Positions 1 through 64,000 of a DNA stretch of 64,000 nt are shown here, piece after piece (within the stretch, counting starts at the first letter, position 1; each line of letters opens with the position of its first letter). The stretch spans positions 1 through 64,000 of the forward strand of contig NZ_JACIVI010000008.1 in assembly GCF_014145335.1 (NCBI RefSeq). Direction: 5' to 3'. Both the position numbers and the translations under genes were made by a program. The notes under the pieces were generated by a model. That model saw only the letters and a list, made by a program, of their open reading frames with translations, did not search any database and was not told the DNA's origin. This stretch comes from Aquariibacter albus (GTDB taxonomy: Bacteria > Pseudomonadota > Gammaproteobacteria > Burkholderiales > Burkholderiaceae_C).

Positions 1-306
1 GCGGCGCCGCACCTTGCGCTTGAGGTTCAGGCGCATCGCGCAGTACACCCGGTACACACGCTTGTGGTTCCAGCCGTGCCCGTCCTGACGCAGCCGGTCG
101 AAGCACTTCCAGAACCCCCAGCGCGGGCGCTTCTCCAGCATGCCGTTGATCGCCTGGATGACCGGCGCATCCTTGGCCGCCTGGTCCGTCGTGGGCTTGT
201 ACAGCGCCGACCGCGGTAGACCCACGGCCTGGCAGGCGCGCACACGGGACAGATGGTGTTCGTCGACCATGACCTGCACCGCAGCTCGCCTGGCGATCGG
301 CGTCAC
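1..306 (-). CDS. IS3-family transposase OrfB, N-terminal part (runs off window)
   Basis: Reading the minus strand from a GTG at 306 gives VTPIARRAAVQVMVDEHHLS, then RACQAVGLPRSALYKP and, further on, KRPRWGFWKCFDRLRQDGHG, the typical HTH_21 N-terminus of IS3 OrfB. The GTG overlaps the orfA stop (GTGA), and the frame is reached from orfA by a -1 shift on AAAA. The DDE catalytic core (rve domain) would lie before the window start, so I cannot tell whether the element is still active. About 102 codons are visible. Confidence 0.88.
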   Translation of the reverse strand, partial: MTPIARRAAVQVMVDEHHLSRVRACQAVGLPRSALYKPTTDQAAKDAPVIQAINGMLEKRPRWGFWKCFDRLRQDGHGWNHKRVYRVYCAMRLNLKRKVRRR

Positions 307-569
307 AATTTTCGCGACAGCACGTCCTTGATCGCTGCGTTCTCCAGCGCCAGATCGGCGTACATGCGCTTGAGTCGCGCGTTCTCCGCTTCGAGCTCCT
401 TGACGCGCTTGAGCTCGTTGACGGACATGCCCGCGAACTTGCTCTTCCACTGGTAGTACGTCGCCGAGCTGATGCCGTGCTTGCGGCAGACCTCCGCCAC
501 GGCCAGCCCCGTCTCGCCCTCGCTCAGGATCGCCAGGATCTGGCTCTCTGTGAATCTCGACTTCCTCAT
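303..569 (-). CDS. IS3-family transposase OrfA (helix-turn-helix protein)
   Basis: An 88-residue protein starting MRKSRFTESQILAILSEGE with a Tnp_1-type helix-turn-helix (about residues 5-45, including EVCRKHGISSATYYQWKSKF) and a C-terminal leucine-zipper-like coiled coil (about residues 50-80, ELEAENARLKRMYADLALEN). In this family OrfA binds the terminal inverted repeats. Its last codons read CGA AAA TTG TGA; a -1 slip on the AAAA run joins it to OrfB, giving the fused transposase. It appears intact. Expression probably depends on a promoter in the IS end at about 570-620. Confidence 0.9.
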   Translation of the reverse strand: MRKSRFTESQILAILSEGETGLAVAEVCRKHGISSATYYQWKSKFAGMSVNELKRVKELEAENARLKRMYADLALENAAIKDVLSRKL

Positions 570-615
570 CGCTCTTCCTCGAAGATGCGGAAGTCTCCAC
601 TTTCAGGTTGTCTAC

Positions 616-906
616 TCAGCGGGGGAGCTTACGGCGCCAGCGGGCGGTGACGGGGTTGTCCTCGGGCAGCTCGGCTGGGGCCAGGGCGACGAGGGCGGTC
701 TCCAGCCGATCAACGGTCCAGCCTGGCTCGCCCCCCTCTTCCAGCAGCTGAAAGTGATGCTGGCGCAGCACGCGGCGCCAGAGGCGCTGCAGCGGGTCCC
801 GTCCCCGAAGCACAGGTGGCGACCCCGCCCCGCACAGGCGGGCGGGCTGGACCATGGATTCGCGAGGAGGTCTCAAGGGCATCCCATACAGGGCGTGCGG
901 ATGCAC
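616..906 (-). pseudogene. possible gene fragment truncated by the IS element
   Basis: A 96-codon minus-strand frame whose second half (ending DNPVTARWRRKLPR) has the high third-position G+C of real genes here, while its first 20 codons look poor. The stop TGA at 616-618 coincides with the presumed terminal TGA of the IS, so the frame may have been cut by the insertion and now ends in IS sequence. I do not recognise the family. It could equally be a chance frame. Confidence 0.3.
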
Positions 907-1209
907 GGACGCGACGACATCACGCCAGCGCGGGGCGGGTATCGGGGCAGGAGAAACGAGACCTGCGGCCAGTGGCCGACAGGCGAAATCGGTGGATTGG
1001 CCGCACCGACCTGGAACACGGGCTTTCGGCCCGCGTGCACCGAACTGAAGCCCCGGGGGCGGGTCGGCGTTACAGCGCGCCCGTCCCAGGCCTCATCGGC
1101 GAGCCCCGGGGCGTGATCCAGTATGCCGCGGGGCACCGCTTCGGTGCCCCGGGCGTGCCCGGCGGCGGGGGGCCGCTGCGGCCCGGGCCGGGGAAGGAAG
1201 GCGGGCGCC
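907..1209. other. intergenic stretch without a supported gene
   Basis: No convincing reading frame. The only clear structure is a 9-bp stem at 1129-1151 (CGGGGCACC, loop GCTTC, GGTGCCCCG) without a following T tract. It lies past the end of the minus-strand DUF2892 gene, where a weak terminator would be expected. Confidence 0.5.
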
Positions 1210-1398
1210 TCAGCGGCGCTTGCAGCTCGTCCAGCCCAGAGGCAGGTAGGCCGGGCACCAGCGGATCAGGCCGGTGGCCAGGGGCAGCACGCCGAGGTAG
1301 CCCCAGGCGCCGATCACGCCGCCCACGGCCAGGCCGATCAGCAGCAGGCCGACGAGGATGCGCAGCAGGCGGTCGATGCCGCCGACGTTGGAAGTCAT
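1210..1398 (-). CDS. DUF2892 (YgaP-like) small membrane protein
   Basis: A 62-residue protein beginning MTSNVGGIDRLLRILVGLLL, matching the DUF2892 family, small inner-membrane proteins with a conserved N-VGxxDRxxR start and two hydrophobic segments (about residues 11-28 and 31-46), ending in a CxxxLPLG-type tail seen here as CPAYLPLGWTSCKRR. The start at 1398 is chosen because GGAGAA sits just upstream and because it gives the family N-terminus; a longer frame to 1443 exists. The function of the family is unknown. The gene lies downstream of the Crp/Fnr regulator on the same strand, a pairing common in betaproteobacteria. Confidence 0.85.
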   Translation of the reverse strand: MTSNVGGIDRLLRILVGLLLIGLAVGGVIGAWGYLGVLPLATGLIRWCPAYLPLGWTSCKRR

Positions 1399-1472
1399 GC
1401 AGGTTCTCCAGGGAAGGGCCCAGGGGGCCGGTGCCACGAGCATCGCCGCCGCGCCCGACGGCGTCGGTGACC

Positions 1473-2147
1473 TCAGTCCCCCAGCCCGCCGCCTGCCAGG
1501 GCGCGCAGCGCGGCCGGGTCGAGCACGGTGATGCGCTCGCGACCCAGGCTCAGCCAGCCCTGCTGCTCGAAGCGGCGAAGCAGGCGGCTGACGATTTCGC
1601 GCACCGTGCCGATCTCGTCCGCCAGGGCCTGGTGGGTCAGGCCCAGCACCGGGCCGCGGCCGAGCAGGGCGCCGGCCAGGCGCTGGTCCAGGCGCTGGAA
1701 GGCCACCGCCTCGACGAGCTGCATCAAGTCGGCCAGGCGGCCGGCCAGGGTGCCGATCAGGGTGCTGCGGAATCCGGGATGCGCCAGCCAGCGCTCCAGC
1801 CCGGCGCGCTGCAGCATCAGCAGCTCGCAGGGCTGGGTGCTGATGGCATGCGCGAACAGCGGCATCCCCTGCTGCAGGCAGGCCGTCGAGACCACGCAGA
1901 GGTCCCCGGGCCGCACGCGGTAAAGCTCGAGCGTGCGGCCCTGCGGCGAGCCCCGCGCCACGCGGATCTCACCGGCCAGCAGCAGCGGGAAACCGCCGCA
2001 GCGCCCGCCCTCCGCGAACAGCAGGGTGCCGGCCGGCACGGCCATGCGCTGGGCCTGCTCGGCCAGCACGGCGTCGCGCTCGACCGGATCGAGCTGGGCC
2101 AGGGCAGGATGCTGCCGCCAGGCTTCGGGGAGCAGGGGCGCGGGCAT
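1473..2147 (-). CDS. Crp/Fnr-family transcriptional regulator
   Basis: About 224 residues: an N-terminal cyclic-nucleotide-binding-like beta roll (about 25-115, with PAGTLLFAEGGRCGGFPLLL) and a C-terminal winged helix (about 145-220) with the recognition segment TVREIVSRLLRRFEQQG. The four-cysteine [4Fe-4S] pattern of FNR is not visible, so it is probably not an oxygen-sensing FNR; the ligand is unknown. Start taken at ATG 2147; a TTG two codons upstream is possible. No Shine-Dalgarno is obvious, and a GATAAT hexamer lies only 5 bp before the ATG, so the transcript could be leaderless. It likely controls the adjacent DUF2892 gene or itself. Confidence 0.88.
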   Translation of the reverse strand: MPAPLLPEAWRQHPALAQLDPVERDAVLAEQAQRMAVPAGTLLFAEGGRCGGFPLLLAGEIRVARGSPQGRTLELYRVRPGDLCVVSTACLQQGMPLFAHAISTQPCELLMLQRAGLERWLAHPGFRSTLIGTLAGRLADLMQLVEAVAFQRLDQRLAGALLGRGPVLGLTHQALADEIGTVREIVSRLLRRFEQQGWLSLGRERITVLDPAALRALAGGGLGD

Positions 2148-2175
2148 GGCCAATTATCACTGTGAGCTTATATTG
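2148..2175 (-). promoter_or_regulatory. promoter region of the Crp/Fnr gene with a small dyad
   Basis: An A+T-rich island in otherwise G+C-rich DNA. On the minus strand GATAAT (a -10-like hexamer) sits immediately before the ATG, and TCACTGTGA at 2157-2165 is a 9-bp palindrome with TGTGA/TCACA half-site character, a plausible autoregulatory site for a Crp-type protein. No good -35 is visible. Confidence 0.4.
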
Positions 2176-2277
2176 AGGTTCGACCCGGCCCGGCGATCCG
2201 GCCGGCTTCCCGGCTGAGGGCCACGGCCAGGCTGCGCCGCCGGCTGCCGGCTGCTGGGCGCCGGCCCTCACGGGCCT

Positions 2278-2802
2278 TCAGTCGAGCTGCGCGTCCAGCA
2301 CCCGCGCCTTGTGCCGGTAGTGGCGGGCCGAGGCCTTGCGGCCCGCCAGGCGATGCCCTTCGGCCTCGGCCCGCGCCGCGGCGGCGGCCTCGGCGAAGGC
2401 CTCGATCAGGGTGTTGCGCTCGACCGGCTCGACCCGCCGGCCCTGGTCGAAGCGGCCGGCCACCCAGCCTTCGTTCGGCCGCTCGATCACGCCCAGCACG
2501 GCCTGGCCTCCCGCCAGGCGGCCGAGGTAGAGGTGGACCGCACCGTCCGCCGCCTGCAGGCGCAGCACGCCCAGGCCTTCGGCCCGGCCGCCGGCACAGG
2601 GGCCCGACCAGCGCGGGCGTCCGCCATCGGGCAGCTCCTCGGGCAGCGTGAAGCGGCAGTGGGGCGGCCCGGCTTCGCGGGCCGGGCGGGGCGCGCCACC
2701 CTCGGCTGCGCCAGCTGCCGTCGCCGCCGCGATGAGCAGGGCCGCGAGGCCCCGCGCCGCCCGGCGGTCGCGCGTCTGCGGGGTCGCCGCTGCGCGGCTC
2801 AC
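2278..2802 (-). CDS. secreted hypothetical protein, translationally coupled to the M15 peptidase
   Basis: A 174-residue product starting at GTG 2802, which overlaps the upstream stop codon (GTGA). The N-terminus has an Arg-rich stretch and then GLAALLIAAATAAGAAEG, a probable signal peptide. The mature part contains short repeated beta-rich segments resembling MORN repeats (AEGLGVLRLQ, VHLYLGRLAGGQAVLGVI, NEGWVAGRFDQGRRV) and a charged Ala-rich C-terminal helix. No family is firmly recognised. Coupling to a peptidoglycan peptidase suggests an envelope role, but that is inference. Confidence 0.6.
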   Translation of the reverse strand: MSRAAATPQTRDRRAARGLAALLIAAATAAGAAEGGAPRPAREAGPPHCRFTLPEELPDGGRPRWSGPCAGGRAEGLGVLRLQAADGAVHLYLGRLAGGQAVLGVIERPNEGWVAGRFDQGRRVEPVERNTLIEAFAEAAAAARAEAEGHRLAGRKASARHYRHKARVLDAQLD

Positions 2803-3626
2803 CGCAGGGTGGGCGCCCAGGCGCGCACCAGCGACTCGCTGGCCTCGAAGTGCATGCCGTCTTCCTTGCCGAAGCTCACGCCCCAGTACCAGCCGTGGCG
2901 GTTGAAGATCGGTGCGATCTGCGTCAGCCCGAACTGCACGCGGCCATCGCCGTAGACATCGAGCACGCCGTTGAGCGTCAGGTCGATGGCCGTGCCCCAG
3001 GCGTGGTTGGAGATGCTGCTGCTCGATCCGCGCACCAGCCGGCAGCACAGCATGCCGGCCGTGCCCAGGGCCTGGTGGACGGCGGGCTGCTCGGCCTGGA
3101 TGTCGCGCATCACGGCCTTCAGGCTCAGCACGGCGGGCAGCAGGCCGGTGACGCGGAAGGGTCCGACGGTGTCGAGCACGATGTTGCGCCGCAGCTTGGG
3201 GTCGGTCGGCGGTTCGCACTGGCTGCTGTACTGGCCGCCGCGCGGGTCGCCCAACAGGCTCAGCATCAGCCCGTTGCGAACCGGCTTCAGCCCGGGGTTG
3301 ACCGTGCTGGCCGCCGGGATCGGCACGGTGCGGGTGACCGAGCTCGCGCCGGTGGCCGGCGTGGGCGGCACGCTGGCCTGGCCGCTGTAGGTGCCCGACA
3401 GGTGGGCCCAGCTGCGGCCGCCCGGGTCGATGCGGCCGTCGGGGCTGCGCATGAAGCCGGACTGGAAGTCCTCGATGGCGGCGATCGTGTTCGGCCCGCA
3501 GCGCCCGTCGGCATCGCCGACACGGGCGAAGCCGCGGGCCAGCAGCAGGTGCTGCACGGCCAGCACATCGGCACGAAGGTTGGGGGCGCCGCGGCCCACG
3601 GGCTGGGACAGGAGGACGGTCGGCAT
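2799..3626 (-). CDS. peptidoglycan-binding, M15-type peptidase (D-Ala-D-Ala carboxypeptidase-like)
   Basis: 275 residues. The N-terminal part (about 1-80) is a PG_binding_1-like module (DVLAVQHLLLARGF, RCGPNTIAAIEDFQSGF). The C-terminal part (about 150-275) resembles zinc peptidases of family M15: HAWGTAIDLT supplies the first His and Asp ligands, and GMHFEASE near the end supplies the last His. Such enzymes cut peptidoglycan stem peptides. No typical signal peptide is seen, which is odd for a wall enzyme; it may be released by another route, or act like phage or T6SS endolysins. The next gene starts within its stop codon. Confidence 0.78.
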   Translation of the reverse strand: MPTVLLSQPVGRGAPNLRADVLAVQHLLLARGFARVGDADGRCGPNTIAAIEDFQSGFMRSPDGRIDPGGRSWAHLSGTYSGQASVPPTPATGASSVTRTVPIPAASTVNPGLKPVRNGLMLSLLGDPRGGQYSSQCEPPTDPKLRRNIVLDTVGPFRVTGLLPAVLSLKAVMRDIQAEQPAVHQALGTAGMLCCRLVRGSSSSISNHAWGTAIDLTLNGVLDVYGDGRVQFGLTQIAPIFNRHGWYWGVSFGKEDGMHFEASESLVRAWAPTLR

Positions 3627-3821
3627 GGTCGCGACTCCGCTGGAGGGGGTCGGGCCAATCTACGGCGGCCCGGGCCGCCTGCCAAGCCGTCTTGCGGGCG
3701 ACTTGCCAGGCCCCGGGCGCAAGGCGGGGTGCACGCCGGCCAGGCTTCCGCGCATTCCTGCCGGATCCGCCCGCGGCCGTCGGCCGGCGGCCACCCGGCG
3801 GCCCCGCCGAGGGCCTAGAGT

Positions 3822-3916
3822 GGGGCCTGGCAAACCGGCGCGAAAGCCCGGGACGCAAAGCCTCCGGCCTGTCGTCCGTCCCCGAGGGGACGGGCCACGG
3901 TAGCGGGGTTGCCGGT
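3822..3916 (+). promoter_or_regulatory. cyclic-di-GMP-I (GEMM-I) riboswitch
   Basis: The leader of the subtilase gene matches the GEMM-I consensus in order. GGCAAACC (3829-3836) is followed by P2 CCGGCGC-GAAA-GCCCGG with the conserved GAAA tetraloop (3842-3845). Next come the invariant GACGCAAAGCC (3852-3862) and TCCGGCCT, a long P3 with a strong CCGTCCCC/GGGGACGG stem, and finally GGTAGCGGGGTTGCC (3899-3913). The outer helix P1 pairs GGCAA (3829-3833) with TTGCC (3909-3913). The core is close to the well-known Vibrio cholerae Vc2 aptamer. It should bind c-di-GMP and control the protease immediately downstream. Confidence 0.94.
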
Positions 3917-3958
3917 CCGGGTCCGTCAAGCCCGGCCGGTCTCTTCCTTCAGGAGACC
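3917..3958 (+). promoter_or_regulatory. putative expression platform hiding the ribosome binding site
   Basis: Between the aptamer and the ATG at 3963 are two hairpins: CCGGG/CCCGG (3917-3921 with 3931-3935) and GGTCTC/GAGACC (3938-3943 with 3953-3958). The second buries the Shine-Dalgarno AGGAG at 3951-3955. There is no U tract, so control is more likely at translation than at transcription termination. The direction of the response (on or off with c-di-GMP) cannot be read from sequence. Confidence 0.65.
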
Positions 3959-3962
3959 TGCG

Positions 3963-5537
3963 ATGCAATCCATCCCCCGGGGCCGTACGCGGCCCCTTCT
4001 TCGCGTGGTCGCCGCGCTGCTGCTGGCCGCCGCGCCCGCCCTGCGCGCCGAGACGGCGGTGCTGATCCCGGAAGAAGTGGCGCGTGGCGAACTGCCGATG
4101 CCGCCGCGCGCTCCGGTCACGGCCGGGGCGGCGGCCTCCGGTCAGGCCCGCTACATCGTCACCCTGCGCCGCGGCAGCGCCGAGGCGCCGGCCGATTCGG
4201 AGCGCCTGGTGCGCGGCCAGGCCGGCCGCATTCGCCAGCACTTCGGCCGTGCCTTGCGGGGCTACAGCGCCGAGGTGCCGGTCGGCCGCTCGCAGGCCTT
4301 CATCGAAGCGCTGCGCCGCAACCCGGAGGTGCTGGCCGTCGAGCTCGACCAGCCCGTGCGGCTGCGCCAGACCATCCAGTCCGCCGCCCCCTGGGGCCTG
4401 GACCGTAGCGACCAGCGCACGCTGCCGCTGTCGGGCGCCTTCACCTACCTCCGCAGCGGCCAGGGCGTGCGGGCCTACATCGTCGACACCGGCATCCTTG
4501 CCAGCCACCAGGACTTCGGCGGCCGCGTCGCCGAGGGCTACAGCACGGTGGCCGATGCGAACGGCAGCAGCGATTGCAACGGCCACGGCACCCATGTGGC
4601 CGGCATCGTCGGCGGCACGACCTGGGGCGTGGCCAAGGCCGTCAGCCTGGTGCCGGTGCGGGTGCTGGACTGCAATGGCGCGGGCATGAGCAGCGGCGTG
4701 ATCGCGGGCCTGGAATGGATCCTGGCGCATGGGGTCAAGCCGGCGGTGGTCAACCTCTCGCTCGGCGGGGGCGTGTCGCCCGCCATGGACGCCGCGGTGG
4801 CCCGTCTGGTCGCCGAGGGCTATGCCGTCGTCGTGGCCGCGGGCAACAGCGGGGCCGACGCCTGTGGCAGCTCGCCGGGCCGCGAGCCCTCGGTGCTGAC
4901 GGTCGGCGCGAGCACCGCGAGCGATGAACGCGCCAGCTATTCGAACTTCGGCCGCTGCGTCGACCTGTTCGCGCCCGGCAGCAGCATCCGCTCCGCCTAC
5001 GGCACCGGACCGACGGCCACCGCCACCATGAGCGGCACCTCGATGGCGGCCCCGCATGTGAGCGGTGCCCTGGCCCTGCTGCTGCAGCGCGCGCCCACGG
5101 CCACACCGGCCCAGCTCGCCACCACGCTCAAGGCGGAGGCCACCAGCGGCAAGCTCAAGACCGTCGGCACCGCATCGCCGAACCTGCTGCTGTTCAGCGC
5201 CATCGCCAGCTCGCCGATTCCGCGCAGCAGCGCGGTGGATGCGCTCAGCGGCAGCGCCGCGGCCTCGGGCTCGGCGGCCTGGCTCGCCACCGTCCAGGTG
5301 GTGGTGCGGGACCAGGACGGCGCCTACCTGCCGAAGGTCAGCGTCAAGGGCAGCTTCAGCAGCGGCGGCAGCGCGTCCTGCGTGACGGGCAGCACCGGCG
5401 TGTGCAGCCTGAAGTCCCCGAAGATCAAGAAGGCCGTGGCCTCGACGACCTTCCGCCTCGACGGCCTGAGCGGCGGCGGCGTGGTCTACGACGCGGCGCG
5501 CAACCGCAGCACCGAGCTCAGCCTGGCGCGACCCTGA
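3963..5537 (+). CDS. secreted subtilisin-like serine protease (S8, proteinase K type)
   Basis: 524 residues, start chosen by AGGAG 7 nt upstream. A signal peptide ([19 protein letters not shown], to about residue 29) is followed by an inhibitor I9 propeptide (about 60-135) and a peptidase S8 domain (about 150-425). The catalytic triad is visible: Asp175 (YIVDTG), His208 (NGHGTHVAG) and Ser360 ([12 protein letters not shown]), with oxyanion Asn304 (AAGNSG). A C-terminal region of about 90 residues resembles a beta-sandwich export or binding domain. It would be secreted and degrade extracellular or matrix proteins. Its leader is a c-di-GMP riboswitch, so synthesis is tied to the motile/sessile switch. 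Confidence 0.95.
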
Positions 5538-5552
5538 GCCCGGGCGCACCGC

Positions 5553-6152
5553 CTAGGCCCAGCCCAGCGCCCGGGCGCGGGCCGCGGCCTCGGTTCGGTT
5601 GCCGGCCTCCAGGGCCAGCAGGATCGCGGCCACGTGCAGTTTGACGGTGCCCTCGCTGAGCCCGAGGCGCTGCGCGATCTGCTTGTTCGACGCGCCCTGC
5701 ACCAGGTCCTGCAGCACCTCCTGCTGGCGCGGGGTCAGGTGCGGCTCGGGCCGCAGGCCGGCCGGCTCGGGGGCGATCTCGAGCTCTTCGCCGGCCAGCA
5801 GGCGCTGCAGGGCCTGCTGCATGGCATCCGGCGCGAGCGATTTGCGCAGGAAGCCCACCGCGCCGCGGGCCCGGGCCCGGGCGGCCTCCCCGGCCTGCTC
5901 GGAGCCCGAGATCACCACGATCGGCACCGCGGGGTGCGCCCGGTGCAGGGTCTCGACCGGGTCGCTGTCGAAGCAGCCCGGCATGCGCAGGTCGAGCAGC
6001 AGCAGCTCGCAGTCCGGATCGGCGGCCAGACAGGCGCGGATCTCGTCGAGCGAGCCGGCTTCCTCCACCCGCGCCTCGGCCACCAGGCTGCGCACCAGGC
6101 GGGCCAGGGCGTCGCGGAACAGGGCGTGGTCGTCGGCGATCAGGATGCGCAT
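5553..6152 (-). CDS. NarL/FixJ-family response regulator
   Basis: 199 residues: a receiver domain (1-115) starting MRILIADDHALFRDAL with acidic pocket DD at 7-8, phospho-acceptor Asp54 (LLLDLRMPG) and Lys in FLRKS, then a LuxR-type helix-turn-helix (about 135-195: LTPRQQEVLQDLVQGASNKQ, GLSEGTVKLHVAAIL). It is divergent from the hybrid histidine kinase at 6415, so the two probably form a two-component system. It ends 15 bp after the convergent subtilase stop, making co-regulation by read-through unlikely. Confidence 0.92.
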   Translation of the reverse strand: MRILIADDHALFRDALARLVRSLVAEARVEEAGSLDEIRACLAADPDCELLLLDLRMPGCFDSDPVETLHRAHPAVPIVVISGSEQAGEAARARARGAVGFLRKSLAPDAMQQALQRLLAGEELEIAPEPAGLRPEPHLTPRQQEVLQDLVQGASNKQIAQRLGLSEGTVKLHVAAILLALEAGNRTEAAARARALGWA

Positions 6153-6414
6153 GCGCGCAGCCTAGCGCCCGGCCGAAGCGTCCGTCCCCGTCGGGGCGAA
6201 GCGGGGGCTGCCGCGGCGCTGCGTCCAGGCCCAGGCCAGGGCGGGCCACAGGGGCTGCGGGGCGGGCCGGGCCCTGGGCCGCGAGATCGTGCGAAAGTCC
6301 CCGGATGCTGGAGTCGAGCCTGTCGGAGGGGATCGGAATCGCCCGGGCCGCGGCGCGCCGGGGCGCTGCGCATGGTGCGGCGCCGGATCGACCGGCTGCA
6401 GGAGGCCCACGGAC

Positions 6415-8673
6415 GTGGGCCTGGACATGGGCCTGATGGCCCCGCCGCCAGCCGCCGGCGGCCCGCAGCTCGCGGCTCGCGGGCCGCTGCTGCGGGCGGC
6501 CGGGGTCTTCCTTGTCGGCCTGCTGCTGACCGCGGCGGGCAGCCTGATGCTCTACGACGCGGCCCGTCAGCGCGAACGCCGCACCCTGGAGGACGAGGCG
6601 GGCGCCCGGGTGCGCCACGTCGAGCTGTCGATCGAGCTGGCGCTCGAATCGCTGCAGGCCCTGCGCGCGCTCTTCGAGGCCAGCCTGCCGGTGACGGCCG
6701 ACGGCTTCGACCGCTTCGCCCGCGCGGAGGCGGCCCGCCACCGCGGCACCCTGGCGCTGGGCTGGGCACCGCGCGTCGACGCGGGTGCCCGGGCCGGTTT
6801 CGAGCGCGAGCTCGCGGCCCTGCAGGGCCGGCCCAGCGCCTTCATCTTCGAATCCACCGGCCATGGCATGCGACGCCCGGCCCAGCCGCGGCCCGAGCAC
6901 TTCCCGCTGCTGCATCTGGCGGCGATCGAGGGCGGCGAGATCGAGCCCGGTCAGGACCTGCTGGCCCTGAGCGGCCGCCGCCAGGCCATCGAGATCGCGG
7001 TGCACAGCGGCCGCCCCGCGGCCACCAAGGTGCGCCGTGCCGATGCCTGGGGCGCCCCGGGCGAGCTGGTCATCCAGGTCTTCCTGCCCGTGCGCGATCC
7101 GGCCGCCGGGCCGCTGGCCCCGCCGCGCGGCGTGGTGATCGGCGTCTTCAGCGTCAGCGAGATCCTGGGTCGCGTCTTCGACCCGGTGGCCGAGCGGCTG
7201 CGGGTGGCGATCTTCGACCGCTCGGCCCCCGCCGCCGAGCAGGCGCTCTACACCCTGGGGCTGGACGAGGGCCTGCGCCACGAGGCCGAGCTGCGCGCGC
7301 AGCCCGGGGCCGACGACGGCGTCCTTCGCCCCTTTCAGTTCGCCGACCGCCGCTGGGTGGCCCATCTGCTGCCCCTGCCCGGGCGCAGCCCGCTCAGCAC
7401 CCTGCTCTGGCCCATGGCCGGCCTCGGCGCCGGCCTGTTGCTGACCAGCCTGCTGGCGGCCTATCTCTTCGTTGCCATGGTGCGTGGCCGCCAGCTGTTC
7501 TGGCTGCACCGCCAGCTCGACGGCGTGCAGCAGCGCCTGATCGACGAGCAGGTGGCCGCCGAGGTGCAGCGCCGCCTGCGCGAACAGGCCCTGGCGGCGG
7601 CCCGTGCGCGCAGCAGCTTCCTGCAGGCCGCCAGCCACGACCTGCGCCAGCCCTTGCATGCGCTGTCGCTCTACCTGAACCTGCTCGGCGACGCCCCCGA
7701 GCGCGGCCGCGACCCAGTCTTCATGGCCCAGCTCCAGCACAGCGCCGCGGCGCTGCAGGGCCTGTTCGATGCGCTGCTCGACATCGGCCGCCTGGAAAGC
7801 GGCCAGATCGAGCCGGCGCCGCGCCCCTTCGCGCTGCGGCCGCTGCTGCTGGGCCTGATCGAGGAATCGCGCGGCCTGGCCCAGCGCAAGGGCCTGCGTC
7901 TGCTGGACCGGCTGGAGGCCGTCGGCACGGTCTCCGACCCGCTGCTGATCGAGCGCATCGTCCGCAACCTGCTCGTCAATGCGCTGCGCTACACGCCGCA
8001 GGGCTGGGTGGCGCTGCGCTGCCGGGTGCGTGGCGGCCGCCTGCGCCTGCAAGTCTTCGACAGCGGACCGGGCCTGGCGCCGGCCCAGCGCCGCCGCCTG
8101 CTCGACGAGGCGGCGGGCGCCCCGGCGGCGCGCGAGGGGGCGGGTCTGGGCCTGTCCATCGTGCAGGAGCTGGCGCGCAAGCTGGGCCACCCCTTGAGCC
8201 TGCGCAGCCGGCCAGGGCGCGGCAGCGTGCTGACGCTGGAGCTGCCCCTGGCCGATCCGGCGGCCGAGGGCGGCCCGCAGGCCGGCCCGGCGCCTGCGGC
8301 GGCGCCGTGGACGGCCGGCCATGTGCTGCTGGTCGATGACGATCCCGAGGTGCGCTCGGCCACCGCAGCCCGCCTGCGCGCCTGGGGCGCGACGGTGGCC
8401 GAGGCCGGCAGCCTGGCCGAGGCCCGCCTTGCCCTGGCGGACCCAGAGCGTCCGCCCGGCCTGGTGCTGCTGGACCTGCAGCTGTCCGACGGCCGCGGCT
8501 CCGAGCTGCTCCCGGCCCTGCGCGATGCGGCCGGCCGGCCGCTGCCGACCGTCTGGCTCAGTGCCGACCCCGCGGCCGCCGAGCTGCCCGGCGCCATCGT
8601 GCTGCGCAAGCCGGCCAGCGCGCTGAAGCTGCGCTCGGCGCTGGACGCGGCACAGCGCGCGGCCCGGCCCTGA
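6415..8673 (+). CDS. CHASE-domain hybrid sensor histidine kinase
   Basis: 752 residues from GTG 6415, chosen because AGGAGG lies 9 nt upstream. Order: transmembrane helix (about 25-45), periplasmic CHASE-like sensor (about 80-310, with LALGWAPRVDAGARAGFERE), second transmembrane helix (about 330-355), coiled coil, HisKA with phospho-acceptor His408 (ASHDLRQPLHALS), HATPase_c (NLLVNALRYT; GAGLGLSIV), and a C-terminal receiver with Asp687 (LVLLDLQLSDG). CHASE domains sense small extracellular molecules; the ligand is unknown. The ATP lid is short. Its partner is presumably the divergent NarL-type regulator. Confidence 0.9.
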   Translation: MGLDMGLMAPPPAAGGPQLAARGPLLRAAGVFLVGLLLTAAGSLMLYDAARQRERRTLEDEAGARVRHVELSIELALESLQALRALFEASLPVTADGFDRFARAEAARHRGTLALGWAPRVDAGARAGFERELAALQGRPSAFIFESTGHGMRRPAQPRPEHFPLLHLAAIEGGEIEPGQDLLALSGRRQAIEIAVHSGRPAATKVRRADAWGAPGELVIQVFLPVRDPAAGPLAPPRGVVIGVFSVSEILGRVFDPVAERLRVAIFDRSAPAAEQALYTLGLDEGLRHEAELRAQPGADDGVLRPFQFADRRWVAHLLPLPGRSPLSTLLWPMAGLGAGLLLTSLLAAYLFVAMVRGRQLFWLHRQLDGVQQRLIDEQVAAEVQRRLREQALAAARARSSFLQAASHDLRQPLHALSLYLNLLGDAPERGRDPVFMAQLQHSAAALQGLFDALLDIGRLESGQIEPAPRPFALRPLLLGLIEESRGLAQRKGLRLLDRLEAVGTVSDPLLIERIVRNLLVNALRYTPQGWVALRCRVRGGRLRLQVFDSGPGLAPAQRRRLLDEAAGAPAAREGAGLGLSIVQELARKLGHPLSLRSRPGRGSVLTLELPLADPAAEGGPQAGPAPAAAPWTAGHVLLVDDDPEVRSATAARLRAWGATVAEAGSLAEARLALADPERPPGLVLLDLQLSDGRGSELLPALRDAAGRPLPTVWLSADPAAAELPGAIVLRKPASALKLRSALDAAQRAARP

Positions 8674-8794
8674 GGCCGGCTCCCGGCGGCCGGCCGGCGC
8701 AGCGCGGGACTGCTTTTTGCTCCGGTCGGTCAACGCCCCTCCCCTGGCCGGCGTTGCCCCAGGGTCCGATCCGGACCGCCGTCTTCCCTGCACC

Positions 8795-9787
8795 GTGTCC
8801 CTGCCCGCCCGTTCGCCGCAGCCCCACCTGAGCATCGTCGTGCCGGCCTACAACGAGGCCGGCAACATCCGCGGCACGCTGCAGACCGTCGCCGAAGCCT
8901 GCGAAGCCCTCGGCCTGCCCTGGGACATCCTGGTGGTCGACGACGGCAGCGCCGATGCCACCGCGGCCGAGGTGGCCGCCGTGCCCCCGGCCTGGCGGGT
9001 CGGTCTGCTTCGGCTGTCGCGCAACTTCGGCAAGGAGGCGGCGCTGACCGCGGGCCTGGACCACGCCCAGGGCGAGGTGGTCGTCTGCATGGATGGCGAC
9101 GGCCAGCATCCGGTCAGCCTGCTGCCGGCCCTGCTCGCGCACTGGCGCGAGGGCTACGACATGGTCTATGCCGTGCGCGAGGACCGCGACCGCGAATCTG
9201 CCTTCAAGCGCCTGGGCAGCCGCATCTTCTACGGCCTGATGAGTTCGACCGGCCAGATCGACATCCCCGCCAATGCGGGCGACTTCCGGCTCATGGACCG
9301 CCGCGTCGTCGAGGCCCTGCGGGCCCTGCCGGAGCGGCAGCGCTTCATGAAGGGCATCTATGCCTGGGTCGGTTTCCGCAGCCTCGGCCTGCCCTACACG
9401 CCCCTGGCCCGCGAGCATGGCCAGTCCAGCTTCTCGCGCCGCAAGCTGGCGCGGCTGGCCTGGACCGGCATCACCAGCTTCTCGGTGCTGCCGCTGCGGC
9501 TGGCCAGCCTGCTCGGCGTGATGTTGGCGCTGCCGGCCTTCGCCTACGGGCTCTACGAGCTGATCGAGAAGACGATCTACGGCAGCGACGTGCCCGGCTG
9601 GCCCACGGTGGTCGTCAGCATCATGTTCTTCTCGGGCGTGCAGCTGCTGTTCATCGGCGTGCTGGGCGAGTACCTGGCCCGGGTCTACGAGGAGGTCAAG
9701 GCGCGGCCGACCTACCTGATCGCCGAACGCCTGGCCCCGCCCCAGCCGGGCGCGGGGCCGGCCGAGGCCGGCCCCGCCGCGCGATGA
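8795..9787 (+). CDS. GT2 glycosyltransferase, GtrB/DPM1-like (undecaprenyl-phosphate sugar transferase)
   Basis: 330 residues from GTG 8795; a TTG at 8717 would add 26 residues, and neither has a clear ribosome binding site. A GT-A domain (about 10-220) carries LSIVVPAYNEAGNIRGTL, VVDDGSADAT and CMDGDGQHP, then two C-terminal transmembrane helices (about 235-300) as in GtrB/ArnC-type enzymes that put a sugar on undecaprenyl phosphate at the inner membrane. It overlaps the gtrA gene by 4 bp and opens a four-gene cassette with GtrA, a YdjC deacetylase and a GT39 transferase. Confidence 0.88.
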   Translation: MSLPARSPQPHLSIVVPAYNEAGNIRGTLQTVAEACEALGLPWDILVVDDGSADATAAEVAAVPPAWRVGLLRLSRNFGKEAALTAGLDHAQGEVVVCMDGDGQHPVSLLPALLAHWREGYDMVYAVREDRDRESAFKRLGSRIFYGLMSSTGQIDIPANAGDFRLMDRRVVEALRALPERQRFMKGIYAWVGFRSLGLPYTPLAREHGQSSFSRRKLARLAWTGITSFSVLPLRLASLLGVMLALPAFAYGLYELIEKTIYGSDVPGWPTVVVSIMFFSGVQLLFIGVLGEYLARVYEEVKARPTYLIAERLAPPQPGAGPAEAGPAAR

Positions 9788-10200
9788 GCGGCTTCGCCCC
9801 CGCCGGCCGCGCGCAGCCGGCCCCCTGGCGTCGCGCGGGCCTGGCCTTCGTCGCCGTGGGCGCCGCCGCCGCCGCGCTGCACTACCTGCTGACGCTGCTG
9901 CTGGCCGGCCCCTTCGGCCTGGCGCCGGCCGTGGCCAACACGGCCGGCTTTCTGGCGGCCTTCCCGCTGAGCTATCTCGGGCATCGCCACCTGAGCTTCG
10001 CCGACCGGCCCGCGCCGCACCGCCAGGCCCTGCCGCGGCTGCTGCTGGTCAGCCTGACGGCCTTCGCCAGCAACCAGCTGCTGCTCGACGCGCTGCTGCG
10101 CCTGACACCGCTGCCGCTGTGGCTGGCCCTGGGTCTGGTGCTGGTCGGGGTGGCGCTGGGCACCTTCCTGGCCGGCCGCTGCTGGGCCTTCGCGGCATGA
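9784..10200 (+). CDS. GtrA-family membrane protein
   Basis: 138 residues with four hydrophobic helices (about 18-40, 45-65, 82-100, 110-135) and the GtrA signature NTAGFLAAFPLSYLGHRHLS plus FLAGRCWAF at the end. GtrA proteins are thought to flip undecaprenyl-phosphate sugars made by the partner GtrB-type transferase. Start ATG overlaps the upstream stop (ATGA), and its own stop overlaps the next start, so the cassette is translationally coupled. Confidence 0.88.
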   Translation: MSGFAPAGRAQPAPWRRAGLAFVAVGAAAAALHYLLTLLLAGPFGLAPAVANTAGFLAAFPLSYLGHRHLSFADRPAPHRQALPRLLLVSLTAFASNQLLLDALLRLTPLPLWLALGLVLVGVALGTFLAGRCWAFAA

Positions 10201-11009
10201 CGGTTGCGCTGATCGCCTGCGCGGACGACTACGCGCTGAACCCCGCCGTGGACGAGGCCATCCTGGCCCTGATCGACGCCGGCCGCCTCAGCGCCACCAG
10301 CTGCATGACCCTGTCGCCGCGCTGGCCCGAGGCGGCCCGCGCGCTGGGTCCGGCCCGGCGCGCGGCCGCCGACATCGGCCTGCACCTGGACCTCACCGCC
10401 TTCGACAGCCCCGAGCTGCCCGCCCGGCCGCTCGGCCGCGTGATCCTCCGCAGCCTGCTGCGCGCCTGGCCCCGCGAGCGGCTGATGCGCCACCTGCAGC
10501 GCCAGTTCGAGGCCTTCGAGGCGGCGCTGGGTGTTCCGCCCGACCATGTCGATGGCCACCAGCACATCCAGCAGCTGCCGCAGCTGCGCGAGCTGCTGGC
10601 CGAGCTGCTCGCGCGTCGCTATCCCGCCGGTGCCATGCCCTGGCTGCGGGTGAGCCGCATCGCTGCCAGCCCGGGCCTCAAGCCGCGGGTGATCAGCGCG
10701 CTCGGGGCCGGGCCCTTTGCGCGCGCGCAGCGCGGCCCGCTGAGCCGCCGCGTGCTGGGCAGCCACGGCTTCGACCTGGGCCCGGTGGACTACGCCCGCG
10801 CGATGGACCGCTGGCTGGCGGCAGCCCGGTCTGGCGATGTGCTGATGGTCCATCCCGCCACCCGGGCCGAACCCGGCGATTCGATCGGCCCGGCCCGGGT
10901 GATCGAGCACGCCCACCTGGCCGGCAGCTTCTTCCCCGCGGCCCTGCGCCGCCACGGTTGCGTGCTGGCCCGCGGGCACCTCGCGCTGGCCGCGGGCCGT
11001 TCCCGCTGA
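10197..11009 (+). CDS. YdjC/ChbG-family carbohydrate deacetylase
   Basis: 270 residues from ATG 10197 (ATGA overlap with gtrA). The YdjC signatures are present: ACADDYALNPAVDEAIL with the metal-site Asp pair, LHLDLTAF, HVDGHQHIQ with metal-binding His, and MVHPA near the end. Family members are metal-dependent deacetylases of acetylated sugars. Within a GtrA/GtrB/GT39 cassette the likely substrate is an N-acetyl sugar on undecaprenyl phosphate, to be passed to the GT39 enzyme downstream; this role is inferred. Confidence 0.85.
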   Translation: MTVALIACADDYALNPAVDEAILALIDAGRLSATSCMTLSPRWPEAARALGPARRAAADIGLHLDLTAFDSPELPARPLGRVILRSLLRAWPRERLMRHLQRQFEAFEAALGVPPDHVDGHQHIQQLPQLRELLAELLARRYPAGAMPWLRVSRIAASPGLKPRVISALGAGPFARAQRGPLSRRVLGSHGFDLGPVDYARAMDRWLAAARSGDVLMVHPATRAEPGDSIGPARVIEHAHLAGSFFPAALRRHGCVLARGHLALAAGRSR

Positions 11010-11062
11010 GCCCCGCCCCTGTCCTCCCCGCCCTCCCCGCGTCCGTGACCGAGCCTTCCCTC

Positions 11063-12673
11063 ATGCGCCGCTGGCATGCACTGAGCCTGGCGCTGGCCGC
11101 CGCCCTGCTGCTCCACATCGCCTGCAGCCACGGGCTGCACGGCCTGTCCAACGACGAGGAGGTGCAGCATGTCTACGGCCGGCTGCTGCTGGACTTCTAC
11201 GCCTCGGGCTTCGAGGACCGGGCGGCCTTCGCCTACCGCAATCTCTACCTCTACGGTGGCTTCTTCGACCTGATCGCCGCCGGGCTGGAGCGCCTGGGCT
11301 GGGCCGGCACGTCCGTCTGGGACCTGCGCCACCTGCTGTCGGCCGGCTTCGGCTTCGTCGGCATCGTCTACGCGGCCCTGCTGGCCCGGCGCATCGGCGG
11401 CCCACGCGCCGGCTTCCTGGCCGCCCTGCTGCTCAGCCTGACCGGCGCCTGGAGCGGCGCGATGTTCACCCACACCAAGGACGTGCCCTTCGGCGCCGCG
11501 ATGGCTGCCGGCCTCTACCACGGCAGCGCCTGGCTGGCCGCGCTGCCCGCCCCGCCCTGGCGCCACCGCATCGGCCTGGGCCTGGCGCTGGGCGCGGCAC
11601 TGGGCCTGCGCGTCGGCGGGGTCTTTCTCGGCTTCTACCTGGCGGCCGGTCTGCTGGCCCTGGCCTGGGCGGCCGAGGGCGGGCCCCGGGCCCGGTGGAT
11701 CGTCCTGGGGCGCGGCCTGCTCGCCGGGCTGCCCAGCCTCGCGCTCGGGCTCGCCTTGATGGCGCTGGCCTGGCCCTGGTCGGTGATGGGCCCCGACCAT
11801 GTGTTGCAGGCGGCGCGGGCGTTCTCGCACTTCGCCTTCGACCTGTGGACCGTGCTGGACGGCCAGGCCTACCGCATCGCCGAGGTGCCGCGCAGCTACC
11901 TGCTGCACTACCTGGCCGTCCGCCTGCCCGAGGGGCTGCTGCTCGGCCTGCTGGCGGCCCTGCTGCTCGGGGGCGCGGCCGGGCTGCGCGCGCTGCGTGC
12001 CGGCCCGGCCGGCCGGCGGCGGCTGGCGCTCGTCCTGCCCTTGATCCTGGCGGCGAGCTTTCCGCTGTTCTTCACCTTGTTCACCGCGCCACCGCTCTAC
12101 AACGGCCTGCGCCATTTCACCTTCGTGCTGCCGCCGCTCGCGGTTTGCGCGGGGCTGGGCCTGGACGCGCTCGGGCGACGCATGGCGCCTGCCCCGAAGC
12201 TGCTGCGCGCGGGGTTCGGGCTGGCCCTGCTCCTGTTGCTGCTCGATCCGGCCTGGCAGCTGCTGCGGCTGCACCCCTACCAGTCGGTGGCCTACAACCA
12301 CCTGATCGGCCCCCTGGCCGGTGCCGAGCGCCGCTGGGAGATGGACTACTGGGGCGACAGCCTGCGCGAGGCGGCCACGGCACTGAACGCGCGGCTGGCG
12401 GCCGAGGGGCCGCCGCCGGCCCAGCCGTACAAGGCGGCCGTCTGTGCCGAACTGATCCAGGGCGAGGCGGTGCTGGACCGGCGCTACTTCGTGGTGACCC
12501 GGGACTGGCTCTCCGCCGATTTCTTCCTGTCGCCCACCCAGACCGGCTGCGACGCCGCCCTTCAGGGCGAGGTGATCGAGCGCGTGCAGCGCCTGGGCGC
12601 CACCCTGGCCGTGGTCAAGGACCGGCGGGGCCTGCCCCCGTCGGCCCGGGCGCCCCGCCCCCCGCCGCCCTGA
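11063..12673 (+). CDS. GT39/ArnT-like membrane glycosyltransferase
   Basis: 536 residues with about ten transmembrane helices. The first periplasmic loop has the acidic GLSNDEEVQHVYG motif expected of GT-C (PMT/ArnT) enzymes, and THTKDVPFGAA matches the second loop signature. These enzymes transfer a sugar from undecaprenyl phosphate to a lipid or protein acceptor in the periplasm. A soluble C-terminal region (about 425-520) follows. A GTG at 11045 could be an earlier start. The gene ends the GtrB-GtrA-YdjC cassette, suggesting transfer of a deacetylated sugar to LPS or another envelope acceptor. Confidence 0.85.
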   Translation: MRRWHALSLALAAALLLHIACSHGLHGLSNDEEVQHVYGRLLLDFYASGFEDRAAFAYRNLYLYGGFFDLIAAGLERLGWAGTSVWDLRHLLSAGFGFVGIVYAALLARRIGGPRAGFLAALLLSLTGAWSGAMFTHTKDVPFGAAMAAGLYHGSAWLAALPAPPWRHRIGLGLALGAALGLRVGGVFLGFYLAAGLLALAWAAEGGPRARWIVLGRGLLAGLPSLALGLALMALAWPWSVMGPDHVLQAARAFSHFAFDLWTVLDGQAYRIAEVPRSYLLHYLAVRLPEGLLLGLLAALLLGGAAGLRALRAGPAGRRRLALVLPLILAASFPLFFTLFTAPPLYNGLRHFTFVLPPLAVCAGLGLDALGRRMAPAPKLLRAGFGLALLLLLLDPAWQLLRLHPYQSVAYNHLIGPLAGAERRWEMDYWGDSLREAATALNARLAAEGPPPAQPYKAAVCAELIQGEAVLDRRYFVVTRDWLSADFFLSPTQTGCDAALQGEVIERVQRLGATLAVVKDRRGLPPSARAPRPPPP

Positions 12674-12720
12674 GGGCTTGTCTTACGCCAGCAGCGGTCG
12701 ATTCCAACCCGGAGCGCAAA

Positions 12721-12776
12721 ACTGATCGGACAGGCATCAGCTCGGCTGAAGGTTCACCATAGCGAACCTTATCAGT
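12721..12776 (+). promoter_or_regulatory. structured leader, possible three-way junction RNA element
   Basis: Just before the ribosome binding site of the next gene, three helices nest: ACTGAT (12721-12726) with ATCAGT (12771-12776); TCAGC (12737-12741) with GCTGA (12745-12749); AAGGTTC (12749-12755) with GAACCTT (12764-12770). A second ATCAG copy at 12736-12740 could compete for CTGAT, giving two exclusive folds. No known riboswitch class is recognised. The 22-bp AAGGTTC/GAACCTT dyad could instead be a protein operator. Confidence 0.45.
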
Positions 12777-12790
12777 CAAGAGGAAACACC

Positions 12791-12952
12791 ATGACCCGCA
12801 GCGCCCTGGCCGCCGTCCGCAAGGAACAGCATCTCTTCGAGCGCCGGCTGGCCCGCATGAGCCAGGCCGAGCCGCTGCTGCATCTGGACCGTCTGGTGCT
12901 GGCCAGCGCGGCGATCTGGACGGTGTTCGCGGTGGCCATGGTGGCCGGCTGA
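12791..12952 (+). CDS. 53-residue single-pass membrane protein
   Basis: A small ORF starting ATG 12791 with a good Shine-Dalgarno (AGAGGA, 12779-12784). The product MTRSALAAVRKEQHLFERRL... has an amphipathic charged N-terminus, a short LLHLDRL segment and a C-terminal transmembrane helix (about residues 35-53, ASAAIWTVFAVAMVAG) ending at the membrane. No family is recognised. It stands alone between the lipid-sugar cassette and the exopolysaccharide locus, behind an unusually structured leader, and ends convergently with a GT2 gene. Confidence 0.65.
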   Translation: MTRSALAAVRKEQHLFERRLARMSQAEPLLHLDRLVLASAAIWTVFAVAMVAG

Positions 12953-12960
12953 TCCGCTCG

Positions 12961-12977
12961 GCCCCGGCCCCCGGGGC
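12961..12977. terminator. terminator-like hairpin between convergent genes
   Basis: GCCCCGG-CCC-CCGGGGC, a perfect 7-bp stem filling the 25-bp gap between the small membrane protein (+) and the GT2 gene (-). The T-rich tail is poor in both directions. Confidence 0.5.
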
Positions 12978-14015
12978 TTACTTGTATTCGATCAGCCGGG
13001 CGGCCTGACCCCGCCAGCGCCGCCAGGCGTAGGTGAGCACGCCGGCCGTCTCGGCCAGCTTGCCCAGCACGCTGAACGCAGCCCGCTGGCGTCGCCAGGC
13101 GGGCGTGTCGGGCAGGCCATTGACGCCGGCCGGCACCGGCCGGCGCGACAGGCGCAGCCACTGCGCCAGCAGCAGCGCCGCGGGCAGCAGGCCCGGCAGG
13201 CCGCCGCCCATGAGCGTGGCGAGCAGGCCCAGGCCCGCCAGCAGGGGCAGCAGCAGCCCCCACAGCAGCGCACGGCGCGTCTGCGCCACGCAGTGCCGCT
13301 CCGGCGGCGCGCCGTGCAGGGCCGCGCCCTCGGCATAGGCGTGGCCGGCGCGGCGGTTGCGCTGCCACCACTGGCCAAGGCGGTGCATCGCGGCGTCATG
13401 GCGGCTCATCTCGGCGTCCAGGCGCCAGATGCGCCCGCCGGCCGCGCGCAGCCGCACGCAGAGCTCGGGCTCCTCGCCGGCGATCAGGCTGTCGCGGTAG
13501 CCCCCCACGGCCTGCAGGGCCGCAGCGCGCATCAGCACGTCGCCGCCGCACGATCGGGCTTCGCCGATGGGCGTGGCCCATTCCTCGTCGCACATCCGGT
13601 TGTAGACCGAGGCTTCGGGAAAGCGCTCGCGGCGCCGGCCGCAGACGGCCACGACATCCGGTCGCCCGACCAGGAAGCGGGAGGCCTGAGGCAGCCAGTC
13701 GGTGTCGATTTCGCAGTCGCCGTCGATGAACTGCAGCGCTTCGGTGTCCGGCCAGCGGGCCAGGGCGTGGCGCCAGCCGGTGTTGCGGGCGCGGGCGGCG
13801 GTGAAGGGGCGGCTGAGGTCCAGGTCCAGCACCTCGGCGCCCAGCGCGCGGGCGGCTTCGGCCGAACCGTCGCTCGAGCCGGAGTCGACGTAGACCAGCC
13901 TTTCGCAGCCTGCGCGCAGCGAGCGCAGGCAGGCGATCAGGCGGGCGCCTTCGTTGCGGCCGATGACGACGGCCGCCACCCGCAGCGGCAGCGGGTGCGA
14001 GGCAGCTTCATTCAT
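12978..14015 (-). CDS. GT2-family glycosyltransferase with C-terminal membrane segment
   Basis: 345 residues; start ATG 14015 overlaps the upstream stop (ATGA). A GT-A domain begins VAAVVIGRNEGARL, with VYVDSGSSDGSAEAA, the metal-binding region LQFIDGDCEID and IAGEEPELCVRLR. A hydrophobic stretch (about 255-300) anchors it in the inner membrane. It is the last gene of the minus-strand operon with the Wzz-type co-polymerase, the BY-kinase-like protein and the O-antigen-ligase-like protein, so it probably adds a sugar to the exopolysaccharide repeat unit. Donor and linkage are unknown. Confidence 0.88.
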   Translation of the reverse strand: MNEAASHPLPLRVAAVVIGRNEGARLIACLRSLRAGCERLVYVDSGSSDGSAEAARALGAEVLDLDLSRPFTAARARNTGWRHALARWPDTEALQFIDGDCEIDTDWLPQASRFLVGRPDVVAVCGRRRERFPEASVYNRMCDEEWATPIGEARSCGGDVLMRAAALQAVGGYRDSLIAGEEPELCVRLRAAGGRIWRLDAEMSRHDAAMHRLGQWWQRNRRAGHAYAEGAALHGAPPERHCVAQTRRALLWGLLLPLLAGLGLLATLMGGGLPGLLPAALLLAQWLRLSRRPVPAGVNGLPDTPAWRRQRAAFSVLGKLAETAGVLTYAWRRWRGQAARLIEYK

Positions 14016-15469
14016 GTTCGGGGGACAGGGCTCGGGCCATGGCTCCAGAACACCCGCCGCAGCGCGGCGGCCAGGCCGGCCATGATCCAGAAGATCTTCA
14101 GCTCCTGCGAGTGGCCGCCGATCCCGCACAGGTAGAAGGACACCAGGCAGGCCAGCAGGCAGGCAGCGAGCTCGCCCTCGCGGCTGTCGGCGTCGGCCCG
14201 GGCGATCTGCAGCAGCTCGCGCAGGAGCAGCGCGTAGGCGAACATCAGGGGGATCAGGCCGATCAGGCCGTGCTGCACCCAGATGTCGAGGTAGAGGTTG
14301 TGGGCGCGCAGCAGGTGGGCGGGTTCGTCGCCGCTGATGTCGCGGCGCTCCCATTCGGCCCCGATCTCGCTGGTCGAGCGGGCGATGAACTGCGGGCCGT
14401 ACTGCTGGTAGCCGTGGCCGAGCAGCGGCTTGTCCATCACCAGATCCAGCGCCATGTCGAAGATCTCGCGCCGCATCGGCGTGCTGCCCTCTTCGATGTA
14501 CTGCTTGGAGGTGAAGCGTTCGATGAAGCCTTCGGGCAACCACAGCGGCGCGGTCGCGGCCGCCAGCACGGTGGCGGCGATCACCGGCCCCAGGGCAATG
14601 CGGCGCAGCCAGACCAGCAGCACGATGGCCCCGGCCAGGCCCACCATCGGCGTGCGGGTGTACGAGAAGATCAATCCGGCGAACTGCAGCAGCGCTGCGC
14701 CGGCCACGGCCGCGCGGATCCAGAAGCCCGGGTAGGCCCGCCACCAGTACAGGCACAGCGGCAGCGCGGTGGCCATGGTGTAGGAGAACCAGTTGGCGTC
14801 GCCGATGCCGCCGGTCACCCGCATGATGACCGTGCTCAGCGAGTTGTCGTCGACGTGCGCACCGAGGCCGATGCCGTCGAAGGCCAGCTGCACGCCGGGC
14901 AGGAAGCGCTCGACCATGGCAAGGCCCGCCGAGACCGTGGCAGTCAGCGTCAGCGAGGCGGCCGCGATCGTCAGTCCCCGTCGGCTGATCGCCAGGTTGG
15001 CGATCAGCAGGTAGGGCAGGAACATCACCGCGTACTTGCCGATGCCCGTGATCGAGTCGTCAAAGACCGGCGTCAACAGCGGGCCGAGCAGCACGACCAG
15101 CCCGAAGAGGCTGAGCGGCAGCATGTGTGGCGCATAGGTCGGCGGGATGTGCTCGCGCAGGGCGTGGACCAGCCAGACGCCCAGGGCCAGCAGCAGGGCC
15201 AGCTTGGACGGCGAGAGCATGGCCACGCCACCCGGCGCGTAGTTGCCGATCAGCCAGATGACCTGGGACAGCACGATCAGCGGCACGGTGACCATGGGGT
15301 CGTGCAGCGTCCACAGCAGGAACACCAGCACCACGCCGACCAGCAGCACCGGCATGCCGCCGCCGGCCACGGTCAGCAGGGCCGAAAGCGCGACCGCCAC
15401 GATCGCCCAGACCAGCAGGCGACGGGTCGAATCCGGATCAGGCAGGGAATCGCTGGGCGTGCGCGACAT
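14012..15469 (-). CDS. O-antigen ligase/Wzy-type polymerase family membrane protein
   Basis: 485 residues with about 11-12 transmembrane helices and the large periplasmic loop (about 330-405) typical of the Wzy_C/O-antigen ligase fold; the loop contains DKPLLGHGYQQYGPQF and HNLYLDIWVQHGLIGL, the conserved GxG and HNxxL segments. In this setting, next to Wzz, it is more likely the exopolysaccharide polymerase (Wzy) than a WaaL ligase, but sequence alone does not separate them. It is preceded in the operon by a strong intergenic hairpin. Confidence 0.85.
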   Translation of the reverse strand: MSRTPSDSLPDPDSTRRLLVWAIVAVALSALLTVAGGGMPVLLVGVVLVFLLWTLHDPMVTVPLIVLSQVIWLIGNYAPGGVAMLSPSKLALLLALGVWLVHALREHIPPTYAPHMLPLSLFGLVVLLGPLLTPVFDDSITGIGKYAVMFLPYLLIANLAISRRGLTIAAASLTLTATVSAGLAMVERFLPGVQLAFDGIGLGAHVDDNSLSTVIMRVTGGIGDANWFSYTMATALPLCLYWWRAYPGFWIRAAVAGAALLQFAGLIFSYTRTPMVGLAGAIVLLVWLRRIALGPVIAATVLAAATAPLWLPEGFIERFTSKQYIEEGSTPMRREIFDMALDLVMDKPLLGHGYQQYGPQFIARSTSEIGAEWERRDISGDEPAHLLRAHNLYLDIWVQHGLIGLIPLMFAYALLLRELLQIARADADSREGELAACLLACLVSFYLCGIGGHSQELKIFWIMAGLAAALRRVFWSHGPSPVPRT

Positions 15470-15489
15470 CGGGACGCTTCGGGGCGGGT

Positions 15490-15525
15490 CGGGCGGCGAT
15501 CCGGCAGATGCCGGACCGCCGCCCG
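15490..15525 (-). other. intra-operon hairpin between the BY-kinase-like gene and the polymerase gene
   Basis: A 16-position stem with a single A/C mismatch (GGGCGGCG-a-TCCGGC, loop AGAT, GCCGGA-c-CGCCGCCC), beginning 20 nt after the upstream stop and 21 nt before the next ATG. No T tract follows, so it may slow polymerase or set mRNA ends rather than terminate fully. Confidence 0.5.
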
Positions 15526-15544
15526 CTGGGGAGGGTGGCCGGCC

Positions 15545-16213
15545 TCAGGCCGCGAGACGGCGGGTCGACCGCGGCCAGTAGCGGCCGCAACGGTTCAGCA
15601 CGGCGCCCAGCAGGCGGGCATTGCGCCGGTCCAGCACGCCACGCAGGTACTCCAGCGCACCGACGCGGGTCTCGTCCATCTCGATGACGGCCAGGCCGCC
15701 GTCGCTGGCGGCGATCAGGTCGATGCCCTCGGCGTGCTGCAGCAGCGCCGGCACGTCCCAGATCGTGTAGGCGTAGTCCTCGCGATCGGCCTGCGTCAGC
15801 GCCGCCAGCAGGCGGTCCGAGGCCGAGGCCAGGCCCATGCGGTCGCTGGGCGGATTCCCCGGCCCGAGCAGGTGCAGGGCCGGCTGGCGCGAGAAGGGCT
15901 GCGAAGGCAGGGCACTGCTCATGTCCCAGCCCCAGAGCCCGGGACCTTCGAAGGGCAGGCCGTTGTCGTTGCGCTGGGCCCGCTTGTGCAGATTGGCCTG
16001 CACGAGCAGCACGCGGCCCCCTCCCGCAGCCTGGCCGCTGGCGAAGGCCATGGCCAGATGGGCGGCCACCGTGCTCGCGCCTTCCTTGCCGCTTGCGCCG
16101 AAGACGACGATGTGGCGCGGCCGGGGTTCGCGGGCTTCCAGCTCGCGGCGCAGCCGCGTGAACTCGTCGCCGAGGGTGTTGGCGCTGAGGAGGGACTTCA
16201 GGTTCACGCTCAC
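15545..16213 (-). CDS. BY-kinase-like (CpsD/CapB-type) protein with degenerate P-loop
   Basis: 222 residues, overlapping the upstream Wzz gene by 4 bp, the place where the tyrosine autokinase of polysaccharide systems normally sits. The P-loop region reads VVFGASGKEGASTVA: aligned with the family pattern PGEGKST, the invariant Lys is Ala46. The Walker A' strand is VLLVQANLHKR, lacking the usual Asp residues, while the Walker-B-like YTIWDVPALL is kept. There is no C-terminal tyrosine cluster (one Tyr, CGRYWPRS). It is probably a non-catalytic partner of the co-polymerase. The fold assignment is inference from context and motifs. Confidence 0.75.
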   Translation of the reverse strand: MSVNLKSLLSANTLGDEFTRLRRELEAREPRPRHIVVFGASGKEGASTVAAHLAMAFASGQAAGGGRVLLVQANLHKRAQRNDNGLPFEGPGLWGWDMSSALPSQPFSRQPALHLLGPGNPPSDRMGLASASDRLLAALTQADREDYAYTIWDVPALLQHAEGIDLIAASDGGLAVIEMDETRVGALEYLRGVLDRRNARLLGAVLNRCGRYWPRSTRRLAA

Positions 16214-17814
16214 GACCGGACCTCCGGCAGACGCACCAGCACCGGCACGCCAAGGACTTGGGCCACCCGATCCCGCGAGTGGACCGCGGGACGCAGCGCG
16301 TCACGCAGGATGAAGAAACCCAGGCTGGCCAGCAGGCCGGCGCCGAGCGAGGCAAGGAAGAGCAGCATCGCGCGCGGCCGCACCGGGGTCACGCTGGCGA
16401 CCGGCTCGCCGATCATCGCGACGTTGGAGATCTCGGCGGCGTCCAGCGCCTCCTGGATGCGGGCCTCGTCGAGGCGTTGCACGAACAGGCGGTAGCTCTG
16501 CTCGGCGGCGGCGGCCTCGCGGTCGAGTCGGCGCGCTTCCTCGCCGAGCTTGGCGACGCGGTCGATCTCGCGCTCGACTTCCGCCAGCGCCTCGGCCTGG
16601 CGCGAGGCCAGTGCGTTGACCCCGGCCATGCGGGTGCGGCGGTCGGTCAGCGATCGCTCCAGATCGTTGCGGGCCGGGCTGACCTCGAAGGTCTGCTGCG
16701 CCACGAAGGACGACTGGGTGCGGGCCAGCAGGGCTTCCAGTTCCTTGATCTGGGCTTCCTCGTCGCGCACACGCTGGCTGTTGGTCGCGAAGTTCAGCCG
16801 CAGGGTCGAGAGCGCAGCCTTGCGTTCGAGGATGCGGCCCTGCAGGGTCTGCACGGCCGGACTGACCTGTTCCACGCGCTGCGTGAGCTTCTCGGTCGGG
16901 TGTTCCGCCAGGGCCTGCTCGCTGCTGGTGATCTCCGAGACCAGCTGGCTGCGCGACTCCTTGGTGCGTGTCAGGGCCTGCAGTGCGTCATGGCGGCGCA
17001 CCAGCAGCTGCTTGTGCTGTTCCTGGTAGTCCCAGACCGCATCACGCTCGCCGAAGCTGCGGCGCTTGGCCTCGATGGCGGCCAGCTCCTCGCGCAGCTC
17101 GGCCACGCGGGCTTCGAGGAACTCGGTCGAGCCCGGCGTCTTGAAGACCTTGATGTGCTCGGCCTGGTAGAGCTCCAGCAGGCGCTTGAGCACATGCACG
17201 CCGGCCTCGGGATTGGCCGCGAACATCTTCACCGAGATCACGTCCGAGCGCTTGACCGACTCGGTGCTGATGGCGCCCTGCAGCGTGAGCACGACCCGCT
17301 CGAAGGGCGTCAGCCGCTTCTCCAGGCCGATCCAGATCAGGACCTCGGTCCAGGCCTCCCGGACGGCCCGGGTCACCGTCTTGAACTGGGCCTTGATCTT
17401 CTGGAGCAGGGTCTGCGGCGTCGGTTCGGTGAGGAAGTAGTCCACCCCGAGCTCCTTGACCACGCGCTCGACCAGGGCCGGGCTGCTGAGGATCTCGAGT
17501 TCCGACATCACATCCTCGGTGCGCTTGTAGGGCGTGGCCGAGATCTGCGCGGTGCCGGCGACCGGCGGCGGCGTCTGTTCCCGGCCCAGCTTGACGAGCA
17601 GGCTGGCCGAAACCTCGTAGCTGCTGGTCAGGAAGGGCAGGGCGATCAGCACCCCGAGGCCGAAGGCCAGGACAGTGGCGAGGACCCATTTCCAGTGGCG
17701 GATCACGACGACCATCAGGCCGTCGAGGCTCACCGTCGGGACGGTCACCCGGGGGGTCTCGCGAGGCTCGGCCTCGGGGCTCCGGGGGGTGGTTTGGCGG
17801 TAGGCGAAAGCCAA
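16210..17814 (-). CDS. Wzz/GumC-type polysaccharide co-polymerase (chain-length determinant)
   Basis: 534 residues. N-terminal transmembrane helix (about 42-62, WVLATVLAFGLGVLIALP) preceded by a Wzz domain start (VSLDGLMVVVIRHWKW), a long periplasmic coiled coil (about 220-450), and a second transmembrane helix (about 488-508) preceded by the PxxP-like ASVTPVRPR. This is the PCP-2/GumC architecture that sets chain length and contacts the Wza exporter. The kinase part is a separate gene immediately downstream. First gene of the minus-strand operon; its promoter lies in the divergent region at 17815-18034. Confidence 0.9.
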   Translation of the reverse strand: MAFAYRQTTPRSPEAEPRETPRVTVPTVSLDGLMVVVIRHWKWVLATVLAFGLGVLIALPFLTSSYEVSASLLVKLGREQTPPPVAGTAQISATPYKRTEDVMSELEILSSPALVERVVKELGVDYFLTEPTPQTLLQKIKAQFKTVTRAVREAWTEVLIWIGLEKRLTPFERVVLTLQGAISTESVKRSDVISVKMFAANPEAGVHVLKRLLELYQAEHIKVFKTPGSTEFLEARVAELREELAAIEAKRRSFGERDAVWDYQEQHKQLLVRRHDALQALTRTKESRSQLVSEITSSEQALAEHPTEKLTQRVEQVSPAVQTLQGRILERKAALSTLRLNFATNSQRVRDEEAQIKELEALLARTQSSFVAQQTFEVSPARNDLERSLTDRRTRMAGVNALASRQAEALAEVEREIDRVAKLGEEARRLDREAAAAEQSYRLFVQRLDEARIQEALDAAEISNVAMIGEPVASVTPVRPRAMLLFLASLGAGLLASLGFFILRDALRPAVHSRDRVAQVLGVPVLVRLPEVRS

Positions 17815-17850
17815 GGGACGGACTCCGTCAGTTCTGCGAAGACTGCTTCT

Positions 17851-17927
17851 ACAGCACCTTCCGTGCTCAGTTACAAGCGCGCCCCCTTGAAACAGGGGGA
17901 GGCTTGCAGGAGCTTGAAAGGTGCTGT
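17851..17927. repeat. nested inverted repeat in the divergent exopolysaccharide promoter region
   Basis: Three nested arms: ACAGCACCTT (17851-17860) with AAGGTGCTGT (17918-17927), 10 of 10 bases; CAAGC (17874-17878) with GCTTG (17902-17906); and CCCCCT-TGAAAC-AGGGGG (17882-17899). The element starts 37 bp upstream of the Wzz start and ends 107 bp before the acyltransferase start. It could be an operator, a cruciform or a structured leader RNA. It does not fit a GEMM aptamer. Confidence 0.6.
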
Positions 17928-18034
17928 TTGAGACACTGCGCCGCGCATCGGTCGGTCAAGGCCTACCGGTGCTCCCGCAGGCACAAGGCCTGCATGAAAC
18001 GTTGCGCTTCTTCACGCACTTCACCGGATCGACG

Positions 18035-19180
18035 ATGAGCAAACCCAAAACGTCAGCGCCGCGACTGTATGGCATCCAGGGCCTTCGTGGCCTCGCGGTT
18101 CTGATGGTGTTCTCGGTTCATCTGTACGAAGTCGAAAGGAAGTACACCCATGGCCCCCGCGTCTTCGGCGACTGGATCCACCTGTCGAACTTCGGTCTCG
18201 ACCTGTTCTTCGTCATCAGCGGCTTCGTGCTGACCTTCCTGGCCTTCGGCCATTTCGCCGAGCGCAGCTACCTGAAGTCCTACGCCTACAACCGGGTGAC
18301 CCGGGTCTATCCGACCTACCTGCTCTACACCCTGCCGCTGGTGCCCATCTACCTGTTCAGGCCGACCCTCTTCAATGCGACCGATGGCCACCAGGTCGAC
18401 CTGTTCCGAACGTTGCTGTTGCTTCCTGACGTAACGCTTCCGCTGATTCCTGTGGCCTGGACGCTGCATCACGAACTCGTCTTCTACGTGCTGTTCGGGG
18501 GCGTGCTGCTGTTCAGCGAGAAGCTGCTGCCGCGTTTCATCGCGCTGGGCTTCGCGGGCATGGCGGTGCTGGCCACTTTCGGCGCCCTGATCCCGCGGGC
18601 CGAGCAGAGCGCCTTCGCCCGCATCGTGCTGAACCCGATCAACTTCGACTTCCTGATGGGCATGGTCCTGGCCTGGCTGATCCACAAGGGCGAGCGTCGC
18701 GCCGCCCTGCCCTGCCTGCTGCTTGGCGTGGCCGCGGCCGTGGGCGGCTACTTCGGCTTCTATGCCTTGACCGGCGCCGACTGGATCGGCAACTACCACT
18801 CGCACCAGCTCCTCGGCCTGCCGGCGGGCTATCACGCGCTGTACGTGTTCGGTCTCCCGGCGGCGCTGGTGGTCTACGGCATCGTCGCGCTGGAGATGGA
18901 GAAGGGCTGGGTCTTCGGCCGGGCGATCGCGTGGATCGGCGATGCCTCCTACTCCATCTACCTGACCCATGTGATGGTGATCGTGCTGGCCGGCCGCATC
19001 TGGGGCAGCGTGGGCGTGCCGGGCTGGCCGGCGCACCTGGCCTTCCTCCTGGGCACCACGGCCATCGGCCTGGGCCTGGGCACCCTGGCCTACCACCTGT
19101 TCGAGAAGCGCATGACCGGCTTCTTCCGTCAGCACGACCCCGCCCGCCGCGCCAAGCTGCGCGCGGCGGCGCAGGCCTGA
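18035..19180 (+). CDS. acyltransferase 3 family (polysaccharide O-acyltransferase)
   Basis: 381 residues from ATG 18035 (a frame open further upstream lacks a good start). About ten transmembrane helices with the family motifs YGIQGLRGLAVLMVFSVHLY (conserved RGLA and His), FGLDLFFVISGFVL and, later, SYSIYLTH. Acyltransferase-3 proteins O-acetylate or otherwise acylate sugars across the inner membrane, so this one probably decorates the exopolysaccharide. It is the first gene of a seven-gene plus-strand operon ending with gmd and fcl. Confidence 0.9.
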   Translation: MSKPKTSAPRLYGIQGLRGLAVLMVFSVHLYEVERKYTHGPRVFGDWIHLSNFGLDLFFVISGFVLTFLAFGHFAERSYLKSYAYNRVTRVYPTYLLYTLPLVPIYLFRPTLFNATDGHQVDLFRTLLLLPDVTLPLIPVAWTLHHELVFYVLFGGVLLFSEKLLPRFIALGFAGMAVLATFGALIPRAEQSAFARIVLNPINFDFLMGMVLAWLIHKGERRAALPCLLLGVAAAVGGYFGFYALTGADWIGNYHSHQLLGLPAGYHALYVFGLPAALVVYGIVALEMEKGWVFGRAIAWIGDASYSIYLTHVMVIVLAGRIWGSVGVPGWPAHLAFLLGTTAIGLGLGTLAYHLFEKRMTGFFRQHDPARRAKLRAAAQA

Positions 19181-19220
19181 TGCCGGGCCATCGCGGCCAG
19201 CGTCCGGCGGGGGCCGGCGC

Positions 19221-20459
19221 ATGAAGGTCATCGTCGTCAATGACCACCTCGTCCCCGACGGCGGGGCGGATGTGGCCGCCCTCAACAGCGCCGAGGCCCT
19301 CGCGGCGGCCGGGGCCGAGGTCACCGTCTTCGCGGCCGACCGCCTGCCCGAGGCCGACACCCGGCCGCGGCCTTACCGCATCGTCAGCACCGGCCAGGAC
19401 GACCTGGCCCGCGGCCACCCCATCGGTGCCGCGCTGCAGGGCCTGTGGAATCCCCAGGCCGCCCGGGCCCTGCGCGCTCTGCTGGCGGCCCACGATCCGG
19501 CCGACACCGTCGTGCATGTGCACAGCTGGACCAAGGCCCTGTCGAGCAGCATCTTCCCGGTCGCCCGGCGGGCCGGCTTCAAGCAGCTGCTGACCGTGCA
19601 CGAGTACTTCTCGGTCTGTCCGAGCGGCATGCTCTTCAATTCGCAGACCCGCAGGATCTGCACGCTCAAACCCATGTCGGCGGCCTGTCTGGCCACGCAC
19701 TGCGATGCGCGGCGCTACGCGCACAAGCTCTACCGCGTCGCCCGCCATGCCGTGCAGGACCACGTCGGCCGCCTGCCGCGGCAGGTCGACCGCTTCCTGA
19801 CGATCTCCCGCCTCTCGCAGCAGCGGGTGGCCGAGCACCTGCCGCCGGGCGCGCGCTTCAGCCCTGTGCGCAACCCGATCGAGGTCGGCCCGCAGCTGCC
19901 GCCGGCCGATCCGGGTGCCGGCCGCGCCTTCGCGATGGTGGCGCGCATGTTCGCGCCCAAGGGCTGGGAGGTCTTCCTCGAGGCCTGCGAGCGTGCCGGC
20001 GTGCCGGCCCTGTGCATCGGCGAGGGCCCGGACCGCGCCGCGCTGCAGGCCCGCTTCCCGGCGGCGCAGTTCACCGGCCAGCTCGATCGCGCCGGCGTGG
20101 TGGCGGCGGTGCGCTCGGCGCGCGCGCTGGTGCTGCCCTCGCGCTGGGTCGAGACCCAGGGCATGGTGATTGCCGAGGCGGCAGCCCACGGCATCCCCGG
20201 CCTGGCCTCCGACGTCTGCGGCGGCGGCGAGGCCATCGAGCCCGGCGCCAACGGTTTCATCTTCCCGAACGGCGATGTCGCGACACTCGCGGCCCAGCTG
20301 CGCCGCCTGGCCGACGACGACGCGCTGGCCCGCCGCCTCGGGGCCGAGGCCTACCGCCGCTTCTGGGCCGATCCGCCCACCCATGCGCAGCACGCGCGCG
20401 AGCTGCTGCAGGTCTACCGCGAACTGCTCGACGAGCGGGCCGCGGCTCCCCTCTCCTGA
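19221..20459 (+). CDS. GT4-family glycosyltransferase
   Basis: 412 residues of GT-B fold. N-terminal MKVIVVNDHLVPDGGADVAA, a middle region with a Cys-rich loop (SVCPSGMLFN, RRICTLKPMSAACLATHC), and a C-terminal GT4 domain with FAMVARMFAPKGWEVFLEAC, VLPSRWVETQGMVIAEAAAH (the E-x7-E region) and CGGGEAIE. It retains the configuration of the donor sugar; the donor is unknown. It follows the acyltransferase by 40 bp and should act on the cytoplasmic face on the growing repeat unit. Confidence 0.88.
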   Translation: MKVIVVNDHLVPDGGADVAALNSAEALAAAGAEVTVFAADRLPEADTRPRPYRIVSTGQDDLARGHPIGAALQGLWNPQAARALRALLAAHDPADTVVHVHSWTKALSSSIFPVARRAGFKQLLTVHEYFSVCPSGMLFNSQTRRICTLKPMSAACLATHCDARRYAHKLYRVARHAVQDHVGRLPRQVDRFLTISRLSQQRVAEHLPPGARFSPVRNPIEVGPQLPPADPGAGRAFAMVARMFAPKGWEVFLEACERAGVPALCIGEGPDRAALQARFPAAQFTGQLDRAGVVAAVRSARALVLPSRWVETQGMVIAEAAAHGIPGLASDVCGGGEAIEPGANGFIFPNGDVATLAAQLRRLADDDALARRLGAEAYRRFWADPPTHAQHARELLQVYRELLDERAAAPLS

Positions 20460-20485
20460 ACGCATCCCTCCCCGGACTCCCCACG

Positions 20486-21457
20486 ATGACCCGAACCCTC
20501 GTCACAGGCGGCAGCGGCTTCATCGGCAGCAACCTGATCCGCCACCTCGGCGCCCAGGGCCATACGCTGCTGAACCTCGACCTCGCCGAGCCCATGGATG
20601 CCGAGGCTCGCGCGCTCTGGCGCCGCCAGGACATCCTTGACGCCGCGGGCCTGCGGGCGCAGGTCGAGGCCTTCGACCCCGACTTCATCGTTCACCTGGC
20701 CGCGCGCACCGACCTCGACGGCCGCAGCCTGGCCGACTATCCGGCCAACACCACGGGCGTGCAGAACCTGATCGATGCGGCGGCCGCCGCCCCCCGGCTG
20801 CGCAAGGTGATCTTCGCGTCCTCGCGCCTGGTCTGCCGCATCGGCTACCAGCCGACCGGCCCGCGCGACTACCAGGCCACCACGCCCTACGGCCAGAGCA
20901 AGGTCGAGGGCGAGAAGCTCGTCTATGCCGACCGCAGCCTGCGCGCCGAATGGGCCATCGTGCGGCCGACCTCCATCTGGGGCCCCTTCTTCCGCGTGCC
21001 CTACCGCAACTTCTTCGACGCGGTGCGGCGCGGCCACTACGTGCAGCCGCGCGGCGTGCGGGTGCACAAGTCCTTCGGCTTCGTGGGCAACACCGTCGTC
21101 CAGCTGCAGCGCCTGCTGGAGGCCGAGCCCGGTCGCATCCACGGCCAGATGTACTACCTGGCCGACTACGAACCGCTGGAGCTCCACGACTGGTCGGGCC
21201 GCGTGGCCCGCACCATGGGCGTGCGGGCGCCGCGCGAAATCCCCATGGCAGTGCTCCAGCTCATGGCCCGGACCGGCGACCTGCTGGCCGCCCTCGGCTG
21301 GCGCGGCGTGCCCCTGACCAGTTTCCGGCTCGACAACCTGATCACCCCCATGGTCCACGACCTGGAACCGCTGCGCGCCGTCTGCGGCCCGACGCCGCAC
21401 AGCCTGGAGGACGGCGTGCGCGCGACCGTCGCCTGGATCCAGCAGGGCACGGCCTGA
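20486..21457 (+). CDS. NAD(P)-dependent epimerase/dehydratase (extended SDR)
   Basis: 323 residues. Rossmann motif TRTLVTGGSGFIGSNL, IVHLAARTDL, a catalytic Ser region (FASSRLVCR) and YGQSKVEGEK as the YxxxK pair. Extended SDR enzymes of this kind epimerise, reduce or dehydrate nucleotide sugars. A short C-terminal region carries MAVLQLMARTGDLL. Position between two GT4 genes suggests it supplies a sugar for this polysaccharide. The exact reaction is not assignable. Confidence 0.85.
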   Translation: MTRTLVTGGSGFIGSNLIRHLGAQGHTLLNLDLAEPMDAEARALWRRQDILDAAGLRAQVEAFDPDFIVHLAARTDLDGRSLADYPANTTGVQNLIDAAAAAPRLRKVIFASSRLVCRIGYQPTGPRDYQATTPYGQSKVEGEKLVYADRSLRAEWAIVRPTSIWGPFFRVPYRNFFDAVRRGHYVQPRGVRVHKSFGFVGNTVVQLQRLLEAEPGRIHGQMYYLADYEPLELHDWSGRVARTMGVRAPREIPMAVLQLMARTGDLLAALGWRGVPLTSFRLDNLITPMVHDLEPLRAVCGPTPHSLEDGVRATVAWIQQGTA

Positions 21458-21459
21458 CC

Positions 21460-22689
21460 ATGCGCATCCTGCTGCATTCCACCTACTACGCGCCGGAGCT
21501 GACGGCGATCGCCAAGTACAACGCCGAGATGATGCGCTGGCTGCAGTCGCGCGGTCACGAGGTGCGTGTGCTGAGCACCGCCCCGCACTTCCCGGCCTGG
21601 AAGGTGCACGACGGCTACACCGCCGCCTGGTACAGCCACAGCGTCGAGGACGGTGTGCCGGTCTGGCGCTGCCCGGCCTTCATCCCGCGCCGGCCCTCAG
21701 GTCTGCAGCGCCTGGTGCAGATCGCCACCCTCACGCTCAGCAGCGTGCCGGCCATGATCCGCCAGGCCTTCTGGCGGCCGGACGTGGTCATCGGCGTCGA
21801 GCCGCCGCTGCTCTGCTTTGCCGCTGCCCGCCTGGGCGCGCTGCTGTGCGGCGCCAAGGTCTGGCTGCATGTGCAGGATCTGGAGGTCGACGCCGCCTTC
21901 GACCTCGGCATCCTGCGCGGCCGGCGTGCGCGCCAGCTCGCGCTGGGCGTCGAGCGCCTGCTGATGGCCGGCTGCGCGCGCGTCTCGACCATCTCGGGCC
22001 GCATGGCCGAACGCCTGCTCGCCAAGGGTGTGGCGCCCGAGCGGCTGTTCATGATGCCGAACTGGGTCAACCTCGCGGCCATGCCGGCCAGCGCCTCGGG
22101 TGCGGCCTTCCGCGCCGAGCTGGGCCTGCCGCCCGGCAGCAAGGTGGCGCTCTACGCCGGCAACATGGCGGCCAAGCAGGGCCTGGAGACCGTGGTCGAG
22201 GCCGCCCGCCTGCTGACCCGGCGCCAGGACCTGCACTTCGTGATGGTCGGCGACGGGGTCGGCCGGCCGCGCCTGGTCGAGCTGGCCCAGGGCCTGCCGC
22301 GCTTCCACTTCCTGCCCATCCAGCCGGCCGAGCGCCTGCCCGACCTGCTGGCCCTGGCCGATGTCCACCTGCTGCCGCAGCGCCGCGCGGCCGCCGACTT
22401 GGTGATGCCCTCCAAGCTGACCGGCATGCTGGCCAGCGGCCGGCCGACGGTGGCCGGTGCCGAGCCCGAGACCGAGCTGGGCCGCGTGGTCGAGGGCCGC
22501 GGCCTGCGCGTCACCCCCGAGGACCCGGCCGCGATGGCCGGCGCCCTCGAGCGCCTGATCGACGACCCGGCCCTGGCCGCCGAGCTGGGTGCCGCCGCGC
22601 GGCGCTACGCTGTCGAAACCCTGGACATGGAAGCCGTTTTGTTACGCCTGGAACAGGAACTGCAGACCCTGGTCCGGCCCGGCCGCTGA
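21460..22689 (+). CDS. GT4 glycosyltransferase, WcaI-like
   Basis: 409 residues, starting 2 bp after the previous stop. MRILLHSTYYAPELTAIAKY and HEVRVLSTAPHFPAWKV match the WcaI-type colanic acid transferases, which are often linked to GDP-fucose. The C-terminal GT4 domain has ALYAGNMAAKQGLETVVEAA, VGDGVGRPRL and DLVMPSKLTGMLASGRPTVA. Together with gmd and fcl three genes later, it is a candidate fucosyltransferase, though that donor is inferred from context only. Confidence 0.88.
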   Translation: MRILLHSTYYAPELTAIAKYNAEMMRWLQSRGHEVRVLSTAPHFPAWKVHDGYTAAWYSHSVEDGVPVWRCPAFIPRRPSGLQRLVQIATLTLSSVPAMIRQAFWRPDVVIGVEPPLLCFAAARLGALLCGAKVWLHVQDLEVDAAFDLGILRGRRARQLALGVERLLMAGCARVSTISGRMAERLLAKGVAPERLFMMPNWVNLAAMPASASGAAFRAELGLPPGSKVALYAGNMAAKQGLETVVEAARLLTRRQDLHFVMVGDGVGRPRLVELAQGLPRFHFLPIQPAERLPDLLALADVHLLPQRRAAADLVMPSKLTGMLASGRPTVAGAEPETELGRVVEGRGLRVTPEDPAAMAGALERLIDDPALAAELGAAARRYAVETLDMEAVLLRLEQELQTLVRPGR

Positions 22690-22718
22690 CCTCCCGCCCC
22701 CTTCCCGCACGCCACCCC

Positions 22719-23660
22719 ATGAACACCACCGCGACGACGATGACCGCCACCACCTCCGGGGCCGTGAGCTGCCGGGTCTGCGACAGCACCGAGACCCACT
22801 GGCTCTGCGACACCCACAACACCCACAGCAAGACGGTCACGCTCGACCACTACCGCTGCCGCAGCTGCGGCTCGGTCTTCGTCGGCAATCAGGTGGACCA
22901 TGAGGAGCTGGCCGTGGCCTACGGCACGCTGGACTCCGACACCTACTACGCGGAGATCGGCGAGGAGAACACCCGCAAGATGCTCGACTCCATCGCCGAC
23001 CTGAAGGCCCTGGGCCTGCAGAAGGCCAAGCTGATCGACATCGGCACCGGCGACGGCATGTTCGTGCCCCTGCTGCGCGACGCGGGCTTCGACGACATCA
23101 GCGTGCACGAGATCGAGGGCTGCGACCTCTCCAAGGTCAAGCCGCTGGTCAAGGCCGTCTACCAGGACCACGACTACTCGACCCTGCCCGATGCGAGCTT
23201 CGACGTCGTCACCCTGCTCGACGTGGCCGAGCACGTCATGAAGCCGCAGGTGCTGATCGACACCGCGCTGCGCGTGCTCAAGCCGGGCGGCGTGCTCTAT
23301 CTGCACACCCCGGTCGTCACCCGCACCGACCGCTTCATGCACGTGCTGCAGCGCACCCCGGGCCTGGGCAAGATCGGCCGCATGTGGCAGTCGGGCCGCA
23401 CCTCGATCTTCCACCTGCAGAACTACACCGCCGATTCGCTGGAGCTGGTGGCCCGCCGCGCCGGCTTCCCGGACGTGAAGGTCATCGTGAAGAACGAGCT
23501 GTCCTGGCCGGTGAGCCGCTACATCCAGGTCTACCTGCTCAAGCGCCTGCGTCTGCCCAAGCCCTTCGCGGTCTTCTTCCTGCCGATCTTCTACCCGCTG
23601 CTCGGCTCGAACTTCTTCAATGCCAACAAGGGCATCGTGACCGCCCGCAAGGCCGGCTGA
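22719..23660 (+). CDS. class I SAM-dependent methyltransferase with N-terminal zinc-ribbon-like motif
   Basis: 313 residues. The N-terminus has CRVCDST and CRSCGSVF, a Cys4 metal-binding motif seen in sugar C- or O-methyltransferases. The SAM site is LIDIGTGDGMFVPLLR, then LLDVAEHVMKPQVLIDTALR and VLKPGGVLYLHTP. The C-terminal part is basic and hydrophobic. Probably methylates a nucleotide sugar or the growing exopolysaccharide. It precedes gmd by 12 bp. Confidence 0.85.
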   Translation: MNTTATTMTATTSGAVSCRVCDSTETHWLCDTHNTHSKTVTLDHYRCRSCGSVFVGNQVDHEELAVAYGTLDSDTYYAEIGEENTRKMLDSIADLKALGLQKAKLIDIGTGDGMFVPLLRDAGFDDISVHEIEGCDLSKVKPLVKAVYQDHDYSTLPDASFDVVTLLDVAEHVMKPQVLIDTALRVLKPGGVLYLHTPVVTRTDRFMHVLQRTPGLGKIGRMWQSGRTSIFHLQNYTADSLELVARRAGFPDVKVIVKNELSWPVSRYIQVYLLKRLRLPKPFAVFFLPIFYPLLGSNFFNANKGIVTARKAG

Positions 23661-23672
23661 GCAAGGATCGTC

Positions 23673-24806
23673 ATGAGTCAAGTCAAGCGCGCCCTCATCA
23701 CCGGCATCACCGGCCAGGACGGCAGCTACCTCGCCGAGTTCCTGCTGGCCAAGGGCTACGAGGTGCACGGCATCAAGCGCCGGGCCTCGCTGTTCAACAC
23801 CCAGCGGGTGGACCACATCTACGAGGATCCGCACGTCGACAACCAGCGCTTCAAGCTGCACTACGGCGACCTGGCCGACAGCTCGAACCTGACCCGCATC
23901 CTGGCCGAGGTGCGGCCCGACGAGGTCTACAACCTCGGCGCGCAGAGCCATGTGGCCGTCAGCTTCGAGGCGCCGGAGTACACCGCCGACGTCGATGCCC
24001 TGGGCACGCTGCGCCTGCTGGAGGCCATCCGCTTCCTCGGCCTGGAGAAGACCACGCGCTTCTACCAGGCCAGCACCTCCGAGCTCTACGGCCTGGTGCA
24101 GGAGATCCCGCAGAAGGAGACCACGCCCTTCTACCCGCGCAGCCCCTACGCGGTCGCCAAGCTCTATGCCTACTGGATCACGGTCAACTACCGCGAGGCC
24201 TATGGCATGTACGCCTGCAACGGCATCCTCTTCAACCACGAGAGCCCGCGCCGCGGCGAGACCTTCGTCACCCGCAAGATCACCCGTGGCCTGGCCAACA
24301 TCGCCCAGGGTCTGGAGCAGGGCCTGTTCATGGGCAACCTCGATGCGCTGCGCGACTGGGGCCACGCCAAAGACTATGTCCGCATGCAGTGGATGATGCT
24401 GCAGCAGGAAAAGCCGCAGGACTATGTGATCGCCACCGGCGTGCAGTACTCGGTGCGGCAGTTCATCCAGTGGTCGGCGCAGGAGCTGGGCATCACGCTG
24501 CGCTTCGAGGGCCAGGGGGTCGACGAGAAGGGCTATGTCGAGTCCATCGAGGGCGACAAGGCGCCGGCGCTGAAGCCGGGGGATTGCATCGTGCGCATCG
24601 ATCCGCGCTACTTCCGCCCGGCCGAGGTCGAGACCCTGCTCGGCGATCCGAGCAAGGCCAAGACCCAGCTCGGCTGGGTGCCGGAGATCACCGTGCAGGA
24701 CATGTGCGCCGAGATGGTCGCCGCTGACCTGCAGGCTGCGCAGCGCCTGGCGCTGCTGCGCAAGCACGGGCATGAGGTCTCGGTCTCGCGGGAGGCCGGC
24801 CAGTGA
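23673..24806 (+). CDS. gmd: GDP-mannose 4,6-dehydratase
   Basis: 377 residues, matching Gmd along its length. NADP site [20 protein letters not shown], then [14 protein letters not shown], the catalytic STSELYG (Thr/Glu) and [12 protein letters not shown] (Tyr and Lys of YxxxK), and [20 protein letters not shown]. It converts GDP-D-mannose to GDP-4-keto-6-deoxymannose, the first step to GDP-L-fucose. Its stop overlaps the start of the fucose synthase gene (GTGA), so the two enzymes are made together. Confidence 0.97.
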
Positions 24807-25768
24807 GCGAGCCCACCGTCTTCGTCGCGGGCCACCGCGGCATGGTGGGCTCGGCCATCGTCCGGCGCCTGCAGGCGCTGGGCGGCGTGCGCATCCTGAC
24901 CGCCAGCCGGGCCGAGCTGGACCTGGGCTCGCAGGCGGCGGTGCAGGCCTTCTTCGCGGCCCAGCGCATCGACCACGTGGTGCTGGCGGCGGCCAAGGTG
25001 GGGGGCATCCATGCCAACAACACCTACCCGGCCGAGTTCATCTACGAGAACCTGATGATCCAGGCCAACGTCATCCACGCCGCGCACACGGCGGGGGTGC
25101 AGCGCCTGCTCTTCCTCGGTTCGTCCTGCATCTACCCGCGCATGGCGCCGCAGCCCATGCGCGAGGACGCGCTGCTGACCGGCACGCTCGAGTGCACCAA
25201 CGAGCCCTATGCCATCGCCAAGATCGCCGGCATCAAGCTCTGCGAGAGCTACAACCGCCAGCACGGCCGCGACTACCGCAGCGTGATGCCGACCAACCTC
25301 TACGGGCCGGGCGACAACTTCCACCCCGACAACTCGCATGTCATCCCTGCGCTGATCCGTCGCTTCCACGAGGCGGCACGGGCCGAGGCGCCGGAGGTGG
25401 TCGTCTGGGGCAGCGGCACGCCGATGCGCGAGTTCCTGCATGTCGACGACATGGCCGCGGCCAGCGTGCACGTGATGAATCTGCCGGCGGCCGACTACCA
25501 GGCGCACACCCAGCCCATGCTCTCGCACATCAATGTCGGCACCGGTGTGGACTGCACGATCCGCGAGCTGGCCGAGACGGTGGCCCGGGTCACCGGCTTC
25601 CGCGGCGCGCTGCGTTTCGACGCGAGCAAGCCCGACGGCACGCCGCGCAAGCTGATGGATGTCTCGCGCCTGAAGGCCCTGGGCTGGGAAGCCCGCATCG
25701 GCCTGGAAGACGGGCTGCGCGACGCCTACCGCTGGTTCCTCGCGAACTACGCGGAAGCACGGCTCTGA
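24803..25768 (+). CDS. fcl: GDP-L-fucose synthase
   Basis: 321 residues from GTG 24803. NADP site [18 protein letters not shown], Ser region [16 protein letters not shown], catalytic Tyr/Lys in [18 protein letters not shown], and [20 protein letters not shown]. It epimerises at C3 and C5 and reduces GDP-4-keto-6-deoxymannose to GDP-L-fucose. Last gene of the seven-gene operon; together with gmd it shows that the polysaccharide very likely contains L-fucose or a derivative. Confidence 0.96.
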
Positions 25769-25786
25769 GGCCTTGACGGACCCCGA

Positions 25787-25803
25787 GGCCGGCCTGGCCG
25801 GCC
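25787..25803. terminator. terminator-like palindrome between convergent genes
   Basis: GGCCGGCC-T-GGCCGGCC, a 17-bp near-perfect palindrome in the 57-bp gap between fcl (+) and the tannase-family gene (-). No T tract. The 15-bp core recurs at 45497-45511. Confidence 0.4.
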
Positions 25804-25825
25804 CCGCGATGCGCGGCCCCGCGGC

Positions 25826-27538
25826 TCAGCTGCCCGGCAGCGTGCAGCGGAAGCTGGCCGGGTCGTCGACGCTGCCGCTGCCGACATAGGTCGACACCTC
25901 GGGGTAGGGGCAGAGGTCCCGCTCGCGGCCCGGGAAGGCGCTGTTCCAGCGGCTGCGCGCGCGCAGCGTGTTCGGCACCTCGTTGTTCTCGACCCAGCGC
26001 ACCAGTGCGTCCACCGCGTCGAAATCGTCCAGCGCGCGGCCGCCTTCGCAGTGCTGCATACCGGGCACGAGGAAGAGCCGGAAGAAGTCGCGCGTCTCGA
26101 CGAAGCCGCCGCTGGCCGCGGCGACCTTGAGCTGGAAGTTGATCAGTTCGAGCGGGCTGATCAGCGCGTCGGCCCAGCCGCTGTACATCAGGATGCGCTT
26201 GCCGTTCGTGCGGAAGCTGCTGAAGTCGCTGCGCTGGATGTCGTAGAGCGCCGCGCCGCGGGCGACCAGGCTGGGATCGCCGATGGCATCGTGGGTGAAC
26301 CAGCGACGGCTGGCGTCGTCGGTCTCGCTGCCGAGGAAGCGCACGTACTGGTCGAAGACCACGGCCCCGAAGCTGCGGCCCGTCGGCAGCGGCGCGGGGG
26401 CGGCCGGGTCGTCGAGGTAGCTGGTCGGGCCGCCCAGGAACCACCAGGGCCAGCCCTCGGCGAAGCGCTTGAAGCCATCGATGCCGCCGTCGCAGAAGCC
26501 GCCGCAGTCCTCGCTGCCGGTCAGCGGCAGGCCGGGCGCGACCGCTTCGTTCGCGCTGTTGCGCGGGCCGCTGTAGATCAGCGCGGCCGCCAGCTGCTCG
26601 TTCGTCGTCAGGCAGTCGGCCCGGTCGGTGCCGGCCGGGCAGGCCAGGGTGGTGATGTCGAAGTCGCAGCGCGAGGGGTCGCTGACGATGCCGTCGGTCG
26701 CGCCGTCCTTGGGGTCGCAGTGCTGCATCACGCCTGCACTGAGCACGCGCAGCTTGGGCAGGCTCAGCGGGTAGGCGGTGACGGCGCGCAGGTTCCACTG
26801 CACGCGCTGCATGTCGCGCGCCATGGCGAGGGTCGGGTCGCCGATCACGAAGCCGTCGAACAGGGTCTCGGCCCGCTCGGCCATCCGCATGCCCTGGCCG
26901 CCGGCACCCGAGCAGCCGACGTAGTAGGTGCGCAGCCGGCTGCGCCGGAACAGCTCGCGCAGCAGGGTTTGACCGGCCTGGGTGGCCGCGGCGGTGCCGC
27001 GGTCGGCGAAATCCTGCTCGGCCTGCGGATGGTTCAGGGCCCAGCTCGCGTCGAGCAGGGGCAGGAAATAGGTTTCGAAGTTCTGCGCCCCGGTGTGGCC
27101 GGTGTCGTTGCTCAGCACGGCATAGCCCTGGGCCAGCAGGCCCGGGCTCTCCGATGAGCGATAGAGACCGAAAGCCGGGTCGAGCTGGCCGGCGAAGGCG
27201 CCGGTGCCCTGCACGATCAGGCGGCCGTTCCAGCCGGTGCTCAAGGGGTTGCGCAGCTCGAAGCGCACGCGGCCGTCGAGCGTGGTGCCGCGGGTCAGGC
27301 AGTGCACGGGATAGCCCGAGGCCGCCTCCTGCACGCTGGCCTCGCTGATCAGCAGGCCCGTCAGGCTGGCGCTGGCCAAGGCACGGCAATCGGCCGCGGT
27401 GCCGGTGGGCAGCACCGTGACCGTGGTCTTGCTGCCCCCACCGCAGGCTGCCAGGGTCAGGCTGAGCCCCAGGGTGGCCGCGAGGCGGAGGGGGGGGCGA
27501 CGCGGCGACAGAACGCGAGGGCGAAGGCGGAAGGGCAT
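25826..27538 (-). CDS. tannase/feruloyl esterase family lipoprotein
   Basis: 570 residues from ATG 27538, chosen because it gives a lipoprotein signal peptide (LSLTLAACGGG, lipidated Cys32). The tannase alpha/beta-hydrolase fold is supported by WNGRLIVQGTGAFAG, SNDTGHTG, the nucleophile elbow VGCSGAGGQG (Ser210), ILMYSGWADALISP with the catalytic Asp, and VPGMQHCEGG with the His. The Cys next to both Ser and His, which link in this family, are present. The elbow differs from the usual GCSTGGR. It would sit in the outer membrane or periplasm and cleave ester bonds, perhaps acyl groups on polysaccharide; the substrate is unknown. Confidence 0.85.
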   Translation of the reverse strand: MPFRLRPRVLSPRRPPLRLAATLGLSLTLAACGGGSKTTVTVLPTGTAADCRALASASLTGLLISEASVQEAASGYPVHCLTRGTTLDGRVRFELRNPLSTGWNGRLIVQGTGAFAGQLDPAFGLYRSSESPGLLAQGYAVLSNDTGHTGAQNFETYFLPLLDASWALNHPQAEQDFADRGTAAATQAGQTLLRELFRRSRLRTYYVGCSGAGGQGMRMAERAETLFDGFVIGDPTLAMARDMQRVQWNLRAVTAYPLSLPKLRVLSAGVMQHCDPKDGATDGIVSDPSRCDFDITTLACPAGTDRADCLTTNEQLAAALIYSGPRNSANEAVAPGLPLTGSEDCGGFCDGGIDGFKRFAEGWPWWFLGGPTSYLDDPAAPAPLPTGRSFGAVVFDQYVRFLGSETDDASRRWFTHDAIGDPSLVARGAALYDIQRSDFSSFRTNGKRILMYSGWADALISPLELINFQLKVAAASGGFVETRDFFRLFLVPGMQHCEGGRALDDFDAVDALVRWVENNEVPNTLRARSRWNSAFPGRERDLCPYPEVSTYVGSGSVDDPASFRCTLPGS

Positions 27539-27941
27539 GGCGCGAAGGGGACCGAAGGCAAGCCTGCCCCGGGTCGGGGCGTCAGCCGCGAACATGCTGC
27601 AAGCGCAGGGCCCCGAGGCGTGCGATTCGTAAGAACTTGTTAGATCGCCACGATGAAGTCACCATGGACACTTCACAACAGTGCATCATCCCCTATGGCT
27701 CTTTTGGGGGTTCGCTGGAAAATGTTGCGTCCAGCGGCTCGGCTGTGGGGGTCGTGACGGGTGCAGGCGGGTCGGAGGAGGGCTGCCTGCAGGTCTTCGG
27801 AGCGCAAAGATTGCGACGGAATTGACGTCTCGCTTGCACTTCGATCCTGTCAGGAATCGGTGATTACACTCAGGCCTACCCTTTGCTACCGTCTCTCACT
27901 GGTGCTTCTGCCAAGCGTGAAAGAAGGGTTGCGAGGACAGC
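27539..27941. other. divergent intergenic region upstream of the tannase-family and sugar-transferase genes
   Basis: About 400 bp, less G+C-rich than its surroundings, with no convincing gene on either strand. It must hold the promoter of the sugar transferase-PilZ gene and of the divergent tannase gene. A TTGACG at 27822-27827 is a possible -35 but has no good -10 at normal spacing. A GEMM-type aptamer was looked for and not found. Confidence 0.5.
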
Positions 27942-29105
27942 ATGAGAGACAAGGGCTCCCAACCGCGAGAGCATTCAGACATGAGTTCGTCGGTGGTACG
28001 TGTTCCTCGCATGAAGCGCCTTTTCGACCTGCTGGTGACGCTGGTCATGGCGCCGTTCTGGGTTCCGGTCTGTCTGCTGGCCGCGTTCGCGCTGGTGCTC
28101 ACCGCCGGCTGGCCTCCGATTTACGCGTCGAAGCGACGCGTTCATGGCCGTCAGGTCCGCACGGTCATCAAGTTCCGCACGATGGTGCGCAACGCCGACC
28201 GGGTGCTGAACCGCGACACCATCCCCGTCTCGGACACCGCCTTCCTGAACATTCCGGCCGATCACCCGGTCTACACCCCGGTCGGTCGTCGGATCGAGCG
28301 CTACGCGCTGACCGAGATCCCGCAGCTGCTGCAGGTTCTGGCAGGCAGCATGTCGCTGATCGGCAATCGGCCGCTGCCGGTGAATGTGGTCGAGGCGCTG
28401 CTCAAGCGCTTTCCCTATGCCGAAGACCGTTTCATCGCGCCCGGCGGCTTGACCGGCCCGGTGCAGCTCATCGGCCGTGAGGACATCTCCGACGAGGACC
28501 GCCTGGGCCTGGAGATCGACTACAGCCTGCTGACCACGCTCAGCTACTCCTACCGCATCGACCTGTTCATCCTGTGGAACACGGTGCTGGTCGCGCTGCA
28601 TGCCCGCAAGTCCTTCTCCGTGGCCGAGGTTCGTGCGCTGATGATGCGTGCGGCGGCCCCGGTGGCCCTGCCGCCGCAGGATGTGCTGGAGCGTCGTACC
28701 TCCGGGGTCCGTTTCCCGGTCGCGCCGCGGAGCCTGACCCTGGTCGATGGTCGTCAGGTCGAGCTCTGCGAGGTCGGCTACCGCGGTCTGCGCATCGTCT
28801 CGGCCGAACCGATCGCGCCGGGCACCGAGCTGCGGATCCCCAGCACCGTGACGGTTGCCGGCCACCTGGCGGCGACGGTCTGCTGGAGCCGTCCGTCCGA
28901 CGACGGCCGGGTGGCCATCGGTCTGTCGCTGCAGCCGGGGGCCGATACCGTCGTGGCCTTGCTGGAGCTGCTGCGCGGCGTGCCGGCGGTGGTGCGGGGC
29001 AAGGGCACGCCGCCCGCCGCGGCCCGAGCCGTGCTGCCGGTCAGCGTGCCGGTGGCCGACGTGGCCCGGGACGTGCACGGCGACGAGCAACCGCACGCCG
29101 CCTGA
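27942..29105 (+). CDS. undecaprenyl-phosphate sugar-1-phosphate transferase fused to a PilZ domain
   Basis: 387 residues; start at 27942 supported by GAGGA just upstream. Residues 24-235 are a bacterial sugar transferase (WcaJ/PglC core): one membrane segment (about 28-56), VIKFRTM, RIERYALTEIPQLLQVL, SMSLIGNRPLP and IAPGGLTGPVQLIGRED. This enzyme starts the repeat unit. Residues about 250-345 look like a PilZ domain, with RRTSGVR (251-257) for the RxxxR box and EVGYRG (277-282) for D/NxSxxG; both deviate, so c-di-GMP binding is uncertain. First gene of an operon with GT9, methyltransferase and Wzx genes. Confidence 0.85.
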   Translation: MRDKGSQPREHSDMSSSVVRVPRMKRLFDLLVTLVMAPFWVPVCLLAAFALVLTAGWPPIYASKRRVHGRQVRTVIKFRTMVRNADRVLNRDTIPVSDTAFLNIPADHPVYTPVGRRIERYALTEIPQLLQVLAGSMSLIGNRPLPVNVVEALLKRFPYAEDRFIAPGGLTGPVQLIGREDISDEDRLGLEIDYSLLTTLSYSYRIDLFILWNTVLVALHARKSFSVAEVRALMMRAAAPVALPPQDVLERRTSGVRFPVAPRSLTLVDGRQVELCEVGYRGLRIVSAEPIAPGTELRIPSTVTVAGHLAATVCWSRPSDDGRVAIGLSLQPGADTVVALLELLRGVPAVVRGKGTPPAAARAVLPVSVPVADVARDVHGDEQPHAA

Positions 29106-29232
29106 GCGTGCCTTGCGCCGGGTGCGGCGGATGCTTTTCCGCCGGACCCACCCTCTCTCCCGCGCACCCGATCGCTGAGTCTGGCCGGTCGGGTCGCCTC
29201 CTGGGTCGCTGCTTGTCCGGCCCCGATCCCGC

Positions 29233-30378
29233 ATGAATGCCACCGAGGACCGACCCGCGCGCGTGCTGGTCTATCACATCGGCTCGCTCGGCGACACGCT
29301 GATGGTGCTGCCCGCGCTCTGGGCCTTGAAGGCCCACTGGCCGCAGGCCCGTTTCACCTTGCTCACCAAGCGAACACCTCTGAAACATGTGGTGGTTGCT
29401 GATGCGCTGATCCAGGACGCGGGCATCTTCGAAGATGTCATCGAGTATCCCGGCGCGCGCCACGGTGGTGACTCCCTGCGCCAGCGACTGCGCCAGATCG
29501 GCTTGCTGTTGAAGCTGCGGCTGCGCCGCTTCGACGCGATCGTCTACCTGGCGCCCTCCGAACGCCAGCCGGTCCAGGTGGCCCGCGACGCCGCGTTCTT
29601 CAAGCTCTCCGGCATCCCGCGCCGGCTGGGTTTCGACGGTTTCGGGCCTCTGCCCTCGCGCAGCACGGTGCCCTTGCCGACCCTGCCGATCGAGGCCGAG
29701 GCCCTGATGCAGCGCCTGCGCGCAGGGGGGCTGCCGCTGCCGCCGCTGGATGCGGCGCGCCGCGATTGCGGCGTGAACGCCCACGAGCTTGCCCGCGTGC
29801 GGGACTGGCTGGCCACGCAGTCCGGCACTGACGGAGGCCGGCCCTGGCTGGCCATCGGCCCCGGCTCGAACATGCCGGCCAAGATCTGGCCGCTGGACCG
29901 CTATGCCGAGGTGATCGCCACGCTGATGCGCGAGTTCGACCTCTGGCCCGTCGTCTTCGGGGGCCCGGAGGACAAGGTGGCCGGCCAGGCCCTGGTCGAG
30001 CGACTGGGCGCCGGCTACATCGCGGCCGGCCAGCTTTCGCTTCGCGAGGCCGCGGCCGGCATGCGCGGCTGCGTGCTCTACCTGGGCAACGACACCGGCA
30101 CCATGCACCTGGCGGCCTCGGAGAACGTGCCCTGCGTCGTCCCCTTCTCGGCGCGCGACTTCCCCGGCAAGTGGCATCCGATGGGTCCCGACCATGCCGT
30201 GATCCGTCGCCGACCCGATTGCGAGGGGTGCATGCTGGAGCGCTGCGAGGCCCGGCGCATGCATTGCATGCTCGACATCGGCGTCGATGAAGTGCTGGAC
30301 GCCGCCCGTGCGGTGCTGGCCCGCCGCAGTCCCTCTTCTTCTTCCCTGCCGCGCGGCCGCGCGGCCTTCACGGCATGA
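29233..30378 (+). CDS. GT9-family glycosyltransferase (heptosyltransferase-like)
   Basis: 381 residues. The GT9 pattern is clear: VLVYHIGSLGDTLMVLPALW near the N-terminus, AIGPGSNMPAKIWPLDRYAE in the C-terminal domain, VVFGGPEDK and LGNDTGTMHLAA. A Cys-rich tail (CEGCMLERCEARRMHC) follows. GT9 enzymes usually transfer ADP-heptose to LPS core; inside an exopolysaccharide operon this one may use ADP-heptose or another donor. ADP-heptose genes lie 9 kb away. Overlaps the next gene by 4 bp. Confidence 0.88.
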   Translation: MNATEDRPARVLVYHIGSLGDTLMVLPALWALKAHWPQARFTLLTKRTPLKHVVVADALIQDAGIFEDVIEYPGARHGGDSLRQRLRQIGLLLKLRLRRFDAIVYLAPSERQPVQVARDAAFFKLSGIPRRLGFDGFGPLPSRSTVPLPTLPIEAEALMQRLRAGGLPLPPLDAARRDCGVNAHELARVRDWLATQSGTDGGRPWLAIGPGSNMPAKIWPLDRYAEVIATLMREFDLWPVVFGGPEDKVAGQALVERLGAGYIAAGQLSLREAAAGMRGCVLYLGNDTGTMHLAASENVPCVVPFSARDFPGKWHPMGPDHAVIRRRPDCEGCMLERCEARRMHCMLDIGVDEVLDAARAVLARRSPSSSSLPRGRAAFTA

Positions 30379-31400
30379 ATTCCGCTCAGAAGCAGGTCGT
30401 CAACCTTCCCTGCGAAGTCTGCAGCGACGCGAAGCCCGCGTCCTGGCGCACCCTGCGCTACCCGCAGTACGGCTATCCGGGAGCCTTCGAGCTCTGCCGC
30501 TGCGGTGGCTGCGGCCTGGTCTTCAACAGCCCGCGCCTGGTGCCCGAGGCCCTGAGCCAGCTCTACGACCACAATTACTACATCTTCGCGGAGCCGGCCG
30601 AGGAGGCCTTCCAGCGCGTCGCCGGCCTCCACCACGCCACCGTGGCGCGTCTGGAGGCCGTGGCCCCCGCGCGCGGTCCGGTCCTGGAAGTCGGCAGTGC
30701 CAAGGGCTATATGCTCGGCCTGCTCAAGGATCGCGGCTGGGACGTGCAGGGGGTCGAGCTTTCCAGCCATGCCGCGGCCTACGCGCAGTCGGCCTTCGGC
30801 GTGCCGGTCTACAACGGCACGCTGGAGTCCTGGGTCGAACAGCCTGGCTTCGTGCCCCGACCGCTGGCCTACAGCACCGACGTGATCGAGCATGTGCCCT
30901 CGCCGCGCGACTTCCTGCGTGCGATGCACCGCGCGATCGCCGAGGATGGCCTGCTGCTGATCGGCACGCCCAACATCGCCTCCGACGGGGTCGAGGCCCA
31001 CGGCGCCGACTGGCTGGGCTTCAACCCTTTCCACATCTGGCTGTTCTCGCGCGAGACCCTGTCGCGCCTGCTGGCGCAGAACGGCTTCGACGTGCTTGAG
31101 GCCTGGACCTTCGGCAATGCCGAGCTCGGCCGCTATCCGGCGATGTCGCCGGCCAAGCGCTGGCTGCGCGACACGGCGGCCCGCAGCGGCCTGCTGAACG
31201 GCCTGCGTCGCCTGCGCGGCGGCGAGGCCCCGCCGCCTTCGGCCGAGGCCCTGGCCGCCCTGCGCACCGAGACCGGCCGCCAGCTGGCCGCCGCGCCCGA
31301 CTGGCGCGACAGCGAGGACGGCCGCCATCCGCGGGCTGCCGCCTGCCGGGGCGACAACCTGGTGATCCTGGCGCGCCGCCGTCCGGGCGCCCTGGCCTGA
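30375..31400 (+). CDS. class I SAM-dependent methyltransferase
   Basis: 341 residues with N-terminal Cys motif (CEVCSD, CRCGGCGLVFNSPR) resembling the other zinc-ribbon methyltransferase at 22719, then SAM site PVLEVGSAKGYMLGLLKDRG and a Methyltransf_23-like core with YSTDVIEHVPSPRDFLR and DGLLLIGTPN. Probably methylates a sugar of the repeat unit. It starts by ATGA overlap with the GT9 gene, so the pair is likely co-translated. Confidence 0.85.
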   Translation: MNSAQKQVVNLPCEVCSDAKPASWRTLRYPQYGYPGAFELCRCGGCGLVFNSPRLVPEALSQLYDHNYYIFAEPAEEAFQRVAGLHHATVARLEAVAPARGPVLEVGSAKGYMLGLLKDRGWDVQGVELSSHAAAYAQSAFGVPVYNGTLESWVEQPGFVPRPLAYSTDVIEHVPSPRDFLRAMHRAIAEDGLLLIGTPNIASDGVEAHGADWLGFNPFHIWLFSRETLSRLLAQNGFDVLEAWTFGNAELGRYPAMSPAKRWLRDTAARSGLLNGLRRLRGGEAPPPSAEALAALRTETGRQLAAAPDWRDSEDGRHPRAAACRGDNLVILARRRPGALA

Positions 31401-31422
31401 TGCGGCGCGCAGCGTCCCGGTC

Positions 31423-32925
31423 ATGAGCGGCAGCACCGCGCGCAACGCGCTCAGCGCGGCGGCGCAGACGGCCGTCACCACGGCGGCCGGCCTTTTCTAC
31501 TTCGGCTTCCTGATGCGCAGCCTCGGCCCCGAGGTGCTCGGCGGCTGGCTGGCCTGGCTGGCGCTGGGCATGGTGGCCTGCCTGGCCGACCTGGGCCTGC
31601 GCGAATCGCTGGTGCGCCGTGCCGCGGTCGCGCGGGCGGAGAGCGACACGCCGCGACTGATCGCGCTGATCGACTCCACGGTCGTCAGCGTGGCCCTCAG
31701 CATGGGCCTGGCCCTGCTGCTCCTGATGGGCCTGGGCCCGCGGCTCGTGCACCTGGGTGCAGCGGCCGAGCAGACGCCGGGCTGGATCGTCGCCGGTGTT
31801 GCCGTGATGGTCTGGCTGCAGCGCGTGGCCGATGTGCATGCCGCCGCGCTGGAAGGCCTGCAGCGCTACGACCGCGTCGCGCGCAACAACGTGGTCGGCG
31901 CGCTGGCCGGCCTGGCCACCCTGCTGCTGACCGTGCCCGTCTGGGGCGTCGATGTCGCCAGCCTCGGCCTGATCGTGCAGTACCTCGTCAGCGGCCTGGC
32001 CCACCAGCGCACGCTGCGCGAGCTGCTGCCCGAGCGCGGCTGGCTGCCGCGCCATGCGCGCTATGCCCTGGCCCGCGAAGGCCTGGGCTACGGCCTGTCG
32101 GTGCAGACGGCCATCGGCAGCTTCCTGCTGATCGAATCCATCGCCAAGGTGCTGCTGGCCCGCGCCGATGCCCTGGCCCTGCTGTCCTACTTCGACCTGG
32201 CCTTCCGCATCGGCCGCGGCCTGCGCAACCTGCTGGTGGCCGGCAACCGGGTGCTGGTGCCGAAGCTGGCCGCCGCGCATGCCGATGCAGCGGGCGGGGA
32301 CGCGCAGTCCTTCCACGCGATGTACCTGCGCTCCTGCCACCTGCTGTTCTTCCTGGTGCTGCCGGTCTTCTCGATCGCGCTTGGCGCGAGCAGCCTGATC
32401 GCGCTGGCCACCCGCGGCAGCGTCGAGCCGGATTTCATCCTTGCCTTCGTGCTGACCCTGCCGGTCTGGATGGTCTTCGGTGCGGTCGATCCGGTGATCA
32501 ATGCCAGCATGGGTTCGGGCGCGATGCGCCTGGTCGTCGTCGCGCACAGCGCCATGCTCGGCCTGCTGCTGCTGCTGGTGGGCGCGGGCGCCCTGGCCCT
32601 TCCGCACTGGCCGGCGCTCGCGTCGCATGCCGGACCGGCCACCCTGCTGGCGGTGCTGGTCTCCGTCGGCCTGCCCTGCGTGCTCATGCTGGTCGTCCAC
32701 CACCGGCGCCAGGGCCTGCCGCTGGCCCTGCTGTCGCCCGGGCGCAGCCTGGGGGTGGGTCTCGCCTGCTTCGCGCTGGGCGCCGGGGTGAATGCCCTGG
32801 GTGCTTCGCTCTGGGTGCAGCTGCCGGCCTGGATCGGCGCCTCGCTGCTCATCCTGCTGCTGCTGCGTGGCCTGCCGGCCTGGCCGGAGCTGCGTGCAGT
32901 GCTGAGGCGCAGGCTCGGTCGCTGA
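31423..32925 (+). CDS. Wzx-type oligosaccharide flippase
   Basis: 500 residues with about 12-14 transmembrane helices. The N-terminus (GSTARNALSAAAQTAVTTAA, GFLMRSLGPEVLGGWLAWLA) matches the polysaccharide_synt/MVF family. It would move the undecaprenyl-diphosphate-linked repeat unit across the inner membrane for polymerisation. Last gene of the operon starting with the sugar transferase-PilZ fusion, and convergent with the wza-like gene. I avoid the symbol wzx because these proteins are poorly conserved. Confidence 0.87.
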   Translation: MSGSTARNALSAAAQTAVTTAAGLFYFGFLMRSLGPEVLGGWLAWLALGMVACLADLGLRESLVRRAAVARAESDTPRLIALIDSTVVSVALSMGLALLLLMGLGPRLVHLGAAAEQTPGWIVAGVAVMVWLQRVADVHAAALEGLQRYDRVARNNVVGALAGLATLLLTVPVWGVDVASLGLIVQYLVSGLAHQRTLRELLPERGWLPRHARYALAREGLGYGLSVQTAIGSFLLIESIAKVLLARADALALLSYFDLAFRIGRGLRNLLVAGNRVLVPKLAAAHADAAGGDAQSFHAMYLRSCHLLFFLVLPVFSIALGASSLIALATRGSVEPDFILAFVLTLPVWMVFGAVDPVINASMGSGAMRLVVVAHSAMLGLLLLLVGAGALALPHWPALASHAGPATLLAVLVSVGLPCVLMLVVHHRRQGLPLALLSPGRSLGVGLACFALGAGVNALGASLWVQLPAWIGASLLILLLLRGLPAWPELRAVLRRRLGR

Positions 32926-32942
32926 GCCTGCCTCGCCGGGGT

Positions 32943-32972
32943 CCGCCCGGGCGCCATCCCGGCGCCGGGCGG
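32943..32972. terminator. strong hairpin between convergent wzx-like and wza-like genes
   Basis: CCGCCCGGGCGCC-ATCCC-GGCGCCGGGCGG: 12 paired bases with one bulged G. No T tract on either strand. Position between two gene ends fits a shared terminator or mRNA end. Confidence 0.5.
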
Positions 32973-32982
32973 AGGGCCTCGA

Positions 32983-33852
32983 TTAGGGCGTGGTCGTGGT
33001 GATGCTGGTGCGGTCGCGCGAGACCAGGTAGGTCAGCGACAGACCGAAGTTGCGCCACAGCGGCACGATCTGGTTGATGTAGCGCTCGAAGAACTGCGCC
33101 ACGCCCGCGATGCGGGTCTTGGGCACGAAGACGACATCGAGCGGTTCCAGCACGAAGCCCTCGGGACGCAGCACCTTCATGCCATCGCAGGCCAGCGGAT
33201 TCTCCGGGCTGCAGGGCTTCTTGCGGGCCTCGGCCAGACGGCTCTCGGCCGAGTTGCCGAAGTCCAGCAGGATGTACTCGGGCTCGGCCGCACCGTTCTG
33301 GCGGATCACGATGATGCTGTCGCGCCGCGCATCGGGTCCGAAGTCGCCGGCACGCACGATGGCCTGCAGGGCCGACAGCGAGCCGCTGAGCTGCAGTTCG
33401 CCCGGGCGGACCACTTCGCCACCGACATAGACCCGCGAGGGCTGGAAGCTCCGGACGATCACGTCGACCTTCGGATCGGTCAGCACCTCGGCGTAGCTCT
33501 TCTCGATCTGCGCGGCCAGCTCGGCAGGCGTCAGGCCGGCGGCCTGCACCTCACCGACCCAGCGCAGGGAGATCAGGCCATCCGGCCGCACATTGGCGAT
33601 GTCATTGACCTCGTCCGTGCGGCGGAAGCGCAGGTCCAGGATGTCGCCCACCTGCAGCCGGTAGCGGGCCGGTGCCGCAGCCTTGGGCGAGGAGGCGACA
33701 TAGGCCTCGTGCGACTGCGCCTTCGCACTTAGATCGTTCTGGCGTTCCACCGGGGTGGTCGTGCAGCCCGCCGCCAGCAGGGCGACCGCGAGACCGGTCA
33801 GGGCAGGACGCAGGCGCGTCGGGCGCGAAAGCTTCAAGGCGTGGAGGGACAT
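32983..33852 (-). CDS. Wza-like polysaccharide export lipoprotein
   Basis: 289 residues. Lipoprotein signal (VALLAAGCTTTP), then Poly_export (about 62-145, RYRLQVGDILDLRF, VRPDGLISLRWVGEVQAAGL), an SLBB-like region (about 148-240, VYVGGEVVRPGELQLSGSLS) and a C-terminal segment (RYINQIVPLWRNFGLSLTYL) that may form the outer-membrane helix barrel as in Wza. It would export the polymer across the outer membrane. Shorter than E. coli Wza (about 380), with apparently one SLBB domain. Last gene of a four-gene minus-strand operon. Confidence 0.9.
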   Translation of the reverse strand: MSLHALKLSRPTRLRPALTGLAVALLAAGCTTTPVERQNDLSAKAQSHEAYVASSPKAAAPARYRLQVGDILDLRFRRTDEVNDIANVRPDGLISLRWVGEVQAAGLTPAELAAQIEKSYAEVLTDPKVDVIVRSFQPSRVYVGGEVVRPGELQLSGSLSALQAIVRAGDFGPDARRDSIIVIRQNGAAEPEYILLDFGNSAESRLAEARKKPCSPENPLACDGMKVLRPEGFVLEPLDVVFVPKTRIAGVAQFFERYINQIVPLWRNFGLSLTYLVSRDRTSITTTTP

Positions 33853-33896
33853 GCGAATGCTCGGAGCCGGAACGGTGGCGGCAGTATAGGGACGAC

Positions 33897-34847
33897 TTAT
33901 CGCAATAACAGTGCCTGAACGGTGCGCGCGACCGCATCCTCCTGCGAGATCGGGGGGTGCCAGCCCGAAGCCTGACGCCAGGCCTTGTCGTCCACCGCCA
34001 GCGAGCCCAGCAGGCGGCGCGCCAGGCCGCCGGCACCGGCCAGGGTGGCCGCCGCGCGCAGCAGTCCGGGCGGGCAGGGCCAGAGCCGGCTGGGCTGCCC
34101 GGCGGCCTTCGCGATCTGGCGCAGCCACTCCGCCGTCGACCAGGCCGGACCCCCGGCCACGACGTGGCAGCGGCCCGTCGTCTGCGGCAGGCGCGCGGCA
34201 CAAACCAGGGCATCGGCCAGCGCCTCGACATGGATCATGCTGCGGCGGTTGTCCACCGCGCCCAGCGGCAGCGGCCAGCCCGAGCTGCCCAGCCGCACCA
34301 GGCGCGCGAAGTTGCCGGCATCGCCGGGGCCGTAGACGATGGGCGGACGCAGCCCGATCCAGTCGCCGCCGTGGCGCGCGGCGGCCTCGGCGATGCGCTG
34401 CTCGCCTTCGAGCTTGCTGCGGCCGTAGGCATCGTCCGGGCGCATGGCGGTTTGCTCGTCGAGCACGCCTTCGGCCTGGTCGCCGTAGACCTTGATCGTG
34501 CTGGTGTGCACCAGGCGCAGGCCGCGCCGGAAGGCGGCTGCGGCCAGTGCGCCGGTGGCCTCGCGGTTGACCTGGTCGATGGCCGCGGCCCGCGGTGCAT
34601 GGGCGATCGCGGCGAGGTGGAAGACGGTGTCGGGGCCGCCATCCAGCGCGCGATCCCAGTCGCAGCCGGCCGGATCGGCCAGGTCGCCGACGACCTGCCT
34701 CTCGCAGCCCGGGGGCACCGGGCTGTCGGCCGATCGCACCAGGGCGCGCAGCTGCACGCCCTGGGCGAGCAGCTGCCGGCACAGCGTGCGGCCGACGAAG
34801 CCGCCGGCCCCGGTGACCGCCGCGTGGCGCAGGCGCTCGCCGCTCAC
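33897..34847 (-). CDS. NAD-dependent epimerase/dehydratase (extended SDR)
   Basis: 316 residues from GTG 34847, overlapping the upstream stop (GTGA). Rossmann motif AAVTGAGGFVGRTLCRQLLA, VFHLAAIAH, TSTIKVYGD and YGRSKLEGE as YxxxK, then LRPPIVYGPGDAGNFARLV. The closest type is the WbpV/Gne-like UDP-sugar epimerases that sit beside undecaprenyl-phosphate transferases, but substrate is not assignable. Likely provides an activated sugar for the exopolysaccharide. Confidence 0.86.
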   Translation of the reverse strand: MSGERLRHAAVTGAGGFVGRTLCRQLLAQGVQLRALVRSADSPVPPGCERQVVGDLADPAGCDWDRALDGGPDTVFHLAAIAHAPRAAAIDQVNREATGALAAAAFRRGLRLVHTSTIKVYGDQAEGVLDEQTAMRPDDAYGRSKLEGEQRIAEAAARHGGDWIGLRPPIVYGPGDAGNFARLVRLGSSGWPLPLGAVDNRRSMIHVEALADALVCAARLPQTTGRCHVVAGGPAWSTAEWLRQIAKAAGQPSRLWPCPPGLLRAAATLAGAGGLARRLLGSLAVDDKAWRQASGWHPPISQEDAVARTVQALLLR

Positions 34848-36934
34848 GGCTTCAGCGGCCACGGCGCTTCCGCGTAGCCGATGTCGATCGTGCGCTTCTT
34901 GCCGAAACCGTGGAACCACATCCGGGCGCGGTTGCCGTCGAAGACCACGGTCGGTGCGATCGGCCCGATCGCATCGAAGCCCTTGGCCGACTTGCGCAGG
35001 ATGGGCTCGGGGTTGATCTCCCAGGGCCCGAAGGGCGAGGGCGCGCGCGCCTCGCCCACCTCGTGCCCCTTGTCGCCGTAGAGCAGGCTGTAGAAGAGGT
35101 AGTACTGACCGTCCGGGCCCTTGCGCACCTCGGCCTCGGCGATGCCTTCCTTCGCGTGCGGGAAGTCCTTCTTGGTCAGGATGGGCGTCGGGTGCTTGGT
35201 CCAGTTGCGGCCATCGGTCGAGGTGGCGGCCAGCAGCGTCACGCCGGCGCCGCCCGGCGGGCACTTGCTGAAGCAGTAGGCGCTGTAGAGCATGACCAGC
35301 TTGCCCTCGTGCTCGACGATGCTCGGGCTGCTGATCGAGTCGCCGTCGAAGCCGCCCGGCGTGGTCTTGAGCACCGGCTCGGTGTCGGGGCGCTCGAAGC
35401 GCACGCCGTCCTTCGACACGGCCAGGCCGACATGGGCCGGGAAGGACGCGAAGAAGCCCCCCTTGTCCTTGTATCCTATGAAGTACAGCAGGTACTCGCC
35501 ACGCCACTTGAACATGAAGGGCGTTTCCTGCGCGTCGTCCCACTGCCCCGGGCGGGTCTTGATCAGCCGGCCCGGCAGCTTGTCGTCGCCGGTCGGCACG
35601 TCGGTCCAGCGCAGGCCGTCGCTGGAGCTGGCCAGGCAGATCGCACCGCGCTTGCGCTCGATGTCGAAGCAGTTGTAGACCATGCGCAGGCCGTCCCCCT
35701 CCTTCCAGACCGTCGGATCGCCGACGGCCGAGTAGGGGCCGCTGTGCACCGGCTCGACCCGCTTGGTCCATGGCGACCAGCCCGGGCTTTCGACCGTGAC
35801 CGTGGCCGCGCCCTCGGCGGCCGGCGGGTTGTCCTTGCCAGCGGCTGCGCTGCCGCCGCCCTGCACCTTGAAGCCGGCCAGCCACAGCGCGTTGTCGCCG
35901 CGCTTGCTGAACAGGCCGGCGGCCTCGGTCAGCAGCAGCTGGCTGGCGCGGGCGGGCTCGGGCTTGTCGGCCGCGGTCCGGCTGTCGCCAGCCCGCTTGA
36001 AGTCGCCCAGGCGCAGCGTGTAGCTGCGCAGCTTCTCGCCGTCGGACAGCTTGAGCCGGGTCTCGAACTTGCCGCCATCGGCCTGTTCCAGCACGACATT
36101 CAGCTCGGCCTCCTCGCGCGAGGCGATCTCCAGCGTCAGCGCCTGCGCGCCGCGCAGCGCGCCGGCCGGCAGCGGGCGGATGAGGCTCATCGCCCGGCCC
36201 ACCTTGCGCTCGTACTTCAGCTGCAGGCCGTCGTCGCGCAGCGGGCCGCGGCGGCCGAAGTCGACGTCGTCGGCCCCGAAGACCATCCACTGCGCCTGCG
36301 GGCCGCCCAGGCCATCCAGGCCCGGTGCCTTGCCGCCCGGCGGTTTGGCCAGGAAGGCCAGCTCGCGCAGCTCGATGCGGCGCTCGCCACGCTTGAGGCC
36401 GAAGAAGTCCAGTGCGGCCGCATTGCCGGCGGCCACGAAGCCGGCGGCGTCCAGCAGGGTCAGCGAGCGCACGCGGTCGAAGTCGAGTCGGCCGTTGCTG
36501 TCGGCCGGGGCATCGGCCTCGGTGGCCAGCACGAAGTCCTCGGGCCGCAGCACGACGGCGGTCCAGTCGCCCTTGGACAGCGTGAAGCTGCTGCTCCAGC
36601 GTCCGCCGCCCTGCTCCTCCAGCGTCACGACCACCGACAGGTTGATGCTCGTGCGCGCCTGGAAGCTCAGGCCCTGCGCGTCCGCCAGTCGGCCGGCGGG
36701 CACCGGCAGGTGCAGCATCTGGGGCTGGCCGGGGCCGATGCGGTAGCGGAAGTCGAGCCGGCCATCCTCGCGCTCGAGCTTGGCACCGTCGCCCAGCACG
36801 GTCCAGCGACCGGCCTCGCGCTTGAAGTCGAAACCACCGATCGCCTCCGGTGCGGCCGCGGCCGCGGTGGCGATCAGCAGGGCACCGGCGAACGAGACCG
36901 CGCGCAGGCGGCCACCGATCCGGGCATGGGGCAT
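34844..36934 (-). CDS. secreted GH43/GH117-like beta-propeller protein with two N-terminal jelly-roll-like regions
   Basis: 696 residues. Signal peptide (RAVSFAGALLIATAAAAAPE). Two similar beta-rich regions (about 33-200 and 215-360; GGFDFKREAGRWTV, DDVDFGRRGPLRDDGLQLKY) resemble carbohydrate-binding jelly rolls. The C-terminal part (about 400-690) has five-bladed propeller blades with the repeated Asp-box-like pattern (SSDGLRWTDV, SKDGVRFERP, STDGRNWTKH) and acidic residues at blade starts (AVGDPTVW, ISSPSIVEH, EAEVRKGPDG). This suggests a glycoside hydrolase or related enzyme acting on polysaccharide. Coupled by GTGA to the epimerase gene. Catalytic residues not certain. Confidence 0.72.
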   Translation of the reverse strand: MPHARIGGRLRAVSFAGALLIATAAAAAPEAIGGFDFKREAGRWTVLGDGAKLEREDGRLDFRYRIGPGQPQMLHLPVPAGRLADAQGLSFQARTSINLSVVVTLEEQGGGRWSSSFTLSKGDWTAVVLRPEDFVLATEADAPADSNGRLDFDRVRSLTLLDAAGFVAAGNAAALDFFGLKRGERRIELRELAFLAKPPGGKAPGLDGLGGPQAQWMVFGADDVDFGRRGPLRDDGLQLKYERKVGRAMSLIRPLPAGALRGAQALTLEIASREEAELNVVLEQADGGKFETRLKLSDGEKLRSYTLRLGDFKRAGDSRTAADKPEPARASQLLLTEAAGLFSKRGDNALWLAGFKVQGGGSAAAGKDNPPAAEGAATVTVESPGWSPWTKRVEPVHSGPYSAVGDPTVWKEGDGLRMVYNCFDIERKRGAICLASSSDGLRWTDVPTGDDKLPGRLIKTRPGQWDDAQETPFMFKWRGEYLLYFIGYKDKGGFFASFPAHVGLAVSKDGVRFERPDTEPVLKTTPGGFDGDSISSPSIVEHEGKLVMLYSAYCFSKCPPGGAGVTLLAATSTDGRNWTKHPTPILTKKDFPHAKEGIAEAEVRKGPDGQYYLFYSLLYGDKGHEVGEARAPSPFGPWEINPEPILRKSAKGFDAIGPIAPTVVFDGNRARMWFHGFGKKRTIDIGYAEAPWPLKP

Positions 36935-36970
36935 GGAAATCCTTTCGTGAAGCCGGGAGGGCGGAGATCC

Positions 36971-37918
36971 TCAGTGCCGCGGACGCAGCAGGAGGTTCAC
37001 GTAGCCGCCCCGGGTCGGGACCGCCGACCAGTCCAGCCGGACCAGGCGGGTGCTCAGGGTGCTGAAGAAATAGCCGAAGGCGTGCGGCCGGACGATCTGC
37101 TCGACCGCGTAGTCCGGCGGCAGCATGGCCAGGAAGTCGTCGAAGCTGCCGATGGCCTGCCGTGCGGTGTCGCTGAGTTCGAGCATCAGCACCGGACGGT
37201 AGCGCCGCAGGCTCTGCTTGAGGCCGGCGAGCACGTGCATCTCGAAGCCTTCGACGTCGATCTTGATGAGGTCGACCCGGGGCAGGTTCAGGGCCTCCAG
37301 GTAGCGGTCGGCCTGACGCAGGCTCAGGGTGCAGGTCGGCTCGGCCTGCCCCGAGGGCGAGAGGGACTCGACGAAGGTGCCGTTGCCGACATTGCTGCCC
37401 ACCGGTGCGAAGTAGGGCAGCTCGTCGTCGGCATCGCTCAGGCCGACGCGGTGCAGGCTGATCTTGGACAGGCCGTTGCGCTCGATCTTTTCCTGGATGC
37501 GGTCGCCGACCGGATCGAAGGGCTCGAAGGCATGCACCTGCGCACAGAAGGACGCCATATAGAGCGCGTGATGCCCCACATTGGCGCCGATGTCCAGGGC
37601 CACGCCGTCCGGCCGGTCGCGCATCACCCGTTCGAGCATCTCCAGCTCGTCGAGCTCGTAGCCGCCGAAGTAATAGACCAGCCAGTCGATCCAGCGGGAC
37701 AGCTTGCCGGTGTAGACGTAGCCGGCGAAGGGGGCCTCGAAGTCGTGATCGGGCAGCCGGGCCGGGTCGCACCAGCGCCGGATCAGTCGATCCCGCAGGC
37801 CGTAGCGGATCCAGCGCTGCCGACCCAGCCAGCGCAGCCCGGCGTCGACCCACGGGCTTCCGTAGGCTTTCGTCGGCGGCCACACCATGGGCTTGGGGGA
37901 TACTGAATTCACGCTCAT
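36971..37918 (-). CDS. FkbM-family methyltransferase
   Basis: 315 residues, start at 37918 with GGAGGG 9 nt upstream. FkbM features: VALDIGANVGHHALYMASF (SAM site), VHAFEPFDPVGDRIQEKIER, VGSNVGNGTF and IDVEGFEMHVLAGLKQSL. FkbM enzymes O-methylate sugars and other small molecules. First gene of the minus-strand operon (FkbM, propeller protein, epimerase, Wza-like), so it probably methylates the exopolysaccharide. Confidence 0.9.
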   Translation of the reverse strand: MSVNSVSPKPMVWPPTKAYGSPWVDAGLRWLGRQRWIRYGLRDRLIRRWCDPARLPDHDFEAPFAGYVYTGKLSRWIDWLVYYFGGYELDELEMLERVMRDRPDGVALDIGANVGHHALYMASFCAQVHAFEPFDPVGDRIQEKIERNGLSKISLHRVGLSDADDELPYFAPVGSNVGNGTFVESLSPSGQAEPTCTLSLRQADRYLEALNLPRVDLIKIDVEGFEMHVLAGLKQSLRRYRPVLMLELSDTARQAIGSFDDFLAMLPPDYAVEQIVRPHAFGYFFSTLSTRLVRLDWSAVPTRGGYVNLLLRPRH

Positions 37919-38162
37919 TGAGAAAACCCTCCGTCGTTTGTTCTGGATGCGGCACGAAGCAAGGGCCGATCCTGCGGCGCTGACATCAAGCCGGGTCCCT
38001 GCGCCCGGCAAACTGATGCGCCTTGCAGTGCGCGGTGCGGTTTGTACACGCTGAGTCTTGCGACTCGGCGCCAGCCCAGCGTCAGGCCGTTGCAACGCCG
38101 GCACGAAGGATGCGTCGACCGCATGGTTTCGTAACAACCCCTCAAGAAGGATGCCCTCGCCG

Positions 38163-39110
38163 ATGCTGATCAGCCAGGAAAGATTGCGTGCCACACGGGT
38201 TCTGATCGTGGGTGACTCGATGCTCGACCGCTACTGGTTCGGCTCGGTCGACCGCATCTCGCCCGAAGCGCCGGTGCCCGTGGTGCGCATCGGTCGCGAG
38301 GAGCTTCGGGCCGGCGGCGCCGCCAACGTGGCGCTCAATGCCCGGGCCCTCGGCGCCCAGGTCACGCTGCTGGGCCTGGTCGGTGACGACGAGCCGGCCC
38401 GCCAGCTCTCGGGCCTGATGGAGAAGGTCGGCGTGGCCTCGCGCATGCGCGCCCACCCCTCCTTCCAGACCATCGTCAAGCTGCGGGTGATCGGCCGCGC
38501 GCAGCAGCTGATCCGCCTGGACTTCGAGAACCATCCCGAGCCGCAGGCCCTGCGCGAATTGCTCGACGATTTCGAAGCCGCGCTGCCGCAGCACGACGCC
38601 GTGATCTTCTCGGACTACGGCAAGGGCAGCCTGAGCCATGTCGGGGAAATGATCCGGCGCGCCCGCGCGGCCGGCAAACCGTGTTTCGTGGACCCCAAGG
38701 GCGGCGATTACAGTCCTTACACAGGTGCAACAGCGATCACGCCCAACCGGGCCGAGCTGCAGGCCGTCGTCGGCTTCTGGTCCAGCGAGGCCGAGCTCCA
38801 CCGACGCGCCCGCCAGCTGCGCGAGCAACTGGCCCTGCAGGCCCTGGTGCTGACCCGCTCGGAGGAAGGCATGTCGGTCTTCGACGACGCGGGCGTGCTC
38901 GACGTGCCGGCCCAGGCCCGCGAAGTCTTCGACGTGACCGGGGCCGGTGACACCGTCATCGCGACCCTCGGCGTCCTGGTCGGCGCCGGCCTGCCGCTGC
39001 GCGAGGCCGTGCCCCTGGCCAACCGCGCCGGCGGCATCGTGGTCGGCAAATTTGGCACCGCCAGCGCAAGCTGGGATGAACTGATGGCTCTGGAGGGGCC
39101 TGCGACGTGA
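38163..39110 (+). CDS. hldA: D-glycero-beta-D-manno-heptose-7-phosphate kinase
   Basis: 315 residues of PfkB/ribokinase fold, corresponding to domain 1 of HldE (RfaE): [17 protein letters not shown]-like start, [59 protein letters not shown] and the ATP/catalytic [13 protein letters not shown]. No cytidylyltransferase domain is attached, so an HldC gene is expected elsewhere. Start 38163 is preferred over 38151 because AAGAAGG directly abuts the latter. Overlaps hldD by 4 bp. Makes the ADP-heptose precursor for LPS. Confidence 0.92.
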
Positions 39111-40123
39111 AGCACATGAAGCGAGTGGTGGTGACCGGCGCAGCCGGCTTCATCGGCAGCAACCTGGTCCACCGGCTGAACACGGCCGGCGTCGACGACG
39201 TGATCGCCGTCGACGACCTGAGCGACGGCCCCAAGTTCGTCAACCTCGTCGGTGCGCAGCTCAGCGACTACGTCGACTACCGGGAGTTCTACGATCGCTT
39301 CGCCGCCGGCCACTACGGCCGCGTCGACGCGGTGCTGCATCAGGGCGCCTGCTCCGACACCATGCAGCACGACGGCCGTTACATGATGGACGTCAACTAC
39401 CGCTGCTCGAAGCAGCTGCTCGAAGCCTGCGCGGCCCAGGGCGTGCGGCTGATCTATGCCTCGTCGGCAGCGGTCTACGGCGGGGGCTCGGTCTTCCGCG
39501 AGGAGCGGCCCTTCGAACGCCCGCTGAACGTCTACGGCTACTCCAAGTGGCTGTTCGACGAGATCGTGCGCCGCCACCTGCCGCAGTCGCGCAACCAGGT
39601 CGTCGGCCTGCGCTACTTCAACGTCTACGGCCCGCGCGAGCAGCACAAGGGCCGCATGGCCTCGGTGGCCTTCCACCACTTCAACCAGTACCGCGAGCAC
39701 GGCGTCGTCAAGCTCTTCGGCGAGTACGGCGGCTATGGACCGGGCCAGCAGCAGCGCGACTTCATCTATGTGGACGACCTCTGCGCGGTCGTCAGCTGGT
39801 TCCTCGACCACCCCGAGGCCAGCGGCATCTTCAACCTCGGCAGCGGCCGGGCCCAGCCCTTCAACGACGTGGCCGCAGCGGTCGTCAACGGCCTCGCCCG
39901 CCAGGCCGGCGGGGCCGGCGACCAGCCGCTGTCGGCCCTGGTCGAGGCGGGCAAGGTGGCCTACATCCCCTTCCCCGAGGCCCTGGTCGGCCGCTACCAG
40001 TGCCACACCGAGGGCGATCTGTCGGCCCTGCGCGCGATCGGCTGCGACCACGTCTTCGCCGACGTGACGACCGGCGTCGGCCGCTACGTCGACTGGCTCA
40101 GCGCCCAGCTCAAGCAGGGCTGA
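39107..40123 (+). CDS. hldD: ADP-L-glycero-D-manno-heptose-6-epimerase
   Basis: 338 residues from GTG 39107 (GGAGGGG upstream; ATG 39116 is possible). [49 protein letters not shown] and [10 protein letters not shown] (Tyr/Lys) match HldD (RfaD) throughout. It epimerises C6 of ADP-heptose, the last step before LPS inner-core assembly. Its 3' end overlaps the convergent gmhA gene by 14 bp. Confidence 0.96.
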
Positions 40124-40691
40124 GGCCGACGCCGAGCAGCTCTTCGATCAGGCCGCACAGGGTGTGGCCGATCAGGATGTGCGCTTCCTGGATGCGCGCG
40201 GTCGTCGGCGAGGGCACGACGATCGCGACATCGCTCAAGGCCTTGAGCGTGCCGCCGTCGCGGCCCAGCAGACCGATCACCTGCATGTCGCGACCGCGCG
40301 CGGCCTCCACGGCCTTGATGACGTTGGCCGAGCGGCCCGAGGTCGAGATCCCGACCAGCACGTCGCCGGCCTGGCCCAGGCCTTCGACCTGACGCGAGAA
40401 GACGTCGGCGAAGCTGTAGTCGTTGCCGATGCAGGTCAGCGCCGAGCTGTCCGTCGACAGCGCCATGGCCGCCAGCGGCTTGCGGTCGTGGATGAAGCGG
40501 CCCGTCAGCTCGGCGGCAAGATGCTGGCTGTCGGCAGCCGAGCCGCCGTTGCCGCAGAACATGATCTTGCGGCCGCGCCGCAGGGCGTCGGCCATCAGCT
40601 GGCCGGCGGCCCGCACCTCGGGCGCCAGCGCGTCCAGGCGGGCGAAGAGTTCGCGGTGCTCGTCGAGGTTGCGGATCAGCAGGTCGGTCAT
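40110..40691 (-). CDS. gmhA: sedoheptulose-7-phosphate isomerase
   Basis: 193 residues with a SIS domain: [59 protein letters not shown] and [15 protein letters not shown], all as in GmhA. It forms D-glycero-D-manno-heptose 7-phosphate, the substrate of the HldA kinase encoded next door. An alternative is a DiaA/YraO homologue, which shares the domain, but linkage to hldA-hldD supports GmhA. Confidence 0.88.
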
Positions 40692-40811
40692 GGCAGGCGG
40701 TGGCGGATCGGTCGGAAGCTGGGGATTCTCCCCTTCGGACTTGACGGGGACCTGCGCCGCCACGCAAGCCGCGCGCCCGCGTGTCGCCCGGGCGGCTAAA
40801 CTGCGCGTGCT

Positions 40812-40885
40812 GCGGGTGTAGTTCAATGGCAGAACGGCAGCTTCCCAAGCTTCATACGAGGGTTCGATTCCCTTCACCCGCTCCA
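40812..40885 (+). tRNA. tRNA-Gly (anticodon CCC)
   Basis: Acceptor GCGGGTG/CACCCGC with encoded CCA, T loop GTTCGATTC, anticodon loop TTCCCAA. Close to E. coli glyU. In the anticodon stem the second pair is C28/U42, a mismatch (GCAGC against GCTTC). A TAAACT at 40797-40802 is a plausible -10. Confidence 0.96.
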
Positions 40886-41056
40886 ACCCCTCTCCCGGTC
40901 AGCGCGTCCCTTGGGCGGACGGCACATGGCCAAGACCGGCACGGCTTGCCGCTGCGGCAAGCGCACAGAATCTGTCGGTCTGGGTTGGGAGGACCGCGAA
41001 ACATCCCGTTCCGCCTGAGCCCTCGGAGCCCCCTTGGGGCAAGCACTCTGAATCCT

Positions 41057-41131
41057 TGGTGCGACCGGCAGGAATCGAACCTGCGCCACAGCCTTCGGAG
41101 GGCTGGATGATATCCACTTCACCACGGTCGC
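41057..41131 (-). tRNA. tRNA-Arg (anticodon CCG)
   Basis: On the minus strand GCGACCG pairs with CGGTCGC, the anticodon stem is CAGCC/GGCTG with loop CTCCGAA (anticodon CCG), the T loop is GGTTCGATTCC, and CCA is encoded at 41057-41059. Reads CGG codons, which are frequent in this G+C-rich DNA. Confidence 0.95.
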
Positions 41132-41216
41132 TTCCGTGAGCTGCGCAGTGTAGCCGCCCGCTGGCCCCTGCCGTCAGCCCCACCCGACAGCGACCTGGCC
41201 CCCTCGCCCCGCTGCC

Positions 41217-41222
41217 TATAAT
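41217..41222 (+). promoter_or_regulatory. -10 box upstream of the cytochrome c gene
   Basis: A perfect TATAAT 77 bp before the start codon, in otherwise G+C-rich DNA. No good -35 hexamer 16-18 bp upstream, so an activator may be needed. Confidence 0.5.
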
Positions 41223-41299
41223 TCGCGCGCTTTTTTGGCGGGCGCCAGACCGCTCCCAAGATCCCCCATTCCCTCCTTCAACCTGAGCAGCAAGCCCCC

Positions 41300-41830
41300 A
41301 TGAGCGCAGCGCCCCACGACGACTCCACCCCCCACGAGGGCCCGATCCGCACGCCGAAGCAACTGGTGGTGGCCGTGGTGCTCGCCTTCGTGGTGCCCAT
41401 CGCGGTCATCGTGCTGCTGGCCAACTACGTGTCGACGGCGACCAAGCCGGGCGCGGGCACCGACGTGCTGGCCGAAGACGCGGTCGCCAAGCGCCTGGAG
41501 CCGGTCGGCAAGGTCGTCGTGAAGGACGCCAGCGACGTCAGCGCGCTCAAGACGGGCGAGCAGGTCTACACCGCGGTCTGCGCGGCCTGCCACGCGGCCG
41601 GCGTCGCCAACTCGCCGAAGTTCGGCGACAGCGCCGCCTGGGCCCCGCGCATCAAGACCGGCTACGACGCCCTGCTGAACTCGGCCCTCAAGGGCAAGGG
41701 CGCGATGGCGGCCCAGGGCGGCGGCGACTACAGCGATGTCGAGATCGGTCGCGCCGTCGTGCACATGGCCAACAACGCAGGGGGCAGCTTCCCGGTGCCG
41801 GCCCCCGCCGCCGCCGCTTCGGCGCCCTGA
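41300..41830 (+). CDS. cytochrome c5-like membrane-anchored c-type cytochrome
   Basis: 176 residues. A single transmembrane helix (about 21-42, QLVVAVVLAFVVPIAVIVLL) anchors a periplasmic class I cytochrome domain. Haem-binding CAACH is at 94-98, and KGKGAMAAQGGGDYSD supplies the axial Met region, as in cytochrome c5 (CycB). It carries electrons in respiration. Followed by a strong rho-independent terminator, so it is probably a single-gene unit. Confidence 0.93.
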   Translation: MSAAPHDDSTPHEGPIRTPKQLVVAVVLAFVVPIAVIVLLANYVSTATKPGAGTDVLAEDAVAKRLEPVGKVVVKDASDVSALKTGEQVYTAVCAACHAAGVANSPKFGDSAAWAPRIKTGYDALLNSALKGKGAMAAQGGGDYSDVEIGRAVVHMANNAGGSFPVPAPAAAASAP

Positions 41831-41869
41831 AGCTCCGGCCTGGCGCGGGCCCTGCGCCGCGGCTGCCGC

Positions 41870-41896
41870 AGCCGGCCTTCGGGCCGGCTTTTTTTT
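41870..41896 (+). terminator. rho-independent terminator after the cytochrome c gene
   Basis: AGCCGGCC-TTCG-GGCCGGCT followed by a run of T (to 41896): 8-bp stem, stable UUCG loop, then U tract, 40 bp after the stop. Confidence 0.95.
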
Positions 41897-41925
41897 CGTC
41901 CGTGTGCGGCCCGCGGCCCGCGGGC

Positions 41926-42471
41926 TCAAGCGCCGGACGCTGCGGCCTGTGGGCTCAGGCAGAGGCCGTGGGCTTGCAGCAGGGCGGCGTGGCGGATCTC
42001 GGCCAGCGGCCAGCGGCCGGCCTCGAGCGCATCCGCGGCGGCGTGCATGTCGGCCGATCGGACCAGGCCCAGGCCCAGGGGCGTGTCGAGGAAGAGCCGG
42101 CCCTGCTCGTCGCTCCAGGCCTGGCGCACCGGGCCGGCGTCCAGGCCGGTGTGGGTCTGCACGATCCAGCCCCCGTCGGGGCCGGCCTGCACCCCGAGGA
42201 CCCAGGGCGCGGCTTCGAGCTCGACATAGACCCGCTGCGGCCCGTTCTGGAAGAACCAGGCGCCGTCTGCATCGACCGCGTAGTTGCGGCCGATGAAGGC
42301 GATCAGGCCCGCATGTTCCAGCCGACTGCCCTTGGGCTGCGGGAAACGGCCCGCGGCCTGGCAGGCGTCGTCGCGCAGGTACCAGTCGCCGCGCGCGTCC
42401 AGGCCCAGCCAGCCGCGACAGGCGGGCACCGAGGGCCATTTGCGCAGGGCGGCTTCGACGCTGGCGTCCAT
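41926..42471 (-). CDS. conserved betaproteobacterial protein of unknown function (DUF2946-type, label uncertain)
   Basis: 181 residues from ATG 42471, which fits the usual family start MDASVEAALRKWPSVPACRG. Motifs: GWLGLDARGDWYLRDD, FIGRNYAVDADGAWFFQNGP, RVYVELEAAPW and DEQGRLFLDTPLGLGLV. Such proteins are common in Burkholderiales and are cytosolic with no known role. I am not sure of the DUF number. Follows the YheT-like hydrolase gene by 16 bp on the same strand. Confidence 0.8.
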   Translation of the reverse strand: MDASVEAALRKWPSVPACRGWLGLDARGDWYLRDDACQAAGRFPQPKGSRLEHAGLIAFIGRNYAVDADGAWFFQNGPQRVYVELEAAPWVLGVQAGPDGGWIVQTHTGLDAGPVRQAWSDEQGRLFLDTPLGLGLVRSADMHAAADALEAGRWPLAEIRHAALLQAHGLCLSPQAAASGA

Positions 42472-42487
42472 GGTCTTGTCTTCCAGC

Positions 42488-43498
42488 TCAGCGGCCGGCA
42501 CCGGCCTCGAGCATCCAGGCCATCACGGCCTCGGGCAGGCCCAGCACATGGCCGGGGAAACGGCCGGCCGGAAAGCCGACGTGGCCGCCGGTCGGCGGTT
42601 GCCACAGGGTGACCCAGGGCCCGACCTCGTGCCGGCCCGGCAGGCTGTCGCCGGGCACGAAGGGGTCGTTGCGCGCATTCAGCACCAGGGCGGGCAGGCG
42701 GATCTGCGCCAGCCGCGGCTGCGAGGATGCACGCGCCCAGTAGTCCTCCGTGTCGCGGAAGCCGTGCAGCGGCGCGGTGAACACATTGTCGAAATCGTAG
42801 AGGTCGCGCGCGGCCAGCAGCCGCTCGCGGTCGAACAGGCCGGGATGCTGGGCCAGCTTGGCCAGGGCCTTGGGCTTCATCGTGCGCAGGAACATGCGCG
42901 TGTAGACCAGCCGGTTGAAGCCGCGGCCGATGGCATGGCCGCCGGCGGCCAGGTCGATCGGCGAGGACAGCGCGGCCACCGCAGCCGCCGTGGCCCGTGC
43001 GCTGTCGCCAGCCTCCTGGGCCCAGCGCAGCACGGCATTGCCGCCGAGCGAGACGCCGACCACCGCCAGCGGCGCCGCACTGCGCGCGCGCAGCCGCGCC
43101 AGCACCCAGCCGACCTCGGCATGGTCGCCCGAGTGGTAGGCCCGCGGTGCCAGGTTCAGCTCGCCCGAGCAGCCGCGAAAGTGCGGCACCACGTAATGCC
43201 AGCCGCGCGCCCGCGCCCAGTGCGCGAACGCCAGGGCATAGTGGCTGCGCGAGGACCCCTCCAGGCCGTGGAAAAGCACCAGCCAGGGCGCGTCCGGCGC
43301 GGTGCCCGGTGCCTCGCCGAAATCCAGGTCGATGAAGTCGCCGTCGGGCGTGGTCCAGCGTTCGCGGCGGTAGCTTGGCGGGGGGCCCAGGTAGGCCCGC
43401 GAGCCGAGTGCCGGCCAGATCGTCTGCAGGTTGCCCCCCAGCATGCCGCGACCGGCGAGCCAGCGCGGGGCGTGCGGGGTCGCGCCGGCGCCCTTCAA
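42488..43498 (-). CDS. YheT-family alpha/beta hydrolase
   Basis: 336 residues from TTG 43498, which overlaps the upstream stop (TTGA) and gives the expected N-terminus ending GGNLQTIWPAL; ATG 43444 would be shorter and cut the conserved APRWL part. HGLEGSSRSHY, FRGCSGELNL, nucleophile Ser in VVGVSLGGNAVLRW, Asp in NARNDPFVP and His in PPTGGHVGF. YheT enzymes are putative serine esterases with unknown substrate. A three-gene minus-strand unit joins it to the NTF2-like and DUF genes. Confidence 0.88.
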   Translation of the reverse strand: MKGAGATPHAPRWLAGRGMLGGNLQTIWPALGSRAYLGPPPSYRRERWTTPDGDFIDLDFGEAPGTAPDAPWLVLFHGLEGSSRSHYALAFAHWARARGWHYVVPHFRGCSGELNLAPRAYHSGDHAEVGWVLARLRARSAAPLAVVGVSLGGNAVLRWAQEAGDSARATAAAVAALSSPIDLAAGGHAIGRGFNRLVYTRMFLRTMKPKALAKLAQHPGLFDRERLLAARDLYDFDNVFTAPLHGFRDTEDYWARASSQPRLAQIRLPALVLNARNDPFVPGDSLPGRHEVGPWVTLWQPPTGGHVGFPAGRFPGHVLGLPEAVMAWMLEAGAGR

Positions 43499-43950
43499 TG
43501 CAGCACCACCGGACGGTGGTCCGACCCGGCAGGCATGCCGAGCGCAGCCGCAGCCGCCGGCGCCGGACTGGCGTGATGCAGCACCATGCGCCAGCCCTGC
43601 GGGGTCAGCAGGTAGACATTGCTGGCCAGGGCCTGGACCGACCGTGCCTCGCTGCCGCTGCCCAGGCGCACCGCTTCCACCACCTGGTGCACGGCCGTCT
43701 CCTCGCCGCGCAGACGCCGCACGGCCACCGGCTGCAGGTCGACGGGGCCCCGCGCGAAGATCTCGGCAAAGGAGCTGCGGATCGCTTCGGCGCCATGCAG
43801 CGCCGGGCCGCCCGGGTGGATGCAGCAGATCGCCTCGTCCTCGGCCCACACGGCCATCAGCTTCTCGAGGTCGCCGGTCTGCATGGCGTCATAGAAGCTG
43901 GCCTCGACATCGTCGGGCAGCAGGGGTAGGACCGGGGGCGGGACAGGCAT
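43495..43950 (-). CDS. NTF2/SnoaL-like protein
   Basis: 151 residues with the cone-shaped NTF2 fold signs: DVEASFYDAMQTGDLEKLMA, WAEDEAICCIHPGG, SFAEIFARGPVDL and WRMVLHHASPAP at the end. This DUF4440/SnoaL-like subfamily is often found beside the YheT hydrolase in betaproteobacteria. Its stop overlaps the next start. Role unknown; it could bind or isomerise a small molecule. Confidence 0.82.
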   Translation of the reverse strand: MPVPPPVLPLLPDDVEASFYDAMQTGDLEKLMAVWAEDEAICCIHPGGPALHGAEAIRSSFAEIFARGPVDLQPVAVRRLRGEETAVHQVVEAVRLGSGSEARSVQALASNVYLLTPQGWRMVLHHASPAPAAAAALGMPAGSDHRPVVLH

Positions 43951-44010
43951 GGCAGAGCGCGATTGTAGGAAGCCCGTCCCGGGCGGGCCCGCTCCCTAGA
44001 ATCGCCGCCC

Positions 44011-44646
44011 ATGCAAGCCCTGCCCCCCAGCGACTGGAGCGAACGCAGCCATGCCCTGGCCGCGCTGCTCGCCCGGGTCGGGCTGGGTGACCGAGCGGCT
44101 TTCCAGGCGCTCTACCGCCAGACCGCGCCGCATCTTTTTGCCGTCGTGCTGCGTATCCAGGGCAACCGAAGCCTCGCCGAGGATGTTTTGCAGGACGTGT
44201 ACGTCAACGTCTGGCGCGCCGCCCAGACCTTCGATGCCCAGCGCAGCCAGCCCCTGACCTGGCTGGGCAGCATCGCGCGCCACCGGGCCATCGACAGCCT
44301 GCGCCGCCAGCAGGCCCAGCCGGACACCGTGCCGCTCGACGGCACCGCGCATGGCGACGCCGGCGGCGACGAGGACCGTGCCCCGAGCCCCGAGCTGCCC
44401 AGCCCCGAGCCCGGCCCGATGGAGCTGCTCGAACGCGCGGCCTCGGCCCGCGCCCTGAACGACTGCATGGCCGGCCTGCGCCCGGAGCAGCAACAGGGCC
44501 TGGCCCTGGCCTTCTACCAGGGCCTCTCGCACAGCGAGGTGGCCGACCACCTCGGCCAGCCCCTGGGCACCGTCAAGAGCTGGTTGCGCCGGGGCCTGCT
44601 GGCCCTGCGCAGCTGCCTCGACCGCGCCGCCGAGCGCGAGCACTGA
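44011..44646 (+). CDS. ECF-type RNA polymerase sigma factor (SigK/RpoE-like)
   Basis: 211 residues. Region 2 contains DRAAFQALYRQTAPHLFAVV and RSLAEDVLQDVYVNVWRAAQ, then RSQPLTWLGSIARHRAIDSL; an acidic, proline-rich linker of about 35 residues; region 4 has LNDCMAGLRPEQQQGLALAF and HSEVADHLGQPLGTVKSWLR. The next gene, 7 bp later, encodes a RskA-type anti-sigma factor, so the pair is a membrane-stress regulatory module. Confidence 0.93.
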   Translation: MQALPPSDWSERSHALAALLARVGLGDRAAFQALYRQTAPHLFAVVLRIQGNRSLAEDVLQDVYVNVWRAAQTFDAQRSQPLTWLGSIARHRAIDSLRRQQAQPDTVPLDGTAHGDAGGDEDRAPSPELPSPEPGPMELLERAASARALNDCMAGLRPEQQQGLALAFYQGLSHSEVADHLGQPLGTVKSWLRRGLLALRSCLDRAAEREH

Positions 44647-44653
44647 ACCGGCC

Positions 44654-45436
44654 ATGGACTACGGACGCCCCCTCCTTGCCGACCGCCTGGCGGCCGAGTA
44701 CGTGCTTGGCACGCTGCGCGGCCCGGCCCGGCGTCGCTTCCAGACCCTGATGACGGCCCATCCCGCCCTGCGCACCGCGGTGCGCAGCTGGGAGGCGCGC
44801 CTGCTGCCGCTCGGCGTCAGCATCCCGCCGGTCGAGCCGCCGCAGCATCTGTGGGCGGCCATCGAGCAGCGGGCCTTCCCGGCCGCCCGACCCGCCGCCG
44901 CGCCGCCGCGCGGGTGGCGACGCCTGGGCCTGTGGCAGGGCCTGAGCGCGGCCGGCTTCGCGGCCGTCGTGTGGCTTCTCCTGGCGCGCGGCCCCCTGGG
45001 GCCCGAGCCACCGGCCCCGCTGGCCGCGCTGCCCCCGCCTCCGCCTCCGCGGCTGGCCGAACCACCCGCCCCGCCGCCGCCGGCCACGCCGCCCCTGCTG
45101 CTGGTGCTGGATCCCCAGGCCGCGCCGGCCGGCCGACGCCTGCCCGTGCTGCGCTTCGCCGCGGCCCTGAGCGCCGACGGGCGTGCGCTGGTGCTGCGCC
45201 CGCTGAGCGAGGCGCGCCTGGCCTCCAACCGTGCGCTGGAGCTGTGGGCCGTGCCTGCCGCCGGCGCGCCGCGCTCGCTGGGTCTGGTGTCGGCGGACGA
45301 GGGCACCACGGTCCTGCAGGCGCTGCAGGTCGAGGGCACGAGCGCCCTGGCGATCAGCCTGGAGCCGGCCGGCGGCTCGCCGACCGGCGCCCCCACCGGC
45401 CCGGTGCTGGCCGTCGGCGCGCTGCCGCCGCGCTGA
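44654..45436 (+). CDS. anti-sigma factor, RskA family
   Basis: 260 residues. The N-terminal part (LLADRLAAEYVLGTLRGPAR, HLWAAIEQRAF) is the zinc-free anti-sigma domain; a transmembrane helix at about 96-112 (LSAAGFAAVVWLLLARG) is followed by a Pro-rich linker and the periplasmic RskA domain (ALELWAVPAAGAPRSLGLV, ALAISLEPAGGSPTGAPTGP). It would hold the upstream sigma factor at the membrane until released by proteolysis. Confidence 0.9.
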   Translation: MDYGRPLLADRLAAEYVLGTLRGPARRRFQTLMTAHPALRTAVRSWEARLLPLGVSIPPVEPPQHLWAAIEQRAFPAARPAAAPPRGWRRLGLWQGLSAAGFAAVVWLLLARGPLGPEPPAPLAALPPPPPPRLAEPPAPPPPATPPLLLVLDPQAAPAGRRLPVLRFAAALSADGRALVLRPLSEARLASNRALELWAVPAAGAPRSLGLVSADEGTTVLQALQVEGTSALAISLEPAGGSPTGAPTGPVLAVGALPPR

Positions 45437-45522
45437 GGCCCGCCCGGCCTCGTCTCGCGGGGGGCATCCGGCACACGCCGGCGTGATCCATGCCACGCCG
45501 GCCTGGCCGGCTTGCAAGTGCT

Positions 45523-45560
45523 TGCATCCGGCCTGCATCCGGGATGGGGGGGGTGTCGTA
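45523..45560 (+). promoter_or_regulatory. possible ECF-type promoter with tandem TGCATCCGG
   Basis: TGCATCCGG occurs at 45523-45531 and 45534-45542, one helical turn apart, and CGTA at 45557-45560 lies 16 bp after the second TGCATCC, the geometry of an ECF -35/-10 pair. It precedes the DUF3455 gene by 78 bp and follows the sigma/anti-sigma genes. Assignment to that sigma factor is inference. Confidence 0.4.
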
Positions 45561-45638
45561 GTCCCCGTGTCAGGGCATGAGCCTGTGCCCGACGCCTCAT
45601 CCGACACCCTGCCTGACCTCCCGGAGTCTCCGCAAGCC

Positions 45639-46178
45639 ATGAGCAAGTTCCTCGTCCTCCCGGTGGCCGCTGCCGCCCTGCTGTCCGCCTGTGCCGCCCT
45701 GACCGGCCCCGCCCCCGTGGACAACGCCGCCCTGCCCGAGGCCGTCCGCGCCCCGGCGGGTAGCAAGCAGCTCGCGGTCCACATCGTCGACGACGGCAAG
45801 ATCACCTACGAATGCCGCGAGAAGGCCGACGCCAAGGGCAGCTACGCCTGGGTCTTCGTCGGCCCCGATGCCGCGCTGAAGGTGGGTGGCAAGTCCGTCG
45901 GCAAGTACTACGGCCCGCCGGCCACCTGGCTGTCGGACGATGGGTCCAAGGTCACCGGCAAGCAGCTTGCCGTCGCGTCCAACGGTGCGGCCAACATCCC
46001 GCTGCAGCTGGTGGAAGCCACTTCGGTCGGCGGCGACGGCCTGCTCAAGCCCGTCAGCCACATCCAGCGCCTGAACACCGTGGGGGGCATCGCCCCGGCC
46101 AAGACCTGCGACGCCGCCAGCAAGGGCGCCAAGGAAGTGGTCGGCTACAAGGCCGACTACGTCTACTACACGCGCTGA
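45639..46178 (+). CDS. DUF3455 lipoprotein
   Basis: 179 residues; start ATG 45639 with CGGAG upstream. Signal peptide with lipobox (AAALLSACAAL). The mature part matches DUF3455: ITYECREKADAKGSYAWVFV, GPPATWLSDDGSKVTG, VGGDGLLKPVSHIQRLNTVG, KTCDAASKGAKEV and KADYVYYTR at the end. Function unknown. Position after a sigma/anti-sigma pair and behind a possible ECF promoter suggests it belongs to that stress regulon. Confidence 0.85.
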   Translation: MSKFLVLPVAAAALLSACAALTGPAPVDNAALPEAVRAPAGSKQLAVHIVDDGKITYECREKADAKGSYAWVFVGPDAALKVGGKSVGKYYGPPATWLSDDGSKVTGKQLAVASNGAANIPLQLVEATSVGGDGLLKPVSHIQRLNTVGGIAPAKTCDAASKGAKEVVGYKADYVYYTR

Positions 46179-46252
46179 GCCCGCACCGGGCCGTCTGCCG
46201 GCCCCGGGCGCTGCTTCCCTGCACACGCTGTGGGGCAGCCGATCCCATGATG

Positions 46253-46274
46253 CACGCCGCCTCCGGGCGGCGTG
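46253..46274 (+). terminator. hairpin downstream of the DUF3455 gene
   Basis: CACGCCGCC-TCCG-GGCGGCGTG, a 9-bp perfect stem followed by TTCCCTTCC; weak U content. Confidence 0.5.
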
Positions 46275-46301
46275 TTCCCTTCCGGCTTCGGCCTACGGGC
46301 C

Positions 46302-46622
46302 TCAGGCGGGCGAGCTCAGCTTGAGGCCGACGATGCCGGCCACGATCAGGCCCAGGCTGATCAGGCGCCCGGCCGTCGCCGGTTCGCCGAACAGCAGCAT
46401 GCCGAGCAGGGCCGTGCCGACCGCGCCGATGCCGACCCAGATCGCATAGGCGGTGCCGACGGGCAGCGACTTCATCGCCAGGCCCAGCAGCAGGACGCTG
46501 CCGACCATCGCCCCCAGCGTCAGCACGCTGGGCAGCCAGCGGCTGAAGCCCTCGGTGTACTTCAGGCCGATGGCCCAGCCCATTTCGAGCAGACCGGCGA
46601 TCAGGAGGAGGAACCAGGCCAT
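46302..46622 (-). CDS. small multidrug resistance protein, SugE/Gdx guanidinium exporter type
   Basis: 106 residues with four transmembrane helices. The SMR-defining Glu13 is present ([16 protein letters not shown]), and [17 protein letters not shown] is the signature of the SugE/Gdx subtype rather than EmrE. Gdx exports guanidinium in exchange for protons. The upstream sequence contains a perfect GGCGCCC/GGGCGCC hairpin (46648-46666), but no guanidine riboswitch consensus. Confidence 0.9.
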
Positions 46623-46710
46623 GGGGTGTCCGGTGAGCAGGGCAGACGGCGCCCGGTGAGGGCGCCGATGCAGGCTTCGCGCCAGCCCGGGCGGCGGGGC
46701 GCGTCGGGCC

Positions 46711-46944
46711 TCAGCAGCGGCCGGAGCGGCGGCTGCGCGGCTGGAGCTTGTCGAGCTCGGCCAGGCGTTCCTTGAGCAGCAGCATCAGGGTACGGGCATG
46801 CTCCACGGGCAGGCGCAGCGTGCTGTCGGCGCTGTCCTCGCCGGCCTTGCGCGGCAGCACCAGGGCCTGCAGGCCGATGTCGATCGCGCCCTTGTCATGG
46901 CGGGCGGAGACGAGGCGCTGCACCTCGATGTCATAGGTCTTCAC
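46711..46944 (-). CDS. small hypothetical protein
   Basis: 77 residues from GTG 46944, the start giving [20 protein letters not shown]. The composition and third-position G+C are coding-like; it reads as a beta-strand segment ([12 protein letters not shown]), then a helix ([20 protein letters not shown]) and a basic Arg-rich tail. No family is recognised. It lies 88 bp downstream of the start of gdx, is divergent from the hydroxypyruvate isomerase gene and could share its promoter region. Confidence 0.55.
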
Positions 46945-47052
46945 GGACGGGCTCGGTGGCTGGAATGAGGCCGATTGTCGGAGCCCGCGGGCGGGGCCGG
47001 CCGCGGCTTTGGGCATGATCCCGGCCTGCCTGCTCCTTTCGCCCGCGCTGCC

Positions 47053-47892
47053 ATGCCCCGCTTTGCCGCCAACCTGTCGATGCTCTACACCGAGTGGCCG
47101 CTGCTGCAGCGCCCGCAGGCGGCGGCCGAGGACGGCTTCGAAGGCCTGGAGATCCAGTTTCCCTATACCGAGCCGGTGGCCGCCTGGCAGGACGCCCTGG
47201 CGGCCGCCGGCCGGCCGCTGGTCTTGATGAATGCGCCGGTGGCCGGTCGCACGCCGGCCGAGGCGGCGGCGGCCTGGACCGCCGGCGAGCGCGGCGTGGC
47301 GGCGCTGCCGGGCCGCGAGGACGAGTTCCGCGCCGGCTTCGACCTGGCCTGCCAGTACGCCCTGGCCCTGGGCGTGCCGCGCCTGCACGTGCTGGCCGGT
47401 TGCCTGCCGCCCGGTGCGCAGCGCAGCGAGCTGCAACCCACCTACCTCGCCAATCTGCGCTGGGCGGCCGAGCGCCTGCGCGGCAGCGGCCTGACGCTGC
47501 TGATCGAGCCGATCAATCTGCGCGACATGCCCGGCTACTTCCTGAACCGCCAGGACCATGGCCACGAGATCCTCGACCTGCTTGAAGCCGGCGGCCTCCA
47601 GCCCGAGGCCGACGGCCGCCGCCTGGTGCAGGTGCAGATGGACCTCTACCACGCCCAGGTCGTCGAGGGGGACATCAGCCGCAAGCTGGAACGCTGGCTG
47701 GGAAGCGGCCGCGTCGGCCACCTGCAGATCGCCGCGGTGCCCGACCGCGGCGAGCCCGATGCCGGCGAGCTGCACCATCCGCACCTCTTCCGTCTGATCG
47801 ACGCCCTGGGCTGGACGGGCTGGGTGGGCGCCGAATACCGGCCGCGCGCCGGCACGCGGGCCGGGCTGGGCTGGCGCCACGCGGCGGGCTGA
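47053..47892 (+). CDS. hyi: hydroxypyruvate isomerase (Hyi/OtnI family)
   Basis: 279 residues of TIM-barrel type. PRFAANLSMLYTEWPLLQRP, DGFEGLEIQFPY, LIEPINLRDMPGYFLNRQDH with the catalytic Glu, VQMDLYHAQVVEGD, HLQIAAVPDRGEPD and WVGAEYRPRAGT with the second Glu match Hyi/OtnI. It interconverts hydroxypyruvate and tartronate semialdehyde in glyoxylate-derived carbon use, or acts as 2-oxo-tetronate isomerase (OtnI); no neighbouring gene settles which. Confidence 0.9.
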   Translation: MPRFAANLSMLYTEWPLLQRPQAAAEDGFEGLEIQFPYTEPVAAWQDALAAAGRPLVLMNAPVAGRTPAEAAAAWTAGERGVAALPGREDEFRAGFDLACQYALALGVPRLHVLAGCLPPGAQRSELQPTYLANLRWAAERLRGSGLTLLIEPINLRDMPGYFLNRQDHGHEILDLLEAGGLQPEADGRRLVQVQMDLYHAQVVEGDISRKLERWLGSGRVGHLQIAAVPDRGEPDAGELHHPHLFRLIDALGWTGWVGAEYRPRAGTRAGLGWRHAAG

Positions 47893-47900
47893 GCCCGGGC

Positions 47901-48857
47901 TCAGGGCCGGTCCGGGGCCTGCAGCGCCTCGGTCGCGCCGGGCGGGGCAGGCTGCGTGTCGAGATGGCAATCCCGCTGGGCCCGGTCGGCCGCGATGGCC
48001 GCTTCCAGCGTGTCCTGCAGGCTGTGCAGGCTGAGGAAGACCGCGCGCGGGCCGCCCGGCGCCTCGCGGCGCGAGACCACCATGCCGCCGATCCGCCACT
48101 GCGCCGGGTCGTCCGGATCGGCGGCCGGGCCGTCGGCTGCCTGCGCCTGCCGCAGCGGCCCGTAGAGCAGCGGCCCGCCCGACTGGCCGGCCGCGCCGCG
48201 GCAGCTGGAGCGCCAGCCGCCGAAGGGTGCGTCGTGCTCGCCGGTGGCGCAGGGTGCTTCCAGCACCGCGCGCGGTTCGGGCCCGGGCTTGGCGACGTCG
48301 GCCGGCAGGCCCAGCAGGCGCAGCGGCTGGCCCTTGCGCGGCGCCTGGCCGGCCAGGCGTTCGGGGGGCAGCGCGCGGCCGGGCTGGGCGGTGTCCAGGC
48401 GCAGCAGGGCCCAGTCCTGGTGGCTGCCCATGATCTGACCGACGGCGATCACCTCGGCCTCGCCCCGCGCCGGGAGCTGGCCCTCGCGCCGGGCCATCTG
48501 CCAGCGCACGCGGGCGCCGAGCGGGCTGTCGAAGCTGAAGACCGGGTCGCCGCCCGCGCCCGGCGTGGCGGCATTCACGCCGTGCCGCACCGTCAGGCCG
48601 TAGCGGCCGGGGCAATCGGCCTGCGGCCACAGGAAGCCGGTGCTGAGCAGCTCGTTGATGGGTCGCCCGTCCAGCCAGGCACCCTGCACCTGGAAGAGTG
48701 CGGCCACCGCTTCGCGCACGGCCGGCAGCACCGGATCGGGCGTGGCGGCGGGCTGGGCCTGTGCGGCGCCGGCACCCAGCAGCAGGCCCAGCAGGGCCGC
48801 CGCCAGGCCGGCGCTGCCCGATGCCGGCGGGGGCCTGCGGGCCGGGCGTGCCGCCAT
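47901..48857 (-). CDS. secreted trypsin-like serine peptidase
   Basis: 318 residues; ATG 48857 overlaps the xdhC stop. Signal peptide (LAAALLGLLLGAGAAQAQPA). The trypsin-type triad appears as His in LTVRHGV (in place of TAAHC), Asp in HQDWALLRL and Ser in GAAGQSGGPLLYG. Distant S1 family; similar proteins occur in betaproteobacteria without known substrate. The 3' end forms a 14-bp palindrome with the hyi stop codon. Confidence 0.75.
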   Translation of the reverse strand: MAARPARRPPPASGSAGLAAALLGLLLGAGAAQAQPAATPDPVLPAVREAVAALFQVQGAWLDGRPINELLSTGFLWPQADCPGRYGLTVRHGVNAATPGAGGDPVFSFDSPLGARVRWQMARREGQLPARGEAEVIAVGQIMGSHQDWALLRLDTAQPGRALPPERLAGQAPRKGQPLRLLGLPADVAKPGPEPRAVLEAPCATGEHDAPFGGWRSSCRGAAGQSGGPLLYGPLRQAQAADGPAADPDDPAQWRIGGMVVSRREAPGGPRAVFLSLHSLQDTLEAAIAADRAQRDCHLDTQPAPPGATEALQAPDRP

Positions 48858-49906
48858 CAGGCGTCCAGGCCCTGGCAGGCCGCTGGCAGGCCCTGGCCCA
48901 GCCGCAGCGCGTCGCGGCCCTGCAGGCCGGCCGGCAGTTCGGCGCCGTAGCGCACAGCCGTCATCTCGGCCAGGATGGCCACGGCGATCTCGGGCGGCGT
49001 GCGCGCGCCCAGGCGCAGGCCGATCGGCCCGTGCAGGCGCGCGAGCTGCGCCGCGCTCAGGCCGAAGTGCTCGGCCAGCCGCGCCTGCCGCTTGCGCTGG
49101 TTCAGGGCCGAGCCGAGCGCGCCGACGTAGAAGGCCGGCGAGGCCAGGGCCTCCATCAGCGCGAGGTCGTCGAGCTTGGGGTCGTGCGTCAGCGCGACGA
49201 TGGCGGTGTGCGCATCGGGCTTCATCGCGAGCACCACGTCGTCCGGCATGCCCGGCACGAGGGGCGCATTCACCACCGGCCAGCCGCCGGCATGCTCCTC
49301 GCGCGGATCGCAGACGCTGACCGCGTAGCCGAGCGCGACGGCCATCTCCGCCAGGTAGCGGCCGAGCTGACCGGCACCGATGATCAGCAGCCGCCAGGAC
49401 GGGCCGTGGGTGCTGACCAGGCTGCCGCGCCCGTCCTCGGCGGTCTCGTCCAGCCAGGTGCCGTCGGGCGCCTCGCCGGCCAGGGCCTGGAGCTGCACCC
49501 GGCCGTCGGCCAGGCTCAGGCGGCGCTGCATGCGCTCGCCGGCGGCCAGGCGCGCGAGCAGCTCGTCGAGCGCCGACTGCAGCCCCAGCGGCTCCATCAC
49601 CAGCGCCACCGTGCCGCCGCAGGGCAGGCCGAAACGCGCCGCCTCCTCGCCGCTCACGCCGTAGCGCAGGCGCTCGGGTCCCCGGGCCGCCAGGCGGCCT
49701 TCGCGCATGCGCAGTACCAGGTCGTCCTCGATGCAGCCGCCGGAGACCGAGCCCGCCAGGCGGCCGTCGTCGCGCAGCGCCAGCAGCGCCCCGACCGGCC
49801 GCGGCGCCGAGCCCCAGGTCCGCACCACGGTGCCGAGCACCACCCGGTGGCCCTGCGCCATCCAGGCCTGCGCCTCGCGCAGCACCTCAAGGTCCATGTT
49901 GTCCAT
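48857..49906 (-). CDS. XdhC/CoxI-family molybdenum-cofactor insertion protein
   Basis: 349 residues from ATG 49906. N-terminal XdhC_CoxI domain (VVLGTVVRTWGSAPRPVGAL, SVSGGCIEDDLVLRM) and C-terminal NAD-binding domain (LLIIGAGQLGRYLAEMAVAL, VALTHDPKLDDLALM, YVGALGS, RTPPEIAVAILAEMTA). XdhC adds sulfurated molybdenum cofactor to xanthine dehydrogenase or CO dehydrogenase. No xdhA/xdhB lies in this window, so its client is encoded elsewhere. Confidence 0.9.
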   Translation of the reverse strand: MDNMDLEVLREAQAWMAQGHRVVLGTVVRTWGSAPRPVGALLALRDDGRLAGSVSGGCIEDDLVLRMREGRLAARGPERLRYGVSGEEAARFGLPCGGTVALVMEPLGLQSALDELLARLAAGERMQRRLSLADGRVQLQALAGEAPDGTWLDETAEDGRGSLVSTHGPSWRLLIIGAGQLGRYLAEMAVALGYAVSVCDPREEHAGGWPVVNAPLVPGMPDDVVLAMKPDAHTAIVALTHDPKLDDLALMEALASPAFYVGALGSALNQRKRQARLAEHFGLSAAQLARLHGPIGLRLGARTPPEIAVAILAEMTAVRYGAELPAGLQGRDALRLGQGLPAACQGLDA

Positions 49907-50001
49907 GGCGGGATCATGCCGCGCGCCCGCCCGTCCGTGCCGCGCTGCGGGTATGCGCGGCACACTGCGGCGCCCTTGTCTGCCGTCCCAGGCCCGCCGC
50001 C

Positions 50002-50385
50002 ATGCCCCTCATCAAGTTCGGCGCCACGCCGCCCGCCACCGCCCCGGACATCGACCATCCGCGCCCGGAGCGCCTGCTGCAAGGCCGTCCGCGCCGCGAG
50101 ACCTGGAACCTGGCCAGCCCGGCCGTGGCCGGCGCGCAGATGGATGCCGGCCTGTGGCGCTGCGAGCCCGGCCACTGGCGCATCGCCCTGGACGCCGACT
50201 GCAGCGAGCTCTTCACCGTGCTGGCCGGCCGCTGCCGCGTGCACGACGAGGCCGGTGGCTTCGAGGAGGTCGGCCCGGGCGAGGCCCTGATCCTGCCGCC
50301 CGGCTTCCGCGGCAGCTTCGAGGTGCTGGAGACGCTGACCAAGAGCTACGCCATCCTCTCGGCCGCGTCGACGCCGGCGGCCTGA
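50002..50385 (+). CDS. cupin-domain protein (Cupin_3, DUF861-like)
   Basis: 127 residues. The single cupin barrel shows GLWRCEPGHWRIALDADCSE, LFTVLAGRCRVHDEAG and GEALILPPGFRGSFEVLE. This subfamily resembles (S)-ureidoglycine aminohydrolase-type cupins but usually has no firm role. It is divergent from xdhC, and its 3' end is convergent with the PcaC-PcaD fusion gene. Confidence 0.82.
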   Translation: MPLIKFGATPPATAPDIDHPRPERLLQGRPRRETWNLASPAVAGAQMDAGLWRCEPGHWRIALDADCSELFTVLAGRCRVHDEAGGFEEVGPGEALILPPGFRGSFEVLETLTKSYAILSAASTPAA

Positions 50386-50435
50386 ACGGCCCGCGGCCAT
50401 CGGTTGTCAGGCCGCCGGGCGACGGGCCCGGCCGG

Positions 50436-51707
50436 TCAGTCCCGCGCGTCCAGCCAGCCTTGAACGGCCTGGGCGAAGGCCTGGGGCTGCTCGATCACGC
50501 CCAGGTGCGCCGCCTCGGCCAGCACCTGGAGCTGCGCGCCCGGGATGGCGGCGGCCAGGGCCTGGTGGCCGGCCACGGACAGGCTCGGATCCTCGGCGCC
50601 TGCGATCACCAGGGTGGGCATGGCGATCTGCGGCAGGCGCGCGGCGGTGTCGTGGCCGGCCACCGCGCGCAGGGCGGCCAGGTAGCCGCTGCAGTCGGTG
50701 CGCGCCAGGCGGCGCTGCCAGCGGGCCACGGTGGCCGGGTTGCGTTCGCGGAAGCCGGGGGTGAACCAGCGCTGCATCGCGGCTTCGGCCGTCGCCTCCA
50801 GGTGGCCGGCGGCCTCGATGGCGGCGGCGCGCTCGGCCCAGCTGGCCGCCTGCGCGGGGTCGCCCGCGCTGGTGTGGGCCAGCACCAGGCCCTTGAGCAG
50901 CTCGGGCCGGCGCAGGGCCAGCTCCTGCCCCACCATGCCGCCCAGCGAGAGGCCGACGAAGACCACCGGGCCGCAGCCGAACTCGGCCTGCAGCTCCTCG
51001 ATCAGGCGGCTCGCGTCATCGGCCAGTGCGGCCATGCTGAGCGCCGGGCCAGCCGGCAGCTCGCTGCCGCCGTGGCCGCGGTGGTCGTAGCAGACGACGC
51101 GGCAATCGCTGGCCAGGCGGTTGGCCAGGCCGTCCCACAGGCTGCTGTCGGCACCGAGCGCATGGGCCATCACCACGGTGTGGCGGGGGGTGTCGACATC
51201 GCGCGCCTCGCGCACCGTGTAGTGCAGCGCCGGCCTGCCCGCCGTGCGGCGTTGCGCGCCGACGCCGGGGTGCACGGTGTCGGCGGCCGAGCGTGGCGGC
51301 AGCTCGTGGCCCAGCTCGCGCAGCAGCTTGACCGTGGTGGCCATGGCCGTGTTGGCCGCCGGCACGCCGGCGTAGATGGCGACCTGCATCAGCACCTCCT
51401 TGACCTCCTCGGGGCTCAGGCGGGTGGCCGGATCGCCCATGCCCAGCGAGGCGCGGGTGTGCAGGGTGAACTCGTCCCAGCGGCCCAGGGCGCTGGTCAC
51501 GGCCAGCACGATCACGCGGCGGGTCTTGGGGTCCAGGCCGGGACGGCCCCAGATCTCGTGCCAGGCGTAGCGGGTGATGAAGTTCTGGAAATCGGCGTTG
51601 AAGGCGTTGGCATTCGGCACCGAGGCGTCGACCCAGGCGTCACCCAGGATCTGCCGGCGGTTGCGCATGCCGCGTTCGATGTCGTGGTCGTAGGGATCGT
51701 GGCTCAT
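50436..51707 (-). CDS. fused 4-carboxymuconolactone decarboxylase / 3-oxoadipate enol-lactonase
   Basis: 423 residues from ATG 51707. The N-terminal domain (about 1-125) is the carboxymuconolactone decarboxylase family (FITRYAWHEIWGRPGLDPKT, TLHTRASLGMG, VLMQVAIYAGVPAANTA). The C-terminal alpha/beta hydrolase (about 150-420) resembles PcaD: VVMAHALGADSSLWDGL, nucleophile GLSLGGMVGQ, AGAEDPSLSV and EAAHLGVIEQP. Known PcaL fusions have the order PcaD-PcaC; here it is reversed. It would convert 4-carboxymuconolactone to 3-oxoadipate in protocatechuate breakdown. No other pca gene is in the window. Confidence 0.88.
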   Translation of the reverse strand: MSHDPYDHDIERGMRNRRQILGDAWVDASVPNANAFNADFQNFITRYAWHEIWGRPGLDPKTRRVIVLAVTSALGRWDEFTLHTRASLGMGDPATRLSPEEVKEVLMQVAIYAGVPAANTAMATTVKLLRELGHELPPRSAADTVHPGVGAQRRTAGRPALHYTVREARDVDTPRHTVVMAHALGADSSLWDGLANRLASDCRVVCYDHRGHGGSELPAGPALSMAALADDASRLIEELQAEFGCGPVVFVGLSLGGMVGQELALRRPELLKGLVLAHTSAGDPAQAASWAERAAAIEAAGHLEATAEAAMQRWFTPGFRERNPATVARWQRRLARTDCSGYLAALRAVAGHDTAARLPQIAMPTLVIAGAEDPSLSVAGHQALAAAIPGAQLQVLAEAAHLGVIEQPQAFAQAVQGWLDARD

Positions 51708-51783
51708 GGGGTCCGGCGGGCGGGGGCAGGGAAGGACGAAGGGCTGCATTTTCGCGGCCTGCCCGCTGCGCTAAGGTGGCGGC

Positions 51784-52764
51784 ATGCCCTGCCGTGTCCG
51801 CCCCGCCGTTCAGCCCGCCCTTCCCGCCTGGGCCCCGGGCCTGATGGCCCTGCTGCTGGCGGCCTGCGCCAGCAGCCCCGAGCCCGCCCGGTCCGGTCGC
51901 GACGGTCCCGGCGAGCGCAGCGCCGCCGAGCTGGCCGACCTGCCCGATGCGGTGCCGCGGGTCGAGCGCCTGCGCGTCGGCGGGCCGAACAAGCCCTACA
52001 CCGTGCTCGGCCAGAGCTACACGCCGGAGACCGAGGACGTGCCGCTGGTCGAGCGTGGCCTGGCCTCCTGGTACGGCCGCAAGTTCCATGGCCTGCCGAC
52101 CGCCAGCGGCGAGATCTTCGACATGCATGCGATGAGCGCCGCCCACCGCACCATGCCCCTGCCGAGCTACGCCCGCGTGCGCAACCCGCGCAACGGCCGC
52201 GAGATCATCGTCCGCGTCAACGACCGCGGGCCCTTCCATCCGGACCGCATCATCGACCTGAGCTATGCGGCCGCCGTCAAGCTGGGCGTGCAGCGGGGCG
52301 TCGCGCTGGTCGAGGTCGAGCGGCTCACCCACGAAGTCATCCGCAGCGGCAGCTGGCGGCGTGATGCCACGCCACCCGCCGAGCCCCCCACGCTGAGCGC
52401 GGCTGCCGCGCCGCCCCCTGAGCGGCTGCAGGGCCTGCCCGCGGAATCGGCTCCGGAACCAGCCGCTCCCGCGCCCCCGTCCCGGCCGGCCGAAGCGGCC
52501 CTGGCGGTTGAAGCCTCACCGGGCAGCGCGCTGCGCCTGTGGCTGCAGTTCGGTGCCTTCCGGGAGCGGGCCGGTGCCGAAGGCTTCAGCCAGCAGCTGC
52601 AAAGCCTGCTGCTGGAGCTCGCGGCCCCGCTGGTCATCCGCAGCGCCGATGGCTGGCACCGCGTGCTGGCCGGGCCCTATCCCAGCCGCGAGCTGGCCCT
52701 GCGTGACCAGCGCGGCAGTGCCAGCCGACTGTCCAGTCCGCCGCGGCTGGTCGAGCGGCCCTGA
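51784..52764 (+). CDS. rlpA: septal ring lytic transglycosylase RlpA
   Basis: 326 residues. Lipoprotein signal (MALLLAACASS), then the RlpA double-psi beta barrel (about 85-185: GLASWYGRKFHGLPTASGE, MSAAHRTMPLPSYARVRN, IVRVNDRGPFHPDRIIDLSY with the catalytic Asp region), a Pro/Ala-rich linker and a C-terminal SPOR domain (about 245-320, WLQFGAFRERAGAEGF). RlpA cleaves denuded glycan strands at the division site. Outer-membrane lipoprotein. Last strongly G+C-rich gene before the atypical segment. Confidence 0.93.
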   Translation: MPCRVRPAVQPALPAWAPGLMALLLAACASSPEPARSGRDGPGERSAAELADLPDAVPRVERLRVGGPNKPYTVLGQSYTPETEDVPLVERGLASWYGRKFHGLPTASGEIFDMHAMSAAHRTMPLPSYARVRNPRNGREIIVRVNDRGPFHPDRIIDLSYAAAVKLGVQRGVALVEVERLTHEVIRSGSWRRDATPPAEPPTLSAAAAPPPERLQGLPAESAPEPAAPAPPSRPAEAALAVEASPGSALRLWLQFGAFRERAGAEGFSQQLQSLLLELAAPLVIRSADGWHRVLAGPYPSRELALRDQRGSASRLSSPPRLVERP

Positions 52765-52839
52765 GGCTTGGTGTGGCTCTCCTACAGGCGGCACTTGAGC
52801 CGATAGGGAACCTCTGAGCCGTGCAATACTCGATGACAG

Positions 52840-54588
52840 ATGAGCTCGCAGTCATCCACCTGCTTACCCGCAAGGTCTGTACGCTGTTCGGCCCGGGGCC
52901 GCCGGAGATGCATTAAGCGTTTGATGGCGCTCGCCCTCGGTGGCAGCCTGGCGGACAGGGCGGGAGCGGCTGGTCGCTCAGGGGCAATGCGACCGAGCAC
53001 CGCCCTCCCGCACGCATCCGTTCAACGTCAGAGAGCGGCGCGCTGGTTGAGTTTCTGCACTTTCGGGCCGACCTCCGCAGACTTGGACGCGGTTGAAGCG
53101 CATGGCCCTGCAGCATGGCTTGAGCTTCAGCTGAATGCACCGCCCAGCCTATCCGTCACGGACTGGATCGAACGCAAGGGCCCGCCCGGATTCGAGGAGC
53201 CGCAGGTTCCGGTCTTTATCTCGACGCGGGTCCGCGCCATCGACTGGAAGTGCATTTGGGCACCTGACATGGTGCGGCAGCGAGTGAGCTACGCCCTGTC
53301 CCAGATCCTCGTCGTGTCCGAACTGGGGACAAACCGAACGGTGCCCTTCGCGCTGGCTAATTTCTGGGACATCCTGAATCGGGGTGCGACCGGCAACTTC
53401 CGCGATCTGCTGCGTGAAGTCAGCCAGAGCCTGGACATGGCCTCGTATCTCACCTATCTCAACAATCGCAAGGCCGATCTGCGGACTGGGCGGCAGCCTG
53501 ACGAGAACTACGCACGCGAGCTGATGCAGCTCTTCACCCTTGGTCTCTGGGAACTCAACGAAGACGGTAGCCTGCGCAGGGACGCGGCGGGCCGGCTCAT
53601 TCCCACCTATGACCAAGACGACGTGATCCAGCTCGCGCGGGTCTTCACAGGTTGGTATTCCCCAGGCCCTGACCAGCAAGGCCGAACCCTGGGCTTCGGG
53701 GTGGACAACACGTCAAGTTACGAGTCCAAAGCATGGGCTCGGCCGCTGGTCGTGGACAGCCGAGAGCACTCGCCCGAGGCCGTTCATGGACTGGGCGGCA
53801 AGCTGCGGCTGCCTGCCGGGACCGGCGGTATCCAAGCACTGGATGCCGCGCTCGATGTCCTGTTTGAGCACCCGAACTGCCCCCCGTTCATCGCCCTGAA
53901 CCTGATCCGTCGTCTGACCACCAGCAACCCGTCTGCTGCCTACGTGAGTCGTGTCAGCAAGGCTTTCAAAGATGACGGTCAAGGCCGCCGCGGGGAGATG
54001 AAAGCCGTGCTGCGCGCGGTCTTCCTTGACCCAGAGGTCCTGCACCCCGATCGGCCTGAGTTCGGTCGGGTTATCGAGCCCTATGTTCAGGTGATTGGCT
54101 TGGCTCGCCTGCTTGGCGCGCACGTTGATGCAAAGCGTCAGCGCTTTGCAGTGTTTACCTTGCATGAGCGCTTCAGCACGCAGAGGCCGTTCACGGCGCC
54201 CTCGGTCTTCAATTTCAACCAGCTTGATTTCTCTCCGCAGGGGCCTGTGCGTGATGCCGGGTGGGTCGCCCCCGAACTTCAGAACTGCGACGAATACGGT
54301 GCGACCCTGAGGTTCAATGGCATGGCTGGTTTCTGCGAAGGGATCGTCCTGCCGGAGGCCCTGTTCGAACGTCTAGCCGACCCCATCCACGACGCTGAGC
54401 TCGTCGATGCGCAGGCCTTGCTGTTGGCCGGAAGGTTGCTGCCGGCGGACGACCGCGCAGACCTTCTGCGCATCTTGGCCCGCCTACCCCGCGGCGCCGG
54501 ATCCTCGGCCTACCCGGCTCGGGCTTCTGTGCTTCAGGGCATTGCCTGGTTCATCTCCATTCACCCCGACATGGCGGTTCGGCAATGA
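52840..54588 (+). CDS. DUF1800-family protein
   Basis: Up to 582 residues; starts at 52924 and 52987 are also possible and no good ribosome binding site decides. DUF1800 features: LSFCTFGPTSADLDAVEAHG, MVRQRVSYALSQILVVSEL, DENYARELMQLFTLGLWELN, RVFTGW and NLIRRLTTSNPSAAYV. Such genes nearly always precede a DUF1501 gene, as here (4-bp overlap). The proteins are secreted and of unknown function. Codon use is visibly less G+C-rich than in the rest of the window. Confidence 0.88.
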   Translation: MSSQSSTCLPARSVRCSARGRRRCIKRLMALALGGSLADRAGAAGRSGAMRPSTALPHASVQRQRAARWLSFCTFGPTSADLDAVEAHGPAAWLELQLNAPPSLSVTDWIERKGPPGFEEPQVPVFISTRVRAIDWKCIWAPDMVRQRVSYALSQILVVSELGTNRTVPFALANFWDILNRGATGNFRDLLREVSQSLDMASYLTYLNNRKADLRTGRQPDENYARELMQLFTLGLWELNEDGSLRRDAAGRLIPTYDQDDVIQLARVFTGWYSPGPDQQGRTLGFGVDNTSSYESKAWARPLVVDSREHSPEAVHGLGGKLRLPAGTGGIQALDAALDVLFEHPNCPPFIALNLIRRLTTSNPSAAYVSRVSKAFKDDGQGRRGEMKAVLRAVFLDPEVLHPDRPEFGRVIEPYVQVIGLARLLGAHVDAKRQRFAVFTLHERFSTQRPFTAPSVFNFNQLDFSPQGPVRDAGWVAPELQNCDEYGATLRFNGMAGFCEGIVLPEALFERLADPIHDAELVDAQALLLAGRLLPADDRADLLRILARLPRGAGSSAYPARASVLQGIAWFISIHPDMAVRQ

Positions 54589-55889
54589 CCTCTCCTGAGG
54601 TGTCTCTCCCCCAGGGGGAGCCTTCCGACCGCTCATCGCTCATTGCCCATGCGCATCGCGAGCCTCGCCATCGCGGCCTGATGGTCATCTACTTGAGCGG
54701 GGGGGTGGATTGCCACCAGTTGCTGAGTCCTCGTGCCGGGGCCAACCGGCGTGCTTACGAAGCCGCCCGTCCGGGCTTGGCCTTGCCGGACTACCCCGCA
54801 GCTGCGCTGACGCCTGATTGGCAATTGCACCCCGTTCTCACCTCACTGCATGCTGCATGGGCCGCCGGCCAGCTAGGCATCGTGCGCAACGTTGGGCCTC
54901 TCCTGCAGCCGGTGAGTGCCGTCGACTACCGACAGCGCAGCAAGCCGCTGCCGCCCCAGCTCTTCAGCCATTCCAGTCAGAACAGCCTCTGGCAGGCAGG
55001 TGATGCCGGAGTGCTGGCGCCCCGTACTGGCTGGATCGGCCGCCTGATGGAACTGCTCCATCCGGTCTACAGCCCTGCGGCCAGGCTGTCCCCGATGCTC
55101 AGCTTCAGCGGACCGCAACCCAGTTTCGGCGCTGAGACGCTTCGCTCTTTGGGTTTGAGCCAAGACGGGGCGGAGCCTCGGATGTCTACGCGGCGCATCC
55201 CGCGCGATGTGGTGGCTCTGGCGGAGCAGGTCATGGCACGCATGGCCACGACCAGAGACCTTGGTGCGGGGCATCCTCTGGCCCAGGAGTACGCCCGGGC
55301 CCAGCACAGGGCAGCTGGCGTGGTGTCGCTGATCAACGACGCCCTCGCTTCCGTGCAAGTGACGACGAGTTTCCCGGCCCTGCCCGCGCTGAAGACTGCA
55401 GCCCGCTTGTTCAAGGCTGATAGCTTGCTCGGCCGGCGTCGATCGGTCCACTTTCTGATGCATGGGGGCTACGACCAGCACCGTGAACTTGCGTCCGACC
55501 TTCAAGAGCGACTCAAGGATCTGAACGCGGGCTTGACCGCCTTTCGCGCCGCGCTAGAGGAACTCAAGCTAACCGATGATGTGTTGACCGTGATCTACAG
55601 CGAGTTCGGCCGCAGCCTTGTGCAGAATGCAAGCGGAACTGACCACGGCTGGGGGGGGCATGTTCTCTTGCTGGGTGGTGGCGTGCGGACAGGCTTGCAT
55701 GGCCGAGAGCCCGATCTCACTCGAAACAGCCCGGATCTCGTGGAGGCCCGAGGCTTGCTTCTACCCAGCACGGCGACCGACCAGCTGATGGCCGAGCTTG
55801 CATCCTGGATGGGGCTGCCGCGCGACCTGATGCCCAGCGTGCTGCCGAATCTGGGGGCCTTCCAACGCCTTGAACCCCTCTTTGCTTGA
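54585..55889 (+). CDS. DUF1501-family protein
   Basis: 434 residues, ATGA overlap with DUF1800. DUF1501 (alkaline-phosphatase-superfamily-like) features: GLMVIYLSGGVDCHQLLSPR, LHPVLTSLHAAWAAGQLGIV, VHFLMHGGYDQHREL and TVIYSEFGRSLVQ with TDHGWGGHVLLLGGG. The usual SGGNDGLN is SGGVDCHQ here and HGWDTH is HGGYDQH, so metal ligands may differ. Often has a Tat signal; none is obvious here. Confidence 0.88.
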   Translation: MTSPEVSLPQGEPSDRSSLIAHAHREPRHRGLMVIYLSGGVDCHQLLSPRAGANRRAYEAARPGLALPDYPAAALTPDWQLHPVLTSLHAAWAAGQLGIVRNVGPLLQPVSAVDYRQRSKPLPPQLFSHSSQNSLWQAGDAGVLAPRTGWIGRLMELLHPVYSPAARLSPMLSFSGPQPSFGAETLRSLGLSQDGAEPRMSTRRIPRDVVALAEQVMARMATTRDLGAGHPLAQEYARAQHRAAGVVSLINDALASVQVTTSFPALPALKTAARLFKADSLLGRRRSVHFLMHGGYDQHRELASDLQERLKDLNAGLTAFRAALEELKLTDDVLTVIYSEFGRSLVQNASGTDHGWGGHVLLLGGGVRTGLHGREPDLTRNSPDLVEARGLLLPSTATDQLMAELASWMGLPRDLMPSVLPNLGAFQRLEPLFA

Positions 55890-55944
55890 CAGTCCGCCAA
55901 GGTAGGGAAGGTATGCTGATCTTCCACGACATTGATGTGCCCTC

Positions 55945-56580
55945 ATGGACAGCTACTACGAACTGCCCCGAACCGAGATTGCGGCGCTGGTGACCCGCCC
56001 CCCGAAGCGTGTTCTTGAAGTCGGATGCGGAGGCGGGTCCTTTTCCGCCCACTTTCCAGAGGTATCCGAGTACTGGGGCATTGAGCCAGTTCAGGCCATG
56101 GCGGAGCGGGCAAGCGCCAAGCTCCATAAAGTGCTGGTGGGCATGGTCGAGGCTCATCTGGACGCATTGCCTGACGCATATTTCGACCTGATCGTCTGCA
56201 ACGATGTCCTCGAGCACATGATCGATCCGCAGGCAGTCCTCCGTGCGTTGCAGTCAAAGATGGCGCCTGGAGGGGAACTGGTCGGGTCGGTACCGAACGT
56301 CCGCAACTCACAGCTCCTCAAGGAGGTGCTGGTGGAAAAGGACTGGCGATATGTCGATGCGGGTACTCTGGACCGTACGCATCTGCGCTTCTTCACGCTG
56401 AAGAGTCTGGGACGAGTCTTGCGCGAAACGGGCTTCGTTGTCGATCACGTGGGTGGCATCAACACGCTGTGGAAGTGGAGAGGAAGGCGGCATGCTCTCA
56501 TCCCGCTCGCCTGGGCAGTGATCTTTGGCAAGGACACCCTGTACAACCAGCTCGCCTTTCGGCTTCGCCTGCCGAGCTGA
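55945..56580 (+). CDS. class I SAM-dependent methyltransferase
   Basis: 211 residues. SAM site RVLEVGCGGGSFSAHF, YWGIEPVQAMAE, FDLIVCNDVLEHMIDPQAVL and MAPGGELVGSVPNVRN. Methyltransf_23 type, resembling those of cell-surface glycan clusters. Lower G+C than its neighbours; together with the DUF1800/DUF1501 pair it marks a probable acquired segment. A TTGACA at 55886-55891 is a possible -35, but the best -10 (TATGCT, 55912) is 20 bp away. Confidence 0.85.
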   Translation: MDSYYELPRTEIAALVTRPPKRVLEVGCGGGSFSAHFPEVSEYWGIEPVQAMAERASAKLHKVLVGMVEAHLDALPDAYFDLIVCNDVLEHMIDPQAVLRALQSKMAPGGELVGSVPNVRNSQLLKEVLVEKDWRYVDAGTLDRTHLRFFTLKSLGRVLRETGFVVDHVGGINTLWKWRGRRHALIPLAWAVIFGKDTLYNQLAFRLRLPS

Positions 56581-56613
56581 CTCCAAGCGATCTGCGGTCG
56601 ACCCTGGACCGGT

Positions 56614-58143
<1,530 letters not shown>

Positions 58144-58218
58144 GGGGGGCTCCGTGCTGCGGGAAGAACTGCAGCCTACGCAAGCCCCGGGGCCGGCACC
58201 AGCCCGGCGGACTGGCTT

Positions 58219-58242
58219 CATTGTTCGATGAAGTGAACAATG
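58219..58242. promoter_or_regulatory. probable LysR-type operator between mmsA and lysR
   Basis: CATTGTTC-GATGAAGT-GAACAATG: perfect 8-bp arms, 8-bp spacer. It lies 9 bp before the LysR ATG and 76 bp before the mmsA start, so it could serve as the autoregulatory and activation site. It is the only A+T-rich dyad in the gap. Confidence 0.7.
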
Positions 58243-58250
58243 TGTGGCCA

Positions 58251-59264
58251 ATGAGTCCCGGGTTCGCCATGCCTTCGCCCTCCCCCGATGCCCCGCGCCC
58301 CGACCTGCTCTGGCCGCAGATCCACACCCTGGGCGTGCTGGCCGAGCAGGGCAGCGTCACCGCCACCGCGGCGCGGCTCGGGCTGAGCAAGGCCGCGGTC
58401 AGCCAGCGCCTGACCGAGCTGGAGCGGCAGGCCGGCGTGCCGCTGCTGCGCCGCACCACCCGCAGCGTGCGGCTGACCGAGGCCGGGCTGCAGCTGGTCG
58501 AGGCCACCCGCGGCGCCTACACCCAGATCGCCCGCGGCTTCGCCGAGGTGCGCGACCTGGCCGAGGCACCGCGCGGTCTGCTGCGGCTGACCGTGCCGGT
58601 CGCGCTGGGGCGGCAGCACATCGTGCCGCACCTGGCGGGCTTCCTGCGTGCCCACCCGGGCCTGCGCATCGAGCTGGATCTGTCCGACCGCCTGGTGCCG
58701 CTGGCGCGCGAGGGCTACGACCTGGCCATCCGACACGCCAGCGCGGCCCCCGAGGACCATGTCGCCTGGACGCTCTGCCCGACCCGCGCCGTGCTGGTGG
58801 CCACGCCCGAGCACCTGCAGGTCCGCGGCGAGCCGCAGCACCCGCGCGAGCTGGCCGCCCACGAGGCTCTGGGCTACTGGCGACCGGGCGAGCCGGCCGC
58901 CTGGCGCTTCGAGCCGCTGGCGCCCGCCCCGGGCGAGCCTGAACTCCCGGTCACCGTGCCCTTGCGCGGCGCCCTGGCCGCCAACAACAGCGAGCTGCTG
59001 CGCGCCGCCGCGCTCGAAGGCCTGGGCCTGGCCCTGCTGCCGGATTTCAGCGCCCAGGCCGAAGTCCGCGCCGGGCGGCTCAAGCCGCTGCTGCCGGACT
59101 GGCGCGAGGTCTCGGCCTTCGGCGCTCAGATCCTGGCCCTGCGGCCCGCCCATGTGGCCCCGACCCGCGCGGTCCGGGCCCTCGTGGCCCATTTGCGCGA
59201 GGTGCTGGCCGATGGCTTTCCGCTGACGGCCGGCGAGACGGGCAAAAAAAACCCGCCGACCTGA
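58251..59264 (+). CDS. LysR-family transcriptional regulator, divergent from mmsA
   Basis: 337 residues from ATG 58251 (ATG 58269 also possible). N-terminal winged helix ([60 protein letters not shown]) and a LysR substrate domain ([33 protein letters not shown]). Its target is most likely mmsA. The last codons (NPPT and stop) lie inside a hairpin that acts as a terminator on the other strand. Confidence 0.92.
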
Positions 59265-59276
59265 GGTCGGCGGGTT
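59244..59276 (-). terminator. rho-independent terminator reading leftward, overlapping the lysR 3' end
   Basis: On the minus strand CCCGCCGACC-TCA-GGTCGGCGGG is followed by eight T. The plus strand has no T tract after the stem. It must therefore end a minus-strand transcript coming from 59277 onward. The lysR stop codon is in the loop. Confidence 0.8.
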
Positions 59277-59490
59277 GAGGAGATCCCCCGGAGGAGACCG
59301 TTGGGCCCGTGGGGCTGGCGCGTCGCGCTCACCGTGCCGGCTTCGCTGGGGCGACCGTACTGCGACGGTTGGACCGGAGGGGGCGGAACGCGCTGCCCGA
59401 TTCGCGGTTCGGCGTCTCGGGACGCCGACGTGTGACAGCACGGATCGATTGTTGGAAGGGGTGAGACGGGGGGTTGAATCCCCATAAAGT
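59277..59490 (-). ncRNA. candidate small RNA with tandem anti-Shine-Dalgarno motifs
   Basis: No gene on the minus strand explains the terminator at 59244-59276. The upstream stretch has several hairpins (GGGG/CCCC at 59470-59483, GGCGTC/GACGCC at 59411-59426, a 5-bp ACCGT/ACGGT pair near 59350) and no coding character. The RNA would carry TCTCCTCC and TCTCCTC (plus strand GAGGAGA twice, 59277-59297) just before the terminator, a typical layout of sRNAs that block ribosome binding sites. Start is a guess; TTTATG near 59484-59489 could be a -10. Confidence 0.4.
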
Positions 59491-59612
59491 GGGTGTCTCG
59501 TGGAATCGAGCGGCCGTGAGCTGCCGCACCGGGCGCCGATCGGCCGGATTGCCGGTCCCAGCCCCCGCTTACGGAGGAATCCTCGTCCAGGACGCCCCGC
59601 CACACTGCGGCC

Positions 59613-59825
59613 ATGCGCCCCACCCTGCTCCCGACATATGCCCGGCGCGTCCGGCCCGTGGCCTGGTGGCGGCGCTGGTGGCCCCAGGGTGGCCGAGGCC
59701 GGCGCGAGCTGCTGGCCGGCACCCCGGACCCGGCCGATGTCGGCATCTGCCTCGGCTTGGAACTGAGCCTTCAGGCCATGACGGCGGAGGGCGTTCACCC
59801 CTCGCGATGGAGGGCAGCGACCTGA
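59613..59825 (+). CDS. small hypothetical ORF
   Basis: 70 codons, ATG 59613 to TGA. Third-position G+C is as high as in true genes here, which supports coding; the product starts MRPTLLPTYARRVRPVAWWR and is rich in Arg and Trp, with no recognisable domain. No Shine-Dalgarno near the ATG; the closest GGAGGA is about 35 nt upstream. Confidence 0.35.
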   Translation: MRPTLLPTYARRVRPVAWWRRWWPQGGRGRRELLAGTPDPADVGICLGLELSLQAMTAEGVHPSRWRAAT

Positions 59826-59882
59826 CATTCGCGGTGGAGACGGTGCGTCTGCCCGAGCAACGCGCCGTCATACACTGCCGTC

Positions 59883-60494
59883 ATGGACAAACCCAGCTTT
59901 CGCGAACGGGTCCTGGTGGCCCGGGAACAGGCCATCGTCGAGGCCGCCAACCGCCTGCTGGCCGAGAAGGGCTTCGACTTGATGACCGTCGACGAAGTCG
60001 CGGCCCAGGTCGGCATCGCCAAGGCCAGCCTCTACAAGCATTTCAGCTCGAAGGAATCGCTGGCGGCCGCGGCCATGGTCAGGTTGATGGATCGCGCCCT
60101 CGCCTTCGTGGCGGAGCGCGAGGCGCTGGACCCGGCGCCCGCGCCGCTCGACCAGCTCAAGGCGGTGGCCCGCTGGAGCATGGAGGTGCAGATGGCCGGC
60201 GAGATGCCCAGCCTGCCTGCGCAGAACTCCAGCCTGCGCGCCGAGCTGACGGGCCGGGCCGACTACCTCGACCGCCTCTTCGAGTTGAGCGACCGCATCG
60301 GCGCCTGGGTCGAGGCCGCACAGGCGGCCGGTGCGCTCAATCCCCAGCTGCCGCCCGAGGTGGTGCTCTACACCGTCTACGCGCGGGCCTGTGATCCGGT
60401 GCTGGCGGTGCTGCGCCAGGCGGGCAGCGCCAGCTCCGAACAGATCATCGACTGGGTGCTCGCCAGCTGCTTCGACGGCCTGGCCGCGCGCTGA
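59883..60494 (+). CDS. TetR-family transcriptional regulator
   Basis: 203 residues. N-terminal TetR helix-turn-helix (EQAIVEAANRLLAEKGFDLM, TVDEVAAQVGIAKASLYKHF, SSKESLAAAA) and an all-helical ligand domain with no recognisable specificity. Unlinked to an obvious target; the adjacent 70-codon ORF or aceB are the closest candidates. It ends near a hairpin whose T tract faces the aceB side. Confidence 0.92.
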   Translation: MDKPSFRERVLVAREQAIVEAANRLLAEKGFDLMTVDEVAAQVGIAKASLYKHFSSKESLAAAAMVRLMDRALAFVAEREALDPAPAPLDQLKAVARWSMEVQMAGEMPSLPAQNSSLRAELTGRADYLDRLFELSDRIGAWVEAAQAAGALNPQLPPEVVLYTVYARACDPVLAVLRQAGSASSEQIIDWVLASCFDGLAAR

Positions 60495-60509
60495 GCGGCC
60501 GGCCCACGG

Positions 60510-60531
60510 AAAAGGGCACCCGCAGGTGCCC
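60510..60531 (-). terminator. rho-independent terminator of aceB
   Basis: On the minus strand GGGCACC-TGCG-GGTGCCC followed by TTTT, about 55 bp after the aceB stop. It also lies after the TetR stop on the other strand, where it lacks a T tract. Confidence 0.8.
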
Positions 60532-60587
60532 TCGTCATGCCCTGACGGCGCGAGATCCCGGGCCGTGCGGTCCGGGGCCCCGGTCGA

Positions 60588-62177
<1,590 letters not shown>

Positions 62178-62296
62178 GGGAGGGCTCCTGGGGGTCGGGG
62201 CGCGCGGCGGCGCGGTCGGAGAAAACAAGGGGCCGGCACCGGGGTGCGCGGCAGGACGGGGGACGCTGGGGCCGGTGTTCTGCGGTGGCGGGAAGC

Positions 62297-63043
62297 TCAG
62301 GCGTCGGCCGCGCCGCCGGGGTCACCGAGCAGCGGCAGCAAGTCATCGAGCCGCCGGCCCTCGTGGGTCGGCGGGGGATCCAGGGTCTCGCGCGGCAGGC
62401 CGGCGCGGTTCAGCCAGAAGCTCGTGAAGCCGAACCAGGTCGCGCCAAGCACGTCCCAGCCATTGCTCGACACGAACAGCACCTGGCGTGCCTGAAGTTC
62501 GGGACGGGTCTGGCGCAGCACCTCCAGCCCGTGCTGGTAGACGCGCGGATCCGGTTTGTAGCAGCGCAGCGGGCCCACGCTGATCAGCGGATCGATCAGG
62601 TCGGCGATGCCGGCGCTCTTCACGGCCACCGCGATCATCGCCGGGTCGCCATTCGAGAGGATGCCCGCCGGCAGGCCCAGGGCCCGCAGCTGCTGCAGCA
62701 CGCGGCGGTTCTCGGGGTAGGCGCTGAGGTGGCGGTACTCGTTCATCAGCCGCTCTTCGGCGGCCTCGTCCAGCGCCAGGCCCAGGGTCTGGGCAGCGTG
62801 CCGCAGGCTGGCGCGGGTCAGGTCCCAGAAGGGCTGGTAGAGGCGCCCGCCGGCATCGGCCATGCTGACCAGGCGGCTGTATTCGAGCTGTTTGTCGCGC
62901 CACAGCCGCGCCAGGGCCTCGCCGCGGCCGGGAAAGCGCTGTTCGGCGCTGGCGGCCACGCTGTAGACGTCGAACAAGGTGCCGTAGGCGTCGAACAGCA
63001 CGGCCCGCAAAGGCGGTCGGGGGCGGTTCGGCAACTTGTCCAT
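62297..63043 (-). CDS. (S)-2-haloacid dehalogenase (HAD type II)
   Basis: 248 residues from ATG 63043. HAD motifs: nucleophile Asp in AVLFDAYGTLFDVYSV, GILSNGDPAMI with the Ser/Asn pair, Lys in RCYKPDPRVY and the last acidic residue in FVSSNGWDVLGA. The DAYGTLFDV and SNGWD segments are those of type II L-2-haloacid dehalogenases, which replace halogen by hydroxyl. It lies upstream of aceB on the same strand with 119 bp between. Confidence 0.9.
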   Translation of the reverse strand: MDKLPNRPRPPLRAVLFDAYGTLFDVYSVAASAEQRFPGRGEALARLWRDKQLEYSRLVSMADAGGRLYQPFWDLTRASLRHAAQTLGLALDEAAEERLMNEYRHLSAYPENRRVLQQLRALGLPAGILSNGDPAMIAVAVKSAGIADLIDPLISVGPLRCYKPDPRVYQHGLEVLRQTRPELQARQVLFVSSNGWDVLGATWFGFTSFWLNRAGLPRETLDPPPTHEGRRLDDLLPLLGDPGGAADA

Positions 63044-63238
63044 CGGGCCACTGTATGCGCAAGCCGACGGCCGATTGATGCACCGCAGCGCGCTGCATTC
63101 CTGCGCGGCGCGCACGAATCGGAGGCTTCATGCCCTGCGATCGCGCGCGGCACAGGGGGGATCTTTCCGCTGCCTTCCTGCCGGAATCAAGGGCTGAGCC
63201 GAGGGCAGTCCGTCATGCCGGACCCATAATCGCGGTCC

Positions 63239-64000
63239 ATGGACCGGCTCAAGCAACTCGAGTCCTTCGTGGGCGTCGCCACCAAGGGCAGCCTGACCCA
63301 GGCCGCGGCCGACGAGGGCGTGGCCCCGGCGGTGGTCGGTCGGCGCATCGATGCGCTGGAGGAGCGCCTGGGCGTGAAGCTGCTGGTCCGCACCACGCGC
63401 CGCATCACCCTGACCCACGAGGGCAGCGCCTTCCTGGAGGATTGCCAGCGCCTGCTCGGCGAGCTCGCCAGCGCCGAGGCCAGCGTCAGCGCCGGCGGCG
63501 TGAAGGCCAGCGGCCACCTGCGGGTGACGGCGCCGGCCGGTTTCGGCCGCCGGCACGTGGCGCCGCTGGTGCCGCGCTTCGCCGAGCTGCACCCCGACGT
63601 GACCGTCTCGCTGAACCTGGCCGACCGCATCGTCGACATCGTGCACGAGCGCTACGACTGCGCGGTGCGGGTCGGCGACCTGCCCGATTCCAGCCTGGTC
63701 AGCGTTCGGCTGGCCGACAACCGGCGTGTCTGCGTCGCCACCCCCACCTACCTGCAGCGCCACGGCACCCCGCAGCAGCCCGACGACCTGGCCCGCCACG
63801 ACTGCCTGACCCTGACCTCCGAGGCCAGCCAGATCCGCGGCTGGGCCTTCACGGTCGATGGCGAGGTGCTGCGATTCAAGCCCAGCGGCCGGCTCGACTG
63901 CTCCGACGGCCAGGTGCTGCACGACTGGTGCCGCGAGGGCCATGGCATCGCCTGGCGCAGCCGCTGGGAGGTGGAGGCCGACCTGGCTGCCGGCACGCTG
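63239..64000 (+). CDS. LysR-family transcriptional regulator (3' end outside window)
   Basis: The frame from ATG 63239 stays open to the window end (254 codons), so the gene is truncated by the window edge, not by mutation. N-terminal winged helix (RLKQLESFVGVATKGSLTQA, PAVVGRRIDALEERLGVKLL, RTTRRITLTHEGSAFLEDCQ) and most of a LysR substrate domain (HLRVTAPAGFGRRHVAPLVP, CREGHGIAWRSRWEVEADL). It resembles the AaeR/DmlR subgroup. Divergent from the haloacid dehalogenase gene. A CATAAT box lies just upstream. Confidence 0.93.
   Translation, partial: MDRLKQLESFVGVATKGSLTQAAADEGVAPAVVGRRIDALEERLGVKLLVRTTRRITLTHEGSAFLEDCQRLLGELASAEASVSAGGVKASGHLRVTAPAGFGRRHVAPLVPRFAELHPDVTVSLNLADRIVDIVHERYDCAVRVGDLPDSSLVSVRLADNRRVCVATPTYLQRHGTPQQPDDLARHDCLTLTSEASQIRGWAFTVDGEVLRFKPSGRLDCSDGQVLHDWCREGHGIAWRSRWEVEADLAAGTL

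Follow-up and report, generated by a model that had tools for sequence, protein, structure and literature searches.

The window, by which we mean the whole 64,000-nucleotide stretch of Aquariibacter albus DNA analysed here, carries a c-di-GMP-I (GEMM-I) aptamer upstream of a predicted S8 protease gene (Table 1). Using cmscan and Rfam 15, RF01051 was matched over its full length (model positions 1-87), scoring 57.5 bits where the gathering cut-off is 35 (E 1.3e-8), and this was the sole RF01051 match with E <= 0.001 in the 3.31-Mb genome. In a sibling species, the one genus-mate covered by the analysis, an element scoring 60 bits occupies the corresponding position, before a protease 84% identical to that of the window. 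An earlier note on this DNA had called a GEMM-I element by eye, and the Infernal run bore out both the call and its blocks: GGCAAACC from 3829, the GAAA tetraloop, GACGCAAAGCC and GGTAGCGGGGTTGCC. The displayed part of the Rfam alignment marks no non-standard pairs in P2 and P3, and the aptamer helices covary across 40 relatives.

Table 1 Coordinates of the riboswitch leader and its target gene in the window
Feature	Position	Strand	Basis or remark
-10-like TAGAGT	3816-3821	+	ends 7 nt before G20 (sibling: 8 nt before G20)
c-di-GMP-I (GEMM-I) aptamer, RF01051	3819-3916	+	cmscan, 57.5 bits
G20-equivalent	3829	+	column 11 of the family aptamer alignment; Vc2 numbering as in the excerpt of PMC3764141
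P2 GAAA (GNRA) tetraloop	3842-3845	+	sequence, Rfam alignment
A47-equivalent	3857	+	Vc2 numbering as in the excerpt of PMC3764141
Distal P3 stem, CCGTCCCC/GGGGACGG	3876-3893	+	changes in sibling look compensatory (read from alignment)
C92-equivalent	3912	+	ligand contact and second base of hairpin A; numbering as in the excerpt of PMC3764141, register based in part on the Vc2 sequence
Hairpin A, GCCGG-(T)-CCGGG 3911-3921 with CCCGGCCGGT 3931-3940	3911-3940	+	folding, alignment
Hairpin B, GGTCTC 3938-3943 with GAGACC 3953-3958	3938-3958	+	masks Shine-Dalgarno; overlaps A at 3938-3940
Shine-Dalgarno AGGAG (sibling: TGGAG)	3951-3955	+	sequence
S8 (proteinase-K-like) protease, 524 aa	3963-5537	+	Pfam, structure match, sequence reading

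The ligand of Vc2-type aptamers is contacted by G20, A47 and C92 (excerpts of PMC4744006 and PMC3764141). All three contact bases are kept in the window (3829 G, 3857 A, 3912 C), and because of this c-di-GMP would be the expected ligand. The register that sets C92 at 3912 leans in part on the Vc2 sequence. GEMM-Ib riboswitches carry A at position 20; the G found here points to c-di-GMP and not to cGAMP, and cGAMP specificity of the window element was ruled out on this base. The 3',3'-cGAMP-binding GEMM-Ib riboswitches of Geobacter belong to the same aptamer family (excerpt of PMC6456294) but differ from the window element with its G at position 20, and a G20A GEMM-I mutant is described as binding cGAMP (excerpt of PMC6274999). 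Eleven GGDEF matches in the A. albus genome, two of them perhaps pieces of one gene, make production of c-di-GMP plausible.

The ATG start codon of the protease gene lies 46 nt past the end of the RF01051 match, and the target had been named correctly in the earlier note: a subtilase with a signal peptide (assigned by eye) follows the element, and the gene upstream is divergent. The protein further contains an I9 propeptide, and its S8 domain (PF00082, E 2.5e-42) has the catalytic residues D175, H208 and S360 together with N295. Its catalytic domain (approximately residues 137-413) matched the structures 8c4z (E 2.2e-104) and Aqualysin-1 (4dzt, E 4.1e-98), and among solved structures the protease appears closest to proteinase-K-like enzymes. 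It is like these in catalytic domain and I9 propeptide, but adds about 110 C-terminal residues, with a Big_1 match under the cut-off, and a riboswitch leader. The genome holds one further S8 match besides this protease. It also encodes a GspE over its cut-off, so that, with the GGDEF matches, the genome has the means for making the signal as well as a candidate export route; the protease may be exported through a type II system.

The earlier note had also placed the gene next to an exopolysaccharide locus, which did not hold: a response regulator, a CHASE histidine kinase and a stretch of about 4 kb intervene, and clear polysaccharide genes (glycosyltransferases, GDP-mannose dehydratase, Bac_transf and Poly_export) are found at about 18-40 kb. 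The exopolysaccharide link of the protease is loose, and the c-di-GMP-controlled matrix remodelling that the note had suggested can only be conjectured. A 20-kb syntenic stretch of the sibling species keeps the protease, the response regulator and the CHASE kinase, and within it no match was found to the divergent gene or to 8.7-12.7 kb. The divergent gene (2799-3626) encodes peptidoglycan-binding and M15 peptidase domains. The second region (8717-12673) carries GT2, GtrA, YdjC and a membrane glycosyltransferase-like gene, and its lack of a match in the syntenic stretch implies that about 4 kb were gained or lost. A short frame at 303-569 resembles the start of an IS3-type transposase.

c-di-GMP-I elements and S8 proteases in Burkholderiaceae_C

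A search of 399 genomes of the family with RF01051 found the element in 115. Among the matches listed, 149 loci were read, one at a contig edge (G341:C158) being left out; 136 of these gave a usable downstream frame and 13 gave none, the downstream gene being picked from its G+C by codon position and trimmed to 370 aa. Peptidase_S8 was the commonest Pfam family behind the elements (42/136 genes, among the matches listed); next came the fervidolysin prodomain with 7 genes, likewise part of a protease, and PAS_4 with 6, and GGDEF had 4. The expectation in the earlier note that GEMM-I targets are usually motility, pili or c-di-GMP enzymes does not describe this lineage. By a local profile the S8 count is 43, one being a weak duplicate (L152b), and these 43 S8-linked elements span 21 genera. 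Outside the family, no S8 frame was found behind any of the 65 c-di-GMP-I matches listed from 398 genomes across the phylum (28 + 37 loci, two of the 37 under the cut-off); as a positive control, a like script recovered 9 S8 genes at 32 family loci. On these counts, 42/136 within the family against 0/65 outside, the S8/c-di-GMP-I association is a lineage trait, and its occurrence in the window is therefore no surprise.

At one family locus (L152, G257:C1:433801-439000) two GEMM-I leaders, alike where printed, lie 2.4 kb apart with an S8-like coding sequence behind each; the first frame behind the second leader is short (162 aa).

Starting from the protein, we found the element adjoining the gene in one (L104) of the best 80 of 507 S8 relatives and about 4 kb from the gene in another of these 80 (L134, 46.5 bits), three hits under 18 bits being ignored. 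It was present at 6 of 30 family S8 loci, window and sibling counted in and three hits under 16 bits ignored. In a tree of 64 S8 domains, built by a quick method and leaving out L152b and L104, the window and sibling proteases group with riboswitch-free proteases, at a distance from the main clades that carry the element. This tree requires at least three changes for having the element and two for the hairpin platform described below, a number of gains that comes from a biased sample, the element-free rows being only relatives of the window protein.

Position 20, which was read by pattern, is C in 11 of the 43 S8-linked elements (28 G, 4 unread) and in none of the 92 readable among 106 other elements (90 G, 2 A, 14 unread). 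The C20 elements (L026 1501-1587, L146, L147, L153, L167, L169, L173, L174, L175, L203 and L237) cover five genera and require at least four state changes on the S8 tree. Because mutation of G20 in Vc2 cut binding 30,000-fold (excerpt of PMC4744006), these elements may have a different ligand or geometry. An A at this position, like that of the cGAMP-binding GEMM-I mutant (excerpt of PMC6274999), was seen in L143 201-287 and in L207; an Lcl_C-domain protein is encoded behind L143, whose leader also has the overlapping hairpins.

Two overlapping hairpins between aptamer and start codon

The leader downstream of the aptamer core contains two hairpins, A and B. Hairpin A needs a one-base bulge in the window; hairpin B covers most of AGGAG and is lengthened by two pairs in the fold. 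Their arms share two to three bases, and the outermost pairs of A use G91, C92 and C93, so that C92, a ligand contact, would also take the 5' arm of B. Over the 51 nt of 3912-3962 the window and its sibling differ at two sites, one in the loop of A and one (3951) at the edge of the loop of B (binomial P 0.01 at 15.5% divergence). No terminator-like site was found at 3600-4100, and a transcription terminator was rejected as the platform.

An automatic scan found the A/B overlap in 15/43 S8 leaders and in 4 of 100 others, these being taken from the 106 other elements, where dinucleotide shuffles gave an expectation of 0.04 and 0.24, respectively, and plain shuffles one of 0.07 for each set. By the same scan it is absent from 28/43 S8 leaders. 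The 15 leaders belong to 8 genera; with four more recognised by eye, 19 S8 leaders of 9 genera, chosen because the pattern was seen by eye, make up the platform set used below. Two of the four non-S8 leaders with the overlap precede Lcl_C-domain proteins, and the tested frames behind the other two had no Pfam match. The Acidovorax MAG contig L104, fetched by protein similarity alone, has an aptamer scoring 93 bits with a model built from 40 family aptamers, and before its S8 gene an overlapping hairpin B (GGCCTCT/AGAGGCC); three GCC registers were tried here, and the overlap occurs in the one that follows the GGGG block in the manner of the aptamer.

Covariation was assessed in 16 of the 19 platform leaders, leaving out L172, L188 and L258 with their longer A, in an alignment in which L167 is displaced by one. 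For hairpin A, pairing extended to 91.6% of cells (shuffled 78.6), and both sides had changed in 6/9 pairs (shuffled 3.9; 21/500 as high) and 20 cells (shuffled 6.8; 0/500). The corresponding values for hairpin B were 96.9% (shuffled 91.2), 3/6 pairs (shuffled 0.7; 1/500) and 5 cells (shuffled 0.8; 0/500), the window contributing one compensatory change from C-G to U-A; these shuffles ignore the relatedness of the leaders. When the partner strand was slid by one to three bases, the pairing of both hairpins collapsed. Further pair types were ordinary (A 14 vs 11.5 shuffled, 44/500; B 3 vs 2.7, 280/500). Covariation thus supports each hairpin but not their exchange: because the shared bases (GCC/GGC) hardly vary, the exchange of A and B can only be deduced from their overlap.

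The two arrangements, A extended with B shortened and A short with B full, differ by at most 0.4 kcal/mol in 18/19 platform leaders (0.4 in the window; 1.9 in L201). Blocking G91 and C92, a crude proxy for bound ligand, made the Shine-Dalgarno sequence harder to open: in the window the cost rose from 4.9 to 8.6 kcal/mol, and across 19/19 leaders the increase was 3.5-5.6 kcal/mol. An OFF state is therefore predicted at high c-di-GMP, a polarity on which the earlier note had been silent. In the ligand-free fold of the whole leader the Shine-Dalgarno sequence is paired (over 0.94) in both the window species and the sibling, and 4.9 kcal/mol is still needed to open it when C92 is left free. The gene could therefore be weak in both states, with an ON state that is maybe modest.

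The P1 helix, present in Vc2 and unpaired in the Rfam model, is doubtful in the window, where it appears weak or absent. The earlier note had reported a matching P1, and it is true that GGGCC at 3823-3827 could pair with GGTCC at 3914-3918, but this possible helix of 5 bp shrinks to 3 bp in the sibling, and P1 complementarity in the 19 platform leaders was no better than in shuffles (mean score 5.96 vs 6.83). It was above shuffles in 24 other S8 leaders (6.48 vs 4.6) and hardly so in 92 non-S8 leaders (4.91 vs 4.76). Switching driven by P1 is thus unsupported in the platform leaders, whereas complementarity exceeds shuffles in the 24 others. If the TAGAGT hexamer upstream were a promoter, the transcript would start at about G20 in the pocket and leave little room for a P1 strand, which the inner stem of hairpin A would then replace; a 5-bp P1 could form if transcription begins further upstream. 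The best -35 for TAGAGT has 1/6 matches in the window and 3/6 in the sibling, neither being convincing, and a promoter search found no sigma-70-type promoter on the + strand. Similar -10-like hexamers occur 7-26 nt upstream of position 20 in 18/19 platform leaders, as found with a loose pattern and without a shuffle control.

Proposed control of protease synthesis and its alternatives

Taken together, we propose, with a probability of roughly 0.7, that the c-di-GMP-I riboswitch governs translation of the secreted proteinase-K-like enzyme and that its polarity is most likely OFF. When ligand is absent, G91, C92 and C93 would pair with the first bases of the 5' arm of B, lengthening A and shortening B, and the Shine-Dalgarno sequence would open more easily. 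When c-di-GMP is bound, the ligand would take C92, the shared bases would go back to B, and B would close on the Shine-Dalgarno sequence, turning the protease off. Positions 3822-3827 could also pair with 3938-3943, as judged by eye, which would again predict an OFF state. Protease would accordingly be made as c-di-GMP falls, which would fit a dispersal or surface-release protease and, with it, a possible role in biofilms.

The opposite polarity, in which the same aptamer would expose the Shine-Dalgarno sequence on binding and protease would be made in the matrix-building, high-c-di-GMP state, is the reading nearest to the matrix idea of the earlier note, and we regard it as rather unlikely. 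Class I elements are known with either polarity, the two of V. cholerae acting oppositely and without termination (excerpt of PMC6366702), and both the possible 5-bp P1 and the pairing of the Shine-Dalgarno sequence in the ligand-free fold would suit an ON switch. Against this, occupied G91 and C92 raise the opening cost in each of the 19 leaders, and a non-systematic look brought up no pairing by which binding would expose the Shine-Dalgarno sequence. That the chief effect of the aptamer is on transcription or mRNA stability, for example through access of Rho or RNase, with A and B being secondary, seems improbable to us given that B covers the Shine-Dalgarno sequence and covaries and that the leader has no terminator-like site, even though riboswitches with several levels of control have been reported (excerpt of PMC11218506).

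We consider it very improbable that the element is a decayed or non-responding relic. Its 57.5 bits are lowish among the family matches listed (best 88.1), and an intact-looking GEMM-I element can stay unresponsive, as Bc1 does (excerpt of PMC11218506). The aptamer core and platform arms are nevertheless almost unchanged in two species whose upstream flanks differ, the P3 changes between window and sibling look compensatory, and the state of the element changes at least three times on the sampled S8 tree. According to the excerpts of PMC4744006 and PMC11218506, Bc1 of B. thuringiensis showed no response to c-di-GMP and Vc1 bound it weakly.

A secreted protease under class I c-di-GMP control has a precedent in ZmpI of C. 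difficile (PPEP-1, CD630_28300), which releases surface proteins and is repressed by c-di-GMP through a class I riboswitch (excerpt of PMC6366702). That system resembles the window in having such a riboswitch before a protease gene, but ZmpI is a metalloprotease and its riboswitch a transcription-terminating OFF switch, as are the remaining functional class I riboswitches of the species (same excerpt), whereas the window combines an S8 serine protease with a platform that masks the Shine-Dalgarno sequence. With Vc2 and Vc1 of V. cholerae the window element shares the aptamer fold and contact bases (excerpts of PMC4744006 and PMC3764141), and these two act independently of termination (excerpt of PMC6366702). 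Vc2, however, has a P1 with a G14-C93 pair (excerpt of PMC3764141), where in the window P1 seems weak or lacking and G91-C92 form the start of hairpin A, and Vc1 serves gbpA (excerpt of PMC4744006). No record of a c-di-GMP-I element before an S8 protease, or of the A/B platform, was found in the literature searched, which lies mostly outside subscription journals.

More tentatively, and at somewhat less than even odds, the platform leaders may represent a P1-less class of c-di-GMP-I riboswitch with C92 as the switch base, working by an exchange of 2-3 bp balanced to about 0.4 kcal/mol, which was joined to S8 proteases on more than one occasion and would bring about release at low c-di-GMP across the lineage; its C20 subclass may sense another ligand. 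Such a compact, near-balanced platform, in which the switch base is also a ligand-contact base, could be probed with a few point mutants. The distribution of the elements suggests that the commonest recognisable c-di-GMP-I target in one large family is a secreted serine protease, and the S8 pairing would tie a biofilm signal directly to extracellular proteolysis.
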